From: Colwellia psychrerythraea
Lineage (GTDB): Bacteria > Pseudomonadota > Gammaproteobacteria > Enterobacterales > Alteromonadaceae
NCBI GenBank assembly: GCA_002163005.1
Contig: MAAF01000044.1
Coordinates: forward strand, 1 to 64,000
Direction: 5' to 3'
Length of the DNA: 64,000 nt
Positions 1 through 64,000 of this stretch are shown in pieces. Every line of letters starts with the position of its first letter. Positions within the stretch are counted from its first letter, which is position 1. The notes beneath the pieces were generated by a model that saw only the letters and a list, made by a program, of their open reading frames with translations, searched no databases and had not been told where the DNA came from. Position numbers and translations under genes: made by a program.

Positions 1-106
1 ATAGCGCTGTGGTCCCACCTGATCCCTTTCCGAACTCAGAAGTGAAACGCAGTTGCGCCGATGGTAGTGTGGGAGTTCCCATGTGAGAGTAGGACATTGC
101 TAAACT
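1..106 (+). rRNA. rrf: 5S ribosomal RNA, 5' end cut by window
   Basis: The first 106 bases read as a gammaproteobacterial 5S rRNA lacking about the first 14 bases. The conserved core (GTGGTCCCACCTGA, CCGAACTCAGAAGTGAAACG, GCGCCGATGGTAGTGTGG, CATGTGAGAGTAGGA) is intact and in the usual order. It is the last gene of an rRNA operon entering from the left. The 3' boundary is approximate because the 5' partner strand lies outside the window. Confidence 0.95.
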
Positions 107-122
107 TCTATTTAAGTTTGAT

Positions 123-207
123 AGTGAATCGCAATTGCGCCGATGGTAGTGTGACTTATGTTGCAGATAAGCCCATGTGAGAGCGTAGCGGGACATTGCT
201 AAACTTC
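123..207 (+). pseudogene. Degenerate partial second copy of 5S rRNA
   Basis: AGTGAATCGCAATTGCGCCG at 123 matches AGTGAAACGCAGTTGCGCCG at 41 of the 5S gene, and the copy then follows the 5S through GATGGTAGTGTG, CCCATGTGAGAG and GGACATTGCTAAACTTCTAT. The helix region between GTGTG and CCCATG is replaced by unrelated bases, and there is a short insertion (CGTAGCG) after GAGAG. The 5' third is absent. It lies inside the rRNA transcript before the terminator. It looks like a tandem duplication that decayed and is unlikely to form a working 5S. Confidence 0.8.
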
Positions 208-217
208 TATTTTGAGA

Positions 218-246
218 AGCCCGATTCGAAAGAGTCGGGCTTTTTG
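218..246 (+). terminator. Rho-independent terminator of the rRNA operon
   Basis: AGCCCGATTC (218-227), loop GAAA, and GAGTCGGGCT (232-241) form a stem with one G-T pair, followed by a T run. It lies 11 bp after the degenerate 5S copy. Confidence 0.93.
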
Positions 247-329
247 CTTTTCTAAATATCTAATTTCCACTGTGATTTGATTTGTAATCGCCTATTTGAA
301 CTGATGTAATTCTGGAGTTTTATTCTCTA

Positions 330-1517
330 ATGAGAAAGTTGTTATCTTCCCCTGTAAAAATGGCACTAAGTGAAGCGGAAAGTGCTTCATACCAAAATGC
401 ATTAAAGCATGTTACTGAATTAACTTTAAACCTAATGGCGGTTAAAGTTGAAAATAGGCCTGAGGACTATCTTGGCTGGTGTACTGAGTTGATTGATATC
501 TGCCGTAACCGAATTAACATGAGCCTGCTTGAAGAGCAGCAACTGCCGATCTTGAAAAAGCTAGAGCAAGTGCTTGTGCTAGGTGCTAGTGTAAGTCAGT
601 TCAAAATGGCGCGCATTGCACCATGGCCAATATTTACCGCTTTTGTTGAACAACAAGCGACTTTACATGCGTTAGAAGAGCGGTTAGCCCTGCTAGATTA
701 TATTCAGTTAATAAAGAGTAAAAGCTTAGCTGAAATGACAGAGCTTGAACGCCTAGCTTTTGCAGGTAAACATACTAACCAACATTGTCATACCCAATAT
801 AATTTTGATGTTGAATGGTTTGCTTCAACGAAAGGCGCTAAAGTTTTTCATATATTATTAGCGCAGCAACCTGAAAGCTTTGATACGGCACTAAGTCATA
901 TTCCAGATTCAGGTGATGTAACACCTAAGCAATACCAGCAATTTGTTCAAAGCTATAAAAAAATATTTAACGATTATACTGTTGATAAAGAAGCTGGTGA
1001 AAAAGCACCATTAGCAGCAGCTACACGTTTATTAGCGATGAAACGTCCAGATCAATTTATTGCGCTAACAAATGCAAAAATTGAAGTGCTTTGCCAAGGT
1101 TTATCAATAGCCAAATTTAATAGTTTTGATTTTGAAAGTTACTGGCAGGATATGATCGGTACTTTAAGAACTTTTGCTTGGTGGCATCAAGGTGCACCCG
1201 AAGATGAGCGAGAATTAAAGCTTTGGAAAGTTCGCGCAATTTTAGTCGACTTATTTATGTTTGCCGATGAAGACTTTGCCTTTACCTCTAATTATTTACG
1301 TATTCGTGATAAGAAGTTAAATAGCGTTGAAAGTAGCTACAAGTCAGGTCGTCGTGGTCGTATCAAGCTAACACCAGAAGAAGTTGTTGATCAAGCTTTA
1401 GCTGAAGAGGGTGTACCTGAGTACATTCAAACTAAGCGAGATACCATTCTCAAACAAGTAAAAGATGGCAAGAGTGTTGAACATGTTATTGGTTTGATGA
1501 GAGCTATCTTCGGTTAG
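330..1517 (+). CDS. Conserved-looking protein of unknown function (395 aa)
   Basis: I do not recognise a family with confidence. The 395-residue protein has no signal peptide or membrane segment and is mostly helical in character. It carries a basic stretch near residues 340-348 (SGRRGRIKL) that could contact nucleic acid, and an RPDQF motif near residue 240 that is reminiscent of nuclease-associated families; both notes are inference only. The ATG at 330 is preferred because GGAG lies upstream at 312-315, although the spacing is long (14 nt). Another in-frame ATG lies at 360. It stands alone between the rRNA terminator and a 12-bp perfect hairpin just after its stop. Base composition is like the neighbours. 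Confidence 0.7.
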   Translation: MRKLLSSPVKMALSEAESASYQNALKHVTELTLNLMAVKVENRPEDYLGWCTELIDICRNRINMSLLEEQQLPILKKLEQVLVLGASVSQFKMARIAPWPIFTAFVEQQATLHALEERLALLDYIQLIKSKSLAEMTELERLAFAGKHTNQHCHTQYNFDVEWFASTKGAKVFHILLAQQPESFDTALSHIPDSGDVTPKQYQQFVQSYKKIFNDYTVDKEAGEKAPLAAATRLLAMKRPDQFIALTNAKIEVLCQGLSIAKFNSFDFESYWQDMIGTLRTFAWWHQGAPEDERELKLWKVRAILVDLFMFADEDFAFTSNYLRIRDKKLNSVESSYKSGRRGRIKLTPEEVVDQALAEEGVPEYIQTKRDTILKQVKDGKSVEHVIGLMRAIFG

Positions 1518-1529
1518 ACGGTTTCTATT

Positions 1530-1558
1530 TATAGGGATAAATAATCTTTATCCCTATA
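1530..1558 (+). terminator. Perfect 12-bp hairpin after the unknown gene
   Basis: TATAGGGATAAA (1530-1541), loop TAATC, and TTTATCCCTATA (1547-1558) pair perfectly, 13 bp after the stop codon. There is no strong T run, so factor-independent termination is uncertain. It may simply mark the transcript end. Confidence 0.5.
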
Positions 1559-1783
1559 CTCTATCAGTCATTCTTTCTAACTCAGCCAACCTCCTACAAA
1601 TATATACTTCATCCACAATATTATTCAATGGCAGTTATTCCCAACCAAATATACTTATAACAATTGAGTTCTCTTAAGCGCATGTTAACCATTCATGACT
1701 AGGTAACTGCATTGTCTTGAATAGCAGACGAAAAGCCCGACAAAAAATTAATTAATTTTAAATAAATTCTATAAAACTTCTTA

Positions 1784-1940
1784 TACCAATCAGATTAATT
1801 AATGGTCCAAATTTTAATTAGGGTAAATTTTCAAGAACAAGGCGTTTGATTGAGTAATAGCTGGCTATTGGGATTGAAAACAAAGATGTTATTGGATATT
1901 TAGACCATTTAAAAAGATCACTTAGTTAGTCTGGTTGGTA
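1784..1940. repeat. MITE-like element with TACCAATC inverted ends
   Basis: TACCAATCAGATTAATTAA at 1784 is mirrored by TTAGTTAGTCTGGTTGGTA ending at 1940 (19-bp ends, 3 mismatches). The interior contains AAGGCGTTTGATTGAG, which resembles AAGGCATTGATTGAAG inside the larger element at 45137-45447. No coding capacity. It fills most of the 522-bp gap between the unknown gene and the TetR gene; apart from the hairpin at 1530 and the promoter from 1986, I see nothing else in that gap. Confidence 0.75.
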
Positions 1941-1985
1941 TTATTATACCTGCTGTTTTGTTTGTACATTTTGGTTACAAATGTA

Positions 1986-2039
1986 TTGACTATAGTTACA
2001 TTTGCTATATGATGACGAAACGTCAGTGACGATTCGTCA
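1986..2039 (+). promoter_or_regulatory. tetR-type gene promoter with two palindromic operators
   Basis: TTGACT (1986-1991) and TATGAT (2008-2013) with a 16-bp spacer make a good sigma-70 promoter. Two palindromes overlap and follow the -10: TGACGAAACGTCA (2013-2025) and TGACGATTCGTCA (2027-2039), with centres 14 bp apart. The second is identical to the site at 2880-2892 in front of the exporter gene. This layout fits autorepression by the TetR protein encoded next; the binding itself is inferred. Confidence 0.8.
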
Positions 2040-2060
2040 TTGTTAAATGTAGATGATCTT

Positions 2061-2828
2061 ATGACACCACCAAAATTACTTGATGATAAAGCCCTTAAGG
2101 AAAGAGAGCTTTTGATTATCAATACAGCCGTATTACTTATCCAACGAAATGGTATAGAAAATCTTACGATGGATAAGGTTGTTACCCAAGTACCTTTCTC
2201 AAAAGGCACTGTTTATAAACACTTTGTCGGTAAAGAAGATTTACTGTTAGCTATTAGTAATCATTCTATCAAAGTACTTGGCGATCTTTTTCACCGCGCA
2301 TACCAATTTAAAGGCTGTGCACGTTCTAGAATGCTGTTGTTAAATTTCTCTTACCTTATTTATGCGATGTTATACCCAGCATTGTTTCAAACAGTGCTGT
2401 GCGCAAAATCGCCTAACGTTGTGGGAAAATCAAGTGAAAAGCACATTAATGAGGGAGAGCGATTAGAAATTAAGTTGATGACGTCTATCCACGGCATTGT
2501 AGAAGACGGCTTAGCTGATAGCAGCCTAGAACTTCCTATGAATATGGATATACAGCAACTATGTTTTAGTAACTGGTCTATGGCTTATGGCGCTATTACT
2601 CTGCTTTCAAGTGAAGTTGAACAGTGTAGTGGTAGAACGAGTTTGATTGTAGAACGTGAGCTTTTTAACCTCAGTAACATGCTTTATGACGGCATGGGAT
2701 GGAAACCTTTTACAAAAGACAGAAGCCATTGTGCAGAACTAAAAATAGCTTTAGCTGAATTATTTCCAGAAGAATTAGCACAAATTAAAGCAAAAGGGCG
2801 TGAGCTAAACTTTGATAGTTTTAGCTAA
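2061..2828 (+). CDS. TetR family transcriptional regulator
   Basis: The N-terminal segment is a typical TetR DNA-binding domain: IINTAVLLIQRNGIENLTMDKV, then VPFSKGTVYKHFVGKEDLL, with the KGTVYKHF recognition helix around residues 47-54. The C-terminal ligand domain is divergent. The ATG at 2061 is taken as the start; an in-frame TTG at 2040 is possible, but it sits at the edge of the operator only 20 nt after the predicted transcription start, and neither has a clear Shine-Dalgarno. Two operator palindromes lie in its own promoter and one lies before the RND gene downstream, so it probably represses both. The inducer is unknown, perhaps a lipid or hydrophobic compound given the exporter. Confidence 0.88.
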   Translation: MTPPKLLDDKALKERELLIINTAVLLIQRNGIENLTMDKVVTQVPFSKGTVYKHFVGKEDLLLAISNHSIKVLGDLFHRAYQFKGCARSRMLLLNFSYLIYAMLYPALFQTVLCAKSPNVVGKSSEKHINEGERLEIKLMTSIHGIVEDGLADSSLELPMNMDIQQLCFSNWSMAYGAITLLSSEVEQCSGRTSLIVERELFNLSNMLYDGMGWKPFTKDRSHCAELKIALAELFPEELAQIKAKGRELNFDSFS

Positions 2829-2845
2829 ATAAATACCAATGATGT

Positions 2846-2868
2846 GCGGTGAGTAACCGCCTTTTTTT
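2846..2868 (+). terminator. Terminator of the TetR gene
   Basis: GCGGT (2846-2850), loop GAGTA and ACCGC (2856-2860) are followed by CTTTTTTT. The T run merges into the TTGACC at 2867-2872 that may serve as the -35 of the next promoter. Confidence 0.75.
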
Positions 2869-2892
2869 GACCTGTATGGTGACGATTCGTCA
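2867..2892 (+). promoter_or_regulatory. Exporter operon promoter region with TetR operator
   Basis: TTGACC (2867-2872) is a plausible -35. The palindrome TGACGATTCGTCA (2880-2892) lies in the spacer and is identical to the operator in front of the TetR gene, which links regulator and exporter. The -10 is not clear. Confidence 0.7.
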
Positions 2893-2935
2893 TCAATGAA
2901 ATACTTCTTTTATAAAGATAAATAAGGACTTAGCG

Positions 2936-5284
2936 ATGAGAGACAAACTCTACAATTTTGTCGGCAAAAATCCATTTTGGGTGATACTTGTTTGTATTAC
3001 GTTTATGGTGCTGGCGGGGACAGGAGCACAAAAGTTAGAATTTAAAAATGACTATAGGGTGTTCTTTAGTGAAGAAAATCCACAATTAACGGCTTTTGAA
3101 TCGATGCAAAAGGTCTACAACAAAAGCGATAATGTTTCTTTTGTTGTTGTGCCTAAAGATGGCAATGTTTTTACTGCTGAGCATTTAGCGGCGTTAAAAG
3201 TATTAACTAAAGAAAGTTGGCAAGTACCGTATTCAACTCGGGTTGATTCGGTTACTAACTTCCAATATACCTATGCTGAAGAAGATGACATGATCGTTGA
3301 AGATCTTGTGATGTCGACTAAAAACTTAACCCGCGATAAGCTTGAAAAGATAAAAAAAATAGCTATCAGTGAACCGTTATTAGTTAATAAAATTATCTCT
3401 CAAACGGGCCATGTTTCTATTGTTAACGTTACTGTGCAGTTTCCAGGTCTTAACCCTATGGCCGAAACGCCAGAAGTTGCTGCCAGTGTTCGCGCTATTA
3501 AAACTCAGTTTTTAGCACAGCATCCAGAGCTTGACGTTTATCTTTCAGGCATGGTGATGATGAATACTTCATTTGGTGAGTCTTCAATTAGTGATAGCTC
3601 AACCCTTATTCCACTGATGTTTCTTGTTGTTATCGTTACCATAGGTTTATTGCTAAGAACCATAACAGGTACCATATCTACCGTACTTATTATTATTATG
3701 AGTATTGTTACTACTATGGGACTTGCCGGATGGTTAGGCTTTTATTTAACCGGACCATCATCATCAGCACCTACGATGATTATGACGTTGGCTGTTGCTG
3801 ATTGTATTCATATTTTAACCTCTATGTTTTATGAGATGCGCCAAGGCGCTGATAAGCGTACGGCGATTGCACGCAGTATAAAAATAAATTTACAGCCAAT
3901 CTTTTTAACCAGTATAACTACTGCTATTGGTTTTTTAAGTATGAACTTCTCTGATTCACCACCGTTTAGAGACTTAGGAAACTTAGTTGCGATTGGTGTA
4001 ATGTTGGCGTTTGTTTTTTCTATTACTATATTCCCTGCATTGCTAACAGTATTACCAGTACGCGTTAAAGTGCAGCCAGAAAATAAAAAAGATATCATGG
4101 CTAAATTGGCAGATTTTGTTATAGCCAAGCGTAAAGCCTTATTACCGCTAACCAGTGTATTTATCATCGCCTCTATTATGTTCATACCTAATAATGAGCT
4201 TAATGATGATTTTGTGAAGTACTTTGATGAAACAGTGCCGTATCGAGTGGCGACTGATTTTATGCAAGATAACTTATCAGGCATGATGCTGGTTGAAATT
4301 TCGGTTAAAACTGGTGAAGCAAGCGGAATAAATAATCCTAAATATTTGAACAGTGTGTCAGACTTTAGTGATTGGTTACGTGCACGCCCAGAAACTGATC
4401 ACGTAAATACCATAACCGATACATTAAAACGTTTAAATAAAAATATGCACGGTGACGATCCTAATTGGTATAAATTACCAGACAGTCAAGAAATGTCAGC
4501 ACAGTATCTATTACTGTATGAAATGTCTTTACCTTATGGCTTAGATTTAAATAACCAATTAGATGTTGATAAATCATCATCAAGAATTGTGGCTACCTTT
4601 AAGAATATGACCAGTAACGAATTGATTACTGTTGAGCAAGACATGATCCAGTGGTTCAGTGAGCATGCACCTCAGTATGAAGTAGATTTTGCTAGCCCTA
4701 GTTTAATGTTTGCCCATATTGGTCAACGTAACATTACCAGCATGTTAATTGGCACAACACTGGCGCTAATTCTGATTTCAATTTTATTAGGTGTGGCGTT
4801 AAAAAGTTGGCGCTTTGGCCTTATCAGTTTATTACCTAACTTGGCTCCCGCGGCTATAGGTTTTGGTATTTGGGGATTATACAGTGGGCAAGTAGGTCTA
4901 GGTTTATCGGTTGTTATTGGTATGACTCTAGGGATTGTTGTTGATGATACGGTTCACTTTTTAAGTAAGTACCTTCATGCAAGACGTGACAAAAATGCCA
5001 GTACCAAAGAAGCGGTACATTATGCTTTTGATAATGTTGGTAGAGCGCTTTGGGTGACCACTTTTGTTTTAGTTGCTGGGTTTACAGTTTTGGCACAATC
5101 ATCATTTAAAATGAATGCCGATATGGGCTTCTTAACCGCACTAACTATCTTTGTAGCACTTGTGGTTGACTTTCTATTCCTGCCTCCATTATTGATGTTA
5201 TTAGATAAGAGCAAGAATGAAGCAAAAAATAGTGCAACATCTACTGCTGAAGTACTAACTAATAAAACAATTAAAGCGGTTTAA
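2936..5284 (+). CDS. RND superfamily (MMPL/SSD-type) exporter
   Basis: A 782-residue inner-membrane transporter with the two-fold RND plan: a first membrane helix (residues 13-30), a periplasmic loop, a five-helix bundle (about 220-380), a second single helix and loop, then a second bundle (about 595-765). Conserved stretches include TLAVADCIHI in the first half and GMTLGIVVDDTVHFLSKY in the second, both carrying the acidic residues expected in proton-driven RND proteins. It is shorter than AcrB-type pumps and matches the MMPL/HpnN-like group that moves lipids or hydrophobic compounds. AGGA precedes the ATG. It leads an operon with a LolA-like protein (63 bp gap) and a barrel protein. The substrate cannot be told from sequence. 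Confidence 0.9.
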   Translation: MRDKLYNFVGKNPFWVILVCITFMVLAGTGAQKLEFKNDYRVFFSEENPQLTAFESMQKVYNKSDNVSFVVVPKDGNVFTAEHLAALKVLTKESWQVPYSTRVDSVTNFQYTYAEEDDMIVEDLVMSTKNLTRDKLEKIKKIAISEPLLVNKIISQTGHVSIVNVTVQFPGLNPMAETPEVAASVRAIKTQFLAQHPELDVYLSGMVMMNTSFGESSISDSSTLIPLMFLVVIVTIGLLLRTITGTISTVLIIIMSIVTTMGLAGWLGFYLTGPSSSAPTMIMTLAVADCIHILTSMFYEMRQGADKRTAIARSIKINLQPIFLTSITTAIGFLSMNFSDSPPFRDLGNLVAIGVMLAFVFSITIFPALLTVLPVRVKVQPENKKDIMAKLADFVIAKRKALLPLTSVFIIASIMFIPNNELNDDFVKYFDETVPYRVATDFMQDNLSGMMLVEISVKTGEASGINNPKYLNSVSDFSDWLRARPETDHVNTITDTLKRLNKNMHGDDPNWYKLPDSQEMSAQYLLLYEMSLPYGLDLNNQLDVDKSSSRIVATFKNMTSNELITVEQDMIQWFSEHAPQYEVDFASPSLMFAHIGQRNITSMLIGTTLALILISILLGVALKSWRFGLISLLPNLAPAAIGFGIWGLYSGQVGLGLSVVIGMTLGIVVDDTVHFLSKYLHARRDKNASTKEAVHYAFDNVGRALWVTTFVLVAGFTVLAQSSFKMNADMGFLTALTIFVALVVDFLFLPPLLMLLDKSKNEAKNSATSTAEVLTNKTIKAV

Positions 5285-5347
5285 AAGAGCGCAATTTATC
5301 AAAAAAATTTATCAATTAAGATGATAAAACTTTATAAGGATTTTTAC

Positions 5348-6148
5348 ATGTTAACTAAAAAAATACTGATTAGTGCTTTATCTGCACTCAGTTTATTGAT
5401 TGTTTCAAATACTTCTTTTGCGTTGACTGCAGAAGAGCAAAAAGGCTTAGATATTTCTTTGGAAGCTAAAAAGCGTGATTTAGGCTGGCAAGACAGTACT
5501 GCGGATATGCTGATGTTATTACGCAATAAGCAGGGCCAAGAAAGTATTCGTGAAATTAAGATGAAATCATTAGAAGTTATTGATGATGGTGATAAAAGTT
5601 TAACAATATTCAATAAACCGCGAGATGTAAAAGGCACCGCATTTTTGAGCTTCTCTCATCCGGTTAAATCTGATGAGCAATGGTTATTTTTACCGGCATT
5701 AAAACGTGTTAAACGTATTTCATCACGTAATAAATCGGGACCTTTTATGGGCTCTGAATTTGCTTTTGAAGATTTAAGTTCCTTTGAAGTTGAAAAGTAC
5801 ACTTATAAATATTTAGGTGAAGAAGAATTGAATGGTTTTAAAAACTTCAAAGTAGAGCAATACCCAGCGGATGAAAATTCAGGTTACACTCGACGCATAG
5901 TCTGGATTGATAATGAAGAGTACCGTGTTCATAAAATTGATTTTTATGATCGTAAAGATTCATTATTAAAAACCTTATCTTTTAAAGGATATAAGCAATA
6001 TATAGCCAAGCATTGGCGTGCAGATATCCAAGAAATGATTAATCATCAAAATGGCAAAAGCACTGAGCTTAAATGGACTAATTATGCTTTTAAAACAGGT
6101 TTGTCAGACAGTGACTTTAATCGTAACTCATTAAAACGAGCGCGCTAA
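5348..6148 (+). CDS. Outer membrane lipoprotein-sorting (LolA-like) periplasmic protein
   Basis: The product has a cleavable signal peptide (MLTKKILISALSALSLL..SFA, cut near residue 27). The mature part resembles the LolA-like family annotated as outer membrane lipoprotein-sorting protein, seen next to RND/MMPL exporters; hallmarks are the WLFLPALKRVKRIS and GPFMGSEFAFEDL stretches. These proteins probably ferry a lipid or lipoprotein between membranes. The ATG at 5348 is chosen over the in-frame ATG at 5321 because AAGGA lies 8 nt upstream of it and the signal peptide begins there. It is followed after 4 bp by the barrel gene, so the three products likely form one envelope-spanning route. 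Confidence 0.82.
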   Translation: MLTKKILISALSALSLLIVSNTSFALTAEEQKGLDISLEAKKRDLGWQDSTADMLMLLRNKQGQESIREIKMKSLEVIDDGDKSLTIFNKPRDVKGTAFLSFSHPVKSDEQWLFLPALKRVKRISSRNKSGPFMGSEFAFEDLSSFEVEKYTYKYLGEEELNGFKNFKVEQYPADENSGYTRRIVWIDNEEYRVHKIDFYDRKDSLLKTLSFKGYKQYIAKHWRADIQEMINHQNGKSTELKWTNYAFKTGLSDSDFNRNSLKRAR

Positions 6149-6152
6149 GCTG

Positions 6153-7493
6153 ATGCACTTTTCTTTAAATGAGTCTTTAAGTAAGGTTTTAAATAAGTAT
6201 TCAAATATGCCTTTAACTAAAACCTTAAGTAAAGTGTTAGGTAACAAGGCTAAGTTGTCTGTAACCGCTATGACCGTATGCGCAAGCTTAGTGCTTAGTA
6301 ACCCTCTCTCTGCCAGTGAGGTAGCAAGTGACGTTGAATTTGAGGCATCAGGTAATATTGCCCTTGAGCAGCGTTACTTTTTTAAAGATGCACTTTATTC
6401 TGATCAATTGAGTCATAGCCAAACATCTTTCTCGGTAGAGCCTGAGCTTTATTGGCAGTGGAATGATGGTAGTGACAGCCTTTTATTTACGCCATTTTAT
6501 CGCGTTGATAGTCATGATGATCAACGAACTCATGGTGATATTCGTGAACTTGCTTATATTCATGCCAGTGATGATTGGGAATTACGCGTTGGTATTCGCA
6601 AAGAGTTTTGGGGCGTTACCGAATTTCAACACTTGGTTGACGTGATAAACCAAACTGATGGCGTAGAAGATTTTGATGGCGAAGACAAACTCGGTCAGCA
6701 AATGCTCAACTTATCACTGGTTAATGACTGGGGTATTGTTGATGTGTTTTTACTGCCAGGCTTTCGTGAGAGAACCTATGCTGGTGAAGAAGGGCGTTTA
6801 CGTGGACCTTTAGTTGTTGATGAAGATAATGTCAGTTATGAATCGTCTGCGGGTCAACAGCATCTAGATTTTGCGCTTCGTTGGGCACATAGTGTTGGTG
6901 ACTTTGACCTAGGTGCTTATTGGTTTCATGGTACCAATAGAGAGGCTTATTTAAGTCCATCACCACAAGCGCCATCGTCGAGTTTAGTGCAATCCTCTCT
7001 ACAACAATACTATGCTCAAATGGATCAGCTAGGTGTTGATGTTCAAGCTACCCTAGGTGACTGGTTATGGAAATTTGAAAGTATTTATCGCAGTACTAGT
7101 GTGGAAGATTTCTGGGCAACGCAAGCGGGTTTTGAATACAGCTTTATTGGTGTGTTTGATTCGAATCTCGACTTAGGTCTATTGATGGAGCATAGCTGGG
7201 ATTCTCGTGGTGAGGTCGCCCTTGGCGCGCAAGGCTCATTAATGCAAAATGATTTGTTTTTAGGGGCCAGGTTAGCCTTTAACGACATGCAAAGTAGCGA
7301 GCTACTCATGGGGTTTGGCAGTGATTTAGACCACAACGCTTTTAGTTTCCTTATTGAAGCTAGTCGTCGTTTTGGAGATAATTTTATTGCTAGTTTTGAT
7401 GTGCGGTTATTACAAAGCAACGAACCTAATGACTTACTTTATACCTTAAGTAATGATGACCATGCACAGTTGTCTCTAGCTTGGTATTTCTAG
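6153..7493 (+). CDS. Predicted outer-membrane beta-barrel protein of the exporter operon
   Basis: After an N-terminal export signal (hydrophobic core near residues 36-50, ending SNPLSA), the 446-residue protein consists of alternating strands rich in aromatic and acidic residues. It ends in an aromatic residue (LSLAWYF), the classic signature for barrel insertion by Bam. It has some flavour of the DUF1302 type of barrel that travels with RND exporters, but I cannot assign the family firmly. A later start, at Met19 or Met40, would give a more usual signal peptide length. It sits 4 bp after the LolA-like gene and is last in the operon before a strong bidirectional terminator. Confidence 0.75.
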   Translation: MHFSLNESLSKVLNKYSNMPLTKTLSKVLGNKAKLSVTAMTVCASLVLSNPLSASEVASDVEFEASGNIALEQRYFFKDALYSDQLSHSQTSFSVEPELYWQWNDGSDSLLFTPFYRVDSHDDQRTHGDIRELAYIHASDDWELRVGIRKEFWGVTEFQHLVDVINQTDGVEDFDGEDKLGQQMLNLSLVNDWGIVDVFLLPGFRERTYAGEEGRLRGPLVVDEDNVSYESSAGQQHLDFALRWAHSVGDFDLGAYWFHGTNREAYLSPSPQAPSSSLVQSSLQQYYAQMDQLGVDVQATLGDWLWKFESIYRSTSVEDFWATQAGFEYSFIGVFDSNLDLGLLMEHSWDSRGEVALGAQGSLMQNDLFLGARLAFNDMQSSELLMGFGSDLDHNAFSFLIEASRRFGDNFIASFDVRLLQSNEPNDLLYTLSNDDHAQLSLAWYF

Positions 7494-7540
7494 TAAATTA
7501 GAATTTTTACTTAATCAATTAATGAACAATACTTCAAAAT

Positions 7541-7576
7541 AAAAGCCAATAAGTGACATGACTTATTGGCTTTTTT
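7541..7576. terminator. Bidirectional terminator between convergent genes
   Basis: AAAAGCCAATAAGT (7541-7554) pairs with ACTTATTGGCTTTT (7561-7574) around a 6-nt loop, with A and T tracts on the two sides. It separates the exporter operon (+) from the deacetylase operon (-). Confidence 0.93.
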
Positions 7577-7615
7577 ATTGAGAGAAATTCTAAATGAATG
7601 ACAGTTGAAAGTAAA

Positions 7616-8569
7616 TTAGTTACCAATTAAACCATTAACATGAGCAACGACACTTCTTCCTAACGCACTTGGCGCATAACCGCCTTCAAGCACAGAAACA
7701 ATTCTGCCTTTACCATATTCATCAGCGATGACTTTAAGTTCATCGGTGATCCATCGATAATCTGCCTCAGTTAAGCTAACGTGTGACATCTCATCTTCAA
7801 TATGTGCATCAAAACCCGCTGAGATAATGATCAACTCAGGTTTGAATTTATGCAAGGCAGGTAACCAGTGTGCCGTTAATTTTTCACGGAACTGTTCACC
7901 CTTAGTCGTTGCCGCTAACGGTGTATTGATTATCGGTGGCGTATCACTCTCTTGAATTTCAAATGGATAGAGCGGATATTGGTAGCTTGAGCAAAAAAGA
8001 TAGCCTTTGTCATCTTCTGGTGTTGCATTAAAGTGATTTCTTATAATATCTTCAGTACCGTTCCCGTGATGAACATCAAAATCTACGATAGCTACACGTT
8101 TTAAACCATACTTTTGTTTAGCATAAGCTGCTGCCACGGCAACGTTGTTGAAAAAACAAAAACCCATGCCTTTATCATGCTCTGCGTGATGACCAGGAGG
8201 TCTTGTAGCGCAAAATGCAGCACCTAAGATACCTTCCATCACTAAGTCCACAGCATCAACAGCAGCGCCAGCTGAATATAAAATAGAAGTGAGTGTTTTT
8301 TCATTCATCACAGAGTCTTCACCTACCGTAAAGTTTTCTTCGCCTTCACTCGGTGCATTATCAAAAACAAAATCAATATGTTCTTGCGTGTGCGCTAAGG
8401 CTAGCAAGCTTTTATCAATAGGTTTTGAATCAAACTGACGCACGACATAGTCTAAGCCGCTACGAATTAATTGATCTGAAATGGCCGTTAAGCGCTTACC
8501 ATTTTCCGGGTGATGCTCACCCATATTATGTTCACCACATCGATAGTGGCCTATTATTCCTACTGGCAT
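7616..8569 (-). CDS. Histone deacetylase family protein (zinc-dependent deacetylase)
   Basis: A 317-residue arginase/deacetylase-fold enzyme with every hallmark in place: RPPGHHAE (123-130), FDVHHGNGT (164-172, with the Asp and His zinc ligands), SAGFDAH (250-256) and EGGY (295-298). Bacterial members remove acetyl or other acyl groups from polyamines, small molecules or protein lysines; which applies here is unknown. The gene lies 17 bp downstream of the acetyl-CoA hydrolase/acetyltransferase fusion in the same operon, so its substrate may be an acetylated product of that partner (inference). Confidence 0.92.
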   Translation of the reverse strand: MPVGIIGHYRCGEHNMGEHHPENGKRLTAISDQLIRSGLDYVVRQFDSKPIDKSLLALAHTQEHIDFVFDNAPSEGEENFTVGEDSVMNEKTLTSILYSAGAAVDAVDLVMEGILGAAFCATRPPGHHAEHDKGMGFCFFNNVAVAAAYAKQKYGLKRVAIVDFDVHHGNGTEDIIRNHFNATPEDDKGYLFCSSYQYPLYPFEIQESDTPPIINTPLAATTKGEQFREKLTAHWLPALHKFKPELIIISAGFDAHIEDEMSHVSLTEADYRWITDELKVIADEYGKGRIVSVLEGGYAPSALGRSVVAHVNGLIGN

Positions 8570-8586
8570 AATTATCCCTTATTATT

Positions 8587-10455
8587 TTAGTGTTTTTCAG
8601 TATCACCCGTTTCTGAATTAGTTAGCGATAGTTTTAAACTAACTTCATCAAAATCTTCACTTGGCTGGCGTACAAAACCCGAACGTTCGAAAACTTTTAA
8701 CATAGAGCCATTATCTCGTCGTACACAGGCAACTAAGCTATCAAGCTTACGAATTTTAGCAATAGCGATCATTTCACCCAATAAGGTACTTGCCATGCCG
8801 CGGCCGCGTAGACTTTCTTTGATAACAAAAGCGACCTCACCGCTATTAATACTTTCAATGAAATAATATCGAGCAACCGCTTGTATCGATTCGCCTAAAG
8901 AGTTTTTCTTGGTAAAGCACAAAGCAAGATCTGTGTGCTGATTTACACTGACCAAATTACAAGATTTTTCACGTGTCATCTGAGTAATGTGATGGTTGTA
9001 GCGCATGATTAAGGTTTCTTTATTATGAGAATAGAAAAACTCTTGTAATTTACGTTCATCAGCCGGCGCTAATGCCCTTAAGGTGTAATTAATATCAGCA
9101 AAATTAAAGCGCTTCATTTCTATGGTGCCTAGTTCAGGCACTGAGCTAGGAGAACTTTCTTGATACTCAGGCACCCAATAATGTTTACGAACATCGCTCA
9201 GTAATTTATCTCTAAATTTAGGATGTGCGATACGAATTAGCTCAAGTGCGCGCTCACGAATACTTTTACCTTGTAATGAAGCGATACCAAACTCAGTAAC
9301 GACAAAGGCAACATGTCCTCGTGAAGTAACCACGCCACCCCCTTCAGTTATATGGGCAACTATACGAGACGTTGTACCATCTTTCGTGGTGGAAGGTAGG
9401 GCTATAATTGCCTTACCTCCTTTACTTAAAGAAGCACCACGAACAAAATCTACTTGTCCACCAATGCCACTATAGAATTGATAACCAATAGAGTCAGAAA
9501 CCACTTGTCCGGTTAAATCGACTTCAATGGCGCTATTGATTGACACCATATTGTCATTTTTGGCAATTTTAACGGGTGAGTTAACATGTTCTGAAGGATA
9601 AAACTCAATGTGAGGATTACCATCAACAAAGTCATATAGTTTTTGGCTGCCAATACAGAAAGTTACTACGGCTTTGCCTTTGTGGTAGGTTTTTCTGCGG
9701 TTATTGATAACCCCTTTTAGCATGAGATCAATCACGCCATCTGAGATCATTTCACTATGAATGCCTAAGTCTTTATGATTACCTAAATAGGTTAATACTG
9801 CTTCGGGGATTTTACCTATACCAATTTGTAAGGTAGCACCATTATCTATTAACATAGCAACGTATTGACCTATTTGTTCAGTACGTCGGTCCATTTCAGG
9901 GGCAAAAAGCTGTGGTAAATCTTGCTCAGCATTTATCCAGCTATGAATTTGATTCACATGGACAAAGCTATGTCCATTGGTACGTGGCATTTTAGGATTT
10001 ATTTGGGCGATAACATACTTAGCAGCTTTTACTGCAGCAGAAACAATATCGACACTAACCCCTAATGAACAGTAACCGTATTCATCCGGTGGACTCACCA
10101 TGATCAGTGCAGCGTCAAGCGGTAAACTATTTTCATTAAATAAACGTGGGACATCAGAAATAAAGCAAGGGGTATAATCTCCACGACCCTCGGCGATAGC
10201 TTCACGAATGTTTTTACCACCAATGAATAAACTATTTACTTTAAATAAGTCTTTATGTTCAGCTTTAGCCCAAACATTCTCAGATAAAGTTAAAATATGA
10301 ACGGTCTCAATATCATGTAGCCCTTGGCTATTGGCTATCAAATCATCTATTAAGGCATTAGGTACGGCGGCATTGGAGCCGATAAAAATACGATTACCTG
10401 ATTGTAAGTAATCACCCCATTTGACACTATCACGTTGCTCGTCTTGTGCTGTCAT
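8587..10455 (-). CDS. Acetyl-CoA hydrolase/transferase fused to a GNAT acetyltransferase
   Basis: A 622-residue two-domain protein. Residues 1 to about 435 form a class I CoA-transferase/acetyl-CoA hydrolase: IGIGKIPEAVL (211-221), GIHSEMISDG (231-240, whose Glu235 is the expected catalytic carboxylate), GIGGQVDFVRGA (330-341) and TEFGIASLQGKSIRERA (387-403). Residues about 455-610 form a GNAT domain with the acetyl-CoA loop RGRGMAS (550-556). The fusion is known in proteobacteria; joined domains could allow acetyl-CoA turnover to be coupled to, or controlled by, acetylation. It is first in an operon with the deacetylase gene. The ATG at 10455 follows GGAA at good distance. Confidence 0.9.
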   Translation of the reverse strand: MTAQDEQRDSVKWGDYLQSGNRIFIGSNAAVPNALIDDLIANSQGLHDIETVHILTLSENVWAKAEHKDLFKVNSLFIGGKNIREAIAEGRGDYTPCFISDVPRLFNENSLPLDAALIMVSPPDEYGYCSLGVSVDIVSAAVKAAKYVIAQINPKMPRTNGHSFVHVNQIHSWINAEQDLPQLFAPEMDRRTEQIGQYVAMLIDNGATLQIGIGKIPEAVLTYLGNHKDLGIHSEMISDGVIDLMLKGVINNRRKTYHKGKAVVTFCIGSQKLYDFVDGNPHIEFYPSEHVNSPVKIAKNDNMVSINSAIEVDLTGQVVSDSIGYQFYSGIGGQVDFVRGASLSKGGKAIIALPSTTKDGTTSRIVAHITEGGGVVTSRGHVAFVVTEFGIASLQGKSIRERALELIRIAHPKFRDKLLSDVRKHYWVPEYQESSPSSVPELGTIEMKRFNFADINYTLRALAPADERKLQEFFYSHNKETLIMRYNHHITQMTREKSCNLVSVNQHTDLALCFTKKNSLGESIQAVARYYFIESINSGEVAFVIKESLRGRGMASTLLGEMIAIAKIRKLDSLVACVRRDNGSMLKVFERSGFVRQPSEDFDEVSLKLSLTNSETGDTEKH

Positions 10456-10783
10456 GAAATTTCCTTGGCTAATATTTACTCGTTATGTACTAGGTATATA
10501 TTCAGTATGCTCTCATAAATAAGGCATTTATTGATCACTGTCAATTGGACGTTTGTTATATAGATATTTATTGAATTTTGTCGATATTTATGCAGCTATT
10601 TATGTCTTTCTTATGCATGATAGCGTTCATATTTTTTAAGGTACGTTCTAAAAGCACTTAATTGAACCAACTTTGAACATCAAAATTCAACAGCGCCCAA
10701 CAAATAAGTTATAATCGCATGTTTTTAACATGATTTCAGTGTGTTTACTGCAGTCTACTTTACTTTTAAAGGGTTTAGCTTAA
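10456..10783. other. Divergent intergenic region (328 bp)
   Basis: This gap separates the acetyl-CoA hydrolase (-) from the sulfotransferase (+). TATAAT at 10710-10715 with TTCAAC at 10686-10691 (18-bp spacer) is a plausible promoter for the plus-strand gene. I see no repeat, RNA gene or operator that I could support. Confidence 0.4.
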
Positions 10784-11419
10784 GTGTCGACAGAGAAAAT
10801 TTTTATTATTGGTTTACCGAGAACGGCAACCACCAGTGTGTGTTTAGCAATGCTAGAACAAGGTTTTAAAACGGCTCATAATGCTTATACGCAAGATTCC
10901 TTTTCTCAGGCACAGGTGTTAGCAGATACGCCAATATTTTGTGATTACCAACAACTTGATAAAGACTTCCCTAATAGTCAATTTATTCACTTAACGCGTG
11001 CTCCAGAACTTTGGCTTCCTTCAATTAAGCAGCTTTTACAACGTATGATAGTAAACCTACAACGCACTGATGGAGGGTTTAACCCCCATATAAAACGTTG
11101 TTATAGTGAGGTTTTCTCTCCATTAACCGAAGATAACATTAACAATGATGAATTCTTGCTTGATTGTTACACCCGTCATCAGCAAGGGATCGTTGATCAT
11201 TTTAAAGACAGACCTCAAGATCTGCTTACTATTGATGTAAGTAATGAGGCGAGTTATTTCGCTATGTTATCTTTTCTTAATATTGATAGAGAAAAAGCAC
11301 GAGAGGGCGGTTTCAAACAAATTAATATTGGCGGTAAAGTTAGAGCCTGGCAACACCTTAACAATGCTTTAAAAGTAGAGTCTACTAATAAAGGCCGCAT
11401 TGATAAGGTGCTTTATTAA
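10784..11419 (+). CDS. Sulfotransferase family protein
   Basis: The N-terminus carries the PAPS-binding P-loop of sulfotransferases, FIIGLPRTATTS (residues 7-18), and a later FIHLTRAPELWLPS segment (about 66-79) corresponds to the 3'-phosphate binding strand. At 211 residues it is a compact cytosolic member. The acceptor substrate is unknown. The start is GTG with AAAGGG about 10 nt upstream. It is followed 128 bp later by miaE, with no obvious functional link. Confidence 0.78.
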   Translation: MSTEKIFIIGLPRTATTSVCLAMLEQGFKTAHNAYTQDSFSQAQVLADTPIFCDYQQLDKDFPNSQFIHLTRAPELWLPSIKQLLQRMIVNLQRTDGGFNPHIKRCYSEVFSPLTEDNINNDEFLLDCYTRHQQGIVDHFKDRPQDLLTIDVSNEASYFAMLSFLNIDREKAREGGFKQINIGGKVRAWQHLNNALKVESTNKGRIDKVLY

Positions 11420-11547
11420 GATCGAGAAATAGTCGCGATAAAACTATTTGTTAAAACGCGCAGTGGTTAACTATTGTAGAGTGAAAAGTTCACAGGTAAA
11501 ATCATGCCAATTTCGTCAAGTAAATATTGTCTTAGAGAGTAGTAAAT

Positions 11548-12120
11548 ATGTTTGAATTAAAACACCACACTGGCCAAGATTGGGTTGATGCTGTAATGGC
11601 TGACTTTAACCGTTTTTTACAAGACCATGCGGCGGCCGAAAAGAAGGCCTCAGGTATGGCAATGGCAATGTTATCTCATTATCCAGACAAAGCTAAACTT
11701 GTCCGTACTATGACTGATTTAGCTATTGAAGAGCTTATTCATTTCAAACAAGTATTAAAATTACTTGTGGCTCGAGATGTGACCTTAGGTCAAGATAAAA
11801 AAGACCCATACATTACACAAATTCGAGCATTATTTCGTAACGGTACCAGCTTCTTTTTAATGGATAGACTGCTTGTTGCGGCAGTTATTGAAGCCCGTGG
11901 TTATGAAAAATTCTGGTTGGTTTCACAAGCACTCCCTGAAGGTAAAGATAAAGACCTTTATGAAGCGATTGCTAAATCAGAAGAGAAGCATAAAAATTTA
12001 TTTGTTGAGCTTGCCTATGAATATTGTGATAAAAGCGAGGTTGATCAGCGTTTAGAAGAAATTTTAATTGCTGAAGCTGAAATCTGTGCAGGTCTCCCTA
12101 TTCGCGCAGTACTTCACTAA
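11548..12120 (+). CDS. miaE: tRNA 2-methylthio-N6-isopentenyladenosine hydroxylase MiaE
   Basis: A non-haem di-iron enzyme that hydroxylates ms2i6A37 of tRNA to ms2io6A. The ferritin-like four-helix bundle carries carboxylate/histidine pairs typical of the family: AIEELIHFKQVL in the second helix region and AKSEEKHKNLFVELA in the fourth, with VIEARGYEKF between them. The length of 190 residues agrees with the Pseudomonas-type MiaE. Its stop codon is followed after only 7 bp by the open frame of a truncated-looking DUF1707-type gene. Confidence 0.9.
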   Translation: MFELKHHTGQDWVDAVMADFNRFLQDHAAAEKKASGMAMAMLSHYPDKAKLVRTMTDLAIEELIHFKQVLKLLVARDVTLGQDKKDPYITQIRALFRNGTSFFLMDRLLVAAVIEARGYEKFWLVSQALPEGKDKDLYEAIAKSEEKHKNLFVELAYEYCDKSEVDQRLEEILIAEAEICAGLPIRAVLH

Positions 12121-12166
12121 TCACTAATTATCTTATGAGGCTTTTGAACGTCGTTTAGACCAAGCT

Positions 12167-12667
12167 ATGGAATTGGCTAACCATCAAGACTTAGTCGATC
12201 TAACCAGCGACTTCCCCTTAGCTGTTGATAAAGCTTATGTTGAAAATAAAAAGCAGGATTTAGCGCCTAACTTTGTGCCAGGTGAAGCTGAAGATATTGA
12301 TACTATCGTGAATATTTTCAGTAGTAGTAATCGTGGTGGGGCTTTTAAAGTGGCGAAAGAAATACGTTATTTTAGTTTATTCAGCAGCAGTGATATCGAC
12401 TTTACCGACGCACGATTTAGCCAACACGAAGTGCGAATTAAAATATTTAGTTTGTTCAGTAGTGACTGTATTTATGCGCCAGAGAATATTAATGTAGCTT
12501 CCAAAGCTTTTTGTATTTTTGGTAACATTGATAATTCAGCCCCAACGAGTAATGCTGTAATATCAGCACCGACTATTATTATTGAAGGTTTTTCTATTTT
12601 CAGTAGTGTTGCTATTACAATCAAACGAAGTATGACAGTTAAACTGTCTCGTTCTAGAATACGTTAA
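12167..12667 (+). CDS. DUF1707/LiaF-like protein, N-terminus apparently truncated
   Basis: The C-terminal part (residues about 55-166) has the repetitive beta pattern of the LiaF-type 'cell wall-active antibiotics response' domain, with recurring IFSS/LFSS segments. Upstream of the ATG the frame stays open from 12128 and encodes SYEAFERRLDQA, which with MELANHQDLVDLTSDFP completes the second half of a DUF1707-type domain. The first half of that domain is absent, a stop (TAA, 12125-12127) closes the frame, and no start codon lies between 12128 and 12167. The gene is therefore either translated from 12167 as a shortened protein or is a 5'-deleted remnant fused next to miaE. Confidence 0.62.
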   Translation: MELANHQDLVDLTSDFPLAVDKAYVENKKQDLAPNFVPGEAEDIDTIVNIFSSSNRGGAFKVAKEIRYFSLFSSSDIDFTDARFSQHEVRIKIFSLFSSDCIYAPENINVASKAFCIFGNIDNSAPTSNAVISAPTIIIEGFSIFSSVAITIKRSMTVKLSRSRIR

Positions 12668-12696
12668 AAGCTCTCTACTTGTTAGAGAGCTTTTTT
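12666..12696 (+). terminator. Rho-independent terminator
   Basis: AAAAGCTCTCTA (12666-12677), loop CTTGT, TAGAGAGC (12683-12690) and six T. It ends the miaE / DUF1707-like transcript. Confidence 0.92.
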
Positions 12697-12869
12697 ATAG
12701 GTAAAAACTATTTATATCAACTCTCATTATTTGTGACGATCCACAAATAAGAAGTGAAACAAGATAAGTATTACCGGGCATCAATTAGAGTTAATGCTCA
12801 GTAATCAACAGAAACTCTTGCTATAATAAGCCTTACTATTTTAGATATATATTTACTTAAAGGTTTTTT

Positions 12870-13247
12870 ATGCGCTTTCTTTCCCGTCGTCTTGTTATGC
12901 CCAATGATTTAAATTACGCAAACTCTCTATTTGGTGGTCGCGCACTCGAATGGATTGATGAAGAGGCTGCTATTTACGCTATCTGCCAATTAGAAACCAA
13001 TTGCTTAGTAACAAAACATATAGGTGCAATTAGTTTTGAGTCAGCTGCGATGCAAGGTGATGTGGTTGAGTTTGGTCTAGAAACTAAAGAAGTTGGCCGT
13101 ACTTCTATCACTGTGACGTGTTTAGTACGTAATAAAGCGACTAAAAAAACCATTTGTTTGGCGGATGACATTGTTTTTGTAAAAGTTGATGCAAAAACTC
13201 GTTTACCTATACCACATGGTAAAACACTGGAATCACTAGATCAGTAA
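12870..13247 (+). CDS. Acyl-CoA thioesterase, YciA-like hotdog fold
   Basis: A 125-residue single-hotdog protein starting MRFLSRRLVMPNDLNYANSL: the MPNDLNYANSLFGG segment followed by ALEWIDEEAA is characteristic of YciA/Acot thioesterases, in which the Asn and the Asp of the WIDE region act in thioester hydrolysis. The later VVEFGLETKEVGRTSITV matches the strand region that binds CoA. It hydrolyses acyl-CoA to free acid and CoA in the cytosol. AAAGG precedes the ATG. A palindromic repeat follows 3 bp after the stop. Confidence 0.86.
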   Translation: MRFLSRRLVMPNDLNYANSLFGGRALEWIDEEAAIYAICQLETNCLVTKHIGAISFESAAMQGDVVEFGLETKEVGRTSITVTCLVRNKATKKTICLADDIVFVKVDAKTRLPIPHGKTLESLDQ

Positions 13248-13250
13248 ATT

Positions 13251-13298
13251 ATACCCAAGCTTCAAACTGCATGATTCAGTTTGAAGTTGTTTGGGTAT
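13251..13298. repeat. REP-like palindrome (ATACCC...CTTCAA family), copy 1
   Basis: ATACCCAAGCTTCAAACTG (13251-13269) pairs with a right arm ending TTGGGTAT at 13298 across CATGATT, with a 3-nt bulge. The arms share the ATACCC and AACTTCAA blocks with the palindrome at 16601-16650. It may act as the transcript end of the thioesterase gene. Confidence 0.75.
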
Positions 13299-13345
13299 AC
13301 CGTATAACAAATATCCCTAATCGGTCGTATTCGTTTATTAGCGGC

Positions 13346-13372
13346 TATTGCTAAGCTTCGCGCTTAGCAATA
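13346..13372. repeat. 11-bp perfect hairpin
   Basis: TATTGCTAAGC (13346-13356), loop TTCGC, GCTTAGCAATA (13362-13372). There is no T tract on either side. It sits 38 bp before yajD, possibly in its leader. Confidence 0.6.
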
Positions 13373-13409
13373 CACTATCTACATTATTTATTAACTGTCC
13401 TAAATTACT

Positions 13410-13754
13410 ATGTCTTCAGATCGCTTTGGTACTAGCGCACACTATAAACAACAAGAGCAAGGTTATCGTGATCGAGCTTTAAAATTATTCCCTTGGGTTT
13501 GTGGTCGTTGTGCGCGTGAATTTGTTTATTCAAATATAAAAGAGTTGACCGTGCATCATATGGATCATGATCATACCAATAACCCTAATGATGGTAGCAA
13601 TTGGGAGCTATTGTGTATTTACTGTCACGATAATGAGCATGCTAAATATACTGACCATGCGAATTACAAAACTGAAGTAAAAGCGGGTGATACCAACCAA
13701 GATACTGCCACGTATAATCCCTTTGCAGATTTAAAATCAATGTTGAAGAAATAA
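13410..13754 (+). CDS. yajD: YajD family HNH nuclease
   Basis: A 114-residue protein with CGRCAREF (residues 31-38), the LTVHHMDHDHTNNPNDGSNW HNH core (about 47-66) and LLCIYCHDNEHAKY (about 68-81). The two CxxC pairs form a zinc knuckle around the catalytic His, Asn and His. Its length and motifs match E. coli YajD, whose biological role is unknown. The stop codon ends exactly where a short inverted repeat begins (13755). Confidence 0.9.
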   Translation: MSSDRFGTSAHYKQQEQGYRDRALKLFPWVCGRCAREFVYSNIKELTVHHMDHDHTNNPNDGSNWELLCIYCHDNEHAKYTDHANYKTEVKAGDTNQDTATYNPFADLKSMLKK

Positions 13755-13788
13755 TACCAATTGGATTAATTTATTGAGCCGATTGGTA
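13755..13788. repeat. Short TACCAAT-end inverted repeat
   Basis: TACCAATTGG (13755-13764) and CCGATTGGTA (13779-13788) flank ATTAATTTATTGAG. This is a minimal form of the TACCAATC elements at 1784-1940 and 45137-45447, consisting of the two termini alone. Confidence 0.7.
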
Positions 13789-13793
13789 TACTT

Positions 13794-14003
13794 TTACTTC
13801 AAGACTTCTTCTTGCGTTAGATACTGCTTATAAGTAGCTATGCCAAAAAAACGAACGGATTTTTTCAGTTTTAATTTTTTGGCAATCAGCAATTCACCAC
13901 AATAAATTTTAACGACTTGTTTCTCGCCATTACTGTCAGTTTCATAATCATGCAGGGGATTGAGCCTCAGATTATCAAATTCAGTTTTCATTATTAACTT
14001 CAT
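13794..14003 (-). CDS. Small hypothetical protein (69 aa)
   Basis: A 69-residue mixed-charge protein with a plausible small beta fold (GEKQVVKIYCGELLIAKKLKLKK). No recognised family. The ATG at 14003 is chosen because GGAG lies 10 nt upstream, while the in-frame ATG at 13991 has no such site. It lies 57 bp downstream of the small membrane protein gene and may share its transcript. Confidence 0.6.
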   Translation of the reverse strand: MKLIMKTEFDNLRLNPLHDYETDSNGEKQVVKIYCGELLIAKKLKLKKSVRFFGIATYKQYLTQEEVLK

Positions 14004-14060
14004 CGTTTTAATGCTCCGTCATTAATAGAGAAAAGTTATACTTATAATTTGTAGCTGATC

Positions 14061-14297
14061 TTATAGTTTATTAATGTCTTTTTGCACTTGGTAACCTTCG
14101 TCGGTGACAATTTTCTCTAGTACTTGTACACGCTCGGTCAGTGCTTTAATTTCTTTTTTCAATTCGTCATTTAGTGAGTCAGTACTGTTGTTATGGCTAA
14201 TCGTTTTCGCTTTAAATTCTAAATGTTTGTTATACATTTTATATAAAATACCGAACACGACACAGACAATAACAACGACCATAGTTGTTCCACTCAT
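14061..14297 (-). CDS. Small single-pass membrane protein with coiled coil, PspB-like
   Basis: The 78-residue product has one N-terminal membrane helix (TTMVVVIVCVVFGILYKMY, residues 4-22) followed by a charged linker and a heptad-like segment (ELKKEIKALTERVQVLEKIV). The ending ERVQVLEKIVTDEGY resembles the C-terminus of PspB and related envelope-stress proteins. No pspA or pspC gene is adjacent, so a true phage-shock role is not supported by context. A GGGAG Shine-Dalgarno lies before the ATG. Confidence 0.72.
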   Translation of the reverse strand: MSGTTMVVVIVCVVFGILYKMYNKHLEFKAKTISHNNSTDSLNDELKKEIKALTERVQVLEKIVTDEGYQVQKDINKL

Positions 14298-14376
14298 ATT
14301 TGCTCCCTTCTTTTTTTGTTATTAGTTTAAGGTTCTCGACAAGAATACTTTAATACGATTGATATAAATTATAGCC

Positions 14377-15645
14377 TTAATTATTTTTCTGATGATTTAA
14401 AGTTAATTTTTTCTGATGTTTATGATAAAAACTAACAACAGCAAACAGTACCAGAATAAAAGGGAGACTTGTTATTACAACCCAGTGCCAACCCGCATTA
14501 AATAATACCCAACCAGCTAATAGAGAAGCTACTGCTTGAAAACCAAATAAGACAAAGTCATTGGTAGCCTGAACTTTATGGCGCTCGCTGGCGTGATAAC
14601 TCTCGGGTAATAAAGACGTGCCAGTTAAGAATAAGAAGTTCCAACCAACACCTAATAAAATAAGTGCCCACCAATAATGCATCACTTCATGACCGGATAA
14701 GGCAATAAGAGCGACTACTGCATAAATTAATGTACCGATGAGCATCAGTCCTTTTAATTTTAGATATTTTACTAACCAAGGGGTGAATAATGACGGAATA
14801 TACATGGCGGCAATATGGCTTTGAATGACCCATTTAGTTTCTTGCAAACTGTGTCCTTGCATATGGTGCATGCTAATAGGGGTCGCAGTCATTAAATAAC
14901 TCATTAAGGCAAAACCAATGGTCGCGGTACAAATAGCAATAAAAAAGATAGGCTGTTTAGCTATAACCTTTAATTCTCTGGGCTTTCCAACCGTTTCATT
15001 TACATTAACCGGGGGATTTTTAAAGGCCGACATCATTAACATTGCACAAACGATCAGCGCTGATAGCAATAAAAAAGATCCCGCATAACCATGAGGAGAG
15101 TTTAACCAGTCTTTACCCACTACAGCCACTTCAGGGCCTAGAAATGCAGCGAAGACGCCACTTAACATTAAAATAGATAATATTTTAGGCACATCTTCCT
15201 TATTCAAACTACTTTCTATTGCGGCAAAACGTAACTGTTGTGTGAAGGCTCCGCCAATGCCAATTAACATGCTAGCAAAACAAAACAGTTCAAATAGCGC
15301 CAGTTTTGCTGAAAATAAGGCAATAATTACTGCAATTAAAGAGCAACTTAATCCGGTATAAACGGCAAACTTTCGGCCTTTATTTTTAGCTAACATAGCT
15401 GCTGGAATAGAGCCTGCAGCAACGCCTAAAATCATCAAGGTAATTGGTAGGGTGGCCAGCGAAGGATCGCTGGCCATTTTACTCGATAAGATACCGCCAA
15501 TAAAAACAATAATGGGTGACGCTGACATAACCAGAGGCTGCGAAATAAATAATAACCAGATGTTTCTCGGCAAGGTAAATATTCGAGAAAGAACAAAGGC
15601 CGTTATCAATAATAGCGTAATAGTAATTAGGATATTTGTTAGCAT
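14377..15645 (-). CDS. Major facilitator superfamily transporter
   Basis: A 422-residue inner-membrane protein with about twelve hydrophobic helices and the MFS hallmark between helices 2 and 3 (AAMLAKNKGRKFAVYTG, near residues 81-97, a variant of the G-x-x-x-D/R-x-G-R-R/K pattern). A central cytoplasmic loop (about 205-225) separates the two six-helix halves. The short C-terminal tail is basic and Asn-rich. Substrate unknown. It is monocistronic, with no terminator hairpin that I could identify. Confidence 0.85.
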   Translation of the reverse strand: MLTNILITITLLLITAFVLSRIFTLPRNIWLLFISQPLVMSASPIIVFIGGILSSKMASDPSLATLPITLMILGVAAGSIPAAMLAKNKGRKFAVYTGLSCSLIAVIIALFSAKLALFELFCFASMLIGIGGAFTQQLRFAAIESSLNKEDVPKILSILMLSGVFAAFLGPEVAVVGKDWLNSPHGYAGSFLLLSALIVCAMLMMSAFKNPPVNVNETVGKPRELKVIAKQPIFFIAICTATIGFALMSYLMTATPISMHHMQGHSLQETKWVIQSHIAAMYIPSLFTPWLVKYLKLKGLMLIGTLIYAVVALIALSGHEVMHYWWALILLGVGWNFLFLTGTSLLPESYHASERHKVQATNDFVLFGFQAVASLLAGWVLFNAGWHWVVITSLPFILVLFAVVSFYHKHQKKLTLNHQKNN

Positions 15646-15734
15646 ATTTTCGTCAGTTTAATTATTGTCTGTTTAGCTCTGGTCAGTTTAATTCAGCTCA
15701 GCTTATTTTTAAGTCAGTTAATGCTGAAACCTGA

Positions 15735-16553
15735 CTAGCCAGAGTCCATAGCAAGAATGGCCTTTATGTTAATCTCTTCGCTATAGCGGATCATATTTAC
15801 TTGTTGTTGTTTTCTTGCGAGCACTGCCATTCTGTCTGCCAGTTCATTGCCTTCTATATTGGCGTGACCTTTAACATGACGAATGGTAATTTTAGTGTGC
15901 ATGGTTTTATAAAGCGCATAACATTGCTGTATTAATGCTAAGTTTTTAATTTCTTCACCTTTACCACGGGTCCAGCCTTTTGCTTGCCAACCCTTTGCCC
16001 ATTTCGTAATCGAGTCAATAGAATATTTGGAGTCAGATAAAATACAAATACTTTGCTCGTTGTTTTTATCGATAAAGTGCTGCGCAATTTGAAAAGCAGA
16101 AAGCAAACCGCTTAACTCGGCAGTATTATTGGTGCCATTAGGCAGATACAAACCGTAATACAGTGAAGTGACTTTACCTAATTCATAAACCGCCAAGCCC
16201 GTGCCTGATTTACCTGGGTTAGGAGAGCAAGCACCATCACAGTATATTTCAATATCGCTTGGGCCATTTGGACTAACAGTCGTAGTTTTAGCGCTAGCAC
16301 TTTTGCTAACTTTTCTACTCGTTGCTGTGCGACTCGACGTAGGTGCGGAACTTGCGGTTCCTTTCTTACTTAATGAGCGTTGCATTAACGCTTTTGTGTA
16401 GGTCGTTGCGAAGGCTTGCTCGGCAGTACTTTTTGATTCAAAGCCCATATACTGAGCATCTGAGCGACCCGCAGTATGTTGCTGAACTTCTGGCCAAGTG
16501 GTAAATATACCTGTTTGGGCGCCTTTCCAGATCACGTAGAATTTTTTACTCAT
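15735..16553 (-). CDS. rnhA: Ribonuclease HI with N-terminal hybrid-binding domain
   Basis: Residues 1-50 (MSKKFYVIWKGAQTGIFTTW...GFESKSTAEQAF) are a caulimovirus-viroplasmin / RNase H hybrid-binding domain that grips RNA:DNA duplex. A Ser/Thr/Ala-rich linker (about 60-98) leads to the RNase H domain. The catalytic acids are visible: D106 in YCDGACSPNPG, E146 in NNTAELSG, D174 in ILSDSKYS and D240 in GNELADRM. It degrades the RNA strand of hybrids. This eukaryote-like architecture occurs in several gammaproteobacteria; the symbol is used in the general sense. Confidence 0.9.
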   Translation of the reverse strand: MSKKFYVIWKGAQTGIFTTWPEVQQHTAGRSDAQYMGFESKSTAEQAFATTYTKALMQRSLSKKGTASSAPTSSRTATSRKVSKSASAKTTTVSPNGPSDIEIYCDGACSPNPGKSGTGLAVYELGKVTSLYYGLYLPNGTNNTAELSGLLSAFQIAQHFIDKNNEQSICILSDSKYSIDSITKWAKGWQAKGWTRGKGEEIKNLALIQQCYALYKTMHTKITIRHVKGHANIEGNELADRMAVLARKQQQVNMIRYSEEINIKAILAMDSG

Positions 16554-16600
16554 AACTTAATAGCTAACTCTTGTTTGAAGATATTTAATGATAAAGATAC

Positions 16601-16650
16601 TTATACCCGTACTACTTCAAAATGAATCTTTTGAAGTTGTACGGGTATAA
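16601..16650. repeat. REP-like palindrome (ATACCC...CTTCAA family), copy 2
   Basis: The left arm (16601-16622, beginning TTATACCCGTAC) and right arm (16629-16650, ending GTACGGGTATAA) are 22 bp each with one mismatch and a 6-nt loop. It lies upstream of the RNase H gene and 126 bp after the DUF3422 stop codon. Confidence 0.85.
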
Positions 16651-16775
16651 TGATTAGCATTATCAGCAATAAGTTAGTGCTTAGCTACTAAAAAATAGGA
16701 AGAAAGGGGATTATATCTGGTTGAGTTATTTATTGATTTTCTTTCATTCGTTTTTAATGGTCATGGGGATAAGAG

Positions 16776-18122
16776 CTATTTTAACCCTTTCATTAAGCGC
16801 TTATGTATTAAACGCGTACCGACAAACACAATACCAATAACAATAGGTACAGCAAAACCACTCACTAGTTCATGGTTATATTCAACACCCAACGTTGGTA
16901 ATGACGTGAGCATGGTTTCAAATAGTTGTATGCCGTAATAACTAATCGCGGCAACGGATAAACCTTCAACCGTTTGTTGCAGACGCATTTGTACATGAGC
17001 ACGGTGGTTCATTGATTTTAATAAGGTTTGATTTTGCTCTTGCAACACCATTTCAACGCGTGTGCGTAATAAATCACTGGCACGAGTGACCCTTCTAGAG
17101 ATATCTTCTAAGTGATTAGAAGCCGTTTGGCACGTTTTAACTGCAGGCGTAATTCTACGCATTAAGAACTCTTGCAAGGTCATATAACCGGGGATTTCTT
17201 CTTCTTTTAATTCTTCCATCCGCTGCAATGCCACATCGTAATAAGCATTAGTGGCAGAGAAGCGGTAAGTGCTTTGACTACGGTAATCTTCGACTTTAGC
17301 GGCTATCTTTGATACTTGTGTTAGTAGCTCTCTATCGCTTTTTTCAGTACCTAAAGCGATGTAAGTAGTAACCTGCTGCAGTTGTATGTCGAGTTGATTA
17401 AGTTCACTATTAATTGCTTGTGCTAGTGGTAAACCCAATGTTGCCATCAAACGGTAAGTATCAAGCTGTAATAACTGTTGTGCTAACCGCCCGAGCTGCG
17501 CAGCCGATAAATCTTGTTGGTATATCAGAAAACGACCAAAACCATCTTCGTGTAATTTAAATGAACTCCACACTTTCGCTTGCGAATGCACGGGAGCGCT
17601 GGCGATTAATGACATGTTGTCAAAAAATTGTTCAACCTTGTGCGAGGTCGATTTATCTATATTCTCTGATTCAATGACCAAATGCACAGCCGCGATTACT
17701 TGACCGGGCATTTTCTCAAACCAATTACTGGGAACATAATCGAGAGCATTTTTAACAAATGGTTGATCAGTTAATGGCGCTTGGTGAATGAAGGTGTAAG
17801 TGGAATATTCTAAATGGCGTTCCCAGCGAAGGCTGAATAAGCCAAAATCTTGATAAAAGCATGGCATTGATTTTGCTGGAGAGTTTACTTGAAACCTATT
17901 ACATAAAAGTGAAATAAACTCATGCTCTTGTTGTTTTAACTCCCCTTGATGCTGAATAGCAATATGGGTGAGCTGAGCCGGTGAGGATATTGATTGAAAA
18001 GGTCTGTTATGCAATTCGTTATAAAGCTTTTCACGTAGCGGATGAATCGCTATTTTATTCAATGAAGATAAAGGCAGCACTGTATTTTCAGATAATTCAT
18101 TAGATATTAATTTATTTAACAA
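16776..18122 (-). CDS. DUF3422 family membrane protein
   Basis: A 448-residue protein matching the DUF3422 plan: an N-terminal domain opening with HPLREKLYNELHNRPF (residues 27-42), a long mostly helical middle with coiled-coil character (about 230-400), and two C-terminal membrane helices (about 390-405 and 418-440, VPIVIGIVFVGTRLIHKRL). The biochemical role is unknown; the family is common in proteobacteria and often annotated as a conserved membrane-anchored protein. It is read as a single gene. Confidence 0.85.
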   Translation of the reverse strand: MLNKLISNELSENTVLPLSSLNKIAIHPLREKLYNELHNRPFQSISSPAQLTHIAIQHQGELKQQEHEFISLLCNRFQVNSPAKSMPCFYQDFGLFSLRWERHLEYSTYTFIHQAPLTDQPFVKNALDYVPSNWFEKMPGQVIAAVHLVIESENIDKSTSHKVEQFFDNMSLIASAPVHSQAKVWSSFKLHEDGFGRFLIYQQDLSAAQLGRLAQQLLQLDTYRLMATLGLPLAQAINSELNQLDIQLQQVTTYIALGTEKSDRELLTQVSKIAAKVEDYRSQSTYRFSATNAYYDVALQRMEELKEEEIPGYMTLQEFLMRRITPAVKTCQTASNHLEDISRRVTRASDLLRTRVEMVLQEQNQTLLKSMNHRAHVQMRLQQTVEGLSVAAISYYGIQLFETMLTSLPTLGVEYNHELVSGFAVPIVIGIVFVGTRLIHKRLMKGLK

Positions 18123-18682
18123 AGCACTACTCTCGACGCTATTTATGTTTTTGTTATTGAGTATATCTTAGCCGTTATACCCGTTTAGTGATATCCCCCT
18201 TAGGGAGGATTTTAAATTACTGCTAATCGACATAGTAATTCATTTTTCAATTATAAGGGTATTTTGGCGCTGAATAAACGGTATATCACTCAAGATATTT
18301 TGTAACAATTGTACAATTATTTATGTTAAATAACGAAGGGCGTTCCTATAATGCTTTAGCAAACCCCTAGGCTTACTGATTAATTCATAAGTTTTCGGTT
18401 TGTTGATTATAGTGATAATGCCACTTTATGGGCTTCATGAATAACCGCTGATTTTGACATTCACCAAGCGCATCATGAGCAAGTAACCCAAGAATTTTTT
18501 CACTAGATGAAACCAATACTAGCCACTGCTTTAACAAGTTTTACAGCATCAGTCCTGTCTGTACAAAGCGCATTACTTCACCCGTTAATTAATTCGTTTG
18601 GTATTATTAACGAGTATGGCTAGCCACATTAGCTAAAAGCTTGTTAAAATTGCGCCATTATAATAGTTACATTAGGATTTTC
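18123..18682. other. 560-bp divergent intergenic region with a solo repeat end
   Basis: The gap separates DUF3422 (-) from ylqF (+). TTAATTAATTCGTTTGGTA at 18585-18603 matches the right terminus of the TACCAATC repeat family, but I find no matching left terminus. The remaining bases are AT-rich with no convincing gene. AGGA 6-9 nt before 18683 is the ylqF ribosome binding site. Confidence 0.5.
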
Positions 18683-19615
18683 ATGGCGATTAACTGGTTT
18701 CCAGGCCACATGCACAAAGCGCAAAAAGAAATAAAAGAGATATTACCGCAAATCGATGTGGTTATTGAAGTGTGTGATGCGCGTTTACCCTTTAGTAGTG
18801 AAAACCCTATGATCACTGAGATCAGAGGTGATAAGCCACTGATAAAGATCCTTAATAAAAGTGATTTAGCTGATCCGAAAAGCACCAAAATTTGGTTAGA
18901 TTATTTAGAGTCGCAGCATAATGTTAAAGCGATTGCTCTAACCACTGAGCAGCCGAGTGTGGCAAAAAATCTTGTCAGTTTGATTCGCAAACTGGTGCCG
19001 AATAAAGATGAAGAAGGCAAGCAAATTAACGCGATGATAATGGGGATACCTAATGTTGGTAAATCCACATTACTCAATACGTTAGTTGGTAAAGCAAAAG
19101 CTAAAGTGGGTAATGAGCCCGCGGTAACGAAAGGACAACAGCGTATTCGTCTTGAAGAAGGTCTATACCTTTTCGATACTCCGGGGATGTTATGGCCTAA
19201 AATTGCAAATGAAAACTCTGGCTATCGTTTAGCGGTATCAGGGGCGGTAAAAGATACCGCCTTTGATCATGACGATATTGCTTATTTTGCTGCAGATTAT
19301 TTACTTAAGAATTACCCTAAACGTTTAATGGAGCGTTATAAATTTAGCGAGTTACCTGAGCATGAAGAAGACTTAATCGAAGCGATTGGCCGTAAACGAA
19401 GCTGTATTAAAAGTGGTGGTCGTGTTGATTTACATAAAGCGTCAGTCATTCTGATTAATGAGATTCGTGATAAAACCTTAGGTGCTATTTCTTTTGAATT
19501 ACCGGATATAATTGATGCAGAGAACGCGCACTTCACTGAACTTGAAGAGAAACGCATTGCTGCTAGAGAAGCTAAAAAGGCAGCTCGTGGTCGTGGTCGA
19601 AAAAATAAACGTTAA
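18683..19615 (+). CDS. ylqF: Ribosome biogenesis GTPase YlqF/RbgA family
   Basis: A circularly permuted GTPase: the G4 motif NKSD (residues 58-61) precedes G1 GIPNVGKST (121-129) and G3 DTPG (165-168), the order diagnostic of YlqF/RbgA. It begins MAINWFPGHMHKA, the conserved N-terminus of the family. The family takes part in late assembly of the large ribosomal subunit. The C-terminal tail is highly basic (AKKAARGRGRKNKR), fitting rRNA contact. The ATG at 18683 has AGGA upstream; an in-frame TTG at 18641 is rejected. Length 310 residues. Confidence 0.93.
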   Translation: MAINWFPGHMHKAQKEIKEILPQIDVVIEVCDARLPFSSENPMITEIRGDKPLIKILNKSDLADPKSTKIWLDYLESQHNVKAIALTTEQPSVAKNLVSLIRKLVPNKDEEGKQINAMIMGIPNVGKSTLLNTLVGKAKAKVGNEPAVTKGQQRIRLEEGLYLFDTPGMLWPKIANENSGYRLAVSGAVKDTAFDHDDIAYFAADYLLKNYPKRLMERYKFSELPEHEEDLIEAIGRKRSCIKSGGRVDLHKASVILINEIRDKTLGAISFELPDIIDAENAHFTELEEKRIAAREAKKAARGRGRKNKR

Positions 19616-19623
19616 TTAGTTCT

Positions 19624-19651
19624 ACCTGCATCTTCAAGTGACTTGGATATA
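19624..19651. repeat. Partial REP-like sequence
   Basis: On the minus strand this reads ATATCCAAGTCACTTGAAG, resembling one arm of the ATACCC/CTTCAA palindromes. No second arm is present. Confidence 0.35.
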
Positions 19652-19720
19652 TAGTGAGTTTTTAACGGCAAGTTATCATGATCAATTTACATAATATGTA
19701 TTCATAACAAGGTATTTATA

Positions 19721-20155
19721 ATGAGTGAAATAACAACATTTACTTTACATCCTCAATTAGCAACAGACGGTATTGAGTTGGCTGATTTTCCTTTGTGTAA
19801 ATTGCTACTATGTAATGATAGTGCTTACCCTTGGTTTATTTTAGTGCCTAAAGTTGCCGATATTAGTGAAGTGTTCCAACTCGAGTGGGAACAACAACAA
19901 CAATTACTTAATGAGTCGAGCTTATTGAGTGAACTATTGATGCAAGTCTTTGCGGGTGACAAAATGAATGTTGCTGCTTTAGGCAACGTGGTTGAGCAAC
20001 TACATGTTCATCATATTGTGCGTTTTAAAGACGATGCACAATGGCCGAAGCCTATTTGGGGTCAGCAACCATTAACGCCTTATTCTAATGATGAAATAGC
20101 GACGCTCAAAGAAAAGTTATTACCTCAATTAGCGGTTATTTTCTCTGATAAATAA
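19721..20155 (+). CDS. HIT domain protein
   Basis: A 144-residue member of the histidine-triad superfamily (nucleotide hydrolases/transferases acting on Ap4A-like or adenylated substrates). The C-terminal block GNVVEQLHVHHIVRFKDD (around residues 87-104) aligns with the HIT motif, and AQWPKPIWG after it is typical of a gammaproteobacterial subgroup. The motif reads H-V-H-H-I instead of H-x-H-x-H, so the third histidine of the triad is not in its usual place and activity is uncertain. Single gene closed by a strong terminator shared with the convergent lyase gene. Confidence 0.82.
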   Translation: MSEITTFTLHPQLATDGIELADFPLCKLLLCNDSAYPWFILVPKVADISEVFQLEWEQQQQLLNESSLLSELLMQVFAGDKMNVAALGNVVEQLHVHHIVRFKDDAQWPKPIWGQQPLTPYSNDEIATLKEKLLPQLAVIFSDK

Positions 20156-20235
20156 TTGCTAAGTAGTTAATAATTAGTTGATATGCAATGACTAAAAACT
20201 AGTTTTTCATTGAGGAAGTCACTCAATAATGTAAT

Positions 20236-20275
20236 AAAAAGCCTCAATAAGCTAATCGCTTATTGAGGCTTTTTT
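20236..20275. terminator. Bidirectional terminator
   Basis: AAAAAGCCTCAATAAGC (20236-20252), loop TAATC, GCTTATTGAGGCTTTTT (20258-20274). It is a perfect 17-bp stem with A and T tracts, serving the HIT gene (+) and the lyase gene (-). Confidence 0.95.
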
Positions 20276-20311
20276 ATCTTAATGTATAACACTTATCTTG
20301 AGAGAGCAACG

Positions 20312-21553
20312 TTATGCTGCATTATTTGCTTGAGTAATATTAGTGACTTTATCGCTGCTTGGCAGTTTTACTTTTGCTAAGGCTTGCGTTAAATCACTGA
20401 TAATATCGTCGACATTTTCTAAGCCTACAGAGATCCTAATTAAGCTATCACTGATGCCCGCATCCGCTCTTTCTTCGGCTGTGTAGGGCGAATGTGTCAT
20501 TGACGCAGGGTGTTGAATTAGTGACTCAGCGTCGCCTAAACTAACCGCAATTGAAAAAAGCTCCATTGCATCAATAAAGGTTTTTCCACCCGTCAGGTCG
20601 GTATTTAATTCAAAAGCAATCACGCCACCTGCGGCTTTCATCTGATTACCAACAAATTTGTTCCCAGAGTGACTTTTAAGTCCAGGATAATAAACTTCAT
20701 CAACCATGGGGTGTTGCTCTAAAAACTCGGCGACTGTTTGTGCATTGCTGCAATGTCTATCCATTCGAATTGGTAATGTTTTAAGGCCGCGCATAATCAA
20801 CCAAGCATCATGAGGACTGATGGTGGCACCGATATCTTTAAGGGTAGTCATTTTTATTTCATTGATCATTTCAAAACTAGCACACACGATGCCGGCGACA
20901 ACATCACCATGACCATTAAGGTATTTAGTCGCGCTATGTACCACAATATCAGCACCAAATTTTGCAGGCTGTTGTAAAACTGGGGTAAGGAACGTGTTAT
21001 CTACTATAGACAATAACTTATACTCTTTGGCAATGGCACAAATTTTTTCTAAATCTAATACCACTAAGTTTGGATTGATTGGTGTCTCTAAAAAGACCAA
21101 TTTAGTATTTTCTTTGATGGCTGCTTTGATATTTTCAGGCTCTGTCATATCGACAAAAGTCACCTCGATATTAAACTTCTTCAACATGTGATTCATTAGT
21201 GCAAAGGAACACCCATAAACAGCTTTAGATGAAATCATATGATCGCCAGCTTGCAAGTTCGTCAGTAACGCCGCTGAAACTGCAGCCATACCTGTTGCAG
21301 TTGCTGCTGCATCATCCATGCACTCCATCGCGGCAACGCGTTGCTCTAGTTGGCGAGTCGTTGGGTTGCCCAAGCGTGTATAAATATAACCCTCGCTTTC
21401 ACCGGCAAAACGATCACCACCTTGTTGAGCATTATCAAAGATAAAAGTTGAAGTTTGATATAAAGGCGTTGCAAGCGAGCCGAATTGGGTATCATTAATT
21501 CTGCCGGCGTGAATTGCGTTAGTTTCAATATTTTTGCTCTTAAACTGGGTCAT
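20312..21553 (-). CDS. megL: Methionine gamma-lyase (PLP-dependent)
   Basis: A 413-residue Cys/Met metabolism PLP enzyme. Lys210 in HSATKYLNGHGD is the Schiff-base lysine. VYGCSFALM places a cysteine at 115, equivalent to the Cys116 that marks methionine gamma-lyases within this superfamily. Other stretches typical of that enzyme are SPHDAWLIMRGLKTL, RMDRHCSNAQ and SLGDAESLIQHPASMTHS. It would split L-methionine to methanethiol, ammonia and 2-oxobutyrate. A sigma-54 type promoter at 21706-21722 and a divergent TyrR-like activator suggest induction by an amino acid under activator control. Cystathionine or homocysteine lyase activity remains possible. Confidence 0.88.
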   Translation of the reverse strand: MTQFKSKNIETNAIHAGRINDTQFGSLATPLYQTSTFIFDNAQQGGDRFAGESEGYIYTRLGNPTTRQLEQRVAAMECMDDAAATATGMAAVSAALLTNLQAGDHMISSKAVYGCSFALMNHMLKKFNIEVTFVDMTEPENIKAAIKENTKLVFLETPINPNLVVLDLEKICAIAKEYKLLSIVDNTFLTPVLQQPAKFGADIVVHSATKYLNGHGDVVAGIVCASFEMINEIKMTTLKDIGATISPHDAWLIMRGLKTLPIRMDRHCSNAQTVAEFLEQHPMVDEVYYPGLKSHSGNKFVGNQMKAAGGVIAFELNTDLTGGKTFIDAMELFSIAVSLGDAESLIQHPASMTHSPYTAEERADAGISDSLIRISVGLENVDDIISDLTQALAKVKLPSSDKVTNITQANNAA

Positions 21554-21705
21554 AGCTTCTCTTCTATAAGATGTAATTATTGTTATGGTTTAAGTGGTAA
21601 TAGAAAACACGGGTTTCAGCGATATAAGGAGAATGATTTATCGCTAAGCTGTCATGTTGACTTGTTTTTATTTATTTCTTAATTTCCTTCTTAACTTCAG
21701 TATGT

Positions 21706-21722
21706 TGCAACTATACTGCCAA
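21706..21722 (-). promoter_or_regulatory. Sigma-54 (-24/-12) promoter of megL
   Basis: Read on the minus strand: TTGGCAGTATAGTTGCA. The GG and GC doublets sit at exactly the spacing of the TGGCAC-N5-TTGCA consensus. Predicted start is near 21695, leaving a leader of about 140 nt before the megL ATG. Confidence 0.8.
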
Positions 21723-21783
21723 CTAAATAAAACGCTTATTTTTCAAGTACATACATTATCATCGATATTTTTAGTTGTCTTTT

Positions 21784-21913
21784 TTGTACTAGAATTATTA
21801 CGCTAAAGCCTTGTGATTTTCCACCCCATCCAGTAACGGCTAGTTATTCACTGTTTTCATGGGATAAATACAGGTTGTACTAGTTTTATTACTATGTAAT
21901 ATTTGTAGTACAA
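21784..21913. promoter_or_regulatory. Candidate activator sites (TTGTACTA repeats)
   Basis: TTGTACTA occurs at 21784-21791 and 21875-21882, and its complement TAGTACAA at 21906-21913. The last two form an inverted repeat that also encloses ATTACTATGTAAT (21888-21900). They lie about 90-220 bp upstream of the megL start and just before the regulator gene, the usual place for enhancer sites and autoregulation. They are not the classic TGTAAA-N6-TTTACA TyrR box. Binding is inferred. Confidence 0.5.
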
Positions 21914-21935
21914 TCCATCTATAGGCGTGTACTTT

Positions 21936-23525
21936 ATGCGAGTTGTTATTGAATCAAGCGATAGAATCGGTATTTCTCAGGAAATATTAGCGATATTTGC
22001 CAAGCAGGCTTGGAATTTAAAAGCCGTAGAAATAACTAGCTGTTTCACCTATGTGCACGTTGAGTATGATGCGTTAACTTTACCTCTAATTAGAGAGTGT
22101 TTAGCCTCTATTGTTGGGCTTAACAGTGTAGAAGCGATTAACTTATTACCTAGCGAGCAACGAGAAAGTCATTTACAAGCTTTATTAGATAAAATGCCGG
22201 AGCCTATCATAGATGTTGATAGTAACGGCCTGATATTGGCCATGAACAAGGCTAGTCATAAGCTTAAGCCGTCAGTCGAGCCGGTACTCATTGCAACTGA
22301 TTACTTGGGCAAGCCAATCGAGACGTTTATTAGTCAAATTAATCAAGCCATGCTCACAAATACTGCCACCAGCCAAGCAGTAACTATTCAAGGCAAGGCA
22401 TATATTCTTGATATAAGCCCAGTATTAACAAATAACAGCTCAGCAGTAGAGCAAGACAAAACGGGACAAGTAAGTGGCTCTGTGCTACTTTTTCGCTCTA
22501 TGAATACCCTTGGTCGACAAATTTCATTAATGCAAAGTCATCAAGAGCACAGTTTTGATAATATTATTGGCCAATCAAAAAGCATCAGTTTAATTAAGGC
22601 ACAAAGCAAACGTTTTGCTGAATTAGATTTACCGGTATTAATCAGTGGTGAAACAGGCACAGGTAAGGAGTTAATTGCGCGGGCATTACATCAAGCTAGC
22701 TCAAGAGCCAAAGCGCCTTTTTTAGCGATTAACTGTTCGGCATTACCTGAACATTTGTTGGAAAGTGAGCTTTTTGGTTATGCCAGCGGAGCATTTACTG
22801 GTGCTCAAAAAGGCGGGAAACCCGGGTTAATTGAATTGGCAGAAGGCGGTTGTTTATTTTTAGATGAAATTGCTGAAATGTCATCCTATTTACAAGCTAA
22901 GTTGTTACGCTTTTTACAAGATCTAACTTATCGTCGTGTTGGTGGTACTAAGGAGCTTATTGCTAATATACGTATCATCAGTGCTAGTCACCAAAACTTA
23001 GCCAAACTCATTAGTCAAAAAATATTTCGAGAAGACTTATATTATCGATTAAATGTACTTAGTATTGAACTACCACCACTAAGAGATCGCATGACGGACA
23101 TGAGCTTATTAGCTAATTTGTTCATTGAAAACGCTGCTAAACAAGTCAGTAACAGTCAACAAACTGAAATTACAAAGCCAAAACTTACCGAACAAGCACT
23201 TAGTTTATTACAGGATTTCTCTTGGCCAGGAAACATTAGGCAATTGCAAAATGTTTTATTCAGTGTAGTCGCTTTGAATAATGGCGATGATATTTGTGCT
23301 GATGACTTACTGCAAGTTCTTAATAAACATGCAGGTAATCAACAACTCAGTAATGATACAGGTATTCAAACGATTAAAGATTGGTCTACTGCCCAGGCTG
23401 AGTTTGAAGCTAAATTACTTGAGCATCTACACCCATTATTCCCAACAACACGAAAGCTAGCTGAGCGTCTCAATGTGTCACACAATAAAATAGCGATGAA
23501 ATTAAGAGAGCATGGCATAAAATAA
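21936..23525 (+). CDS. TyrR-like sigma-54-dependent activator (ACT-PAS-AAA-HTH)
   Basis: The 529-residue regulator has an N-terminal ACT domain (MRVVIESSDRIGISQEILAI, 1-70), a PAS-like domain (about 80-185), an AAA+ domain with Walker A GETGTGKE (238-245), GAFTGA (285-290) and Walker B CLFLDE (306-311), and a C-terminal TyrR-type helix-turn-helix (TRKLAERLNVSHNKIAMKLREHG). E. coli TyrR has lost GAFTGA, the loop that contacts sigma-54; here it is intact, so this protein should activate sigma-54 promoters. The ATG at 21936 aligns with the MR start of TyrR; an in-frame GTG at 21927 is less likely. Divergent from megL, its probable target. Confidence 0.9.
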   Translation: MRVVIESSDRIGISQEILAIFAKQAWNLKAVEITSCFTYVHVEYDALTLPLIRECLASIVGLNSVEAINLLPSEQRESHLQALLDKMPEPIIDVDSNGLILAMNKASHKLKPSVEPVLIATDYLGKPIETFISQINQAMLTNTATSQAVTIQGKAYILDISPVLTNNSSAVEQDKTGQVSGSVLLFRSMNTLGRQISLMQSHQEHSFDNIIGQSKSISLIKAQSKRFAELDLPVLISGETGTGKELIARALHQASSRAKAPFLAINCSALPEHLLESELFGYASGAFTGAQKGGKPGLIELAEGGCLFLDEIAEMSSYLQAKLLRFLQDLTYRRVGGTKELIANIRIISASHQNLAKLISQKIFREDLYYRLNVLSIELPPLRDRMTDMSLLANLFIENAAKQVSNSQQTEITKPKLTEQALSLLQDFSWPGNIRQLQNVLFSVVALNNGDDICADDLLQVLNKHAGNQQLSNDTGIQTIKDWSTAQAEFEAKLLEHLHPLFPTTRKLAERLNVSHNKIAMKLREHGIK

Positions 23526-23719
23526 TATTTAAAGGTTTTTACAGCTTAACTCGACAGTAAAAGTAAAAACTAAAGTTTCACGCTAATCTTGTAGTTTAAA
23601 TCAATAATGGGTAGCGTATTCATCAAGCGCGTTTTTGCTTTTAACTGAAACGTTAACTTAGCTTATAATCTAAGCCCAAATTAATTGTTTAATCCTACAC
23701 CTAATTATAGAAACAACTT

Positions 23720-25555
23720 GTGACTAATAAAAAATTACAGCATTTCTACATTGCCCAAGAACAATCCATTTACCTATTAAGTCACAAAGATGCGACTAAG
23801 TTAAAACAATGGGTTGATCTTTGTCAGCAGCAATTAAAGCAACTCGGCTTTGAATACGTTGCGCTTTTAGGAAAAGGAGCATATGGCTTTGTTTTTTCTG
23901 GCATCAAGCGTAAAGGTAGTACAGAGGCACAATTGCCCGTTGTCTTTAAGTTTTCTCGCATAAATTTACCACAACATGTACAAGACCGATTAGCGGAAGA
24001 AGCCGAAATTCAAGGCCAACTTAACCACCCGCAAATTCCACGAGTGATTGAGTATCAGAAAATAAAGCGGCAATCAATTTTACAAATGACGCGAGCTCCT
24101 GGCATAGATTTAGAACAGTTGTCACTGCAAGTAGGGCCATTAGCGCCAGAGTTGGTGGTAAGTATCGCATTACAATTAGCCGATATATTATTGTATTTGC
24201 GCCAAGCTAATAATCATCGTCAGTTAAAACCAATTGTGCATGGTGATATCAAACCCTCTAATCTGGTTTATGATGAAAACACAGGCAAAGTACAGCTTAT
24301 TGATTGGGGCTCATCAGTGAGTGCACAACTTGATTGTGATAAACAAAGCACCAGTACTAACGTGATGGACCTAATGAGTAGTGATTTGCAACACAGTAAT
24401 GCACGTTTAGGAGATGTGTACTTTATTGGGCCTGAGCAGCTTAATGGTGGTCTGTCTAGCCCTCGTTTTGATGAGCAAGGCTTAGCTGCGACTTTATACG
24501 CACTCGCCTCTGGTCAGTCATGTCGGTATGGCGTAAAGGTGATACCACCAAATGCTTTAGGATTACCTAAGTTACTCGCTCAAGTCTTAACGGGTATGCT
24601 AAGTGATGATGAAAAGCTGCGAGAACAAGCAGGGGACTACTTTTTTAATAACCTCACTTACTTAAAACAAGTTGTTCTAGCAGATAAACCAACAAAGTAT
24701 GAAGCCATAGCGCATATTCCTGTATGGGTGAAACCTCAAGGTGAGCAAATTGATACGGTAGTATATGGCTCGCGGAAATCATTTTTACGAGAGCAAACTG
24801 GACATGATAGCTTATTGGACATTGATGACGCTCAATTGGATAAATATTATAAAAACTACCTTATGGGTATGGGAGATAATGAAAAAGCGTTTATTGCTGC
24901 GTTAAGCAGACTCGGTAATTTTCCTGTTGTTGGTGGCATTGCAATTCGCTGGGCGAAAGAGGGGGTTTACATTGATTCAAACTTAACGTTATTCGATGAA
25001 GCACTCAAAGCCGCTTTTACCAGTGCAGTGAACAATATTATTTTTTTGGCTCAGGGCATATTTCGTGTCGGTATGTTCAAAAGTTGTTTATTCAACGCCC
25101 GAAATACCTTACACGTAGAACGGACTAAAGAGGATCAGCCTTTTGTTGCCGATGAAACTCAAAAAATAGTGTTCGAAGTGAGTGACGTACCCGATGTTGA
25201 TGACATAACACGATTACACTCTTATTTTGAAGATGGTAAAGATCCCGATGAATACTTATATCTGCCTGATGAGCTAATGGCTGTTTTGGCTGAACTAAAC
25301 TTAATTCATCATACCGGTTGTATTATTTTTGAAGTGTTACCAAAACATTTAAAGATTCATAGCTATTTAATGTTGTTGAATCATGAGAAAAAAGCAGAGT
25401 TTACCGAATGTTTAGCGAAGGTCTTGAGATTATTACCAACGATTGACGGTGTTGGCATCTCAGGTTTCATGAAGCTTCCTTATAAAGATACGCGTTTTTT
25501 TGAACACATTAGTAGCATGCCAGATAAGTTTTATCCGAAAAATCCTAAGCTGTAA
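23720..25555 (+). CDS. Serine/threonine protein kinase-like protein with novel C-terminal region
   Basis: Residues about 43-310 form a eukaryotic-like kinase domain: Gly-rich loop GKGAYGFVFSG (51-61), VVFKFS with the ATP lysine K77, a helix-C glutamate near E94, catalytic loop HGDIKPSN (174-181) and the metal-binding DWG (195-197, a DFG variant). All key residues are present, so activity is plausible. The remaining 300 residues, starting near VYGSRKSFLREQTGHD, match nothing I recognise; they are soluble with no membrane helix. The start is GTG with a weak ribosome site, 194 bp after the TyrR-like gene. It converges on a TonB receptor gene. Confidence 0.8.
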   Translation: MTNKKLQHFYIAQEQSIYLLSHKDATKLKQWVDLCQQQLKQLGFEYVALLGKGAYGFVFSGIKRKGSTEAQLPVVFKFSRINLPQHVQDRLAEEAEIQGQLNHPQIPRVIEYQKIKRQSILQMTRAPGIDLEQLSLQVGPLAPELVVSIALQLADILLYLRQANNHRQLKPIVHGDIKPSNLVYDENTGKVQLIDWGSSVSAQLDCDKQSTSTNVMDLMSSDLQHSNARLGDVYFIGPEQLNGGLSSPRFDEQGLAATLYALASGQSCRYGVKVIPPNALGLPKLLAQVLTGMLSDDEKLREQAGDYFFNNLTYLKQVVLADKPTKYEAIAHIPVWVKPQGEQIDTVVYGSRKSFLREQTGHDSLLDIDDAQLDKYYKNYLMGMGDNEKAFIAALSRLGNFPVVGGIAIRWAKEGVYIDSNLTLFDEALKAAFTSAVNNIIFLAQGIFRVGMFKSCLFNARNTLHVERTKEDQPFVADETQKIVFEVSDVPDVDDITRLHSYFEDGKDPDEYLYLPDELMAVLAELNLIHHTGCIIFEVLPKHLKIHSYLMLLNHEKKAEFTECLAKVLRLLPTIDGVGISGFMKLPYKDTRFFEHISSMPDKFYPKNPKL

Positions 25556-25582
25556 ACTTGGCTAAGTGTAAATAGAGGGTAT

Positions 25583-25618
25583 AAAAAAGCCAGCGAGGCA
25601 AATGATGCAAAGCTGGCT
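25583..25618 (-). terminator. Terminator of the TonB receptor gene
   Basis: AGCCAGC (25588-25594) and GCTGGCT (25612-25618) form the stem around a 17-nt loop. On the minus strand the stem is followed by TTTTTTAT, so it serves the receptor gene. Confidence 0.75.
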
Positions 25619-25648
25619 AGTAGGTGTTAATCGGTGTAATGACTAACG

Positions 25649-28105
25649 TTAAAAGCTATATGAAGCTCTTACGTAATATTCACGTCCAGCAAGTGAAAAT
25701 GGAAAGCTTGCCCAACCATATTTAAAACCAATCTCTGGGAAAATACCGCCAGCATCGCCCCATTCATCAGGATATTCATCCGTTAGGTTTAAAACACCGC
25801 CGCTGATGGCTAACTGATCTGTAACATTCCATCGAGCCGTTACATCAAATAAGTTTTTTGCGCCCCAAGTATTAGCGTCCGTACCATAAGCTGCAGTAGA
25901 TACTTCACCGTAATGAGTCATGCGACCCGTTACTGTCCAATTATCTAAATCCAACATGGCAGAGACACTTAATCTGTCTTGTGGCTGGCCTTTTTCGACT
26001 AATAATATCTGAGAAGCATCAAAAATAGTATCATCAGGGACTATTGTTGATGAAGTATTAATGTTACTTACTTCGGTATTATTATGATGATATGCAAGTT
26101 CGTAAACAACGCTACCTACGCTTTCTATGTCTTGGGTATATGAGTTTACCCAATCAAGGCCGAAGGTTTCAGTATCAGTGGCATTGGTGAAGATAGAAAC
26201 ATTCTTAACCCCATCTAATGCTTCGCCAGTGCCTGAATGGCTATCAAAGAAGCTATCGATTTCAGCGTTAATTCCGCGGGTAATATTGCCTGAATAAGCA
26301 ATGCGATCATCAATATTTATTTGATAGACATCAAGGGTCGATGAGTAATTGCCATTTTCATATACCAGACCAACAGAAATGTTGGTTGAGGTTTCTTCCT
26401 TAAGCTCTTTAAACTCAAGTTCTTGAGCAAGCGCATCATTTGGACGTAAAGTAACTAAATCAGCTAATTCACCATTATCTAATGAAATAGAGCGTTGGGT
26501 GAAATTAGACTGCTGCATACCAGGTGCTCGATAACCTGTTGAGGCTGAAGCACGAAGTGATAGATTATCCGTTAAGGTTAAATGCGTTGATAATTTACCA
26601 ATAACCGTGCTACCAAAGTCATCATAGTCTTCATAGCGAACCGCTGCAGCCACTAACCAGTCTGCAGATAAAGAGGTTTCAGTATCTAAATAAAGTGCAA
26701 AACTTTTTCTATCGGTATCTATTGCCATTTCTGGGCTATAACCTTGGAAGCCTTGCATACCAGGTGGGGTAATTTCGCCACCAGAACATGCTGTAAATGA
26801 TGGGTCACCTGTCGGGTTGACTGATTCACCACAAAGGGTGTCGCCCCGAGCATAAGTTACTTCATCACCAGCTTCTTGTTGATAACCATCTATTCTATAT
26901 TCTACGCCAATCGCGATAGAGGTTTCATCGTAAAGTCCAAAATCAACGGCGGTAACCGCGTCTAGATTAAAGGTAGTTTGACTAAAGACAAGGGCGCCAT
27001 CATAAGCTGATGTTGGGCTGTCTGGTCCATAACTGGCATTGAGAGAATTAAGGTTGCTGAATTCGAAACGGTTTTCACCGGTCACAATACTGGCATCAAT
27101 ATCCCAATCAGCCAATTCGGTTCTATAACCTACCGCCAAGGAGAAGTCTTCAGATTGAGTGCCTAATTGTGGTGTTATCCCGTCTGGAAATAATTGGCTC
27201 CATACACGATCTTCGGCAGCAGCACGGTAAAAACCGAGTGATTCGCCTTCTTTCGTAGTAAAACCACCAAAGGCATATAATTGACTACTTTCATCTAAAT
27301 CATAAGAAAAGTTTGCCCACAGGCTAGTCATTTCCGTTGGCGCTTCACCAACAAGTAATAACTGGCGAGGTTCGTCAATTGCATCAAACCACGTTGTTGG
27401 TGTTGCTCTATTCATTTCACCATTATCAGCATATTCCAAAGTAAGATTTAACATACCTTGATCGCCAATTTTAAAACCGTAATTGCCACCTAACTCAAAA
27501 CTTTCACCATCACCTTCACTGGTTTCGCCATATTGTGTCCAAACTGTGCCACCCTCATCACTCTTAAGAATAATGTTGATAACGCCAGCAATCGCATCAG
27601 AGCCATATTGAGCAGCCGCACCATCACGCAATATTTCAATGCGAGAAATAGCCGTCATAGGGATAGAGCTTAAATCTGTACCAGCACTGCCGCGACCAAC
27701 ATTCTCTTGTACTGCAACTACTGCTTGTTGATGACGACGCTTGCCGTTGATTAATACTAATACTTGATCAGGGCCTAGACTCCTTAGTGACGCTGGACGC
27801 ATAAGATCTTGGCCATCAGAAGTAGTGGTATTGTTCATATTAAATGAAGGGGCAAGTTTACGAAGCATATCTGGCGTGCTAGTCGCACCTGAGTTTCTAA
27901 TCGCTTCGGCTGAAATTATATCAATGGGTGCAGGGCTGTCAGCAACTGTACGGTTAGACATACGTGTGCCAACGGTGACTATACGTTCTATGTCTGACTT
28001 GTCAGCGCCAGCAGAAGTGTCCTTTTCAGCTGCAAAAGTTACCGTGCTACCTAAAGATAGGCAGACAGACAGTGCTAGCGTACTGTAGTTAAAACGTTTT
28101 TTCAT
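25649..28105 (-). CDS. TonB-dependent outer-membrane receptor
   Basis: An 818-residue receptor. Signal peptide 1-25 (ending TVTFA), a TonB-box-like segment (IERIVTVGTR, about 40-49), plug domain about 55-185 (PAPIDIISAEAIRNSG, VLVLINGKRRHQ, IEILRDGAAAQYGSDAIAGVINI), then a 22-strand barrel ending in an aromatic residue (YYVRASYSF). The RRHQQ and NVGRGSAGTDLSSIP plug features are common in receptors for complex organic substrates in Alteromonadales; the ligand is not known. A Cys pair lies in an extracellular loop near residues 430-445. Single gene, no adjacent ABC or degradative genes to suggest substrate. Confidence 0.92.
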   Translation of the reverse strand: MKKRFNYSTLALSVCLSLGSTVTFAAEKDTSAGADKSDIERIVTVGTRMSNRTVADSPAPIDIISAEAIRNSGATSTPDMLRKLAPSFNMNNTTTSDGQDLMRPASLRSLGPDQVLVLINGKRRHQQAVVAVQENVGRGSAGTDLSSIPMTAISRIEILRDGAAAQYGSDAIAGVINIILKSDEGGTVWTQYGETSEGDGESFELGGNYGFKIGDQGMLNLTLEYADNGEMNRATPTTWFDAIDEPRQLLLVGEAPTEMTSLWANFSYDLDESSQLYAFGGFTTKEGESLGFYRAAAEDRVWSQLFPDGITPQLGTQSEDFSLAVGYRTELADWDIDASIVTGENRFEFSNLNSLNASYGPDSPTSAYDGALVFSQTTFNLDAVTAVDFGLYDETSIAIGVEYRIDGYQQEAGDEVTYARGDTLCGESVNPTGDPSFTACSGGEITPPGMQGFQGYSPEMAIDTDRKSFALYLDTETSLSADWLVAAAVRYEDYDDFGSTVIGKLSTHLTLTDNLSLRASASTGYRAPGMQQSNFTQRSISLDNGELADLVTLRPNDALAQELEFKELKEETSTNISVGLVYENGNYSSTLDVYQINIDDRIAYSGNITRGINAEIDSFFDSHSGTGEALDGVKNVSIFTNATDTETFGLDWVNSYTQDIESVGSVVYELAYHHNNTEVSNINTSSTIVPDDTIFDASQILLVEKGQPQDRLSVSAMLDLDNWTVTGRMTHYGEVSTAAYGTDANTWGAKNLFDVTARWNVTDQLAISGGVLNLTDEYPDEWGDAGGIFPEIGFKYGWASFPFSLAGREYYVRASYSF

Positions 28106-28906
28106 GTTATAGACCCTTAAGTATTTTTATTAGGCTTGCTTTATAAGTGATAAATATTCATTTTTTGTTACTCATTAATCTTTTATGAGTTGTTCTATCT
28201 GAATTTATTATCGCAAGTAATGTGTAACATAAATGAAAACTTTCATTGGCGCAATACTCATAGTAGTGAATTATTATTAAGTCATACTGAATGGTTATTT
28301 AGTCAGCGATACGTTAGTGCATATAGTGTGTTATTTTCATTACAGAACCTGGTCCGATCTGATCGGTGTTTTGTGTGTCAATGAGGTTAAATCTTAAATT
28401 TTAAAATGAATGCATAATGAATAACTAAACAAAGTGGGCTGGATGTGCTTGTTTGTGTAAATTAAGTTGAGGCTTGATAGCTTTTATCTATCCGTATAAG
28501 GATAGCAGTGTAGATATAGACTTATGAAAGCAACGGTGAGCATTTTAATGACTGTTTAACTGTAATAGTCTAAATTAAGGAGAGATACTTACAGGCTATT
28601 ATTTACTCAGGCCAAGAAACACAACTAACGCTAAGTGACAATTAAGCTGTCAGGAGATAATCAAATCGTTGTATGTTAATGTTTACAATATTGTGGGGAG
28701 AAAAGCTTACAGTGGTGACTTATTTGTGTTTTTATTATTCTACATCAAAGAAGTTTTTAGGTAAAAATGCTTCCGATTTTTGGTTGGGCACTAAAAAAGC
28801 CAGTATTACTACTGGCTTTTCAATTTTATACTCGCTTTTGCAGAAAGGTATTTTACACTTTGTAGCTAGGCTAAAAAAGTGGCAAGCTACTTAACTTCTG
28901 TGAATT
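28106..28906. other. 800-bp noncoding flank left of the transposon
   Basis: No convincing gene in either strand. It holds the receptor promoter region, a short CTATCC...GGATAG hairpin near 28491-28508, and an orphan terminator at 28795-28820. Short open frames here cross the terminator or lack ribosome sites. Confidence 0.5.
28795..28820. terminator. Orphan terminator hairpin
   Basis: AAAAGCCAGTA (28795-28805), loop TTAC, TACTGGCTTTT (28810-28820). The stem is perfect but no gene on either strand obviously ends at it. It may close an unseen small RNA or a deleted gene. Confidence 0.8.
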
Positions 28907-29021
28907 ACAACGTTCTGTTGTACTATAATCTTTAATACATCTATTTTACACAAAACTATTGGCTACTAGGTTAATCCTTAACGTTTTCTTGTTAGTATTT
29001 TACATCTTTATTTTGTACTGG
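28907..29021 (+). repeat. Left transposon end with spaced TnsB-type sites
   Basis: Four related motifs: ACAACGTTCTGTTGTACTA (28907), ACATCTATTTTACAC (28937), AACGTTTTCTTGTTAGTA (28980) and ACATCTTTATTTTGTACTGG (29002). They are spaced by about 20-45 bp, as in one end of Tn7. Confidence 0.7.
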
Positions 29022-29080
29022 TTTTCTTGTGAATTAGATGTGCAGCAATTTATGTAGCCAGGTTGTAAGGGAATAAAACA

Positions 29081-29824
29081 TTGAAAAATACTTTATTTAG
29101 GTATTCTAGTCCAAGTAGTAAGTTCTTTTTAAATGAACTGACTAAGCGCGAGCTTTATTTTTCACATCCTTCTGATTTTAATGATCCGTTTGACTGCCAA
29201 ATGGAATATAAAAGAGCCCTAGAAGAAGCATTAGAACAAGCTAATTTAAAAGAATACTTTTCAAGTAAGGAGTTGAGTGAATTATTGGAGCATACTCTCA
29301 ATAATGTAGGAGTATGCTGCTTCAGTCGAGCTAAGAAAAATCAGTTAATGTGGTCTCATTATGCTGAAAAGCATACTGGCATTTGTCTTGGCTTTAATAG
29401 AGAAGTGCTAAGGCGAGATTTGTCTATTAATCTGATAAAAAATGTTGTTTATCAAGCATCACATCCACTTGATACAATGATTGGTCAGTTCCAAATACTA
29501 GCTATGGATGATGTGCCTGACATTAAAGCGCTGTTAAATACTTTTATATATCCACTACTAATAACGAAGTACTCATATTGGAAGTATGAGCGAGAGACTA
29601 GGTTCATTACTAAAAACTATGGTACGCAAAGTATCTCTAATAAGGCTATTCAGTCGTTAACACTTGGTCTTAAAATATCGAATGATATCAAAGGTAAAGT
29701 TTTTCGGTTGCTACAACAACCTGAGTGGTCGCATGTTAAAGTTTATCAAGCTAAGAAAGCTCAAGGTCGATTTGCTCTTGACTTTGATAGGCTATCTCAA
29801 AGTGGTGAATTAATATGCCAATAA
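29081..29824 (+). CDS. DUF2971 family protein, first gene of the tns operon
   Basis: A 247-residue protein with the DUF2971 landmarks LYFSHPSDFNDPFDC (residues 27-41), CCFSRAKKNQLMWSHYAEKHTGICLGF (about 78-104) and YSYWKYERETRFI. The family is of unknown activity and is often found in mobile or defence regions. The start is TTG with AAGGGA upstream. Its last codons overlap the tnsA start by 10 bp, so the two are translationally coupled, and it lies between the transposon end and tnsA, a position not seen in Tn7 itself. It could be a regulator, a toxin-like cargo or a transposition factor; no evidence decides. Confidence 0.82.
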   Translation: MKNTLFRYSSPSSKFFLNELTKRELYFSHPSDFNDPFDCQMEYKRALEEALEQANLKEYFSSKELSELLEHTLNNVGVCCFSRAKKNQLMWSHYAEKHTGICLGFNREVLRRDLSINLIKNVVYQASHPLDTMIGQFQILAMDDVPDIKALLNTFIYPLLITKYSYWKYERETRFITKNYGTQSISNKAIQSLTLGLKISNDIKGKVFRLLQQPEWSHVKVYQAKKAQGRFALDFDRLSQSGELICQ

Positions 29825-30453
29825 GAAAAATCCCGAAAAATTATAGTAACGTTACTGGTATTGCCGCTCATTCTAAAGCTACAGGACAAGCCATGTTTGA
29901 ATCTACTCTAGAGCGTGACTTTTTAATGCTATTAGAATTTGATAAAAACGTAGACAGCTTTGAAGTGCAACCGGTTAAGCTGCAATGGTTAAACGATTTG
30001 AATAAAAATCGATCATATACGCCAGATGTTTTAGTTTATTATAAAAAGAATAGACCGACACTATTTGAAGTTAAGTACCGAAGTGATATCAATAAAAACT
30101 GGGAAGTATTAAAACCAAAGTTTAAAGCTGCAATTCGTTTTTGTAAGGAAAATGGATGGAAATTTAAACTCATAACAGAAGTTGAAATCAGAACTGCATA
30201 TTTAGAGTCTGTTAAGTTTTTATTGCCATTTGTTCGACAAGGCGCTTCGAATGAAGATGATATGATGATTTTAGACGATAAACTTATCGAGCTAAAAACT
30301 ACGACACCCAAAGAGCTAATATCATCCATTTATAGTGATGAATGGAACCAAGCTGCTTTGTTACCAACTTTATGGTACCTAATCGGCAGTAGACAAATTC
30401 AAATAGATCTAACACCCAAAATAACCATGTCTAGCAAAATTTGGAAGAGATAA
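29815..30453 (+). CDS. tnsA: TnsA-like transposase endonuclease
   Basis: A 212-residue protein with the restriction-enzyme-like catalytic core of TnsA: SYTPDVLVYY with D71 and TLFEVKYRS with E85 and K87, preceded by a glutamate-bearing helix (FESTLERDFLMLLEF, 28-42). TnsA cuts the 5' ends of the element so that, together with TnsB, transposition is cut-and-paste. It is shorter than Tn7 TnsA (273 residues), mainly in the C-terminal TnsC-contact region. It overlaps the DUF2971 gene and is followed 6 bp later by tnsB. Confidence 0.9.
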   Translation: MPIRKIPKNYSNVTGIAAHSKATGQAMFESTLERDFLMLLEFDKNVDSFEVQPVKLQWLNDLNKNRSYTPDVLVYYKKNRPTLFEVKYRSDINKNWEVLKPKFKAAIRFCKENGWKFKLITEVEIRTAYLESVKFLLPFVRQGASNEDDMMILDDKLIELKTTTPKELISSIYSDEWNQAALLPTLWYLIGSRQIQIDLTPKITMSSKIWKR

Positions 30454-30459
30454 ATCAAT

Positions 30460-32328
30460 ATGGAATCATCAACGTTAATTAAAATAGAACCAGGTAAAAA
30501 AGTTTCATATAAAGGTGATAATTATCGAGTTGTCGAGCTTCTTAATTTAACTCAAATAAAGATTGTAAATGAAACCACTGGTATATCTTTTACTGTTTCT
30601 GTGGACGATATTGATATTCAAAAATTAGAATCAGCAGGTCACACTGACGAATTACTAAATATTACAGAGGAATCATGGAACCTTGCTAAGTCTCGCTTAA
30701 ACACGATAAAGCCTTTGTTAAACCTATCCAATCGTAGTCGTTCTGATGTAGAAAAGGCAGCAATTGGTAATAACCTACATACGAACACACTATATGGTTG
30801 GTTAAAATTATATGAAGCATCCGGCTTATTGTCATCGCTTTTACCTAAAGTTAGGCGAGATCGTGGTTCAACTAAGTTTGATGAAGAAATTGAAGAGCTG
30901 ATTAAACAGGCTATAGCAACAGAGTATTTAACCAAGCAAAAAAAATCACAAAGAATGGTCATTGATGAAGTTAAAAAACTGTGTAGAAAAGAAAATTTAA
31001 CGCCTCCCCACGATAATACTATTCGGAATAGGATAAAAGCACTATCTCCTGAGCTAGTAGCATCACGCAGACAAGGGCGTAAGGTCTCTGACAATACTTA
31101 CCGACCAATTCAGAAGAAGTTTCCAGGGGCGGATTGGCCATTAGCCGCGGTTCAAATTGACCATACTAAATTAGATATAATTTTAGTTGATGATTATTAC
31201 CGTAAAGCTATTGGCAGACCCTGGATAACACTAGCTTTTGATGTTTATAGTCGTATGGTTACTGGCTTTTATGTTTCCTTTGATCCCCCTAGTGCAATGA
31301 CTACAGGTTTATGTTTAATTCATTCTATTTTGCCAAAAGAAAAGTGGTTGGCAAAATATGATATCAACGGTGAATGGCCTCTTTGGGGATTACCGACCAA
31401 AATCCATGTTGATAATGCAAAAGAATTCCGCGGCAATATGCTTCAAAAAGCATGTGAGCAATACAATATCGATATTGAATGGAGACCTGTTGCTAGGCCA
31501 AACTTTGGTGCGCATGTAGAACGCGTACTTGGTACCTTTTCAAAAGAAATACATGCATTGCCAGGTTCTACTTTCTCGAATATATTTGAAAAAGGTGATT
31601 ATGATTCGGAATCAAAAGCATCTATGACGTTAAGAGAATTTGAACATTGGTTAGCTAATTATGTTGTTAATGTATATCACCAAAAAATTCATTCAATGAT
31701 AGGTATGACACCGGTCGCTAAATATAAGCAAGGTATTTTAGGCGATGAGTATAACCCTGGTTGCGGTTTACCTGCAAAAATTAGAGATGAAGAACGTTTA
31801 AAGTTTGATTTTATGCCGTACGAACTTCGTTCAATACTCGACTATGGTGTTGTTATTGATAAGGTTCATTATTATCATGACGTTTTACGACCTTGGATTA
31901 ATGCAGCAGAAGAGAACGAGCCAAGAAAAAAGCGTAAATTTATTTTTAGACGAGATCCTAGAGATATAAGCCAAATTTGGTTTTATGATCCCGAACTACA
32001 TTCACACTTTGCTATTCCGTATAGAGATACTTCGCACCCAGCGATAAGCATATGGGAACTAAGAGAAGCAGCCGCTAGGGCTGAAGCTCAAGGTAAAGAA
32101 ACTTTAAATGAACATGTCATTTTTGAAGCTTACGAAAAAATGAGGGAAATCGAGCAGGAAGCGGTTCATAAAACTAAAGTGGCGAGGCGATCAATACAAC
32201 GTAGAAAGATACATGCCAAAGTTGAAAAGCCGATACCAAAAAATATTGTTGCTGAACAGTTAGATACTAACGATGATATCCCTGAATTGGAAATTGAACC
32301 ATTTGATGAAATGGATGACTGGTCATGA
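30460..32328 (+). CDS. tnsB: TnsB-like DDE transposase
   Basis: A 622-residue Mu/Tn7-type transposase. N-terminal DNA-binding helices occupy residues about 70-200. The catalytic triad is visible: D234 (AVQIDHTKLD), D318 (KIHVDNAKEF) and E354 (HVERVLGTF), with 35 residues between the second Asp and the Glu as expected of retroviral-integrase-like folds. A Mu C-terminal-like domain follows, and an acidic tail (DDIPELEIEPFDEMDDWS) probably contacts TnsC. It should bind the repeated ACAACG/TTGTACT sites at both ends. Its stop overlaps the tnsC start (ATGA). Confidence 0.95.
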   Translation: MESSTLIKIEPGKKVSYKGDNYRVVELLNLTQIKIVNETTGISFTVSVDDIDIQKLESAGHTDELLNITEESWNLAKSRLNTIKPLLNLSNRSRSDVEKAAIGNNLHTNTLYGWLKLYEASGLLSSLLPKVRRDRGSTKFDEEIEELIKQAIATEYLTKQKKSQRMVIDEVKKLCRKENLTPPHDNTIRNRIKALSPELVASRRQGRKVSDNTYRPIQKKFPGADWPLAAVQIDHTKLDIILVDDYYRKAIGRPWITLAFDVYSRMVTGFYVSFDPPSAMTTGLCLIHSILPKEKWLAKYDINGEWPLWGLPTKIHVDNAKEFRGNMLQKACEQYNIDIEWRPVARPNFGAHVERVLGTFSKEIHALPGSTFSNIFEKGDYDSESKASMTLREFEHWLANYVVNVYHQKIHSMIGMTPVAKYKQGILGDEYNPGCGLPAKIRDEERLKFDFMPYELRSILDYGVVIDKVHYYHDVLRPWINAAEENEPRKKRKFIFRRDPRDISQIWFYDPELHSHFAIPYRDTSHPAISIWELREAAARAEAQGKETLNEHVIFEAYEKMREIEQEAVHKTKVARRSIQRRKIHAKVEKPIPKNIVAEQLDTNDDIPELEIEPFDEMDDWS

Positions 32329-33221
32329 GTTGTTATAAGCATTTAAGTGACAAAGCTATCGAGCAATTAAAACTTGATAATGACGCAAGAATTGAAAAAA
32401 TTCGGTCTGATCGTTGGATTGGTTATCCAAAAGCTAAGTCAGTATTAACTAAGTTAGATGACTTAATGTCATATCCACGTATTGAGCGAATGCCTAATAT
32501 GTTGATCGTTGGAGACACTAATAACGGAAAAACGCTGTTAACTAAACGTTTTTTGAAGCAATACCCTGCTAAAGATAACCCCGAAGGGGATGGGATATTT
32601 GCGCCTGTTTTACTTGTTCAAGCGCCACCAGTACCAGATGAAGGCCGTTTTTATAATGCAATTCTTGAATTGTTATTTGCTCCTTATAGGCCAAGTGAAC
32701 GTGTTGACAAAAAACAGTTTCAAGTGATTAAACTATTACGATACATAGGTACAAAAATACTGGTTATAGATGAAATTCATCATATTTTAGCTGGAAATTT
32801 GAATAGGCAACGTGCCTTTCTTAATGTGATTAAATATTTAGGGAATGAATTACAAATATCTATTGTAGGAGTGGGTACAAAAGATGCATTTCGTGCTTTA
32901 CAATCAGATCCTCAATTATCCAATCGATTTGAACCTGTATTGTTACCTCGATGGGAATTCAATCAAGATTTTTTGAGATTACTTGTCAGTTTCGAACGTA
33001 TGTTGCCATTAAATAAAGCCTCTAACTTACATGCTAAAAGTTTAGCTATGCGTCTTTTTTCAATGAGTGAGGGGTACATTGGTGAATTGTCTCGGATACT
33101 TAATGATGCAGCTGTTTATGCTGTTAAAAATAATATAGAAGAAATTACGCCTGTTGTATTAGATAAAATTGAATGGATTTCTCCTTCTCAGCGTAAACGT
33201 CAATTAGACGGGGCAATCTAA
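32325..33221 (+). CDS. tnsC: TnsC/TniB-like AAA+ ATPase
   Basis: A 298-residue AAA+ protein with Walker A VGDTNNGKT (62-70) and Walker B ILVIDEIHH (145-153), followed by a sensor segment (LQISIVGVGTKDAF). The size is close to TniB and the short TnsC of CRISPR-associated elements, smaller than Tn7 TnsC (555 residues). TnsC links target-site selection by TniQ to the TnsA-TnsB transposase. It overlaps tnsB by 4 bp and is followed by tniQ after 1 bp. Confidence 0.93.
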   Translation: MSCYKHLSDKAIEQLKLDNDARIEKIRSDRWIGYPKAKSVLTKLDDLMSYPRIERMPNMLIVGDTNNGKTLLTKRFLKQYPAKDNPEGDGIFAPVLLVQAPPVPDEGRFYNAILELLFAPYRPSERVDKKQFQVIKLLRYIGTKILVIDEIHHILAGNLNRQRAFLNVIKYLGNELQISIVGVGTKDAFRALQSDPQLSNRFEPVLLPRWEFNQDFLRLLVSFERMLPLNKASNLHAKSLAMRLFSMSEGYIGELSRILNDAAVYAVKNNIEEITPVVLDKIEWISPSQRKRQLDGAI

Positions 33222-33222
33222 A

Positions 33223-34212
33223 ATGTTGTCCGGTGAGTTATGGCCAGCTCATCCACATCCTTATGCTGGAGAGTGCTTATCTTCATGGATAGTCAGGACA
33301 GCCCATCATAATGGCTTAAAAGTACAAACATTTTCAGATCTTACATTTGGTAAACATAATCAAATTTGGAATAGAGATATTGATAAATTAGCACCAGACT
33401 TGGTAATGAAAATTATGTCTAGTTTTACCTCTACATCAAGAGCTATAACCAATAAAACTACGCTTAATTTATATACAAATAGACTATTTCCTACGATCAG
33501 ACCATCGGGCATATTACGGTGGGTAAACCCTTTAGTGCTACATCATAGAAAACACACTGCATTCGGTATGCAATATTGTCCAGTATGTTTGTCTGAAGAT
33601 AAAGAACCGTATTTTCGTATTGCATGGCGATTAGCTATTTATACGTTTTGCCCAATTCATAAGGTAATGATGAAGGATCATTGTAAGTGTGGCGCAAGTG
33701 TTAATTTTCATCGAATTGAGCTAGGTAAAGCTAACATTATTGATGTAGGAACACTTGATGAATGTTGGCAATGTGGTAGTAAATTAAGTGATATAGCAGT
33801 ACGTACAATTGACCTTAGACCTAAATCTGTTTTTAGTATATGGAATCGAGTGCTAGGAGTTATTCAGAGAAGCTTTGTTAATTCAGGGCCAATAAATTAC
33901 AACCGTTTAATTCTAGTACACCAAATTTGTAAAATTATCGCATCGAAACGTTTCAACCATAATATCCAGTCTTATATTTGTGATAAATCAGCTATGCCAT
34001 TTTGTGATATTAGTGAGAAGACATATTTCGAGCAACATAACGTTTATGAACGGCATTATATCTTACAGTTGGCATGGTGGTTAATTGGTAATACACCAAG
34101 AAAGCTAGAGGAGTCGCTAAAATGTAATGCACTGAAAGTTAATTATTTATATAGGGATTCTCAGGAACATTTCTTGCGCCAATTATTTTCCTTAAGCTCT
34201 GGTAAACTATGA
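33223..34212 (+). CDS. tniQ: TniQ/TnsD-like target-selection protein
   Basis: A 329-residue TniQ-family protein: N-terminal ELWPAHPHPYAGECLSSWIVRTAHHNGL is diagnostic, and the zinc ligands run C119xxC122, C143xxH146, C154xC156 and C181xxC184. Tn7 TnsD is 508 residues and reads glmS with its C-terminal half; this protein is much shorter, closer to Tn5053-type TniQ. If it selects the site at the lipA 3' end, the DNA-reading part must lie in the roughly 145 residues after the zinc region. It is last in the operon; the metallophosphoesterase gene converges on it 3 bp away. Confidence 0.9.
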   Translation: MLSGELWPAHPHPYAGECLSSWIVRTAHHNGLKVQTFSDLTFGKHNQIWNRDIDKLAPDLVMKIMSSFTSTSRAITNKTTLNLYTNRLFPTIRPSGILRWVNPLVLHHRKHTAFGMQYCPVCLSEDKEPYFRIAWRLAIYTFCPIHKVMMKDHCKCGASVNFHRIELGKANIIDVGTLDECWQCGSKLSDIAVRTIDLRPKSVFSIWNRVLGVIQRSFVNSGPINYNRLILVHQICKIIASKRFNHNIQSYICDKSAMPFCDISEKTYFEQHNVYERHYILQLAWWLIGNTPRKLEESLKCNALKVNYLYRDSQEHFLRQLFSLSSGKL

Positions 34213-34215
34213 TAT

Positions 34216-35394
34216 TTACAATTTTATGAAAACGTTCTTTTTTTCTAAAAATTTAATAAAACTCTGTTTTTGTGAAGCATTGTTATCTTGTGTTCTTCGT
34301 TGCTTTTTCTCGAATAATAACTGTGTGCAGTAACTGGTTTTGTCAAAGCCTGTAATTCGATCAAAAAATTTTTCAGCAGTCTTTATTCCAAACTTTTCAA
34401 TAATAATTTTTTGATTGGTTATTTGATACGTTTCATCTAACATAACCCATTCTTTGTCTCCTTTATATTTTATTAAACCACCTAACCCTTGATATTTTGG
34501 AACAAATGCTATCTTTTTTCTTATATCTAAAAGCTCAGCTAGCATTCGCTTATAAGCTCTTTGTTTTGCTGCTTCAAAATGAAATGCCGCAGAACCATTC
34601 ATTTTGTTATTAGAAATGTCGATATTAAAATGATGGTCTACTTTAGTTTCTCGGTGGCAATGGTGATTATCATTGCAAGGAACACATATATCACACCCAT
34701 TTGAGTAATATGCAGCATCAATAGAGCGATCTTCAAACGTTTTACTTTTACGTGATAACTTTGTCTTATAGCTGTAATTACGCTTCATCATTTCTGCAAT
34801 ACTGTATTGATAATCATCATTGGGAGGGGTAAAACCTTTATGGATTGCTTGACCTAATATGTTTCCACATTCGTCAAATAGATGCTCACAAGTAGAAATT
34901 GCTAAAGCACATGAGATATCGTAAATACCAACGGGATCGAATAACCTGTGCCCATGTAAATGTCCGTGAAACACTGCTACAGCATTACTTTTAAGGGTTA
35001 GCTCTGCTGTATTTATGGCGCAATGGTGCCAGTCGTAATGCGGCATATCTTTGAAACCTGTTGGAGGATAATGAGACACCACAATATCTAAGTTCTGACT
35101 ACACATGACATCATGTAATTGCCAATCGTATCCACCGATTCTGAGCCCGTCTATTTCAATTATTTTACCGTCTATCATATGAGGCATATCTGCAAGAGGT
35201 ATTGTTCTCAAATCATGGTTTCCACTAACGGCATAAACCTTGATCCCCTGTTCAAGGATACTTTTAAAAGTAGCCGGAATAGTTTTTTTCAAACAATTAT
35301 CCCCCATCAGTATTAATGCAGTAGGTTTTAATTTATAGCAGGCTTCTATTAAAGGCGTAATTACACCATGGGGATCAAAAGCAAAAATAATCAA
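34216..35394 (-). CDS. Metallophosphoesterase with Cys/His-rich C-terminal region (transposon cargo)
   Basis: Residues 1-160 show the calcineurin-like metal site: DPHG (7-10), GDN (31-33), GNHD (58-61), SHYPP (107-111) and GHLHGH (144-149). The second half is unfamiliar and holds a tight cysteine/histidine cluster (CDICVPCNDNHHCHRE, about 234-249) that may bind a metal. It could be a nuclease or cyclic-nucleotide/protein phosphatase; none can be chosen. It begins at the left of the cargo block and runs opposite to the tns operon. A divergent promoter region of 162 bp separates it from the HTH-like gene. Confidence 0.75.
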   Translation of the reverse strand: MIIFAFDPHGVITPLIEACYKLKPTALILMGDNCLKKTIPATFKSILEQGIKVYAVSGNHDLRTIPLADMPHMIDGKIIEIDGLRIGGYDWQLHDVMCSQNLDIVVSHYPPTGFKDMPHYDWHHCAINTAELTLKSNAVAVFHGHLHGHRLFDPVGIYDISCALAISTCEHLFDECGNILGQAIHKGFTPPNDDYQYSIAEMMKRNYSYKTKLSRKSKTFEDRSIDAAYYSNGCDICVPCNDNHHCHRETKVDHHFNIDISNNKMNGSAAFHFEAAKQRAYKRMLAELLDIRKKIAFVPKYQGLGGLIKYKGDKEWVMLDETYQITNQKIIIEKFGIKTAEKFFDRITGFDKTSYCTQLLFEKKQRRTQDNNASQKQSFIKFLEKKNVFIKL

Positions 35395-35472
35395 ATATAA
35401 TTCAACAAAGTTTGTAAAATATATTGAGAATAATAGCGAATATTTTTTAAAACGTAATGATTTTTTATCGAT

Positions 35473-35518
35473 ATGTCAAGTTTTTACCATTTGACATGTC
35501 GTATAATAATGCTACAAT
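35473..35518 (+). promoter_or_regulatory. Promoter and palindromic operator of the methyltransferase operon
   Basis: TTGACA (35491-35496) and TACAAT (35513-35518) with a 16-bp spacer form a strong promoter. ATGTCAA (35473-35479) and TTGACAT (35491-35497) make an inverted repeat that covers the -35, and GACATGTC (35493-35500) is itself palindromic. This suits control by the small protein encoded next, as with restriction-modification controller proteins. Confidence 0.65.
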
Positions 35519-35556
35519 TAATTTATAGTATTGTTTTTATGCGACAGTGTGATTGT

Positions 35557-35949
35557 ATGAATTGTAATGATTTAACAAATTTTCAAATTTCGGAAAGGGT
35601 TAAATTTGAACTAACTAAGAGGGGGCTTTCTTTAAGAAAGTGCTGTGATGGCTTTAATAGTAAGTATAAAGCTGATATTGAAGCTGGTTCCCCACCCCTT
35701 GATAAAGATTTTGTTCAGAGAATTAAAAAGAATAAATTTGAGGTAAGTAGTAAACGTGTCTCAAAACTTTGCGACTTTTTAGGGATTAGTGTCTCAACAA
35801 CTAATGCACCAAGAGAGTTGAAATTAAGAAAAGAGTTTTTACAAATTGAAGATGCAATACAAGGTAACCCTGAATTGGAGCGACAAGTTCGAGGTTTACT
35901 TAGAAATATTACTCAATTAGCCAATACATCAACTTTACAAGGAAGTTAA
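35557..35949 (+). CDS. Small HTH-like putative regulator upstream of dcm
   Basis: A 130-residue protein. ISERVKFELTKRGLSLRKCCDGFN and SSKRVSKLCDFLGISVS resemble the first helix and the DNA-binding end of phage-repressor-like (XRE) proteins, but the centre is atypical. The predicted transcription start near 35525 excludes the earlier in-frame starts; ATG 35557 is taken and ATG 35539 is possible. The stop is separated from the methyltransferase ATG by 1 bp. It is likely a controller of the operon acting on the palindrome at 35473; this is inferred from position and promoter layout. Confidence 0.65.
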   Translation: MNCNDLTNFQISERVKFELTKRGLSLRKCCDGFNSKYKADIEAGSPPLDKDFVQRIKKNKFEVSSKRVSKLCDFLGISVSTTNAPRELKLRKEFLQIEDAIQGNPELERQVRGLLRNITQLANTSTLQGS

Positions 35950-35950
35950 T

Positions 35951-37207
35951 ATGAAATTTATCGATTTGTTTGCGGGATTAGGGGGCTTTCATACAGGGTT
36001 TGTCAACAGTGGGTATGAGTGCGTTTTTGCGTGTGAACTTGAACCTCATTTGAGAGAGTTATATCTAAAAAATTATGGGATAGAACCTCATGGTGACATC
36101 ACAAAAGTGGATGAGAAAATTATTCCTGAACATGATGTTATGTGTGCTGGTTTTCCTTGTCAGCCATTCTCACTCGCAGGGAAGAAGAAAGGCTCTGAAT
36201 GCCCAGAGTCTGGTAGATTGATAGATCATGTTATTCGCATTGCAAAACACCATAAACCTAAGTTTATTGTCTTAGAAAATGTACCTAATGTTTTAACAAT
36301 TGCTGATGGTTCATTTTGGGACTATATGAAAGAGTCATTCAAGAACATAGGTTATAAGCTTGAATATAAAATAATTTCACCAGTGGATGTCGGTATTCCT
36401 CAAAATAGAAAACGAGTTTTTATTGTCGGGAGTAAATTAGAAGATGGAAACTTTATTTGGCCAAGATACAATGAGCTAGATAAACAATCGCTCTTTGATA
36501 TTCTCGACAATAATTGTGATTCAAAACCTTTAGAACCTAAGAAAATAGAACAATTGGCACATTGGCAATCTTTACTTAACTTAATTAACTTAGATAAGCT
36601 TGCTTCCATGTCATTGGTTGCGCCAGAATTTGGAGCCGATTATCCTTTGGACTTTAGCTCTATGACTATTAAGCAAATGCGAAGTTATAAAGGAGCTTAT
36701 GGCAAGTCACTCAAAAACTGTAATACATGGGTTGAAGTTTTAGCTTTATTACCAAGTTATTGCCAAAAGAATAAGTTAGTTGCATCTTGGCTTGAAAAGT
36801 CAGTTAAGTTTAGCCGTGATGTTTATTCAAATAATGCTAGCGCTATAGATATTTGGTCTGAAAAAATAGATAAAAATAATAACAGTTGGCAGATCCTCGA
36901 ATGGAGAGGAAGGCATTTTGAGCATGATATTTATAGTCATATTGTTCAGTTTAGAGCTTCAGGAATACGAATTTTAAAGCCTGAAAAAGCACCATCATTA
37001 ATATCAATGACTACAACTCAGATACCTATAATACCCTCTCAAAATCGTTATATTTCAGCTCATGAAGCAGCTAAATTACAAAACTTACATGAGCTTCCTA
37101 ATTTACCAGATGGCTTAATTAAGTCATTCAAAGCTCTAGGAAATGCCGTTAACGCAAAAGTTGTAGAGATGATTGCAAGTAATTTAAAAGTATGGAAAAC
37201 TACTTAG
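35951..37207 (+). CDS. dcm: DNA (cytosine-5-)-methyltransferase
   Basis: A 418-residue C5-MTase with motif I FAGLGGF (7-13), motif IV GFPCQPFSLAGKKKG (67-81, catalytic C70), motif VI LENV (108-111), motif VIII QNRKRVFIVG (151-160), a target-recognition region (about 170-330), and motifs IX-X near the end (ISAHEAAKLQ and KALGNAVNAKV). It transfers methyl from AdoMet to cytosine in a specific DNA site that cannot be read from sequence. No typical restriction endonuclease is adjacent; the partners are a GHKL ATPase and a PIN-like gene, so it may supply self-marking for an unconventional defence system. The symbol is generic for the family. Confidence 0.93.
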   Translation: MKFIDLFAGLGGFHTGFVNSGYECVFACELEPHLRELYLKNYGIEPHGDITKVDEKIIPEHDVMCAGFPCQPFSLAGKKKGSECPESGRLIDHVIRIAKHHKPKFIVLENVPNVLTIADGSFWDYMKESFKNIGYKLEYKIISPVDVGIPQNRKRVFIVGSKLEDGNFIWPRYNELDKQSLFDILDNNCDSKPLEPKKIEQLAHWQSLLNLINLDKLASMSLVAPEFGADYPLDFSSMTIKQMRSYKGAYGKSLKNCNTWVEVLALLPSYCQKNKLVASWLEKSVKFSRDVYSNNASAIDIWSEKIDKNNNSWQILEWRGRHFEHDIYSHIVQFRASGIRILKPEKAPSLISMTTTQIPIIPSQNRYISAHEAAKLQNLHELPNLPDGLIKSFKALGNAVNAKVVEMIASNLKVWKTT

Positions 37208-37247
37208 TACAAATTATCGTTGTCTAATAATTAAAAGGAATTGAAAA

Positions 37248-38978
37248 GTGAGTAGAGATGATAAAGATAAAAATAGAACAAACTTTGAAGTCGATGTGTC
37301 CCCCGATATGGGAATGTACAGAATCCTACCGCAGCAAGGCTACAATCCTGCATTCGCTTTAGCTGAGTTCATTGATAATGCAATACATGCATTTCAACAC
37401 TCTGAATCTATTGAAAAACCTAAAACTTTATCTGTTACCTTAAATTTTTATACAAATGAATATGACAGAGATACCTCTAAGCGTAACTCTATTGAAATTA
37501 TTGATAATGGACCAGGAATGCTAAAAAGTGAGTTGGCAAGAGCTTTTAAGCCAGCTAAGAAGCCTATTGTCGAAGGATTAAGTGAGTTTGGTATAGGCAT
37601 GAAAGCTGCGGCAGTTTGGTTTACGGATACCTGGCAATTAGTCACAAAAAACATTCATGAACCAGAATATCATACTGTAAGTTTTGATTTGCCTAAATTG
37701 CTAGATAAAGGACAAAGTACAATATTAGTTAATGATAGTGAGAACTACAGCATTAACCATGGGGTAGTTGTAACACTTAAAGATATTCGGAGTAGAAGAT
37801 ATTTTGATAAAAGTAAGGTTGAAGCTATTTGTCAGACAATTAGCGAAATTTATCAAAAATATACGCGTGAAGGAGAGTTTAATAAAATACTTGAACTTAA
37901 AGCGTCTATAGACGGGGATAACACTAGAAATCTTATATATAGCTCCCACGCGGATAATACAGCTTTAATATCTGAAGTTAATAAACTTGTAACTAGGCAA
38001 GGAAAGAAAACTTATTATGCTATCGGTAATGAGAGACGTTGGTTTAAAAAGATAGATTTTGATTATACGTATGAAGGAGTAACGTCAGCGATAACAGGGT
38101 TTATATATATACTAAAAACAGCACGTTATGGTAATAAAAATCAAGGGTTAATATATTTCAGAAATGGTCGAGTAATAGTTGGAACACATGAAAAAGAAAA
38201 TAAACCAGAAAAGCTATACGGTACTAACAATAAATACCGTGGGCAAAGGTTATATGGTGAATTAAATATTGACGGTCTTCCTGTTACATATACTAAGGAT
38301 GGTATTGATTTTGATGAGGATGTATTCATAGAAAAGTTAATGGAAGATGAAGAAGTTGCTTTGTTTATCCAACAATGTGAAACACACCGTGCAGATATAA
38401 ATGATAATGAAATAAATCATGTGAACACGGAAGCTGATATTCCACCTCCTTCTAATAAAAAGCCAGAACCTTCAAAACAGGCAAAAGGAAAAAGTAAGCC
38501 TGCGCCTAAAAAGAAAACTAAAAAGAAAAGCAAATCTCAGCGAGATATGATATTCGAATATTTAATTAAGCTTAAAGACTCTGATATAGCGACCTTAGGG
38601 ATTAGATCTTTTATTGAAGAGCTGAGATATCAAATAGTTGCAGATAGAGCTATAAGCGCTACTCTTAGTTTGAGGGTTGTGTTAGAAAAAGGAATATTGG
38701 AGCGAATTCAAAAAGACTTTTTACCTCAGTATAACCGTGTAGAGCAAATGGGGATTCAGGCACTAGTTAATTATATGTCCAATAATAAAGGAGATTTTTT
38801 TGTGCTAGGTGAAGAAAAAGCATTTAAATGCGCACAAGCTAATTCTAAATCTAGACAGTTTGATAATGTATTGGTTCTAAATAGTGTTGGTCATGGGAGT
38901 TTTAACCCTGATATCACGGAAGTCGAAACAATCATTTCTAATCTGCAACCATTGTTAGATTGGGCATATAAAACTTGA
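37248..38978 (+). CDS. MORC/Hsp90-type (GHKL) ATPase
   Basis: A 576-residue protein with an N-terminal GHKL ATPase: N box EFIDNAIHA (40-48, E40 and N44), DNGPGM (86-91) and GIGMKAA (115-121). This is the pattern of MORC and Hsp90-like ATPases, which clamp as dimers upon ATP binding. A transducer-like region follows, then a Lys/Pro-rich linker (about 405-430) and a helical C-terminal domain of unknown type. It lies 40 bp after dcm with AAAAGGAATTG as ribosome site. Such ATPases recur in defence islands near methyltransferases; the enzymatic partner here may be the broken PIN-like gene. Confidence 0.85.
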   Translation: MSRDDKDKNRTNFEVDVSPDMGMYRILPQQGYNPAFALAEFIDNAIHAFQHSESIEKPKTLSVTLNFYTNEYDRDTSKRNSIEIIDNGPGMLKSELARAFKPAKKPIVEGLSEFGIGMKAAAVWFTDTWQLVTKNIHEPEYHTVSFDLPKLLDKGQSTILVNDSENYSINHGVVVTLKDIRSRRYFDKSKVEAICQTISEIYQKYTREGEFNKILELKASIDGDNTRNLIYSSHADNTALISEVNKLVTRQGKKTYYAIGNERRWFKKIDFDYTYEGVTSAITGFIYILKTARYGNKNQGLIYFRNGRVIVGTHEKENKPEKLYGTNNKYRGQRLYGELNIDGLPVTYTKDGIDFDEDVFIEKLMEDEEVALFIQQCETHRADINDNEINHVNTEADIPPPSNKKPEPSKQAKGKSKPAPKKKTKKKSKSQRDMIFEYLIKLKDSDIATLGIRSFIEELRYQIVADRAISATLSLRVVLEKGILERIQKDFLPQYNRVEQMGIQALVNYMSNNKGDFFVLGEEKAFKCAQANSKSRQFDNVLVLNSVGHGSFNPDITEVETIISNLQPLLDWAYKT

Positions 38979-39010
38979 TCTTAACTAAAAGGATTTAAAT
39001 CATCAGTAAT

Positions 39011-39882
39011 ATGAAGAAGAATTTTTTTTACTGATGAGCAAACTATTGTTGTTCTTGACACATCACCTGTTAGAAATTTAGCACATTCTGAAACACCAAG
39101 CTGGGTAAGTACTTATTCAAAAATGTCGAAGGATGGATATTCTTTTAGTCTTGCTGATTCAACTGTTGCGGAGTTGCTGATACAAGTGCGATCTGGGCGT
39201 ATACCGATTGTTGGTTATAATAAAATGATAGATCTTTTAAAAACATTCCTTAATAAAGATTTACCAATACTACCAGGTAAAAGGGATTTAGAAGTTATTA
39301 TTGGCCTTCATCAATTGAGAGAAGGTCTTGAGGAGATCTCCTACCTATCGCAACACGGCTGGTATCAAATGTTGATGCCAGATCGTGAATACGCTCACTT
39401 TGGTCCTTCATTAGAGAAAACTTGTAAAGAAGAGCGAGATAATTGGGCTGATTTTATAAGAAGTTTTGCTGAAACGGCCTTTTGTTATGGAATTGATATA
39501 GCAAATTCTCAACCCAAAGTTGTGGCTGATTTTCTTGTAGGGAAAGTGAGTGAACATATATCATCGGATACATACATTGAACCTTCGATTGCTGTACGTA
39601 GGCATTTAGAGATACGTTATCGAATAAGACAAGTTGTAAGAAGTTTACAGAAAAAAAGCCGTATAACCTTATGAACAAAAAAATATAAACGATGGTATTG
39701 ATGTAGACCTTTATAATTATCTTATTCTTCCCGCATTTGTTGTGGCGGACGACAGTGGTTTTTTCAATTGCATTCAAGATATAGATAGCTTTCAAACTAA
39801 ATGGTTTATGCGGCCTGATGAACTTGCTGATTTATGGCTAAAGGGGGATAAGCCAAAACCCGAATGGGAGCTTAAGCTCTAA
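39011..39882 (+). pseudogene. PIN-like nuclease gene disrupted by two frameshifts
   Basis: Three frames join into one protein of about 290 residues. MKKNFF begins at ATG 39011 but runs into TGA; the frame carrying DEQTIVVLDTSPVRNLAH begins after an 8-T run (39022-39029) and is restored if one T is removed. A second shift near 39669 (extra T in ACCTTATGA) separates KKSRIT from YEQKNINDGIDVD, which continues to the stop at 39880-39882. VLDTSPVRNLAH, ADSTVAELL and VVADDSGFFN place acidic residues as in PIN ribonucleases (inferred). The central frame alone (39123-39674) could give 183 residues but lacks both ends. Dead gene, phase-variable gene or sequencing error are all possible. Confidence 0.78.
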
Positions 39883-39893
39883 AAAGTATATTG

Positions 39894-41615
39894 CTATAAC
39901 TTTCTAAATATGGCATTTGAAAATTGCTCTTCATTTGTCCAAGTATGTTTCAAAGTAACAACTTCTATATCTGAAAATAGATGAGATATTTTAGCCCATA
40001 CACCTTTTTCATAGGCTAACTTTCCTAATAACTTATTTAGCCCAATATCAGATATTTGATATCCAGGAGTAACGCTTATCAAGGCAACATTAAAGCTTTC
40101 ACCTTTCCTAGATTCAAACTCTAATAAGATATACTGGCAATTTTGATATTCAATGTTGGCTGTTATTACTTGTCGACGACAATATGTTTTTGAGTCTAAA
40201 TACGCCCACTGCCTATATCGAGCAGATTTAGTCAGTGGTAAATATTTAATAAGCTCGTTTAATGACCTGACATAAGCAGAGATAGCATCTTTTTTATTTA
40301 ATAATTCAATAGCTACTCTAAAATAATTAAAGCTTGCAGGAAGTGATTTAGAGCGTACACGTTGGTGGATAACATTTCCTCTACCGGCACTTGAATCTTT
40401 ATCATGTCCCTGACCAGTAGTTAAGGAGTCTGAGTCCTTATCATTCTGTACTGCTGCAATGCCACTCATATAGTGACATTGTTCTTTTGTTGGTTTATCT
40501 GGCTTTTTTCCTTCTATTGCAGCGAAGCGATTTGTTGGTAAGGTAATTGTTTCAGTCGAACATTCTTTATTTGTTTCCCGTTTGTTTTGTAGATCCTTAC
40601 TACCATCAGATTCTTTGTTTTTGGGTGTAAGCCAAGCAGACTTCTTATCTTCAAATGAAAGGTTTTTACTTGGGTCTGCTTCTCGATGGTTATCATTATC
40701 GCGAGGGAAAGTTGCATTTTCAAACGGAAAAGGTGCGGTACAATGCTCTAACCCTAAAACTAACGTTCTCCATCCGTTTTCTGTAATAGAGAGAATTTTC
40801 TTTGTTCTTGCGGTTAAATTGGTTAAACCTGTAAATGGGAATTTTGAAGCAACATGTATCCATCTAATATTGTTAATAGAGTTCTGTAATATATCGTCAA
40901 ATGGTTGGTTTGCACCTTCAAATGCTTCTTTGGCATTAAGTATACGGCCAATAACCCAACCCTCTTCATCAGTGATCTGTTTTCTTAAATGCAAAATACA
41001 TCGAGACTCATCTTCAATATTACCACTGTTTTCAGGGTTAATAAGTGAATTAATATTATGCTTAAAGGCTCCAGAAAAAACAGCATGTGAAAGATGTGTT
41101 GATAATGCATAGTAAAATCGAATAACTTCTATTACAGGGATCAATATACCAAAGGGATCGCCTTTTGAACTAATTGCTATGAGTTTGGAGTAAAGACCTT
41201 CTTTACCAAACTTATAGAAACTAGGGGGAATAAGATATTTCCCATCAATTTTATGGTTAGCATTGATGATTTTTATATTGTCATCAATGATGTTAACACC
41301 ATAGAGAACGTTCTCTGTTCCTGATTTGAATGACTGTATAAAGCCATTTTTCCATACGGAACCAATAGAAATAAATGGCAGTTGGCCAACACCAATTTGA
41401 ATTGACTTTCTATCGTCATCATTTACTGCATTAGCAGAAGCTAATTCTTTTGGCTCTTTAGAACTTAAGTCGTTATGAACAAATGGGCTGATAATAATCT
41501 GTATGAAGGGTTCAGAGGGGATATTATGGTTGCGAATGATTGCGCCAAAGGCATCAACTCGCCAATAACGTTCATCGGCGGGAAACTCCTGTATTTTAGG
41601 AATATTCCTCGCCAT
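39894..41615 (-). CDS. Probable TnsE-like transposition protein
   Basis: A 573-residue protein read outward-to-inward from the right end of the element. A long N-terminal region (1-300), a disordered, charged linker rich in Asp, Lys, Ser and Asn (about 300-430), and a compact C-terminal domain (about 435-573, with QYILLEFESRKGESFNVALIS) follow the layout of Tn7 TnsE, whose C-terminal core has a comparable FVLLEVDASDG strand. TnsE steers Tn7 to replicating or conjugating DNA. Sequence similarity judged by eye is weak, so this is tentative; position at a Tn7-like end supports it. It starts at ATG 41615, 53 bp from the element terminus. Confidence 0.55.
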   Translation of the reverse strand: MARNIPKIQEFPADERYWRVDAFGAIIRNHNIPSEPFIQIIISPFVHNDLSSKEPKELASANAVNDDDRKSIQIGVGQLPFISIGSVWKNGFIQSFKSGTENVLYGVNIIDDNIKIINANHKIDGKYLIPPSFYKFGKEGLYSKLIAISSKGDPFGILIPVIEVIRFYYALSTHLSHAVFSGAFKHNINSLINPENSGNIEDESRCILHLRKQITDEEGWVIGRILNAKEAFEGANQPFDDILQNSINNIRWIHVASKFPFTGLTNLTARTKKILSITENGWRTLVLGLEHCTAPFPFENATFPRDNDNHREADPSKNLSFEDKKSAWLTPKNKESDGSKDLQNKRETNKECSTETITLPTNRFAAIEGKKPDKPTKEQCHYMSGIAAVQNDKDSDSLTTGQGHDKDSSAGRGNVIHQRVRSKSLPASFNYFRVAIELLNKKDAISAYVRSLNELIKYLPLTKSARYRQWAYLDSKTYCRRQVITANIEYQNCQYILLEFESRKGESFNVALISVTPGYQISDIGLNKLLGKLAYEKGVWAKISHLFSDIEVVTLKHTWTNEEQFSNAIFRKL

Positions 41616-41628
41616 TATTTTATAACGT

Positions 41629-41667
41629 CCCAGTACAAAATAACGATGTAGTACAAAATATCGTTGT
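41629..41667 (-). repeat. Right transposon end with tandem TnsB-type sites
   Basis: On the minus strand two abutting motifs, ACAACGATATTTTGTACTAC and ATCGTTATTTTGTACTGG, repeat with an 18-bp period. TTATTTTGTACTGG is identical to 14 bases of the innermost left-end site at 29008-29021. Confidence 0.75.
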
Positions 41668-42675
41668 CTAGTCGCTAGAAGGGTTGTAACTCACAACTTC
41701 TTCACCAGCGGCTTGTTTATCAGCATGGTAACTTGAACGAACAAGTGGACCACAAGCAGCGTGTTCATAGCCCATTTTCTTGGCTTCACGCTCAAACATA
41801 GCAAAATCATCAGGATGTACATAGCGTTCAACAGCTAGATGATCTTTACTTGGTTGAAGGTACTGACCAATAGTTAGCATAGTTACACCGTGATTGCGTA
41901 AGTCTTGCATTACTTCTAAGATTTCTTCGTTAGTTTCACCTAAACCAACCATCAAACCAGATTTAGTGGTCACGCCTGGATTTGCTTCACCAAAACGCTT
42001 AAGTAAGTCTAATGACCATTGGTAGTTGGCGCCTGGACGTACTTTAGTATAAAGACGTGGCGCGGTTTCCATGTTGTGGTTTAGTACATGTGGCGGATGT
42101 TGATTAAGTATTTCAAGCGCTCGGTCCATTCGACCACGAAAATCGGGTACTAATATTTCTACTTTAGTATTTGGCGCTTGTTCACTAATCTCTTTCACAC
42201 AATCAGCAAATTGCTGTGCGCCACCATCACGTAAATCATCTCTATCAACCGAAGTAATAACAACGTACTTTAAGCCCATATCTTTAAGACTATTCGCTAA
42301 TTTTTTCGGTTCTTCACTATTTGGAGCGAGTGGGCGACCGTGGCCAACATCACAAAATGGGCAGCGACGCGTACAAATATCACCTAAAATCATAAAGGTG
42401 GCTGTACCGTGGTTAAAACATTCAGATAAGTTAGGGCATGACGCTTCTTCACATACAGAGTGAAGGTTGTTTTTACGTAAATTAGCTTTGATGTTATCAA
42501 TACGCTCACTAGAACGAGGTAACTTGATACGCAGCCAACTTGGTTTACGTAACATTGTCGCTTTAGTTGAGCTGACAACTTTAATTGGGATGTGAGCTAA
42601 TTTATCTGCATCGCGAAATTTTTCGCCGGCAGCACGATTGGCTGTTTTTGTTTCTGAGGTTAAGTCGTTACTCAT
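41668..42675 (-). CDS. lipA: Lipoyl synthase
   Basis: A 335-residue radical SAM enzyme that inserts two sulfurs into protein-bound octanoyl chains. The auxiliary cluster ligands C75, C80 and C86 ([12 protein letters not shown]) and the radical SAM triad C101, C105 and C108 (CTRRCPFC) are intact, as is the C-terminal RSSYH (313-317) that ligates the auxiliary cluster. The tail after [15 protein letters not shown] (VSYNPSSD) is longer than in E. coli. The stop codon TAG directly abuts the Tn7-like terminus, so the last codons may or may not be native. It overlaps lipB by 8 bp. Confidence 0.96.
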
Positions 42676-43375
42676 GATGCGTATTATTCTCGTTTGGTAA
42701 ACCTATTTGATAGCTAACATTGTTAGCTTCAAGTAAGTTTATTAAATGTTTCACTAATGCAGTACTTGCACTAGCGGTATCTTTCGGGCCATGTAAATCG
42801 GCAGTTTGTACCATTTCTAGACCAGCATAACCACAAGGGTTAATACGAAGAAATGGTGATAAATCCATATTCACATTCATAGCTAAGCCATGAAAAGAGC
42901 ATCCTTTGCGAACTCGTAATCCTAATGAGGCAATTTTTTTCTCATCAACATAAACACCCGGCGCGTCAGCTTTAGCGTAAGCGGCGATATCATAATCGGT
43001 TAAAGCCGACACTATACTGTTTTCGATCAAAGTTACTAATTGTCTTACACCAATTTTTTTACGGCGTAGGTTAATCATAACGTAAACCACCAGTTGGCCA
43101 GGTCCGTGATAAGTCACTTGACCGCCTCGGTCAACTTTTACGACTTCAATATCACCTGGTACTAGTAGATGTTCAGCTTTACCTGCTTGACCTTGGGTAA
43201 AAACGGCAGGATGCTCTACCAACCATAATTCATCGGCGGTAGTGTCATCACGATTATCTGTAAAATCTTTCATGGCTTGCCAAACTTGGCTGTAATCCAT
43301 GGTATTTAGCTGACGGATGACTAATGAATCAGCAAGGCTGTTAACACTTTTTTCGACTGTTGAATTTGAGTGCAT
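42668..43375 (-). CDS. lipB: Octanoyltransferase
   Basis: Transfers octanoyl from acyl carrier protein to lipoyl domains, the step before LipA. Visible motifs are [15 protein letters not shown] and [22 protein letters not shown], with the catalytic lysine in KIASLG, and a later cysteine in RINPCGYAG. The ATG at 43375 is preferred because GAGG lies 8 nt upstream; an in-frame TTG at 43405 would add ten residues that do not look family-like. The product is 235 residues. It is translationally coupled to lipA. Confidence 0.94.
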
Positions 43376-43426
43376 TCGGCAAACCTCGTCAATCTGGGGT
43401 TTCAAAATTAATGGTATTAAACGGGG

Positions 43427-43690
43427 TTATAAAACGTATCGAACCTGATCAATAGCAGTTAATGTTTTATAAATAGTTTCAATATGCTCTTTACTGGTAA
43501 CGGTTACGGCAATAGAAACTGAGTGATAGGTGCCTTTAGAGCTTGGTTTTATTTTGGGTACGTAGTCACCAGGTGTATGCTTTTGTAGTTCAGCTATGAT
43601 CAAATCAGGTAACTCATCACAGGCAACACCCATGACTTTAAAGTTCAATACGGTCGGAAATTCTAATAATTCGTCAAACTTGGTATTCAT
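43427..43690 (-). CDS. ybeD: YbeD/DUF493 family protein
   Basis: The 87-residue product (MNTKFDELLEFPTVLNFKVMG...KPSSKGTYHSVSIAVTVTS...YVL) aligns along its length with E. coli YbeD, an ACT-like fold linked to lipoate metabolism by position. The ATG at 43690 gives exactly the E. coli length; an in-frame start at 43735 would add fifteen residues not found there. It lies 51 bp upstream of lipB in the same direction, in the standard dacA-ybeD-lipB order. Confidence 0.92.
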   Translation of the reverse strand: MNTKFDELLEFPTVLNFKVMGVACDELPDLIIAELQKHTPGDYVPKIKPSSKGTYHSVSIAVTVTSKEHIETIYKTLTAIDQVRYVL

Positions 43691-43794
43691 TTTATTTACT
43701 TCTTTTAGCGCTAGGTTGAAACGTAATATCGGCATTTTATCATTAAAAATTCAGGGCTGATATTATTTTGTTTATAACTCTTTATCAAAAAAAA

Positions 43795-43823
43795 TAAAAA
43801 AGCCTCAATAAAGAGGCTTTTTT
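43795..43823. terminator. Terminator after dacA
   Basis: AAAAAAGCCTC, loop AATAAA, GAGGCTTTTTT. The stem has A and T tracts on both sides; on the minus strand it ends the dacA transcript and separates it from ybeD. Confidence 0.92.
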
Positions 43824-43843
43824 CGCTGTATTCTTAACTGTTT

Positions 43844-45043
43844 TTAGTTAGCAAACTGCAACTTAACATAATCTACTAAACGGCTAAATAAGCTACCTTC
43901 GTTAACTTCTTCTAATGTTACTAATGGGTATTGAGCTATATCTTCATCTGCTAGCTGTAAAAATAAAGTCCCTACAACCGTTCCTTTAGCTAATGGTGCA
44001 GTTAACTGCTGGTTTAACTCAAAGTTAGCTTTTAAGTTTTTACGTTGACCACGTGGAATGGTGATTGGTGTATCTGAGATAATGCCTAAATCTACATTTT
44101 CTTTTTCACCCATCCAAACACGGTTAGCAATAAATTTTTCACCCGCTTTATATGGTGTAATGGTTTCAAAGAATCGGAAGCCATAGTTCAGTAATTTTTT
44201 ACTTTCTACTTTTCGCGCTCGCTCACTTGCTGTGCCCATAACAACGGTAACTAAACGCATGTCACCTTTTGTTGCTGAGGTAACTAAGCTATAACCCGCA
44301 TTAGAAGTGTGGCCAGTCTTCATACCGTCAACATTTAAGCTTTTATCCCATAATAACCCATTACGGTTATACTGCTTGATGTTGTTGTATGTGAATGATT
44401 TTTGTTTATAAATTGCATACTCTTCAGGTACTTCGCGAATAAGCGCGATAGCTAGTGTTGCCATATCTCTTGGCGTAGTCATATGAGAAGTACTATCTAA
44501 ACCGTGGCTATTTTCAAAAAAACTACTCGACATGCCTAATTGTTCAGCGTGTGCATTCATTAAATCAGCGAACGCACTTTCACTACCGGCAATATGTTCA
44601 GCCATAGCAACACAGGCATCATTGCCCGAGGCAACGATAATTCCTTGGTTTAATAAACTTACAGATACTTCAGTACCGACTTCAATGAACATTTTGGAAG
44701 AGTCTGGGAATTTTTTAGCCCAGGCTTTTTCACTGATTAGGACTTTATCAGTGTTTTTAATGTTGCCACTCTCAAGTTCTTTACCAATAATATAACTGGT
44801 CATTATTTTAGTTAAACTTGCAGGCGCTAACTGAGTATCCGCATTTTCTTCAGCTATTATTTTACCTGTGGTGTAGTCAATTAAGATAAAACCCTTGGCA
44901 TTTATTTGCGGCGCATCGGGGATAATAGTAATAGCGTGCGCGCTTGGTATAAGTACAATTGCGGCGCTAAATAAAGCGCCACTGAAAAAGGTAAATAATT
45001 TATTGGTAGAAAACTTACCAGACAGTTTTGTTTTTTTGGTCAT
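43844..45043 (-). CDS. dacA: D-alanyl-D-alanine carboxypeptidase (PBP5/6 type)
   Basis: A periplasmic, membrane-tethered penicillin-binding protein that trims the terminal D-Ala of peptidoglycan stem peptides. Signal peptide about 1-37 (ending PSAHA); active-site SxxK at S76-K79 (ASLTK), SGN at 139-141 and KTG at 242-244. The C-terminus ends in an amphipathic helix (LFSRLVDYVKLQF) that anchors it to the inner membrane. The ATG at 45043 is chosen so that the signal peptide has normal length; an in-frame ATG at 45079 would extend it by 12 residues. Neither has a strong ribosome site. Confidence 0.95.
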   Translation of the reverse strand: MTKKTKLSGKFSTNKLFTFFSGALFSAAIVLIPSAHAITIIPDAPQINAKGFILIDYTTGKIIAEENADTQLAPASLTKIMTSYIIGKELESGNIKNTDKVLISEKAWAKKFPDSSKMFIEVGTEVSVSLLNQGIIVASGNDACVAMAEHIAGSESAFADLMNAHAEQLGMSSSFFENSHGLDSTSHMTTPRDMATLAIALIREVPEEYAIYKQKSFTYNNIKQYNRNGLLWDKSLNVDGMKTGHTSNAGYSLVTSATKGDMRLVTVVMGTASERARKVESKKLLNYGFRFFETITPYKAGEKFIANRVWMGEKENVDLGIISDTPITIPRGQRKNLKANFELNQQLTAPLAKGTVVGTLFLQLADEDIAQYPLVTLEEVNEGSLFSRLVDYVKLQFAN

Positions 45044-45136
45044 AGTGTTAGTCGTATGTGAAAAATGAAGGGAAATCAACTGGACGAAAGTATACCACTT
45101 CTAAAAAACTTGGCTATGGAAAAAAAACAGATATTA

Positions 45137-45447
45137 TACCAATCGGACTAATTTATTGACCACTTAGCGAGAATTAAAAGGCTTAGAGGCAAGGCATTGA
45201 TTGAAGAGAATGGTTATTCAGGAGAATAAGCTCCTGCATTCTCTAATAAGCTGCATCCATGCAGCGTCCTTGTCAAAATCAATAACGCCGCATGTAAGCC
45301 TTTTAAACTCGCCCTTTGGGAATTAATTAGCAAACTGATAACATCACGAAATGAATGAAATATAGAATAACTATGTTTAACTCATTTTGTTTGTTCTAAG
45401 CTCGCTAATGTATTTCTAAGTTGGCCAATTAATTAATCCGTTTGGTA
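45137..45447. repeat. MITE-like element with 26-bp imperfect inverted ends
   Basis: TACCAATCGGACTAATTTAT (45137) is mirrored by a right end finishing ATCCGTTTGGTA at 45447. The interior contains further fold-back pieces (TTAGCGAG / CTCGCTAA, AAAGGCTTA / TAAGCCTTTT, GAGAATG / CATTCTC), so the whole 311-bp unit could form a long branched hairpin. No open frame of note. It fills most of the 500-bp gap between dacA and rlpA; I see nothing else supportable there. Confidence 0.8.
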
Positions 45448-45552
45448 TTTCCATAATTTCGCAGAAAACACATTAAAAATGTAACAACGTTTATAAAATT
45501 TGGTGTTGAGTGACGCTATTACCTTCTTTAGTTGGGCATTTGTGCTTGACGT

Positions 45553-46443
45553 TTATTGTGGTGAGGTTCGCGGGTAAGCATTAGGATAGCCATTTTCTTT
45601 TAATGACAACAATAACGCGTTCAATGTCGCAATATCTCCAATAGGGCCTATTTGAATGCGATAAAGTCCCTGATGCTCAGGGTAACTGGTCTGTTGTTTG
45701 TATTGAGTTTTTAGCTTATTGGCCGTGCTAATAGCAAGCTCTTTTTTGCTGGTTGCTAAGACTTGAATATAGGGTGTGGTAATACCCATACTTGTCTCTT
45801 TTTGAAGAGCGCTTTGTTTTGGAATGGCTGATTTAACTGGGGCAGGCGCTATTGCACTAACTACAGAGGGATCAGGTTTTTTTTCTGAAATTTTAACCTT
45901 GCCTGTTTTTGTATCAAAATCAGTAATTGCGGTGATTTTAACTTGTGCAGTACCCGTTTTTAACATGTCGAGTTTATAGGCGGCACTATAAGATAAATCA
46001 ATAATACGTGATTGATGAAAAGGGCCTCGATCATTAACGCGTACAATGACAGATTTATTATTCGCGGTATTGGTGACTTTTAAATACGTTGGTAAAGGTA
46101 AGTTCTTATGAGCGGCGCTCATGGTATACATATCATAAATTTCACCATTAGAAGTGAGGTGACCATGAAATTTTTTTCCGTACCAAGAGGCTTTACCTGT
46201 TTGCTCAAAACCTTGTGCAGTTGACAATACTTTGTAGGGTTTACCAAACACTTGATAGTTTTTATTACCACCACGGCTGTGTGGCTCTGCTCGGGCAATA
46301 GCATCTTTTAACTCAGCCTGGCTTGGTAGACGCGTAGGTGTACTATCATTTTTTTGCTGATAACGGTCAGAGCTACAAGCACTTAATAAAGAGAACAACG
46401 AAATAAAACACAGATATTTAACAGTTGGGTTCATAACTTTCAT
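45553..46443 (-). CDS. rlpA: Septal ring lytic transglycosylase RlpA
   Basis: An outer-membrane lipoprotein: the signal peptide ends LLSAC, giving a lipidated cysteine. A double-psi beta-barrel domain follows (GKASWYGKKFHGHLTSNGE and VIVRVNDRGPFHQSRIIDLS, with the catalytic Asp in NDRGPF), then a variable linker, then a SPOR domain (YIQVLATSKKELA to NGYPNAYP) that binds denuded septal peptidoglycan. RlpA cleaves glycan strands lacking stem peptides. The start is ambiguous among GTG 46461, ATG 46443 and ATG 46434; all retain the lipobox. It belongs to the mrdA-mrdB-rlpA-dacA cluster. Confidence 0.93.
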   Translation of the reverse strand: MKVMNPTVKYLCFISLFSLLSACSSDRYQQKNDSTPTRLPSQAELKDAIARAEPHSRGGNKNYQVFGKPYKVLSTAQGFEQTGKASWYGKKFHGHLTSNGEIYDMYTMSAAHKNLPLPTYLKVTNTANNKSVIVRVNDRGPFHQSRIIDLSYSAAYKLDMLKTGTAQVKITAITDFDTKTGKVKISEKKPDPSVVSAIAPAPVKSAIPKQSALQKETSMGITTPYIQVLATSKKELAISTANKLKTQYKQQTSYPEHQGLYRIQIGPIGDIATLNALLLSLKENGYPNAYPRTSPQ

Positions 46444-46489
46444 AAATTTTATAGATTTCACAGTAAAGGAAAATAGTCATTATTTAACA

Positions 46490-46626
46490 TGCCTATGTAG
46501 TTAACTCAGGAGCTTGCTGTAAACGTCATCTTCGAAGTCTCTGATCGAAGATCCATCACTTTTTAGAAACTGGATCCCCGACTAAGCCACCACGGGGATG
46601 ACGTCCCTGAGCCATGTGCATAGGCA
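46490..46626. repeat. Nested palindromic element between rodA and rlpA
   Basis: Concentric inverted pairs: TGCCTATG (46490) / CATAGGCA (46626), CTCAGG / CCTGAG, and CGTCATC (46524) / GATGACG (46603), with an inner ATCCCCG...CGGGGAT hairpin. The CGTCATC/ATCCCCG motifs resemble dispersed palindromic repeats seen in many proteobacteria. Confidence 0.75.
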
Positions 46627-46660
46627 ATTTATTTAATTGAATAGACTTGTTTAATTCAGT

Positions 46661-47776
46661 CTAAACATGGAAGCGTCGATGCGTACTAATAGCCATTAAT
46701 ATGCCAAAGCCTAGCATTAATGTCACCATTGAAGTTCCACCATAACTAACCAAAGGTAGTGGTACTCCCACCACAGGTAATAGTCCTGATACCATGCCAA
46801 TATTAACAAAAACATAAACAAAAAAGGTAAGGGTAAGGCTACCTGCCAGTAGCTTGGTGAAGGCGTGTTGGGCATTGACGGCAATCCACAAACCGCGCAT
46901 TACCACAAATAAATACAGAGCAAGTAAGGCGGCAACGCCAATTAAACCAAACTCTTCACTAAATACCGAGAAAATAAAGTCAGTATGGCGTTCGGGTAAA
47001 AACTCTAGTTGAGATTGTGTACCTTGCAACCAACCTTTACCTTCAATACCTCCAGAGCCGATAGCTATTTTAGATTGAATGATATGGTAGCCTGAGCCAA
47101 GGGGATCTTGCTCTGGATTTAAAAAGGTCAAAACGCGTTGTTTTTGATAACCTTTCATCAAAAACATCCACAAAATAGGGACGAATGCTGAGGCTAAACC
47201 AACACAAGCGGAAATCAAACGCCAACTAGCACCAGCAAGAAAAATAACAAAAATTCCGGAGCTAGCGATTAACAAAGAAGTGCCTAAGTCGGGTTGCTTA
47301 GCGATAAGTAAAGTTGGCAGTAGCACTAGAATAAAGGCAAGTATTACCGTGGATATTTTCACTGGTAAGTTATCTTGGCTAACAAACCAAGCAATCATAA
47401 TTGGCACGATGAGTTTCATAATTTCAGAGGGCTGAAATTTTATAAAACCTAAATCAAGCCAACGTTGAGCACCTTTACCAACATGACCAAACAACAGCAC
47501 ACTTACCAGCATTAATAAACCCAAGACAAATACGGGGACTGCCCACTTCCGATACACCAATGGTGGGATTTGCGCCACAATAAACATGCCAAGTAGGGCA
47601 ACACCAATGCTTCTTGCCTTACGATAAACAACGGCTGTTTCCTGACCTCCCGCGCTGTAAACAAGAAATAATCCTAAAGCCAATAATGAGATGAGACCTA
47701 ATAGTAAAGGTACATCGATATGAAGTCGCTGCCAAAGGCTATGAATTTTATGTTGGTCTTGTCCGCTACTGCGCAT
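46661..47776 (-). CDS. mrdB: Rod-shape SEDS glycosyltransferase RodA
   Basis: A 371-residue SEDS-family peptidoglycan polymerase of the elongasome, with about ten membrane helices. Typical stretches are FIKFQPSEIMKL, QPDLGTSLLI (with the conserved Asp) and GGTSMVTLMLGFGILM near the C-terminus. It works with PBP2 (MrdA), encoded immediately upstream; the start overlaps the mrdA stop in TAATG, so the pair is translationally coupled. Confidence 0.95.
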   Translation of the reverse strand: MRSSGQDQHKIHSLWQRLHIDVPLLLGLISLLALGLFLVYSAGGQETAVVYRKARSIGVALLGMFIVAQIPPLVYRKWAVPVFVLGLLMLVSVLLFGHVGKGAQRWLDLGFIKFQPSEIMKLIVPIMIAWFVSQDNLPVKISTVILAFILVLLPTLLIAKQPDLGTSLLIASSGIFVIFLAGASWRLISACVGLASAFVPILWMFLMKGYQKQRVLTFLNPEQDPLGSGYHIIQSKIAIGSGGIEGKGWLQGTQSQLEFLPERHTDFIFSVFSEEFGLIGVAALLALYLFVVMRGLWIAVNAQHAFTKLLAGSLTLTFFVYVFVNIGMVSGLLPVVGVPLPLVSYGGTSMVTLMLGFGILMAISTHRRFHV

Positions 47777-49743
47777 TAGTCAGCCTCTTGAGGTGTTGTT
47801 ATGGCTGAATGTTCGTTTGATTTAGTTGCAGGTTTAGCTTTATGTGTTTGGCTGGTAATGACTCTATCACCGAAATACTGATCCATAACTTGTCTCGCTA
47901 CGGGAGCTGCATTGGTAGCGCCGCCACCCTTAGCTACATTTTCAATAGCAACGGCAATAACAATTTCTGGTTTGTCAAAAGGTGCGAAAGCAATAAACAT
48001 AGCGTTATCGCGTTTGTTTTCTGAAGTCGCTTTCGCATCATATTTTTCATCTTGTTTTATACGTGCAACCTGAGCTGAGCCTGTTTTACCTGACGCATCA
48101 TAGGTAGAGCCTTTAAATGGTCTATAAGCGGTAGCACCAAATTTTTGTACCGTATTATGCATCGCTTGTAACACGAGATCCCAATTTTTGTCTTCTTTAA
48201 GCTTTAATGGTGCGCGTGGCTCATAGATTGTTGGCGTAATTTGATGATAAGCATTACCACTACTCTCAATGATCAATTCACTATTGGCTTTTAATAAATG
48301 TGGCACCTTACGTTCCCCATGATTTACTAAGGTGGTTAAAGCTTGCGTTAACTGTAGAGGGGTTACTGTCCAATAGCTTTGCCCAATACCAACCGAAAGA
48401 GTCTCTCCTGTGTACCAAGACTTATTATATCGGGCGCGCTTCCAAGCAACACTGGGCATAATAGCTTTACTTTCTTCGTGTATGTCAATACCGGTATAAT
48501 CACCAAAGCCAAATCTTTCCATCATATTGCTGATTTTAGTAATGCCCAATTTAAAGGCGAGATCATAAAAATAGATATTACAGGATTGCTCTATAGCCTT
48601 GGTTAAATTAACCATGCCATGCCCCCAAGGTTTCCAATCTCGATATTTATTAGGTAAGCCTTTTAGTTGATACCAACCGGGGTCGTAAATTTCGGTAGTT
48701 GGCGTGATAACATTTTCTTCTAAGCCAGTTAACGCGAGGAAGGGCTTAACAGTAGAGGCTGGTGGGTAACCTTGGACGCTGCGGTTAATAAGTGGTAAAT
48801 CTTTTGATTCAAGTAATTTTTTATAGTTTTTATTACTAATGCCATGAACAAATAAGTTACCATCGTAACTTGGATTTGAATACATGGCTAAAATACCACC
48901 AGTACGAGGATCCATTGCTACTATTGCGCCGCGCTTACCTGATAAAGCTCGTTTAGCAATCATTTGTAATTCAATATCTAAGGTTAACGTGAGATCTTTA
49001 CCTGGTACTGGCGGAGTGTAATTGAGCGTACGAATCACTCTGCCTTGGTTATTTATCTCAACCTCTTGATGACCAATGGTGCCGTGCAGCATATCTTCAT
49101 AGTATCTTTCGATACCTAGCCTGCCAATACCATAGGTAGCAGCGTAGTTTTCAGATTTACCTTCTTGGTCTAATTTATTAGCATCTTTTCTATTTATTCG
49201 GGCTACATAACCTAGGTTATGTGTGGTTAAATCGGAAAAAGGGTAATAACGTTTCAAGCGTGCGCTTACAAAAATCCCAGGGAATTTATGCTGATTAACT
49301 GAAAATAAAGCAACTTGTTGATCACTTAAACGAGAATGTAACTCTACCGGTTTAAACCGACGTTTACTTTTCATGGATTTGAAAAATTTAGTTTGTCGCT
49401 CTGGACTAATATTGAGTAACAGACTGACTTGCTCAACGCTAGCTTTTATATCATCAACATCTTCAGCGATGACTTCTAAGCTGTATACGGGCTTATTATC
49501 GGCGAGTAACACACCATTTCTGTCATAGATTAAACCACGATTTGGCGCGACGGGTAGTAACTTAATGCGATTAGAGTTGGAGCGAGTTTGATACTTCTCA
49601 AAAGATTCAACTTGTAAGTTAAATACATTACCAAAAAGTATTAATATAACCAGTACAACACCAGCAAAAGCAATGAAAGTTCTTCGAGCAAATAAATTTG
49701 CTTCAGCGGATTGATTTCGAATAACAACGCGACGTTTAGACAT
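47776..49743 (-). CDS. mrdA: Penicillin-binding protein 2
   Basis: A 655-residue class B PBP that crosslinks peptidoglycan for cell elongation. One N-terminal membrane anchor (residues 21-43), a pedestal domain beginning KLLPVAPNRGLIYDRNGVLLA (61-81), then the transpeptidase domain with S330xxK333 (PPASTVKPF), a later SCN motif (IEQSCNIYF) and KTGSAQV. The C-terminal tail beyond the catalytic domain is short and polar. It is coupled to rodA by a 1-nt overlap and follows rlmH after 65 bp. Confidence 0.96.
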   Translation of the reverse strand: MSKRRVVIRNQSAEANLFARRTFIAFAGVVLVILILFGNVFNLQVESFEKYQTRSNSNRIKLLPVAPNRGLIYDRNGVLLADNKPVYSLEVIAEDVDDIKASVEQVSLLLNISPERQTKFFKSMKSKRRFKPVELHSRLSDQQVALFSVNQHKFPGIFVSARLKRYYPFSDLTTHNLGYVARINRKDANKLDQEGKSENYAATYGIGRLGIERYYEDMLHGTIGHQEVEINNQGRVIRTLNYTPPVPGKDLTLTLDIELQMIAKRALSGKRGAIVAMDPRTGGILAMYSNPSYDGNLFVHGISNKNYKKLLESKDLPLINRSVQGYPPASTVKPFLALTGLEENVITPTTEIYDPGWYQLKGLPNKYRDWKPWGHGMVNLTKAIEQSCNIYFYDLAFKLGITKISNMMERFGFGDYTGIDIHEESKAIMPSVAWKRARYNKSWYTGETLSVGIGQSYWTVTPLQLTQALTTLVNHGERKVPHLLKANSELIIESSGNAYHQITPTIYEPRAPLKLKEDKNWDLVLQAMHNTVQKFGATAYRPFKGSTYDASGKTGSAQVARIKQDEKYDAKATSENKRDNAMFIAFAPFDKPEIVIAVAIENVAKGGGATNAAPVARQVMDQYFGDRVITSQTHKAKPATKSNEHSAITTPQEAD

Positions 49744-49808
49744 TAGTGCACGCTATTAAAAATAATAATATTTACTAAAAGTATGGCTAAGGGAATCATC
49801 AACAAAAG

Positions 49809-50279
49809 CTATTCTCTATGATAAGGGTGGTTAGTGTTTACACTCCAAGCGCGATACAAACTCTCTGCTATGAGTATTCGTACCATTGGGTGAGGCAGCG
49901 TTAGCGCTGATAAAGACCACTTTTGCTCTGATGCTTTAATACAAGCGGGCGCTAAACCTTCTGGTCCACCAACAAGTAACGCGACATCTCTGCCATCAAG
50001 TTGCCAGCTTTCAAGCTGTTTGGCAAGCTTTGGTGTTGTCCAAGGTTGTCCTTCGACTTCAAGGGTAACGATGCGGTTTCCTTTAGGGATTGCAGCAAGT
50101 AATAATTCACCCTCTTTAGCTAGAATACGATTGATGTCAGCATTTTTACCACGTTTTCCAGCAGGAATTTCAACCAAGTTAAAGCTTAAGTCACGAGGGA
50201 AGCGGCGGCTGTACTCAGCAAACCCTTGGCTAACCCATGCAGGCATTTTGCTACCAACGGCGTATAAAGTGAGTTTCAT
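49809..50279 (-). CDS. rlmH: 23S rRNA pseudouridine-1915 N3-methyltransferase
   Basis: A 156-residue SPOUT methyltransferase that modifies pseudouridine 1915 in helix 69 of 23S rRNA. The AdoMet-binding trefoil knot shows [15 protein letters not shown] (GGPEG) and [18 protein letters not shown], ending HPYHRE, the invariant C-terminus. Length equals the E. coli enzyme within one residue. It lies between rsfS and mrdA as in E. coli. Confidence 0.96.
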
Positions 50280-50490
50280 AAATCTATCTGGACTATTAGG
50301 TTTATTATCATTGAAAGGTTATCGAGTTACTTAGTCGATTGAAGTTAGCCAATTTAAGTAACTAGGTTGAAGTTGACTAGAGTGAAACTTTGATAAAATA
50401 ACGAGAGTAGGGGCTATAGAAGAGTAATCCACTATGTAAACTTACACCACACCACACTCGTTTTATTATTAGGCAACGCTAAGCAATAAT

Positions 50491-50811
50491 CTATTCAGCC
50501 CAAAGTTGCTCAAGGTTATACTTATCACGTTGTTCATCAGTCATCACATGAACGATGATATCTGCTAAGTCGACTAATGCCCACTCACCAACATCGTTAC
50601 CTTCCATACCACGCGGCTCAACACCTTGAGCACGACACTCCATAGCTACTGATTGAGCGATAGATTTTACATGGCGGTTTGAATTACCTGAACAAATAAT
50701 CATGTAATCAGCAAAGCTTGCTTTGTCGCTAATATTAAGAGCGATGATATCTCTGCCTTTCATGTCTTCAAGTTTTTCTATGACAAATGCTTTAAGTTGT
50801 TCAGTTTGCAA
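50491..50811 (-). CDS. rsfS: Ribosomal silencing factor RsfS
   Basis: A 106-residue Iojap/DUF143 protein that binds uL14 of the 50S subunit and blocks subunit joining in poor conditions. Characteristic segments are DIIALNISDKASFADYMIICSGNSNRHVKSIA and GNDVGEWALVDLADIIVHVMTDEQRDKYNLEQLW. Two hundred bp separate it from rlmH, a gap with no feature I could support. Confidence 0.96.
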   Translation of the reverse strand: MQTEQLKAFVIEKLEDMKGRDIIALNISDKASFADYMIICSGNSNRHVKSIAQSVAMECRAQGVEPRGMEGNDVGEWALVDLADIIVHVMTDEQRDKYNLEQLWAE

Positions 50812-50905
50812 GGTGTTATTCCTATCGTTAATCGTAACTTTTGATGTGCTCTTAATCGAGCGACTATAAATAATAGTACGATATTAACACTTTTTACGCG
50901 CAGGG

Positions 50906-51613
50906 TTAACGGTAAAGATTATTTTTGTTAATAAATTCTGAAATTGAAGGGAGTAATTGATGATTACAACTTTGTTTTTGCACTAATTCTTGACGAATAC
51001 GTGTTGATGAAATATCAAAAAAGCATTTATGAGCAAAAAATATCTTTCCTGATTCAAGTTGAGTTAATTGAGCAATGTCAGTCGTTTGATAGTTTTTAAG
51101 TAATACCTTTGTTTCATCATTCAATTGTTCAATAGGGTAATTTGGTCGAGTATTCACCACCAGATGACACAAGGATAAAATCTCTTGGTATTGATGCCAA
51201 TGAGTAAATGTCATGAGAGAATCCATGCCAATAATAAAATATATGGGCTGGTCAGGGTATTTCAGCTTTAACTCTTTAAGTGTATCAACCGTATAAGAGT
51301 GTCCCGAACGCTTTAATTCTCGTTGGTCACAGGTAAATAGAGTACTATTTTTACAAGCAATTTCAACCATGGCTGCGCGTTGCTCGGCACTTGCGTGGGG
51401 TACTAAGTCAGGTGAAATTTTATGGGGGGGAATATGTGCGGGTATTAACAGTATTTTCTGTAAACCTAGCTCATTGGCTACCGCTTGGGCAGAGTGAGTG
51501 TGGCCTAAATGAATAGGATCAAAAGTGCCACCTAAAATACCTATACCTTTATCGAGGCTAGGTTTGTGCGAATTGATTTCTCTATTTTGATTAGCCATTT
51601 TTTGATTAGCCAT
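50906..51613 (-). CDS. nadD: Nicotinate-nucleotide adenylyltransferase
   Basis: Converts nicotinate mononucleotide to deamido-NAD in NAD synthesis. The nucleotidyltransferase motif GGTFDPIHLGHTHSA, the IPPHK segment and the C-terminal SSTRIR are all present. ATG 51613 overlaps the holA stop (TATGGCTAA), indicating translational coupling. The first ten codons are a tandem repeat of a 15-bp unit (MANQKMANQN), so ATG 51598 is an alternative. E. coli has cobC between rsfS and nadD; it is absent here. Confidence 0.94.
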   Translation of the reverse strand: MANQKMANQNREINSHKPSLDKGIGILGGTFDPIHLGHTHSAQAVANELGLQKILLIPAHIPPHKISPDLVPHASAEQRAAMVEIACKNSTLFTCDQRELKRSGHSYTVDTLKELKLKYPDQPIYFIIGMDSLMTFTHWHQYQEILSLCHLVVNTRPNYPIEQLNDETKVLLKNYQTTDIAQLTQLESGKIFFAHKCFFDISSTRIRQELVQKQSCNHQLLPSISEFINKNNLYR

Positions 51614-52670
51614 AATTAAGACTGAAGGCTGCTGTTTTTTCACCGTGATACAAGGTGATGCACAAATCAGCTAATAAAATAAAAATATTAAACTCGCTAC
51701 TGGTTTTACTTAATAAGTCTATATCTGCAATACGGGTCATGGCACGCTTTACGTTATCAAGTTTGATATTGGTTAACGCATGTTGGTATAAAGGTTTGCG
51801 TTTATCCCAAATACGGTATTGCTTATAAATATTAGCAATACTCTCACCTTGAGCTAATTGATTTAACATGGTGTATAACTGGTTTATTTCTTTATGGAAG
51901 ACCCAAATTAATTGAGCTGGAGCCATGCCTTCTTGCTGTAGCTGATCAAGCATAGTGATACATTTAGCACAATCTCCTCGCAATAAAGCATCAATAACCT
52001 GAAAAGGATTAAATTTCGCTTGATTAATGATTAGCTGCTCAGCTTGTTCAATACTAATGTTTTGTGAGCCAAAGAGTAAGACAAGTTTATCTAGCTCTTG
52101 GGCAAGTGCGAGTAAATTACCTTCAAAGAGCTCAATAAGTAGCGCGTTTAATTCTGGAGATATATGAAGTTGTAACTGTCTTGCTTGGTTATTTAACCAT
52201 TGAGGCATGAGTTTTAGCTCAATATCATACAATGGTAGATAGCAGCCTAATTGGGTCAGGGTTTTAAACCACTTTCTATTTGCGCTAGCTGCATCAAGTT
52301 TTGCGCCGTGGAATATAAATATCACATCCTGTGGAACATGACCGCTATTAATGTCTTGTGTTAATCGTTCAGCTAAAGCAAGCAAGGCCTTGTTACCAGC
52401 ATCGCCAACTTTTACCGTTGTTAATTCAATTTCAATGATACGTTGGCTAGCAAAAAGGCTTAACGATTGATATTCATCAAGTAACTGCTGCCAATCAAAG
52501 CCAGTATCACTACTAAAACGAATAATCTCACTAAACCCTTGGTTTTTAGCATGGTTTTTAATGGCAGCTAAGCTGTTATTTTTTTGCCATGGCTCATCAC
52601 CAAAAACCAACCACACAGGTTTGAAACCCTGACGTAGGGTATTATCTAGCTGGTTATGGTAAATTTTCAT
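51606..52670 (-). CDS. holA: DNA polymerase III subunit delta
   Basis: A 354-residue clamp-loader subunit that opens the beta sliding clamp. The opening MKIYHNQLDNTL is followed by PVWLVFGDEPW and SLSLFASQRIIEIEL, and the whole length matches the HolA family (E. coli 343 residues). It overlaps nadD by 8 bp and follows lptE after 74 bp, the standard order. Confidence 0.94.
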   Translation of the reverse strand: MKIYHNQLDNTLRQGFKPVWLVFGDEPWQKNNSLAAIKNHAKNQGFSEIIRFSSDTGFDWQQLLDEYQSLSLFASQRIIEIELTTVKVGDAGNKALLALAERLTQDINSGHVPQDVIFIFHGAKLDAASANRKWFKTLTQLGCYLPLYDIELKLMPQWLNNQARQLQLHISPELNALLIELFEGNLLALAQELDKLVLLFGSQNISIEQAEQLIINQAKFNPFQVIDALLRGDCAKCITMLDQLQQEGMAPAQLIWVFHKEINQLYTMLNQLAQGESIANIYKQYRIWDKRKPLYQHALTNIKLDNVKRAMTRIADIDLLSKTSSEFNIFILLADLCITLYHGEKTAAFSLNYG

Positions 52671-52744
52671 GAAGGCCTTTTATTAACTATAAAATGTGTG
52701 CTTTACAGTGGGTTGTGAAACTTATCAAAACGTTCTTACTTTAA

Positions 52745-53248
52745 CTAACGTTGAATTCTTGCCAAATCACGTAATATTTTATCGGCAGCCGAGGTTCTCA
52801 TTTCACTTAACAATAAAGATAACTCTCGGCTTTTTGCCAAGGCGAGGTTAGGGTCGTCTTGGTAATCGCGATAAAGCTCAAAGCGAAAGTTTTTTGCATC
52901 TTCACCAGTAAAGCGTACTTGATAATGCACTGAATATATCAGTTCATACTCTGCTACTTGTCCATTAGAGAATAATGATAATGTTCGTCTATCTAACTTA
53001 TCTGAAAGAATACGTAATTCAGGAATGTCAGTTTTTGAGTGTTTTAATACATTAACTTGGTTGCGAGTCAAATTGAGCTTAACTAACCGCGTTAATTCAC
53101 CGTGAACATCGCTTGAACTAACATAAAGTGTTTGTAAATCATCGTCGAGCAAATAATCACCGCGTAGTTGAAAACCACAAGCTGATAATAAGCTTGTGGT
53201 TAACAATGCGATAATTAAGCTTTTAATGACAAGGCTTAATTTATACAT
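52745..53248 (-). CDS. lptE: LPS-assembly lipoprotein LptE
   Basis: An outer-membrane lipoprotein that plugs the LptD barrel and helps place lipopolysaccharide on the cell surface. The signal peptide ends LLSACGFQLRG, giving a lipidated cysteine followed by the family signature GFQLRG. 167 residues, close to the usual size. Its start is 15 bp after the leuS stop. Confidence 0.94.
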   Translation of the reverse strand: MYKLSLVIKSLIIALLTTSLLSACGFQLRGDYLLDDDLQTLYVSSSDVHGELTRLVKLNLTRNQVNVLKHSKTDIPELRILSDKLDRRTLSLFSNGQVAEYELIYSVHYQVRFTGEDAKNFRFELYRDYQDDPNLALAKSRELSLLLSEMRTSAADKILRDLARIQR

Positions 53249-53263
53249 TTATCAATAACCCAG

Positions 53264-55855
53264 TTAGTTGGCGACAATATTAAGTAATTTACCTGGAATA
53301 TAAATAACTTTGCGTATGGTATTGCCATCGGTAAATTTCAATACGCTTTCGTCATTTAAGCCAAGTGTTTCAACATCTTCTTTACTTGCATCAGCAGCAA
53401 CAGTAATTTTTGCACGTAACTTACCATTCACTTGCACAATAATAAGCTTTTCATCTTCAACTAGCGCGCTATCGTCAACTACAGGCCAGCTAGCATCTTC
53501 AACATTTAAGTCACTACCGCCAACAACCTGCCATAAATGATGACATAAGTGTGGAGTAATTGGCGTTAGCATCAACACAACCGAGCGAACCGCTTCTTGC
53601 ATTACCGCTTTATCTTCATCGCTGTTTAACTTGGCTTTCCCTAAATGGTTCATTAACTCCATGATGGCAGCAATGGCAGTATTAAAGGTATTACGGCGAC
53701 CTATGTCATCGGTTACTTTGGCAATGGTTTTGTGTAATTCGCGGCGTAATTTCTTCTGGTTACTGTTTAATGTTAATCCGGTAATATCTGCTACAGGAGT
53801 ACCTTTAGTACTTTCAGTGAAGTCATTCGCTAACTTATAAACACGCTTAACAAAGCGATATGCACCTTCAACACCGGCGTCAGACCATTCTAGTGTTTGC
53901 TCTGGTGGTGAAGTGAACATGATAAATAAGCGCACAGTATCAGCGCCGTATTTTTCAATAACTTCTTGTGGGTCAATGCCGTTATTTTTTGATTTAGACA
54001 TTTTACTCATGCCGGCAGATAGCACTGGCTGACCATCAAGTTTACTTATTGCTGAGGTAACATGACCTTTATCGTCACGCTCTACAGTGACATCACTTGG
54101 AGCAATCCACTCTTGTGCGCCATTGTCAGCTTCACGGTAATAAGTTTCAGCTAAAACCATGCCTTGGCATAAAAGTTTTTTAAATGGTTCATCACAATCA
54201 ACTAAACCAACATCACGTAATAGTTTATGGAAAAAACGTGAATATAATAAATGTAAAATAGCGTGCTCAATACCACCGATATATTGATCAACAGGTAACC
54301 AATAGTTTGCTTTAGCAGGGTCAATCATTTGGGTATCGTCATTAGGTGAACAATAACGTGCGTAATACCATGATGATTCCATAAAAGTATCAAAGGTATC
54401 TGTTTCACGCAGCGCTTCTTCACCGTTATAAGTCGTTTTTGCCCACTCAGGGTCCGCTTTTATCGGTGAGGTAGTACCATTCATGACCACATCTTCTGGC
54501 AATATTACCGGTAATTCACTTGTTGGTACAGGTACCGATTCTCCGTTAGCCAGATTAATCATTGGGATTGGTGTACCCCAATAACGCTGTCGAGAAACCC
54601 CCCAATCACGTAAACGGTAGTTAGTAGTTATCTTACCTTTGTTTTCGCTAGTCAATTTATCACTAATGGCTTTAAAAGCTTGCTCAAAATCTAGGCCGTC
54701 AAATTCACCTGAATTAATTAAGGTAGATTTTTCTATAATAGCCGCTTTGTTAATATCATCAGACTCTTGTCCAGCAATAACTTGCTCTATGGCTAAACCA
54801 TATTTTGTGGCAAATTCATAATCACGCTGGTCGTGTCCCGGTACAGACATTACCGCACCTGAGCCATAATCCATCAGGACAAAATTAGCAGCCCAAATAG
54901 GCACTAATTTACCAGTAAGCGGGTGAATAGCTTTAAGGCCGGTATCAACACCTTTCTTTTCCATTGCAGCCATGTCAGCTTCAGTGGTTTTACTATTTTT
55001 ACATTCAGCAATAAAGGCAGCTAAATCAGCGTTATCTTTGGCGGCAGTTTGTGCTAATGGATGTTGCGCGGCAAGTGCGACATAAGTAACACCCATTAAG
55101 GTATCAGGGCGGGTAGTGTAAATATCAAAACTTTCTGTCGAGTCAGCAACAGCAAAAGTCATCTCAACACCTTGAGAGCGACCAATCCAATTACGTTGCA
55201 TAGTTTTTACTTGTTCAGGCCAGTCGGTTAACTGATCTAAATCATCAAGTAACTCTTCGGCGTAATCAGTAATTTTAATAAACCATTGAGGGATCTCTTT
55301 ACGCTCAACAATTGCACCCGAGCGCCAGCCACGACCGTCAATAACTTGCTCGTTTGCCAGTACAGTTTGATCTACCGGATCCCAGTTTACCGTAGCATTT
55401 TTCTTATACACTAGACCTTTTTCGAAAAGCTGGGTAAAGAACCACTGTTCCCAGCGATAGTAATCAGGTTTACACGTAGCTAACTCACGGCCCCAGTCAT
55501 AGCCAAAACCTAGTGATTGCAATTGATTACGCATGTAGTCAATATTCTCGTAGGTCCATTTCCCTGGTGCTGTTTTGTTTTTAATAGCAGCGTTTTCAGC
55601 GGGTAAGCCAAAAGCATCCCAACCCATAGGTTGCATGACATTTTTGCCTTGCATACGTTGGTAGCGAGAAATAACATCACCTAAGCTGTAATTACGTACA
55701 TGACCCATGTGCAGTCGACCACTAGGGTAAGGGAACATAGCTAAGCAGTAAAATTTTTCTTTGTCTGGGTTTTCAATAGCTTGAAAAGTGTTGTTATCAG
55801 TCCAAAATTTTTGTACTGTTGCTTCAATCGCTTGGGGATTATAAATGGCTTCCAT
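53264..55855 (-). CDS. leuS: Leucyl-tRNA synthetase
   Basis: A class Ia synthetase charging tRNA-Leu. HMGH in [19 protein letters not shown] is the HIGH signature and KMSKSKNNG is the KMSKS loop; between them lies the CP1 editing domain ([12 protein letters not shown]). The ATG at 55855 gives [18 protein letters not shown], matching the family N-terminus, with 863 residues; an in-frame start at 55909 would add 18 non-conserved residues. First gene of the leuS-lptE-holA-nadD run. Confidence 0.96.
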
Positions 55856-56050
55856 TAAGACTTTCTCTAATGCTTTTAAGATGTTACCGAATTGCTTGTT
55901 ATACGACATAAAGTTGCATAAACAGCGGTTAGATTATCGCTGTAGAATACCTTATATAACTGGGTAACAACAAGCATAATTAAGCGTAAACGATAACTTT
56001 TCCTATACTTAAACCTATAGTTAAAGTAATACCCTTAAGGGAGAATACTA

Positions 56051-56536
56051 ATGTCACAACAAAATGATTATTTTGCCGATATTTATCAAAAGCTCAACGA
56101 CTGGTTGGTTGAAGTAAAAGTTGAGCAAAAGCCGCACATTGACGAGTTTATCAAGCAAGCTAAGTTATATGCGGGTGCTGCGGAAACAATGTCAGAGGAA
56201 AAGCTACAACAATTTACCGAGAATTTAAAATATGATCTGCATGACTTTTATCAATTAAATCGAGCACAGGCCAAAAGCTCGGTCTACTTAGGTTTATTAA
56301 ATGAAACATTGTGGGATAACCTCGCCAAGTTAACCGATAAATCGCAAGTTGAATGGGCAGAGCTTGTTGATGATTTTAATCATGATGGTATATATAAAAG
56401 TGGCGACTTTATTGGCTTTGGTAAACTGCAATGTGAACAATGCGATGAAACAATCACTATTATGCATTTTAGTGAAATTGCTGATTGTGCTCATTGTGGC
56501 TCAACAGACTTTATTCGTCTCCCGCTCAACCCTTAA
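56051..56536 (+). CDS. ybeL: Zinc-ribbon protein YbeL (DUF1451)
   Basis: A 161-residue protein with a helical N-terminal part and a C-terminal zinc ribbon formed by CEQC (about 127-130) and CAHC (about 146-149). It matches E. coli YbeL in size, motif and location, divergent from leuS. Function unknown. AAGGGAG lies just upstream of the ATG. Confidence 0.92.
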   Translation: MSQQNDYFADIYQKLNDWLVEVKVEQKPHIDEFIKQAKLYAGAAETMSEEKLQQFTENLKYDLHDFYQLNRAQAKSSVYLGLLNETLWDNLAKLTDKSQVEWAELVDDFNHDGIYKSGDFIGFGKLQCEQCDETITIMHFSEIADCAHCGSTDFIRLPLNP

Positions 56537-56657
56537 CTTTACAATTACTTGTTAGCAGAAATGTTAGCAAGTACACTAGCGCCAAAATTTCGATACGCTA
56601 AGTTCGATACTTTCATTATTAGGAGCGAGACTCAATAACGCTCTTTACAGGATTTAC

Positions 56658-59075
56658 ATGACTAAAATGCCTACTTTCCTTGCAGATCAAACCCGCCTAA
56701 TTGTTGATGATCTCACTTCTCCTTTGTCAGCTACATTATTTTCCGATAATAAAGAACCAGCCAGTAAAGACAATGAATTTGGCGTGCAGGGCTTAGTTGG
56801 TCATGAAAGAGCAAAGGAGGCTTTAGAGTTTGGCTTATCTATGTCTGCAATTGGCTTCAATGTTTTTGCTATGGGCGAGCATGGCACAGGGCGACAAACA
56901 TTAATTAAACAAATGTTAACCTCGCTCGCTAATGTGAAAACAGCACCTGATGAATGGTGTTATACCAATAATTTTGACAAAAGCCATATTCCGTTAACGT
57001 TGTCGGTTAAGCCTGGTGATGGCAAAAAATTATTAATAAGCATGAATAAATTTATTGATGGTTTACTTAGTTTGTTTCCTGAGGTTTTTGATAACCCCGG
57101 CTACCAAAGACAAAAGTCAGCTATTGATCGAGAGTTTAATCAAAAATACGATCAAGCAATTTCAGTGGTCGAAGAGCTTGCTCTAAAAGAGAATGTGGTT
57201 TTATATGAAGAAAATGGCGAAGTAGGTTTTTCACCTTTAGTTGAAGGTAAACCATTAAGTGATAAAGAGTTTTCGAATCTAAATGAAACTGATAGAGCAA
57301 GTTTTTATAAATCGCTAAATGAATTGGAAAACGTTCTGTCCGAGCAATTGTTAGAGCTACCGTTATGGAAACGTCTTTCTTTTGATCAGTCACGACAACT
57401 TAAAAATGATACTGCAGAGAAGGCAGTTAAACCTTATATCACTGAATTAGAAAAAGAATTTAGTAATAATGATGACGTATTAAAATATTTAGGTAAAGTG
57501 AAAAACCATGTAGTCGATGCTGTTTTAGAGATTTTAGTAACTGAGTCTGATGATACTCCGACAGATAAAGAATTACGCAAACTAATGGTTGAACGTTTTT
57601 TACCAAACTTACTGGTACCATGTGATAACACAAAAGGGGCTCCTGTGGTTTATGAGCAAAATCCTACCTATCAAAACTTATTTGGTCACGTCGATTTTGC
57701 TAGTTTTCAAGGCAGCAGTTATACCAGTTATCGCTTAATAAGACCTGGCGCTTTGCATAAGGCCAATGGTGGTTATTTACTATTAGATGCCGATAAAGTA
57801 TTAAGTCAACCTATGGTGTGGTCGCGTTTGAAGTTAGCGTTAAAAACTCAACAAATTACCATTGAAAACCCTTATTCTGAATATAGCCAGCCTAGTGGTT
57901 ATAGCTTGCAACCAGAAAAAATTCCCATGCAAGTTAAAGTAGTACTGCTTGGGGATGCTGAAATTTATTATACATTACAAGATTACGACCAAGAATTTAC
58001 TGAGCTATTTAGAGTGCTAGCCGATTTCGACCGTCACCTAGATAAAACTGATAGTAATTTAATTGCGTTTGGACAATTAATCAGACAACGTGCAGATAAA
58101 CATAATTATCCCGAAGTTAGTGATGATGCAGTTTTAGAACTCGTTCGTTATGCCCTTAGACGAGGCGAGCATAAACATAAAGTGTCAGCAAATATCGTAC
58201 AGGTAAATGATTTACTGGATGAAGCAAATTACTGCTGGCAAAAGCAAGGCAGTCAAGGACCTTTAAAAGCACAACATATTGCTTTAGCACAAGCAGCGAA
58301 AAAGCGTCGTATTGGTCGGTTAAGTGAAACATGGCTCAGTGAAATTAAGGAACAACAAGTATTGATTAATACCGAAGGTAGCTTTATCGGTAAAGTGAAT
58401 GGCTTAACCGTGCTTGAGATCGGCGATAGTGTTTTTGGTACTCCTGCACGTATAACTGCAACCGTTTATGCAGGTAGCGAAGGCGTTACAGATATCGAAC
58501 GAGAAGTCGACTTAGGTAAATCAATTCACTCCAAAGGTGTTTTGCTTTTAACGGGGTATTTGGGTCATAAATATGGACAAACATTCCCAGTAAGTATTTC
58601 TGCCAACATTGCCATAGAACAATCCTATGGACATATAGATGGTGATAGTGCCTCTATGGCTGAGCTTTGCGCACTTATTTCTGCTATTACCTTATTACCA
58701 ATAGATCAAAGTCTTGCCATAACAGGTTCAATTAATCAACACGGTGAAGTACAGTCTATTGGCGGTGTTAACGAGAAAATAGAAGGGTTCTTTCAGTTGT
58801 GCCAAGATAAAGGTTTAACAGGAACACAAGGTGTTATAATCCCGCAAACCAACGTTATTAACTTAATGCTTAATGATGAAGTGATTAATGCGGTGTCTCG
58901 CGGAGAGTTTTCAATACATGCCGTTGAAACAATTGATCAAGCACTGGAGTTATTGATGAATGTAGATGCGGGTATTATTAGTAAGACAGGCCGTTATCCA
59001 CGTAAATCTATTCATGGTTTGGCACTTGATAAGCTAGAAAATTTTTCCGATATACTTAATGGCTCTGAAGAATAA
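56658..59075 (+). CDS. Lon-family ATP-dependent protease (LonB/YcbZ-like)
   Basis: An 805-residue AAA+ protease of the LonP2 group. GEHGTGRQT (73-81) is the Walker A variant; a long helical insertion (about 140-300) precedes the second half of the ATPase module (HKANGGYLLLDADKVL). The C-terminal protease domain has the Ser-Lys dyad at about S664 (IDGDSASMAE) and K706 (GGVNEKIEGF). Such proteases degrade unneeded or misfolded cytosolic proteins. AGGA and a GGATTT ribosome site precede the ATG. An array of 22-bp repeats follows 14 bp after the stop. Confidence 0.92.
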   Translation: MTKMPTFLADQTRLIVDDLTSPLSATLFSDNKEPASKDNEFGVQGLVGHERAKEALEFGLSMSAIGFNVFAMGEHGTGRQTLIKQMLTSLANVKTAPDEWCYTNNFDKSHIPLTLSVKPGDGKKLLISMNKFIDGLLSLFPEVFDNPGYQRQKSAIDREFNQKYDQAISVVEELALKENVVLYEENGEVGFSPLVEGKPLSDKEFSNLNETDRASFYKSLNELENVLSEQLLELPLWKRLSFDQSRQLKNDTAEKAVKPYITELEKEFSNNDDVLKYLGKVKNHVVDAVLEILVTESDDTPTDKELRKLMVERFLPNLLVPCDNTKGAPVVYEQNPTYQNLFGHVDFASFQGSSYTSYRLIRPGALHKANGGYLLLDADKVLSQPMVWSRLKLALKTQQITIENPYSEYSQPSGYSLQPEKIPMQVKVVLLGDAEIYYTLQDYDQEFTELFRVLADFDRHLDKTDSNLIAFGQLIRQRADKHNYPEVSDDAVLELVRYALRRGEHKHKVSANIVQVNDLLDEANYCWQKQGSQGPLKAQHIALAQAAKKRRIGRLSETWLSEIKEQQVLINTEGSFIGKVNGLTVLEIGDSVFGTPARITATVYAGSEGVTDIEREVDLGKSIHSKGVLLLTGYLGHKYGQTFPVSISANIAIEQSYGHIDGDSASMAELCALISAITLLPIDQSLAITGSINQHGEVQSIGGVNEKIEGFFQLCQDKGLTGTQGVIIPQTNVINLMLNDEVINAVSRGEFSIHAVETIDQALELLMNVDAGIISKTGRYPRKSIHGLALDKLENFSDILNGSEE

Positions 59076-59089
59076 GATTACTACCGTGA

Positions 59090-59235
59090 AGCTCAGTAAT
59101 TGAGCGCCTCCAGCTCAGTAATTGAGTGGTTCTAGCTCAGTAATTGAGCGGTTACAGCTCGGTAGTTGAGCGGTTCTAGCTCGGTAATTGAGCGGTTCTA
59201 GCTCGGTAATTGAGCGGTTCCAGCTCGGAAATTGC
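59090..59235. repeat. Tandem array of a 22-bp hairpin-forming repeat (6.6 copies)
   Basis: Six complete units start at 59090, 59112, 59134, 59156, 59178 and 59200, plus a partial one at 59222. The core of each is GCTC(A/G)GTAATTGAGC, itself a small inverted repeat (GCTCA / TGAGC). Units differ at a few positions, with the right-hand ones most alike. There are no spacers, so it is not a CRISPR. It lies between the Lon-like and PilZ-like genes. Confidence 0.95.
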
Positions 59236-59293
59236 ACTTCCTAAAGCTTTTGTTATAATGATAGGATAAAACAACAAGCAGTGTGGGATTCAA

Positions 59294-59896
59294 GTGGAAT
59301 TTTCGGCGGAAGAATTGGAATTTTTCAACAATATCTTTGCTGAAAAATCAACCGATAGCATAATTAGTGACTCACATCCCAAGTTTGTTGTGCAAGCAGG
59401 CGTGCCTCAGAATTTAAGACAAGTGCTAGTGGGTAGTAAATTAACGTTATTAGCAGAAATTAGTCATTATCAATTATGGTTCCCTGTCACTTTAACCATT
59501 AATAAACAAGGTGTATTCTCACCTAAATTAGGCACTCCTGAAGTTATTGACGTAAGAGGGCACGAGCGTAGTTGGCGAATAAAAACGCCTAAAAATGTAG
59601 CCGTCATTGATATTTCTCATGATCAAAAAATTGAAATATTGTCACTTTCGGCTACAGGGTTAACGTTAAAAGTACCTAACTCAGGTAATAATTATATTGA
59701 CCTAAAGCAGTATTCATTTGAAATGAGTTTAGCAGGTGAAGAGCCTCTCAAGCTTGAGCTAGACTTAGTCAGACATGATAAAAATATTGTTGCAGCTAAA
59801 TTTAAGGATTTACAGGAGGGGAAGGAAGCATTAAGAAAATTCCTCTTCAACTCACATCAATTGAAGTACTCGAACCTTTATCAAGACGTTATTTAA
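59294..59896 (+). CDS. PilZ-like domain protein
   Basis: A 200-residue soluble protein. The segment RSWRIKTPKNVAVI (about 92-105) followed by EILSLSATGLTLKVP and ending VAAKFKDL resembles a PilZ domain, the family that binds cyclic di-GMP, although the usual RxxxR and D/NxSxxG motifs are degenerate (RSWRI, SLSATG). Ligand binding is therefore uncertain. The start is GTG at 59294, with GTGGGA upstream; the tandem repeat array ends 58 bp before it. Confidence 0.68.
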   Translation: MEFSAEELEFFNNIFAEKSTDSIISDSHPKFVVQAGVPQNLRQVLVGSKLTLLAEISHYQLWFPVTLTINKQGVFSPKLGTPEVIDVRGHERSWRIKTPKNVAVIDISHDQKIEILSLSATGLTLKVPNSGNNYIDLKQYSFEMSLAGEEPLKLELDLVRHDKNIVAAKFKDLQEGKEALRKFLFNSHQLKYSNLYQDVI

Positions 59897-59904
59897 TAAA
59901 GTTC

Positions 59905-59932
59905 TTGTCAAATAACAATATCTCTGTATAAT
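59905..59932 (+). promoter_or_regulatory. Promoter of the DEAD-box helicase gene
   Basis: TTGTCA (59905-59910), 16-bp spacer, TATAAT (59927-59932), then GCGCGCC. Transcription would start near 59939. Confidence 0.8.
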
Positions 59933-59938
59933 GCGCGC

Positions 59939-60318
59939 CTCGATAACAGGTTGAATGAATTTCAGCCAAAGTTAGTCCAATAAGCGACTTACTTATACTA
60001 ACTAGTAATAGTTTAATAGATGTATAAGTATATTGAGATGAGTGGGGTTTTACCGCCCAATAGACTTCCCAGCTAATTCGCCCCTAGAATTAGCAAGAAA
60101 TATAGCGTCAATAGAACGCTATGCGCCTTAAGTCTTCCTGGTGGTTTCCTCGTATATATTTTACGCAGGTTAAGACTTAGCAATTTAAATCAAATGCTAT
60201 TAAGTGCAGCTAATTAACACCCGTTAATTTGGCGGTAGCTTTGTGATTGATTTTTATAATTACGCCCAAGTAGTTATGCTCAAGTAATGCGCCTGCCTTG
60301 AGAAGATGAAAATTATTT
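59939..60318 (+). promoter_or_regulatory. Long structured 5' leader of the helicase mRNA
   Basis: About 380 nt without an open gene separate the promoter from the helicase ATG. TAAGTCTTCCTG (60129-60140) can pair with CAGG-TT-AAGACTTA (60166-60179). Long leaders of this kind are typical of cold-shock genes such as cspA and deaD in enterobacteria; that this one acts the same way is inferred. Confidence 0.6.
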
Positions 60319-62136
60319 ATGACTGATCAAAAAACTGAAACTGTAACTGAAGCTGTAGCTTTTGCCTCTTTAGGCTTGCCTGAAAACTTATTATCCGCTG
60401 TTCTTTCTATTGGTTTCAACTCTGCTACCGATATTCAAGCACTAACTATACCGCCATTACTTGAAGGCAAAGATGTATTAGGTGAAGCACAAACAGGTAC
60501 AGGTAAAACTGCTGCGTTTGGCTTACCTGCATTAGCAAAAATTGATACATCAGTTAGAAAACCACAATTGATGGTTTTAGCACCTACACGTGAATTGGCG
60601 ATGCAAGTTGCTGAAGCAATTGAATCTTTCGGTAAAGACATGAAAGGTTTACGTGTTGCAACATTATACGGTGGCCAATCTTACGGACCACAATTTCAAC
60701 AACTAGAGCGTGGAGCACAAGTTGTTGTTGGTACTCCTGGTCGTTTAATGGATCACTTACGTCGTAAAAGCCTGAAGTTAGATGAATTACGTGTTTGTGT
60801 GCTTGATGAAGCAGATGAAATGTTAAACATGGGCTTCTTAGAAGACATCCAGTGGATTTTGGATCATTTACCAAAAACTACTCAAATGTGTTTGTTCTCT
60901 GCGACTATGCCACCTGCAATTCGTAAAATTGCTAATCGTTTCTTAAAAGATCCTGAGCACATTAAAGTTGCTGCTGTTAAAAAAGCAAAAGCTAACATTA
61001 CCCAGTACGCTTGGAAAGTTAGTGGCATCACTAAAATGACAGCGTTAGAGCGTATTGCTGAAGTTGTTGAATACGATGCAATGATTATCTTTGTTCGTAC
61101 TCGTAACGACACTGTAGACATTGCCGAAAAATTAGAACGTGCTGGTTACCCGGCATTAGCATTAAATGGTGATTTGAACCAAGCACAACGTGAACGTTGT
61201 ATTGAGCAAATGAAATCAGGCAAATCGTCTATTTTAGTTGCTACTGACGTTGTTGCACGTGGTTTAGATATCCCACGTATCTCATTAGTTATTAACTATG
61301 ATTTACCTGGTGATAACGAAGCATATGTTCACCGCATTGGTCGTACTGGTCGTGCTGGTCGTGAAGGTATGTCAATTGCTTTCGTACGTCCACGTGAAAT
61401 GTACTCAATTCGTCATTATGAGCGTTTAACGTCAGGTACAGTACTTGATTACCAATTACCAAACATTCAAGACATTGGTAAAATACGTATTGAGCGTACT
61501 CGTGTTGAAGTTGCAAAAATTGTTGCAGATAAAGATATCTCAAGCATGCGTGAAATTGTTGAAGGCATGGCTGCTGAATCAGAAGTCTCTATGATTGATC
61601 TTGCTGCTGCATTACTTTTCCAAAAGCAAATGAAGCAACCACTTCAACCAAAAGAAGATCCTAAGCCTCGTCGTGATGCACGTGAACGTAACGACCGTAA
61701 TGACCGTGGCGATCGTAACAGTCGTGGTAACGACCGCAACAGCCGTGGTAATGACCGTAATAGTCGTGGTAATGATCGAAATGACCGTGGCAACCGTGAA
61801 GAAAGACCACGCAAAGCTAAAGTTAACCGCAGCGATGTTGATTGGCAAACTTACCGCCTAGAAGTGGGTAAAGAACATGGTGCACGTCCAGGTGATATCG
61901 TTGGCGCTATCGCTAATGAAATTTCATTAGACAGTAGTTACATTGGTGCTATTAACTTACATGATAAACATAGTTTTGTTCAATTACCTAAAGGTATCCC
62001 AACAGACTTGTTTAACCAATTGAAGGGCGTGCGCGTTCGTCGTCAACCTCTTTCAATCACTACTTCAGATGAAGCAGTTGTTAGCCAGCAACAACGTCCA
62101 AATCGTCGTACTGAAAAAGCAGCACGTCATACCTAA
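60319..62136 (+). CDS. deaD: Cold-shock DEAD-box RNA helicase (DeaD/CsdA)
   Basis: A 605-residue ATP-dependent RNA helicase. Motifs: AQTGTGKT (57-64), PTRELA (89-94), DEAD (163-166), SAT (194-196), VATDVVARGLD and HRIGRTGRAGR. After the helicase core come an RNA-binding linker, an Arg/Asn/Asp/Gly-rich low-complexity repeat (about 451-498, RNSRGND repeated) and a DbpA-type RNA-binding domain (VDWQTYRLEVGKEHGARPGDIVGAIANE). DeaD unwinds structured mRNA and helps 50S assembly at low temperature, fitting a psychrophilic host. Long 5' leader; own terminator. Confidence 0.95.
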   Translation: MTDQKTETVTEAVAFASLGLPENLLSAVLSIGFNSATDIQALTIPPLLEGKDVLGEAQTGTGKTAAFGLPALAKIDTSVRKPQLMVLAPTRELAMQVAEAIESFGKDMKGLRVATLYGGQSYGPQFQQLERGAQVVVGTPGRLMDHLRRKSLKLDELRVCVLDEADEMLNMGFLEDIQWILDHLPKTTQMCLFSATMPPAIRKIANRFLKDPEHIKVAAVKKAKANITQYAWKVSGITKMTALERIAEVVEYDAMIIFVRTRNDTVDIAEKLERAGYPALALNGDLNQAQRERCIEQMKSGKSSILVATDVVARGLDIPRISLVINYDLPGDNEAYVHRIGRTGRAGREGMSIAFVRPREMYSIRHYERLTSGTVLDYQLPNIQDIGKIRIERTRVEVAKIVADKDISSMREIVEGMAAESEVSMIDLAAALLFQKQMKQPLQPKEDPKPRRDARERNDRNDRGDRNSRGNDRNSRGNDRNSRGNDRNDRGNREERPRKAKVNRSDVDWQTYRLEVGKEHGARPGDIVGAIANEISLDSSYIGAINLHDKHSFVQLPKGIPTDLFNQLKGVRVRRQPLSITTSDEAVVSQQQRPNRRTEKAARHT

Positions 62137-62206
62137 TTGATGCGATAGCTTTATACCATCACGCGTAAAGGAGTGAACACTTTTTTATGTGGGATGGTAT
62201 TACTTT

Positions 62207-62232
62207 AAAAAGCGCCTTATGGCGCTTTTTTT
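62207..62232 (+). terminator. Terminator after deaD
   Basis: AAAAAGCGCC, loop TTAT, GGCGCTTTTTTT. A 10-bp stem with a T run. Confidence 0.94.
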
Positions 62233-62384
62233 GTTTTTTCGCTATAAGAAAAGCAATTCTAGGGCCTTTTATGCTAAAAAGTGTAAGTTTTTATCTCAGT
62301 CACCTTGTTTGCGTATTGCTTTATCTATTACTATAGAGCCACTTAGTACAATTAATTTTTCAACCAAAAATAATTCTAATAATA

Positions 62385-62819
62385 ATGTCTGAAGTAACCC
62401 CCAAATCAAACGTTGAATCAGCCCATCATTTCGCTATTCGTGTCTATTACGAAGATACCGATGCAGGTGGAATTGTCTATTATGCGAACTATTTGAAGTT
62501 TTTTGAACGCGCGCGAACAGAGTGGCTAAGAGAAATAGGTATAAACCAAGAAGTATTTTTGCAACAAAAGTTAGGTTTTGTGGTCAGAAAGGTTGAAATG
62601 GATAATGTTGCCTCGGCAAGACTTGATGATTTACTTGAAGTGAACTCAACCATTATAACCTTGAAGCGTGCAAGCTTAGTGTTTCACCAACAAATTACCA
62701 ATCAAGAAAAACAAATATTGTGTACTGCTAAAATACGTATAGCTTGCGTCGATTTTAGTCAAAATAAACCCTGTGCTATTCCCGAATTAATATTAGGAGC
62801 GTTTAAACGTGTCAGCTGA
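62385..62819 (+). CDS. ybgC: Tol-Pal associated acyl-CoA thioesterase YbgC
   Basis: A 144-residue hotdog thioesterase. [30 protein letters not shown] is the 4-hydroxybenzoyl-CoA thioesterase-like signature, with the catalytic Asp in EDTDAGG. It is first gene of the tol-pal operon, as in E. coli, and overlaps tolQ by 11 bp. Role in envelope lipid metabolism is suggested by context. Confidence 0.94.
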
Positions 62820-63495
62820 AATATCTATTTTCCATTTGTTTTTAGAAGCAAGCATATTGGTGCAATTTGTCATGCTTGTTTTGCTTACTTTTTCTATTGT
62901 TTGTTGGGCGATGATATTTCAACGCAGAAAAATTCTACGTACTGCCGCTGCGGAATTAAAAGCATTTGAAGATAAATTCTGGAGCGGAGCCGATTTAAGC
63001 AAACTTTATAGCGAAACCTGTGCAAAATCACAAATACAAGGCATAGAAAGTTTATTTATAGCCGGTTTTAAAGAATTTGCCCGTCTGCGAAAAAGTCATA
63101 TTGATAACCCTCAAATTATTGTTGATGGTACACACAGAGCCATGCGTGTTGCTTTATCGCGTGAAGTAGACAGCTTAGAAACGCATTTACCTTTTATGGC
63201 GACAGTAGGCTCGATTAGTCCTTATATTGGTTTGTTCGGTACCGTATGGGGCATTATGAATTCATTTATTGCATTAGGTGCGGTAAAACAAGCCACACTT
63301 GCTATGGTCGCGCCGGGTATTGCTGAAGCATTAATTGCCACCGCAATGGGCTTGTTTGCGGCAATACCTGCGGTTATTGCCTTTAACCGCTTTAGTCATA
63401 AAGTTGAAAAACTAGAAAATAGTTATGGTAACTTTATGGACGAATTTTCAAGTATTTTACAACGTCAATCAGCCGCCGAGCAATCTACTAAATAG
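62809..63495 (+). CDS. tolQ: Tol-Pal system protein TolQ
   Basis: A 228-residue inner-membrane proton-channel subunit of the MotA/TolQ/ExbB family. Three membrane helices: about 15-37, 125-147 ([22 protein letters not shown]) and 160-182 ([26 protein letters not shown]). With TolR it powers TolA movement during outer-membrane constriction. Start GTG inside the ybgC 3' end; TAGGAG lies upstream. Confidence 0.95.
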
Positions 63496-63504
63496 GGTAT
63501 TACT

Positions 63505-63930
63505 ATGTACCAAAGAGTTAGACGCCGCAAAGTGGCTGAAATAAATGTGGTTCCGTATATTGATGTGATGTTGGTATTACTCATTATTTTTATGGTTACC
63601 GCGCCTTTAATAACCCAAGGGGTTAAGGTTGATTTACCGCAAGCGGAAGCAGAGCCCCTTGATGAAGACAGTAAAACACCACTGGTTGCCAGCGTAGATG
63701 CTCAAGGGCTTTACTATTTAACCGTAGGAGCCAATGATAAAGAGCCTATGTCTGCTGAAGAAGTTGCGATATTAGTTAAAGCGCACCTAGCCGTTGAACC
63801 AGGTACTCCTGTTGTTGTTAATGGTGATGGCGCCGTATCATATGATGCCGTTATACAACTTATGGTTATGCTCCAAACGGTAGCAGGTGTTCCATCGGTT
63901 GGTTTAATGACAGACTCGGTGGGAGAATAG
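63505..63930 (+). CDS. tolR: Tol-Pal system protein TolR
   Basis: A 141-residue protein with one N-terminal membrane helix carrying the functional Asp (NVVPYIDVMLVLLIIFMVTAP) and a periplasmic domain of the ExbD/TolR type (GDGAVSYDAVIQLMVMLQTVAG). It pairs with TolQ to use the proton gradient. It lies 9 bp after tolQ and 1 bp before tolA. Confidence 0.95.
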   Translation: MYQRVRRRKVAEINVVPYIDVMLVLLIIFMVTAPLITQGVKVDLPQAEAEPLDEDSKTPLVASVDAQGLYYLTVGANDKEPMSAEEVAILVKAHLAVEPGTPVVVNGDGAVSYDAVIQLMVMLQTVAGVPSVGLMTDSVGE

Positions 63931-63931
63931 C

Positions 63932-64000
63932 GTGGCCCAGCAGTTAACATCTCGTTTTAATATGAGCTCACCTTTTTTTAAAGCAGTGTGGTTAAGTATC
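63932..64000 (+). CDS. tolA: Tol-Pal system protein TolA, 3' part beyond the window
   Basis: A GTG start 1 bp after the tolR stop opens a frame (MAQQLTSRFNMSSPFFKAVW..) running off the end of the window. The position and the basic N-terminus leading into a hydrophobic stretch fit TolA, the spanning protein of the Tol system. Only 23 codons are visible. Confidence 0.75.
   Translation, partial: MAQQLTSRFNMSSPFFKAVWLSI

Follow-up and report, generated by a model that had tools for sequence, protein, structure and literature searches.

A Tn7-like transposon clade of marine bacteria with the 3' end of lipA as a recurrent attachment site

Gene content and boundaries of the element

The window, a 64,000-nt stretch of Colwellia psychrerythraea contig MAAF01000044.1, holds a Tn7-like element of 12,797 bp (28899-41695), delimited by its termini, its target duplications and an empty-site comparison. 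A gene for a DUF2971 protein (29081..29824, + strand; PADLOC candidate PDC-S31), found in one other of the eight lipA elements compared, precedes the core genes on the same strand: TnsA (29815..30453; PF08722, E = 9.4e-22 and PF08721, E = 7.1e-6), the DDE transposase TnsB (30460..32328; PF09299, E = 4.7e-8, and its position in the TnsB tree), the TniB-type AAA+ protein TnsC (32325..33221; PF05621, E = 1.7e-75) and a 329-aa TniQ, the proposed lipA reader (33223..34212; PF06527, E = 9e-27, with matches to TniQ entries in the PDB). Then follows a cargo region (34216..39674) whose contents differ among the eight elements; here it encodes a metallophosphoesterase-like protein (34216-35394, − strand) and, on the + strand, a small protein (35473-35949), a cytosine methyltransferase (35951-37207), a HATPase protein (37248-38978) and an ORF without assigned product (39123-39674). 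Tn7-like elements are defined by TnsB and TnsC with TnsA and/or TniQ (PMC11406308), and the window element carries this combination. A previous sequence-only reading had named TnsA, TnsB, TnsC and a short TniQ, all borne out by the Pfam matches.

That reading overlooked a 573-aa TnsE relative adjoining lipA (39894..41615, − strand), whose gene lies on the same strand as lipA and starts 52 nt past its stop. The protein is far diverged from typical TnsE: its Pfam score fell below the cut-off, profile comparison gave E = 0.0019 with a probability of 14.5%, and no solved structure matched up to E = 1. Across the eight mapped lipA elements, the only common genes were tnsA, tnsB, tnsC, tniQ and this tnsE-like gene, which was always at the lipA-proximal end (8/8). 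TniQ measured 320-344 aa in lipA elements.

Perfect 5-bp repeats, ACTTC, flank the element (left copy 28894..28898, right copy 41696..41700, by sequence comparison), with termini TGTGAATTACAACG from 28899 and GTTGTAACTCACA to 41695. The left end (28899..29021) combines TGTGAATTACAACG with three spaced, predicted TnsB-type sites at about 28905-28925, 28947-28967 and 29001-29021; the second and third predicted sites of the right end lie at 41650-41667 and 41630-41650 (within 41630..41667), all limits being drawn by eye. Hallmarks of Tn7-like transposons are thus present, namely TGT...ACA termini, several TnsB-type sites per end (binding predicted) and a 5-bp duplication. Ends previously placed at 28907 and 41667 were rejected, as duplication and empty site map elsewhere; the ACTTC-flanked termini are 8 nt and 28 nt further out. 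Inverted sequences (ACAACG...) near 28907 and 41667 resemble ends.

The junction within lipA

The lipA ORF (41668-42675, − strand; TIGR00510, E = 5e-140) is host-derived over 41696..42675, where a conserved 10-residue block ends 23 nt before the junction. The element starts 28 nt within the ORF and supplies its stop: the right terminus (41668..41695, − strand; TGTGAGTTACAACCCTTCTAGCGACTAG), similar to an end found off lipA in Colwellia maritima, is the end of lipA. The insertion point falls inside the second-last sense codon, and transposon DNA encodes the final eight residues of LipA together with the stop (VSYNPSSD*). The orphaned native end of lipA (28887..28893, − strand) reads, with the duplication, GAA GTT AAG TAG (E-V-K-stop). 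Joining the flanks without the element and one repeat gave LipA ending in GEEVK*, and the ending EVK* or EIK* was present in 27 of the 29 related lipA loci read. The same joining in eight elements restored EVK* in five, EEVS* in one and GNYKKVE* in one, the remaining element leaving an older transposon-type tail.

In the 16 lipA insertions the lipA frame reads on through part of the right end and soon meets a stop; sequence comparison shows that the right end contributes the 6 to 11 terminal codons of lipA and its stop. The sequence-only reading had the element end at the lipA stop codon with an essential gene intact; the right end actually lies within the reading frame, so that the gene is kept but, by flank joining, with its last residues rewritten by the transposon end. 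The comparison with uninserted relatives that it had proposed mapped the junction inside lipA.

We considered whether the tail might come from a native C-terminal extension of LipA and rejected this, because flank joining yields EVK* and because a C. maritima copy inserted inside an IS1634-type transposase has a like right end; the similar end off lipA shows the tail to be part of the transposon. The C. maritima element sits off lipA even though the lipA of that genome is empty, which counts against strict homing. Two element-free relatives have similar tails (G012, VVNFNPTSD; G004, VKNFNPTAD), which first hinted at a native extension; window-type tns genes were not found in the roughly 18-20 kb fetched from each. 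We read these tails as putative scars of lost elements.

The right terminal TnsB-type site may have evolved to code for a short polar tail that leaves LipA functional; the tail predicted from the left end is hydrophobic. The left and right ends of one comM element differ too, and the altered right-end site may therefore be no peculiarity of lipA. Across lipA elements the tnsE-like gene follows lipA by 43-75 nt on the same strand. We tentatively propose, at slightly less than an even chance, that the right end is dual-purpose DNA, serving both as TnsB-binding end and as evolved last codons of an essential enzyme, and that it places the tnsE-like gene in the host lipBA operon. If true, host transcription from this operon would drive one transposon mobility gene, and transposon ends would double as the coding end of a host gene, which would be unusual for a DDE transposon.

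Distribution and history of the clade

Where TnsB was 56% or more identical to that of the window, the element fits lipA in 10/10 cases (eight with element and lipA on a single contig, the other two by inference across contig breaks), in a search that by design took elements of one family only. All nine elements examined, from 14 listed, with TnsB 35-49% identical over most of the protein were at comM. Sixteen lipA insertions occupy one spot, more than chance would explain, 14 at the same base and two exactly three bases further, and in all of them the same element end adjoins lipA. Matching 5-bp duplications flanked 13 of the 15 elements with both flanks fetched; in the other two (A. longhuensis and an Oceanospirillaceae MAG) the left end was unmatched by our search patterns. 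The duplications vary in sequence among elements (GAAGT, GAAAT, GACGT, GATAT). Outside the searched family, the only lipA element found was in G424; a more distant TnsE-like gene (181 bits) occurred in G499, with no lipA in the 6.5 kb fetched. No clade copies were seen on plasmids in PLSDB, where all TnsB among at least 5000 matches listed were below 60% identity and the TnsE-like query matched two records, at 21%.

The proposal that lipA is an attachment site therefore held up: by the sequences compared, lipA is a genuine, recurrent attachment site for this Tn7-like clade of marine bacteria. The suggested search for tnsB homologues next to lipA 3' ends found them in 10/10 close relatives, and relatives at random positions, named as evidence against the proposal, did not appear, one off-site copy being known. 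A lipA attachment site was not found in the literature searched, of which coverage was partial, and the landing site is apparently new. It adds an attachment site in the lipoyl synthase gene lipA.

In the TnsB tree, lipA elements form one clade (support 100/100) whose nearest branches are comM elements, and its position beside and among these indicates that the target switched. A Tn7 relative can thus exchange a target that it disrupts (comM) for one at which the host gene survives. TnsB of the window and of G287 is 85% identical but LipA 69%, and the element has therefore moved between hosts. One MAG holds both an empty and a filled lipA, and G277 carries a second insertion next to an older relic end. 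We infer active transposition of the clade from the presence of both empty and filled sites.

Target selection and relation to known systems

The best explanation, which the comparative data make very probable, is that this Tn7-like transposon (tnsA, tnsB, tnsC and tniQ with a divergent tnsE-like gene) belongs to a clade homing to the lipA 3' end, presumably with TniQ as reader. By sequence comparison, insertion occurs in one orientation at one fixed place in the lipA coding sequence, just before the native stop. TniQ with TnsC would recognise the codons of the conserved 10-residue block, which ends 23 bp from the junction, with tolerance at wobble positions, and would then direct TnsA and TnsB to the fixed spot. 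Among 15 lipA genes the block has no invariant wobble base, so a reader must tolerate wobble, and extra wobble-base conservation near the target was not seen. No TnsF-like or other shared gene stood beside TniQ in the eight lipA elements, and the TnsE-like protein was the only conserved partner. TniQ is plausibly the likeliest lipA reader, and a system this compact, apparently guided by protein and equipped with one short TniQ, is attractive for studies of DNA reading by TniQ.

The TnsE-like protein, alone or with TniQ, could instead be the selector, with TniQ a mere connector. Its gene is in 8/8 mapped lipA elements, always lipA-proximal, and the protein has diverged far from typical TnsE; moreover, Faure et al. 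treat small TniQ proteins that lack a large C-terminal extension as the mark of elements with an additional selector and state that the 369-aa 'short' TniQ of Tn6022 needs TnsF. We nevertheless hold this unlikely, as comM relatives also carry TnsE-like homologues (G299, G287 C4, G310, G220, G110 C16) and TnsE, as reviewed, recognises structures associated with replication rather than a sequence. The TnsE-like protein would give an additional route to sites away from lipA, and the C. maritima copy may exemplify it. Short TniQ proteins also serve CRISPR-guided relatives, but RNA guidance is scarcely credible here: no cas genes were among the ten element ORFs searched, Rfam gave no match, and the longest exact lipA match inside the eight elements was 9-12 nt, as in controls, leaving a guide with many mismatches as the residual way.

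Insertion just after the lipA stop, with the gene untouched, was the earlier reading and would use the inverted ACAACG... sequences as ends; it is almost certainly wrong, since the TGT...ACA termini have ACTTC repeats outside them, C. maritima has a like right terminus away from lipA and the empty-site comparison refutes it. A single ancestral insertion that was passed on together with the lip region, or spread by recombination, might mimic homing, all the more as the family search drew on one family and only G424 was found at lipA outside it. The native ending in 27/29 relatives, the conflicting TnsB and LipA distances, the differing duplications and the second insertion in G277 make this very improbable.

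The lipA clade, which we read as homing through TniQ, shares the TnsA-TnsB-TnsC(TniB)-TniQ order with Tn6022-like/AbaR elements at comM, for which Faure et al. describe a divergent TnsE encoded on the opposite strand and remote from the core genes. Position and opposite strand fit the Tn6022-type TnsE, with weak sequence support (E = 0.0019, probability 14.5%). The clade differs from comM elements in its target, in rewriting a host gene ending where comM is disrupted, in having the TnsE-like gene directly at the target-proximal end and in its termini (TGTG, against TGACA in one comM element); unlike the Tn6022 group, its eight compared elements have no TnsF-like shared gene beside TniQ. CRISPR-associated transposons (I-F3, V-K, I-B and I-D) likewise combine TnsB, TnsC and a short TniQ but use a cas effector and guide, neither of which was found among the ORFs or in the Rfam search of the lipA element.

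Tn7 at glmS likewise homes, in fixed orientation, to a conserved gene's 3' end. It makes a 5-bp duplication, its reader (the TnsD pathway) binds upstream of the insertion point, and it inserts after the glmS stop. The lipA clade inserts inside coding sequence, with a 329-aa TniQ in place of the larger TnsD (508 aa); the TnsD-sized selector and glmS target of the Tn7 glmS clade are absent from it. Some phages and islands restore a gene 3' end, as phage 21 does in icd, and these elements also supply replacement codons for the host C-terminus. They do so with tyrosine recombinases and a shared core, whereas the lipA clade uses the end of a DDE transposon as coding sequence.

Ends of the element and the LipA ending

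The window carries lipB and lipA on its minus strand. Past lipA lies a set of Tn7-like genes, encoding TnsA, TnsB, TnsC with a TniB domain, and TniQ (329 aa). The sequence-only reading had placed an element at 28907–41667, beside the 3′ end of lipA. The location beside lipA held, but the true termini lie 8 bases further left and 28 bases further right (28899–41695): ACTTC followed by TGTGAATTACAACG on the left, and GTTGTAACTCACA followed by ACTTC on the right, with TGT...ACA termini and a perfect 5-bp duplication, ACTTC. Nor does the element end at the lipA stop codon, as had been proposed; its right terminus lies within the lipA ORF and encodes the last eight LipA residues and the stop (VSYNPSSD*, the asterisk denoting the stop).

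Joining the window flanks gives a LipA ending in ...GEEVK*, which agrees with the comparison to uninserted relatives that the same reading had called for. lipA was detected in 97 of 99 related genomes, and in 27 of the 29 loci kept from this search, all of which were read, LipA ends in EVK* or EIK*. The other two have transposon-like tails (VVNFNPTSD in G012, L010/L061; VKNFNPTAD in G004, L011/L062), with no element seen at these tailed genes; these tails may be scars of the transposon that the host gene has since retained.

The right junction could be read in 16 lipA insertions, each genome counted once (eight single-contig family elements, L095, L097, L098, L099, L102, L105, G055 and G424; the Pseudoalteromonas arctica remnant was excluded). 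It falls at the same base in 14 and exactly three bases further in two (L095, G055), an offset that keeps the lipA frame. In all 16 the frame continues into the transposon end and meets a stop after 6–11 codons (by eye in G055). Target duplications vary (GAAGT, GAAAT, GACGT, GATAT), so the position is constant whereas the duplicated sequence is not. Both flanks were retrieved for 15 elements, and 13 of these, the Colwellia maritima copy among them, show a matching duplication; no left end was found in A. longhuensis or an Oceanospirillaceae MAG. In the G277 left flank, a stretch of some 55 bp from an older right end lies immediately behind the duplication, and its lipA has therefore been hit twice. 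One Alteromonadaceae MAG contains two lipA ends, one empty (EVK*) and the other filled.

The C. maritima copy (L100 9653–9940, 10001–11737) lies within part of an IS1634-type transposase ORF, with TCAAC flanking both ends and TGTGAATTACAACCCTTCTAACGACTAA as its right end; the host's own lipA is empty and ends in EVK*. We count this copy as direct evidence that the LipA tail is transposon DNA. The lipA gene is not left in its native form: the transposon supplies its ending. By eye, the C. maritima TnsE-like ORF has no in-frame start at the position used by the others, and nearby genes resemble cobalamin genes.

Of 14 left ends, 13 contain the TTG..ACT core of the first TnsB-type site, whereas none of 18 right ends does; the pattern was picked after viewing the data, and some ends are near-copies. 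Read in the same frame, the left ends would yield tails more hydrophobic than those of the right ends (hydropathy of distinct tails, Mann–Whitney p = 0.0006, the sequences being related and not independent). Selection of the right end for coding is suggested, and only that, because one comM element likewise has unlike left and right ends.

Site specificity and host range

With the window TnsB as query against the 295 genomes of the family, ten places matched at an identity of at least 56%, and all eight elements with both ends on one contig adjoin lipA. The remaining two (G219, G055) are broken by contig ends: the G219 left flank reads ATATC and matches GATAT on the lipA-side contig in Alishewanella aestuarii, and as the TnsB coordinates agree we treat G219 and A. 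aestuarii as one genome; the G055 lipA contig includes the start of the right end, roughly a hundred bases of it. The proposed search for tnsB homologues at lipA 3′ ends thus returned the expected neighbours; close relatives at random positions, named beforehand as the refuting case, were absent from the family search, the one off-site copy known being that of C. maritima.

Fourteen further places matched at 35–49% identity over most of TnsB, and comM sequence adjoins all nine that were fetched (G297, G148, G354, G302 and G172 were left out). For G299 and G110 C16, comM was called by the NCBIfam YifB family (YifB is ComM); the other loci were assigned by their similarity to the G299 pieces. 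Both G110 and G287 contain one element of each kind, at lipA and at comM. The TnsB tree resolves the lipA group, C. maritima copy included, as one clade (support 100/100), and comM elements form successive branches outside it, not one group; long branches were flagged and one deeper fork is weak (80/78). The window and G287 TnsBs are 85% identical while their LipAs are only 69% identical, so elements have moved between hosts. We regard as real a clade of Tn7-like elements that homes recurrently to lipA and encodes the LipA ending.

Cargo in the window (35473–38978) resembles that of a comM element from another genus (L080 4837–7611; small protein 65%, methyltransferase 82%, HATPase 34% identity), and therefore passes between elements with different targets. 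Upstream of tnsA, a DUF2971 gene (29081–29824) matches PDC-S31, a candidate defence family in PADLOC (E = 2.8e-45).

A scan of one genome per species (84,980 species), restricted to two peptide patterns taken from aligned TnsE-like proteins, matched 14 loci, several in genomes also covered by the family search. Eleven are next to lipA: an Alteromonadaceae MAG, Planctobacterium marinum, Pseudoalteromonas luteoviolacea (two), P. byunsanensis, P. ostreae, A. aestuarii, Rheinheimera sp. YQF-1, A. longhuensis, Thalassotalea sp. and P. arctica. One, C. maritima, is away from lipA. The P. arctica locus (L108, 9926–10288) is a remnant: LipA ends in KEVK*, the TnsE-like gene is truncated, its match confined to residues 1–91, and the genome's best TnsB is 30% identical. 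Loci of R. pacifica (L104/L071) and the Oceanospirillaceae MAG (L106/L144) start at the transposon terminus because the contigs end there, which suggests multiple copies, or a mixture of states, in these genomes; a lipA search of the latter genome found none.

In the order, 8 of 394 genomes had a TnsE-like match. The lipA-sited ones are the window, G055 and G424, the last from another family and known from its TnsE-like gene and junction (tail VVGYHTI*). The other five matches are weaker. Those in G072 (by eye) and G039 lie beside comM and at comM, respectively. No lipA was found in the 8 kb fetched for G371, or in the 6.5 kb fetched for the moderately close gene of G499 (L124 559–2229); the fifth, G535, was left out of locus reading. 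The class search matched 3 of 369 genomes: the window, G039 and the distant G818 (L126 336–4143), whose TnsE-like gene directly adjoins a gene identified by eye as a RecQ-like helicase, which may be a further attachment site.

lipA may be a new attachment site for Tn7 relatives, as first suggested. Among the papers listed by full-text searches for Tn7-like elements with lipA, lipoyl synthase or related terms, none describes a lipA attachment site; Faure 2023 (PMC10293859), Benler 2021 (PMC8649781) and a 2024 review (PMC11406308) were absent from the papers listed for Tn7-like transposons with lipA. Sites named in that review include glmS, comM, yhiN, parE and tRNA sites (PMC11406308). An earlier listing of lipA is possible.

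Candidate readers of lipA

The eight fully mapped elements have in common only TnsA, TnsB, TnsC, TniQ (320–344 aa) and the TnsE-like protein; cargo varies. TniQ residues 5–165 or so match solved CAST-type TniQs. Of nine alignments to TniQs of comM elements, eight stop at residues 165–258 and the ninth at 315; the profile comparison to the G299 TniQ spans residues 7–196. Because the comM alignments stop short of it, we infer that the lineage-specific C-terminal part of TniQ is a candidate lipA reader. A serious rival is that the TnsE-like protein selects lipA: Faure et al. treat a small TniQ as the hallmark of an additional selector (PMC10293859). Guidance by an RNA is unlikely, since the longest exact lipA–element match is 9–12 nt in the eight elements, the same as in controls, and Rfam gave no match in the element.

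The 573-aa TnsE-like protein is encoded between cargo and lipA (39894–41615) and has no Pfam match at E 0.001. Pfam TnsE_C matched one of six members and then two of eleven (best E 0.00023); in a genome search with TnsE_C the G046 copy scored 24.2 bits (cut-off 26.7) and the window copy was unreported at E 0.001. A profile comparison with seven Pfam-found TnsEs is colinear over 428 columns (E 0.0019), with a probability of only 14.5%. Tn6022 TnsE is described as lying on the opposite strand, far from the core genes (PMC10293859), and the TnsE-like gene is placed likewise. We name the protein TnsE-like rather than TnsE. In all eight mapped elements its gene shares the strand of lipA and starts 43–75 nt past the lipA stop, which suggests that it may be transcribed from the lip operon.

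Across 15 element-bearing lipA genes, a conserved LipA block is invariant as protein (one position varying) and variable at wobble positions; in the window, 23 nt separate the end of this block from the junction. TnsD of Tn7 binds glmS at a distance similar to this spacing.
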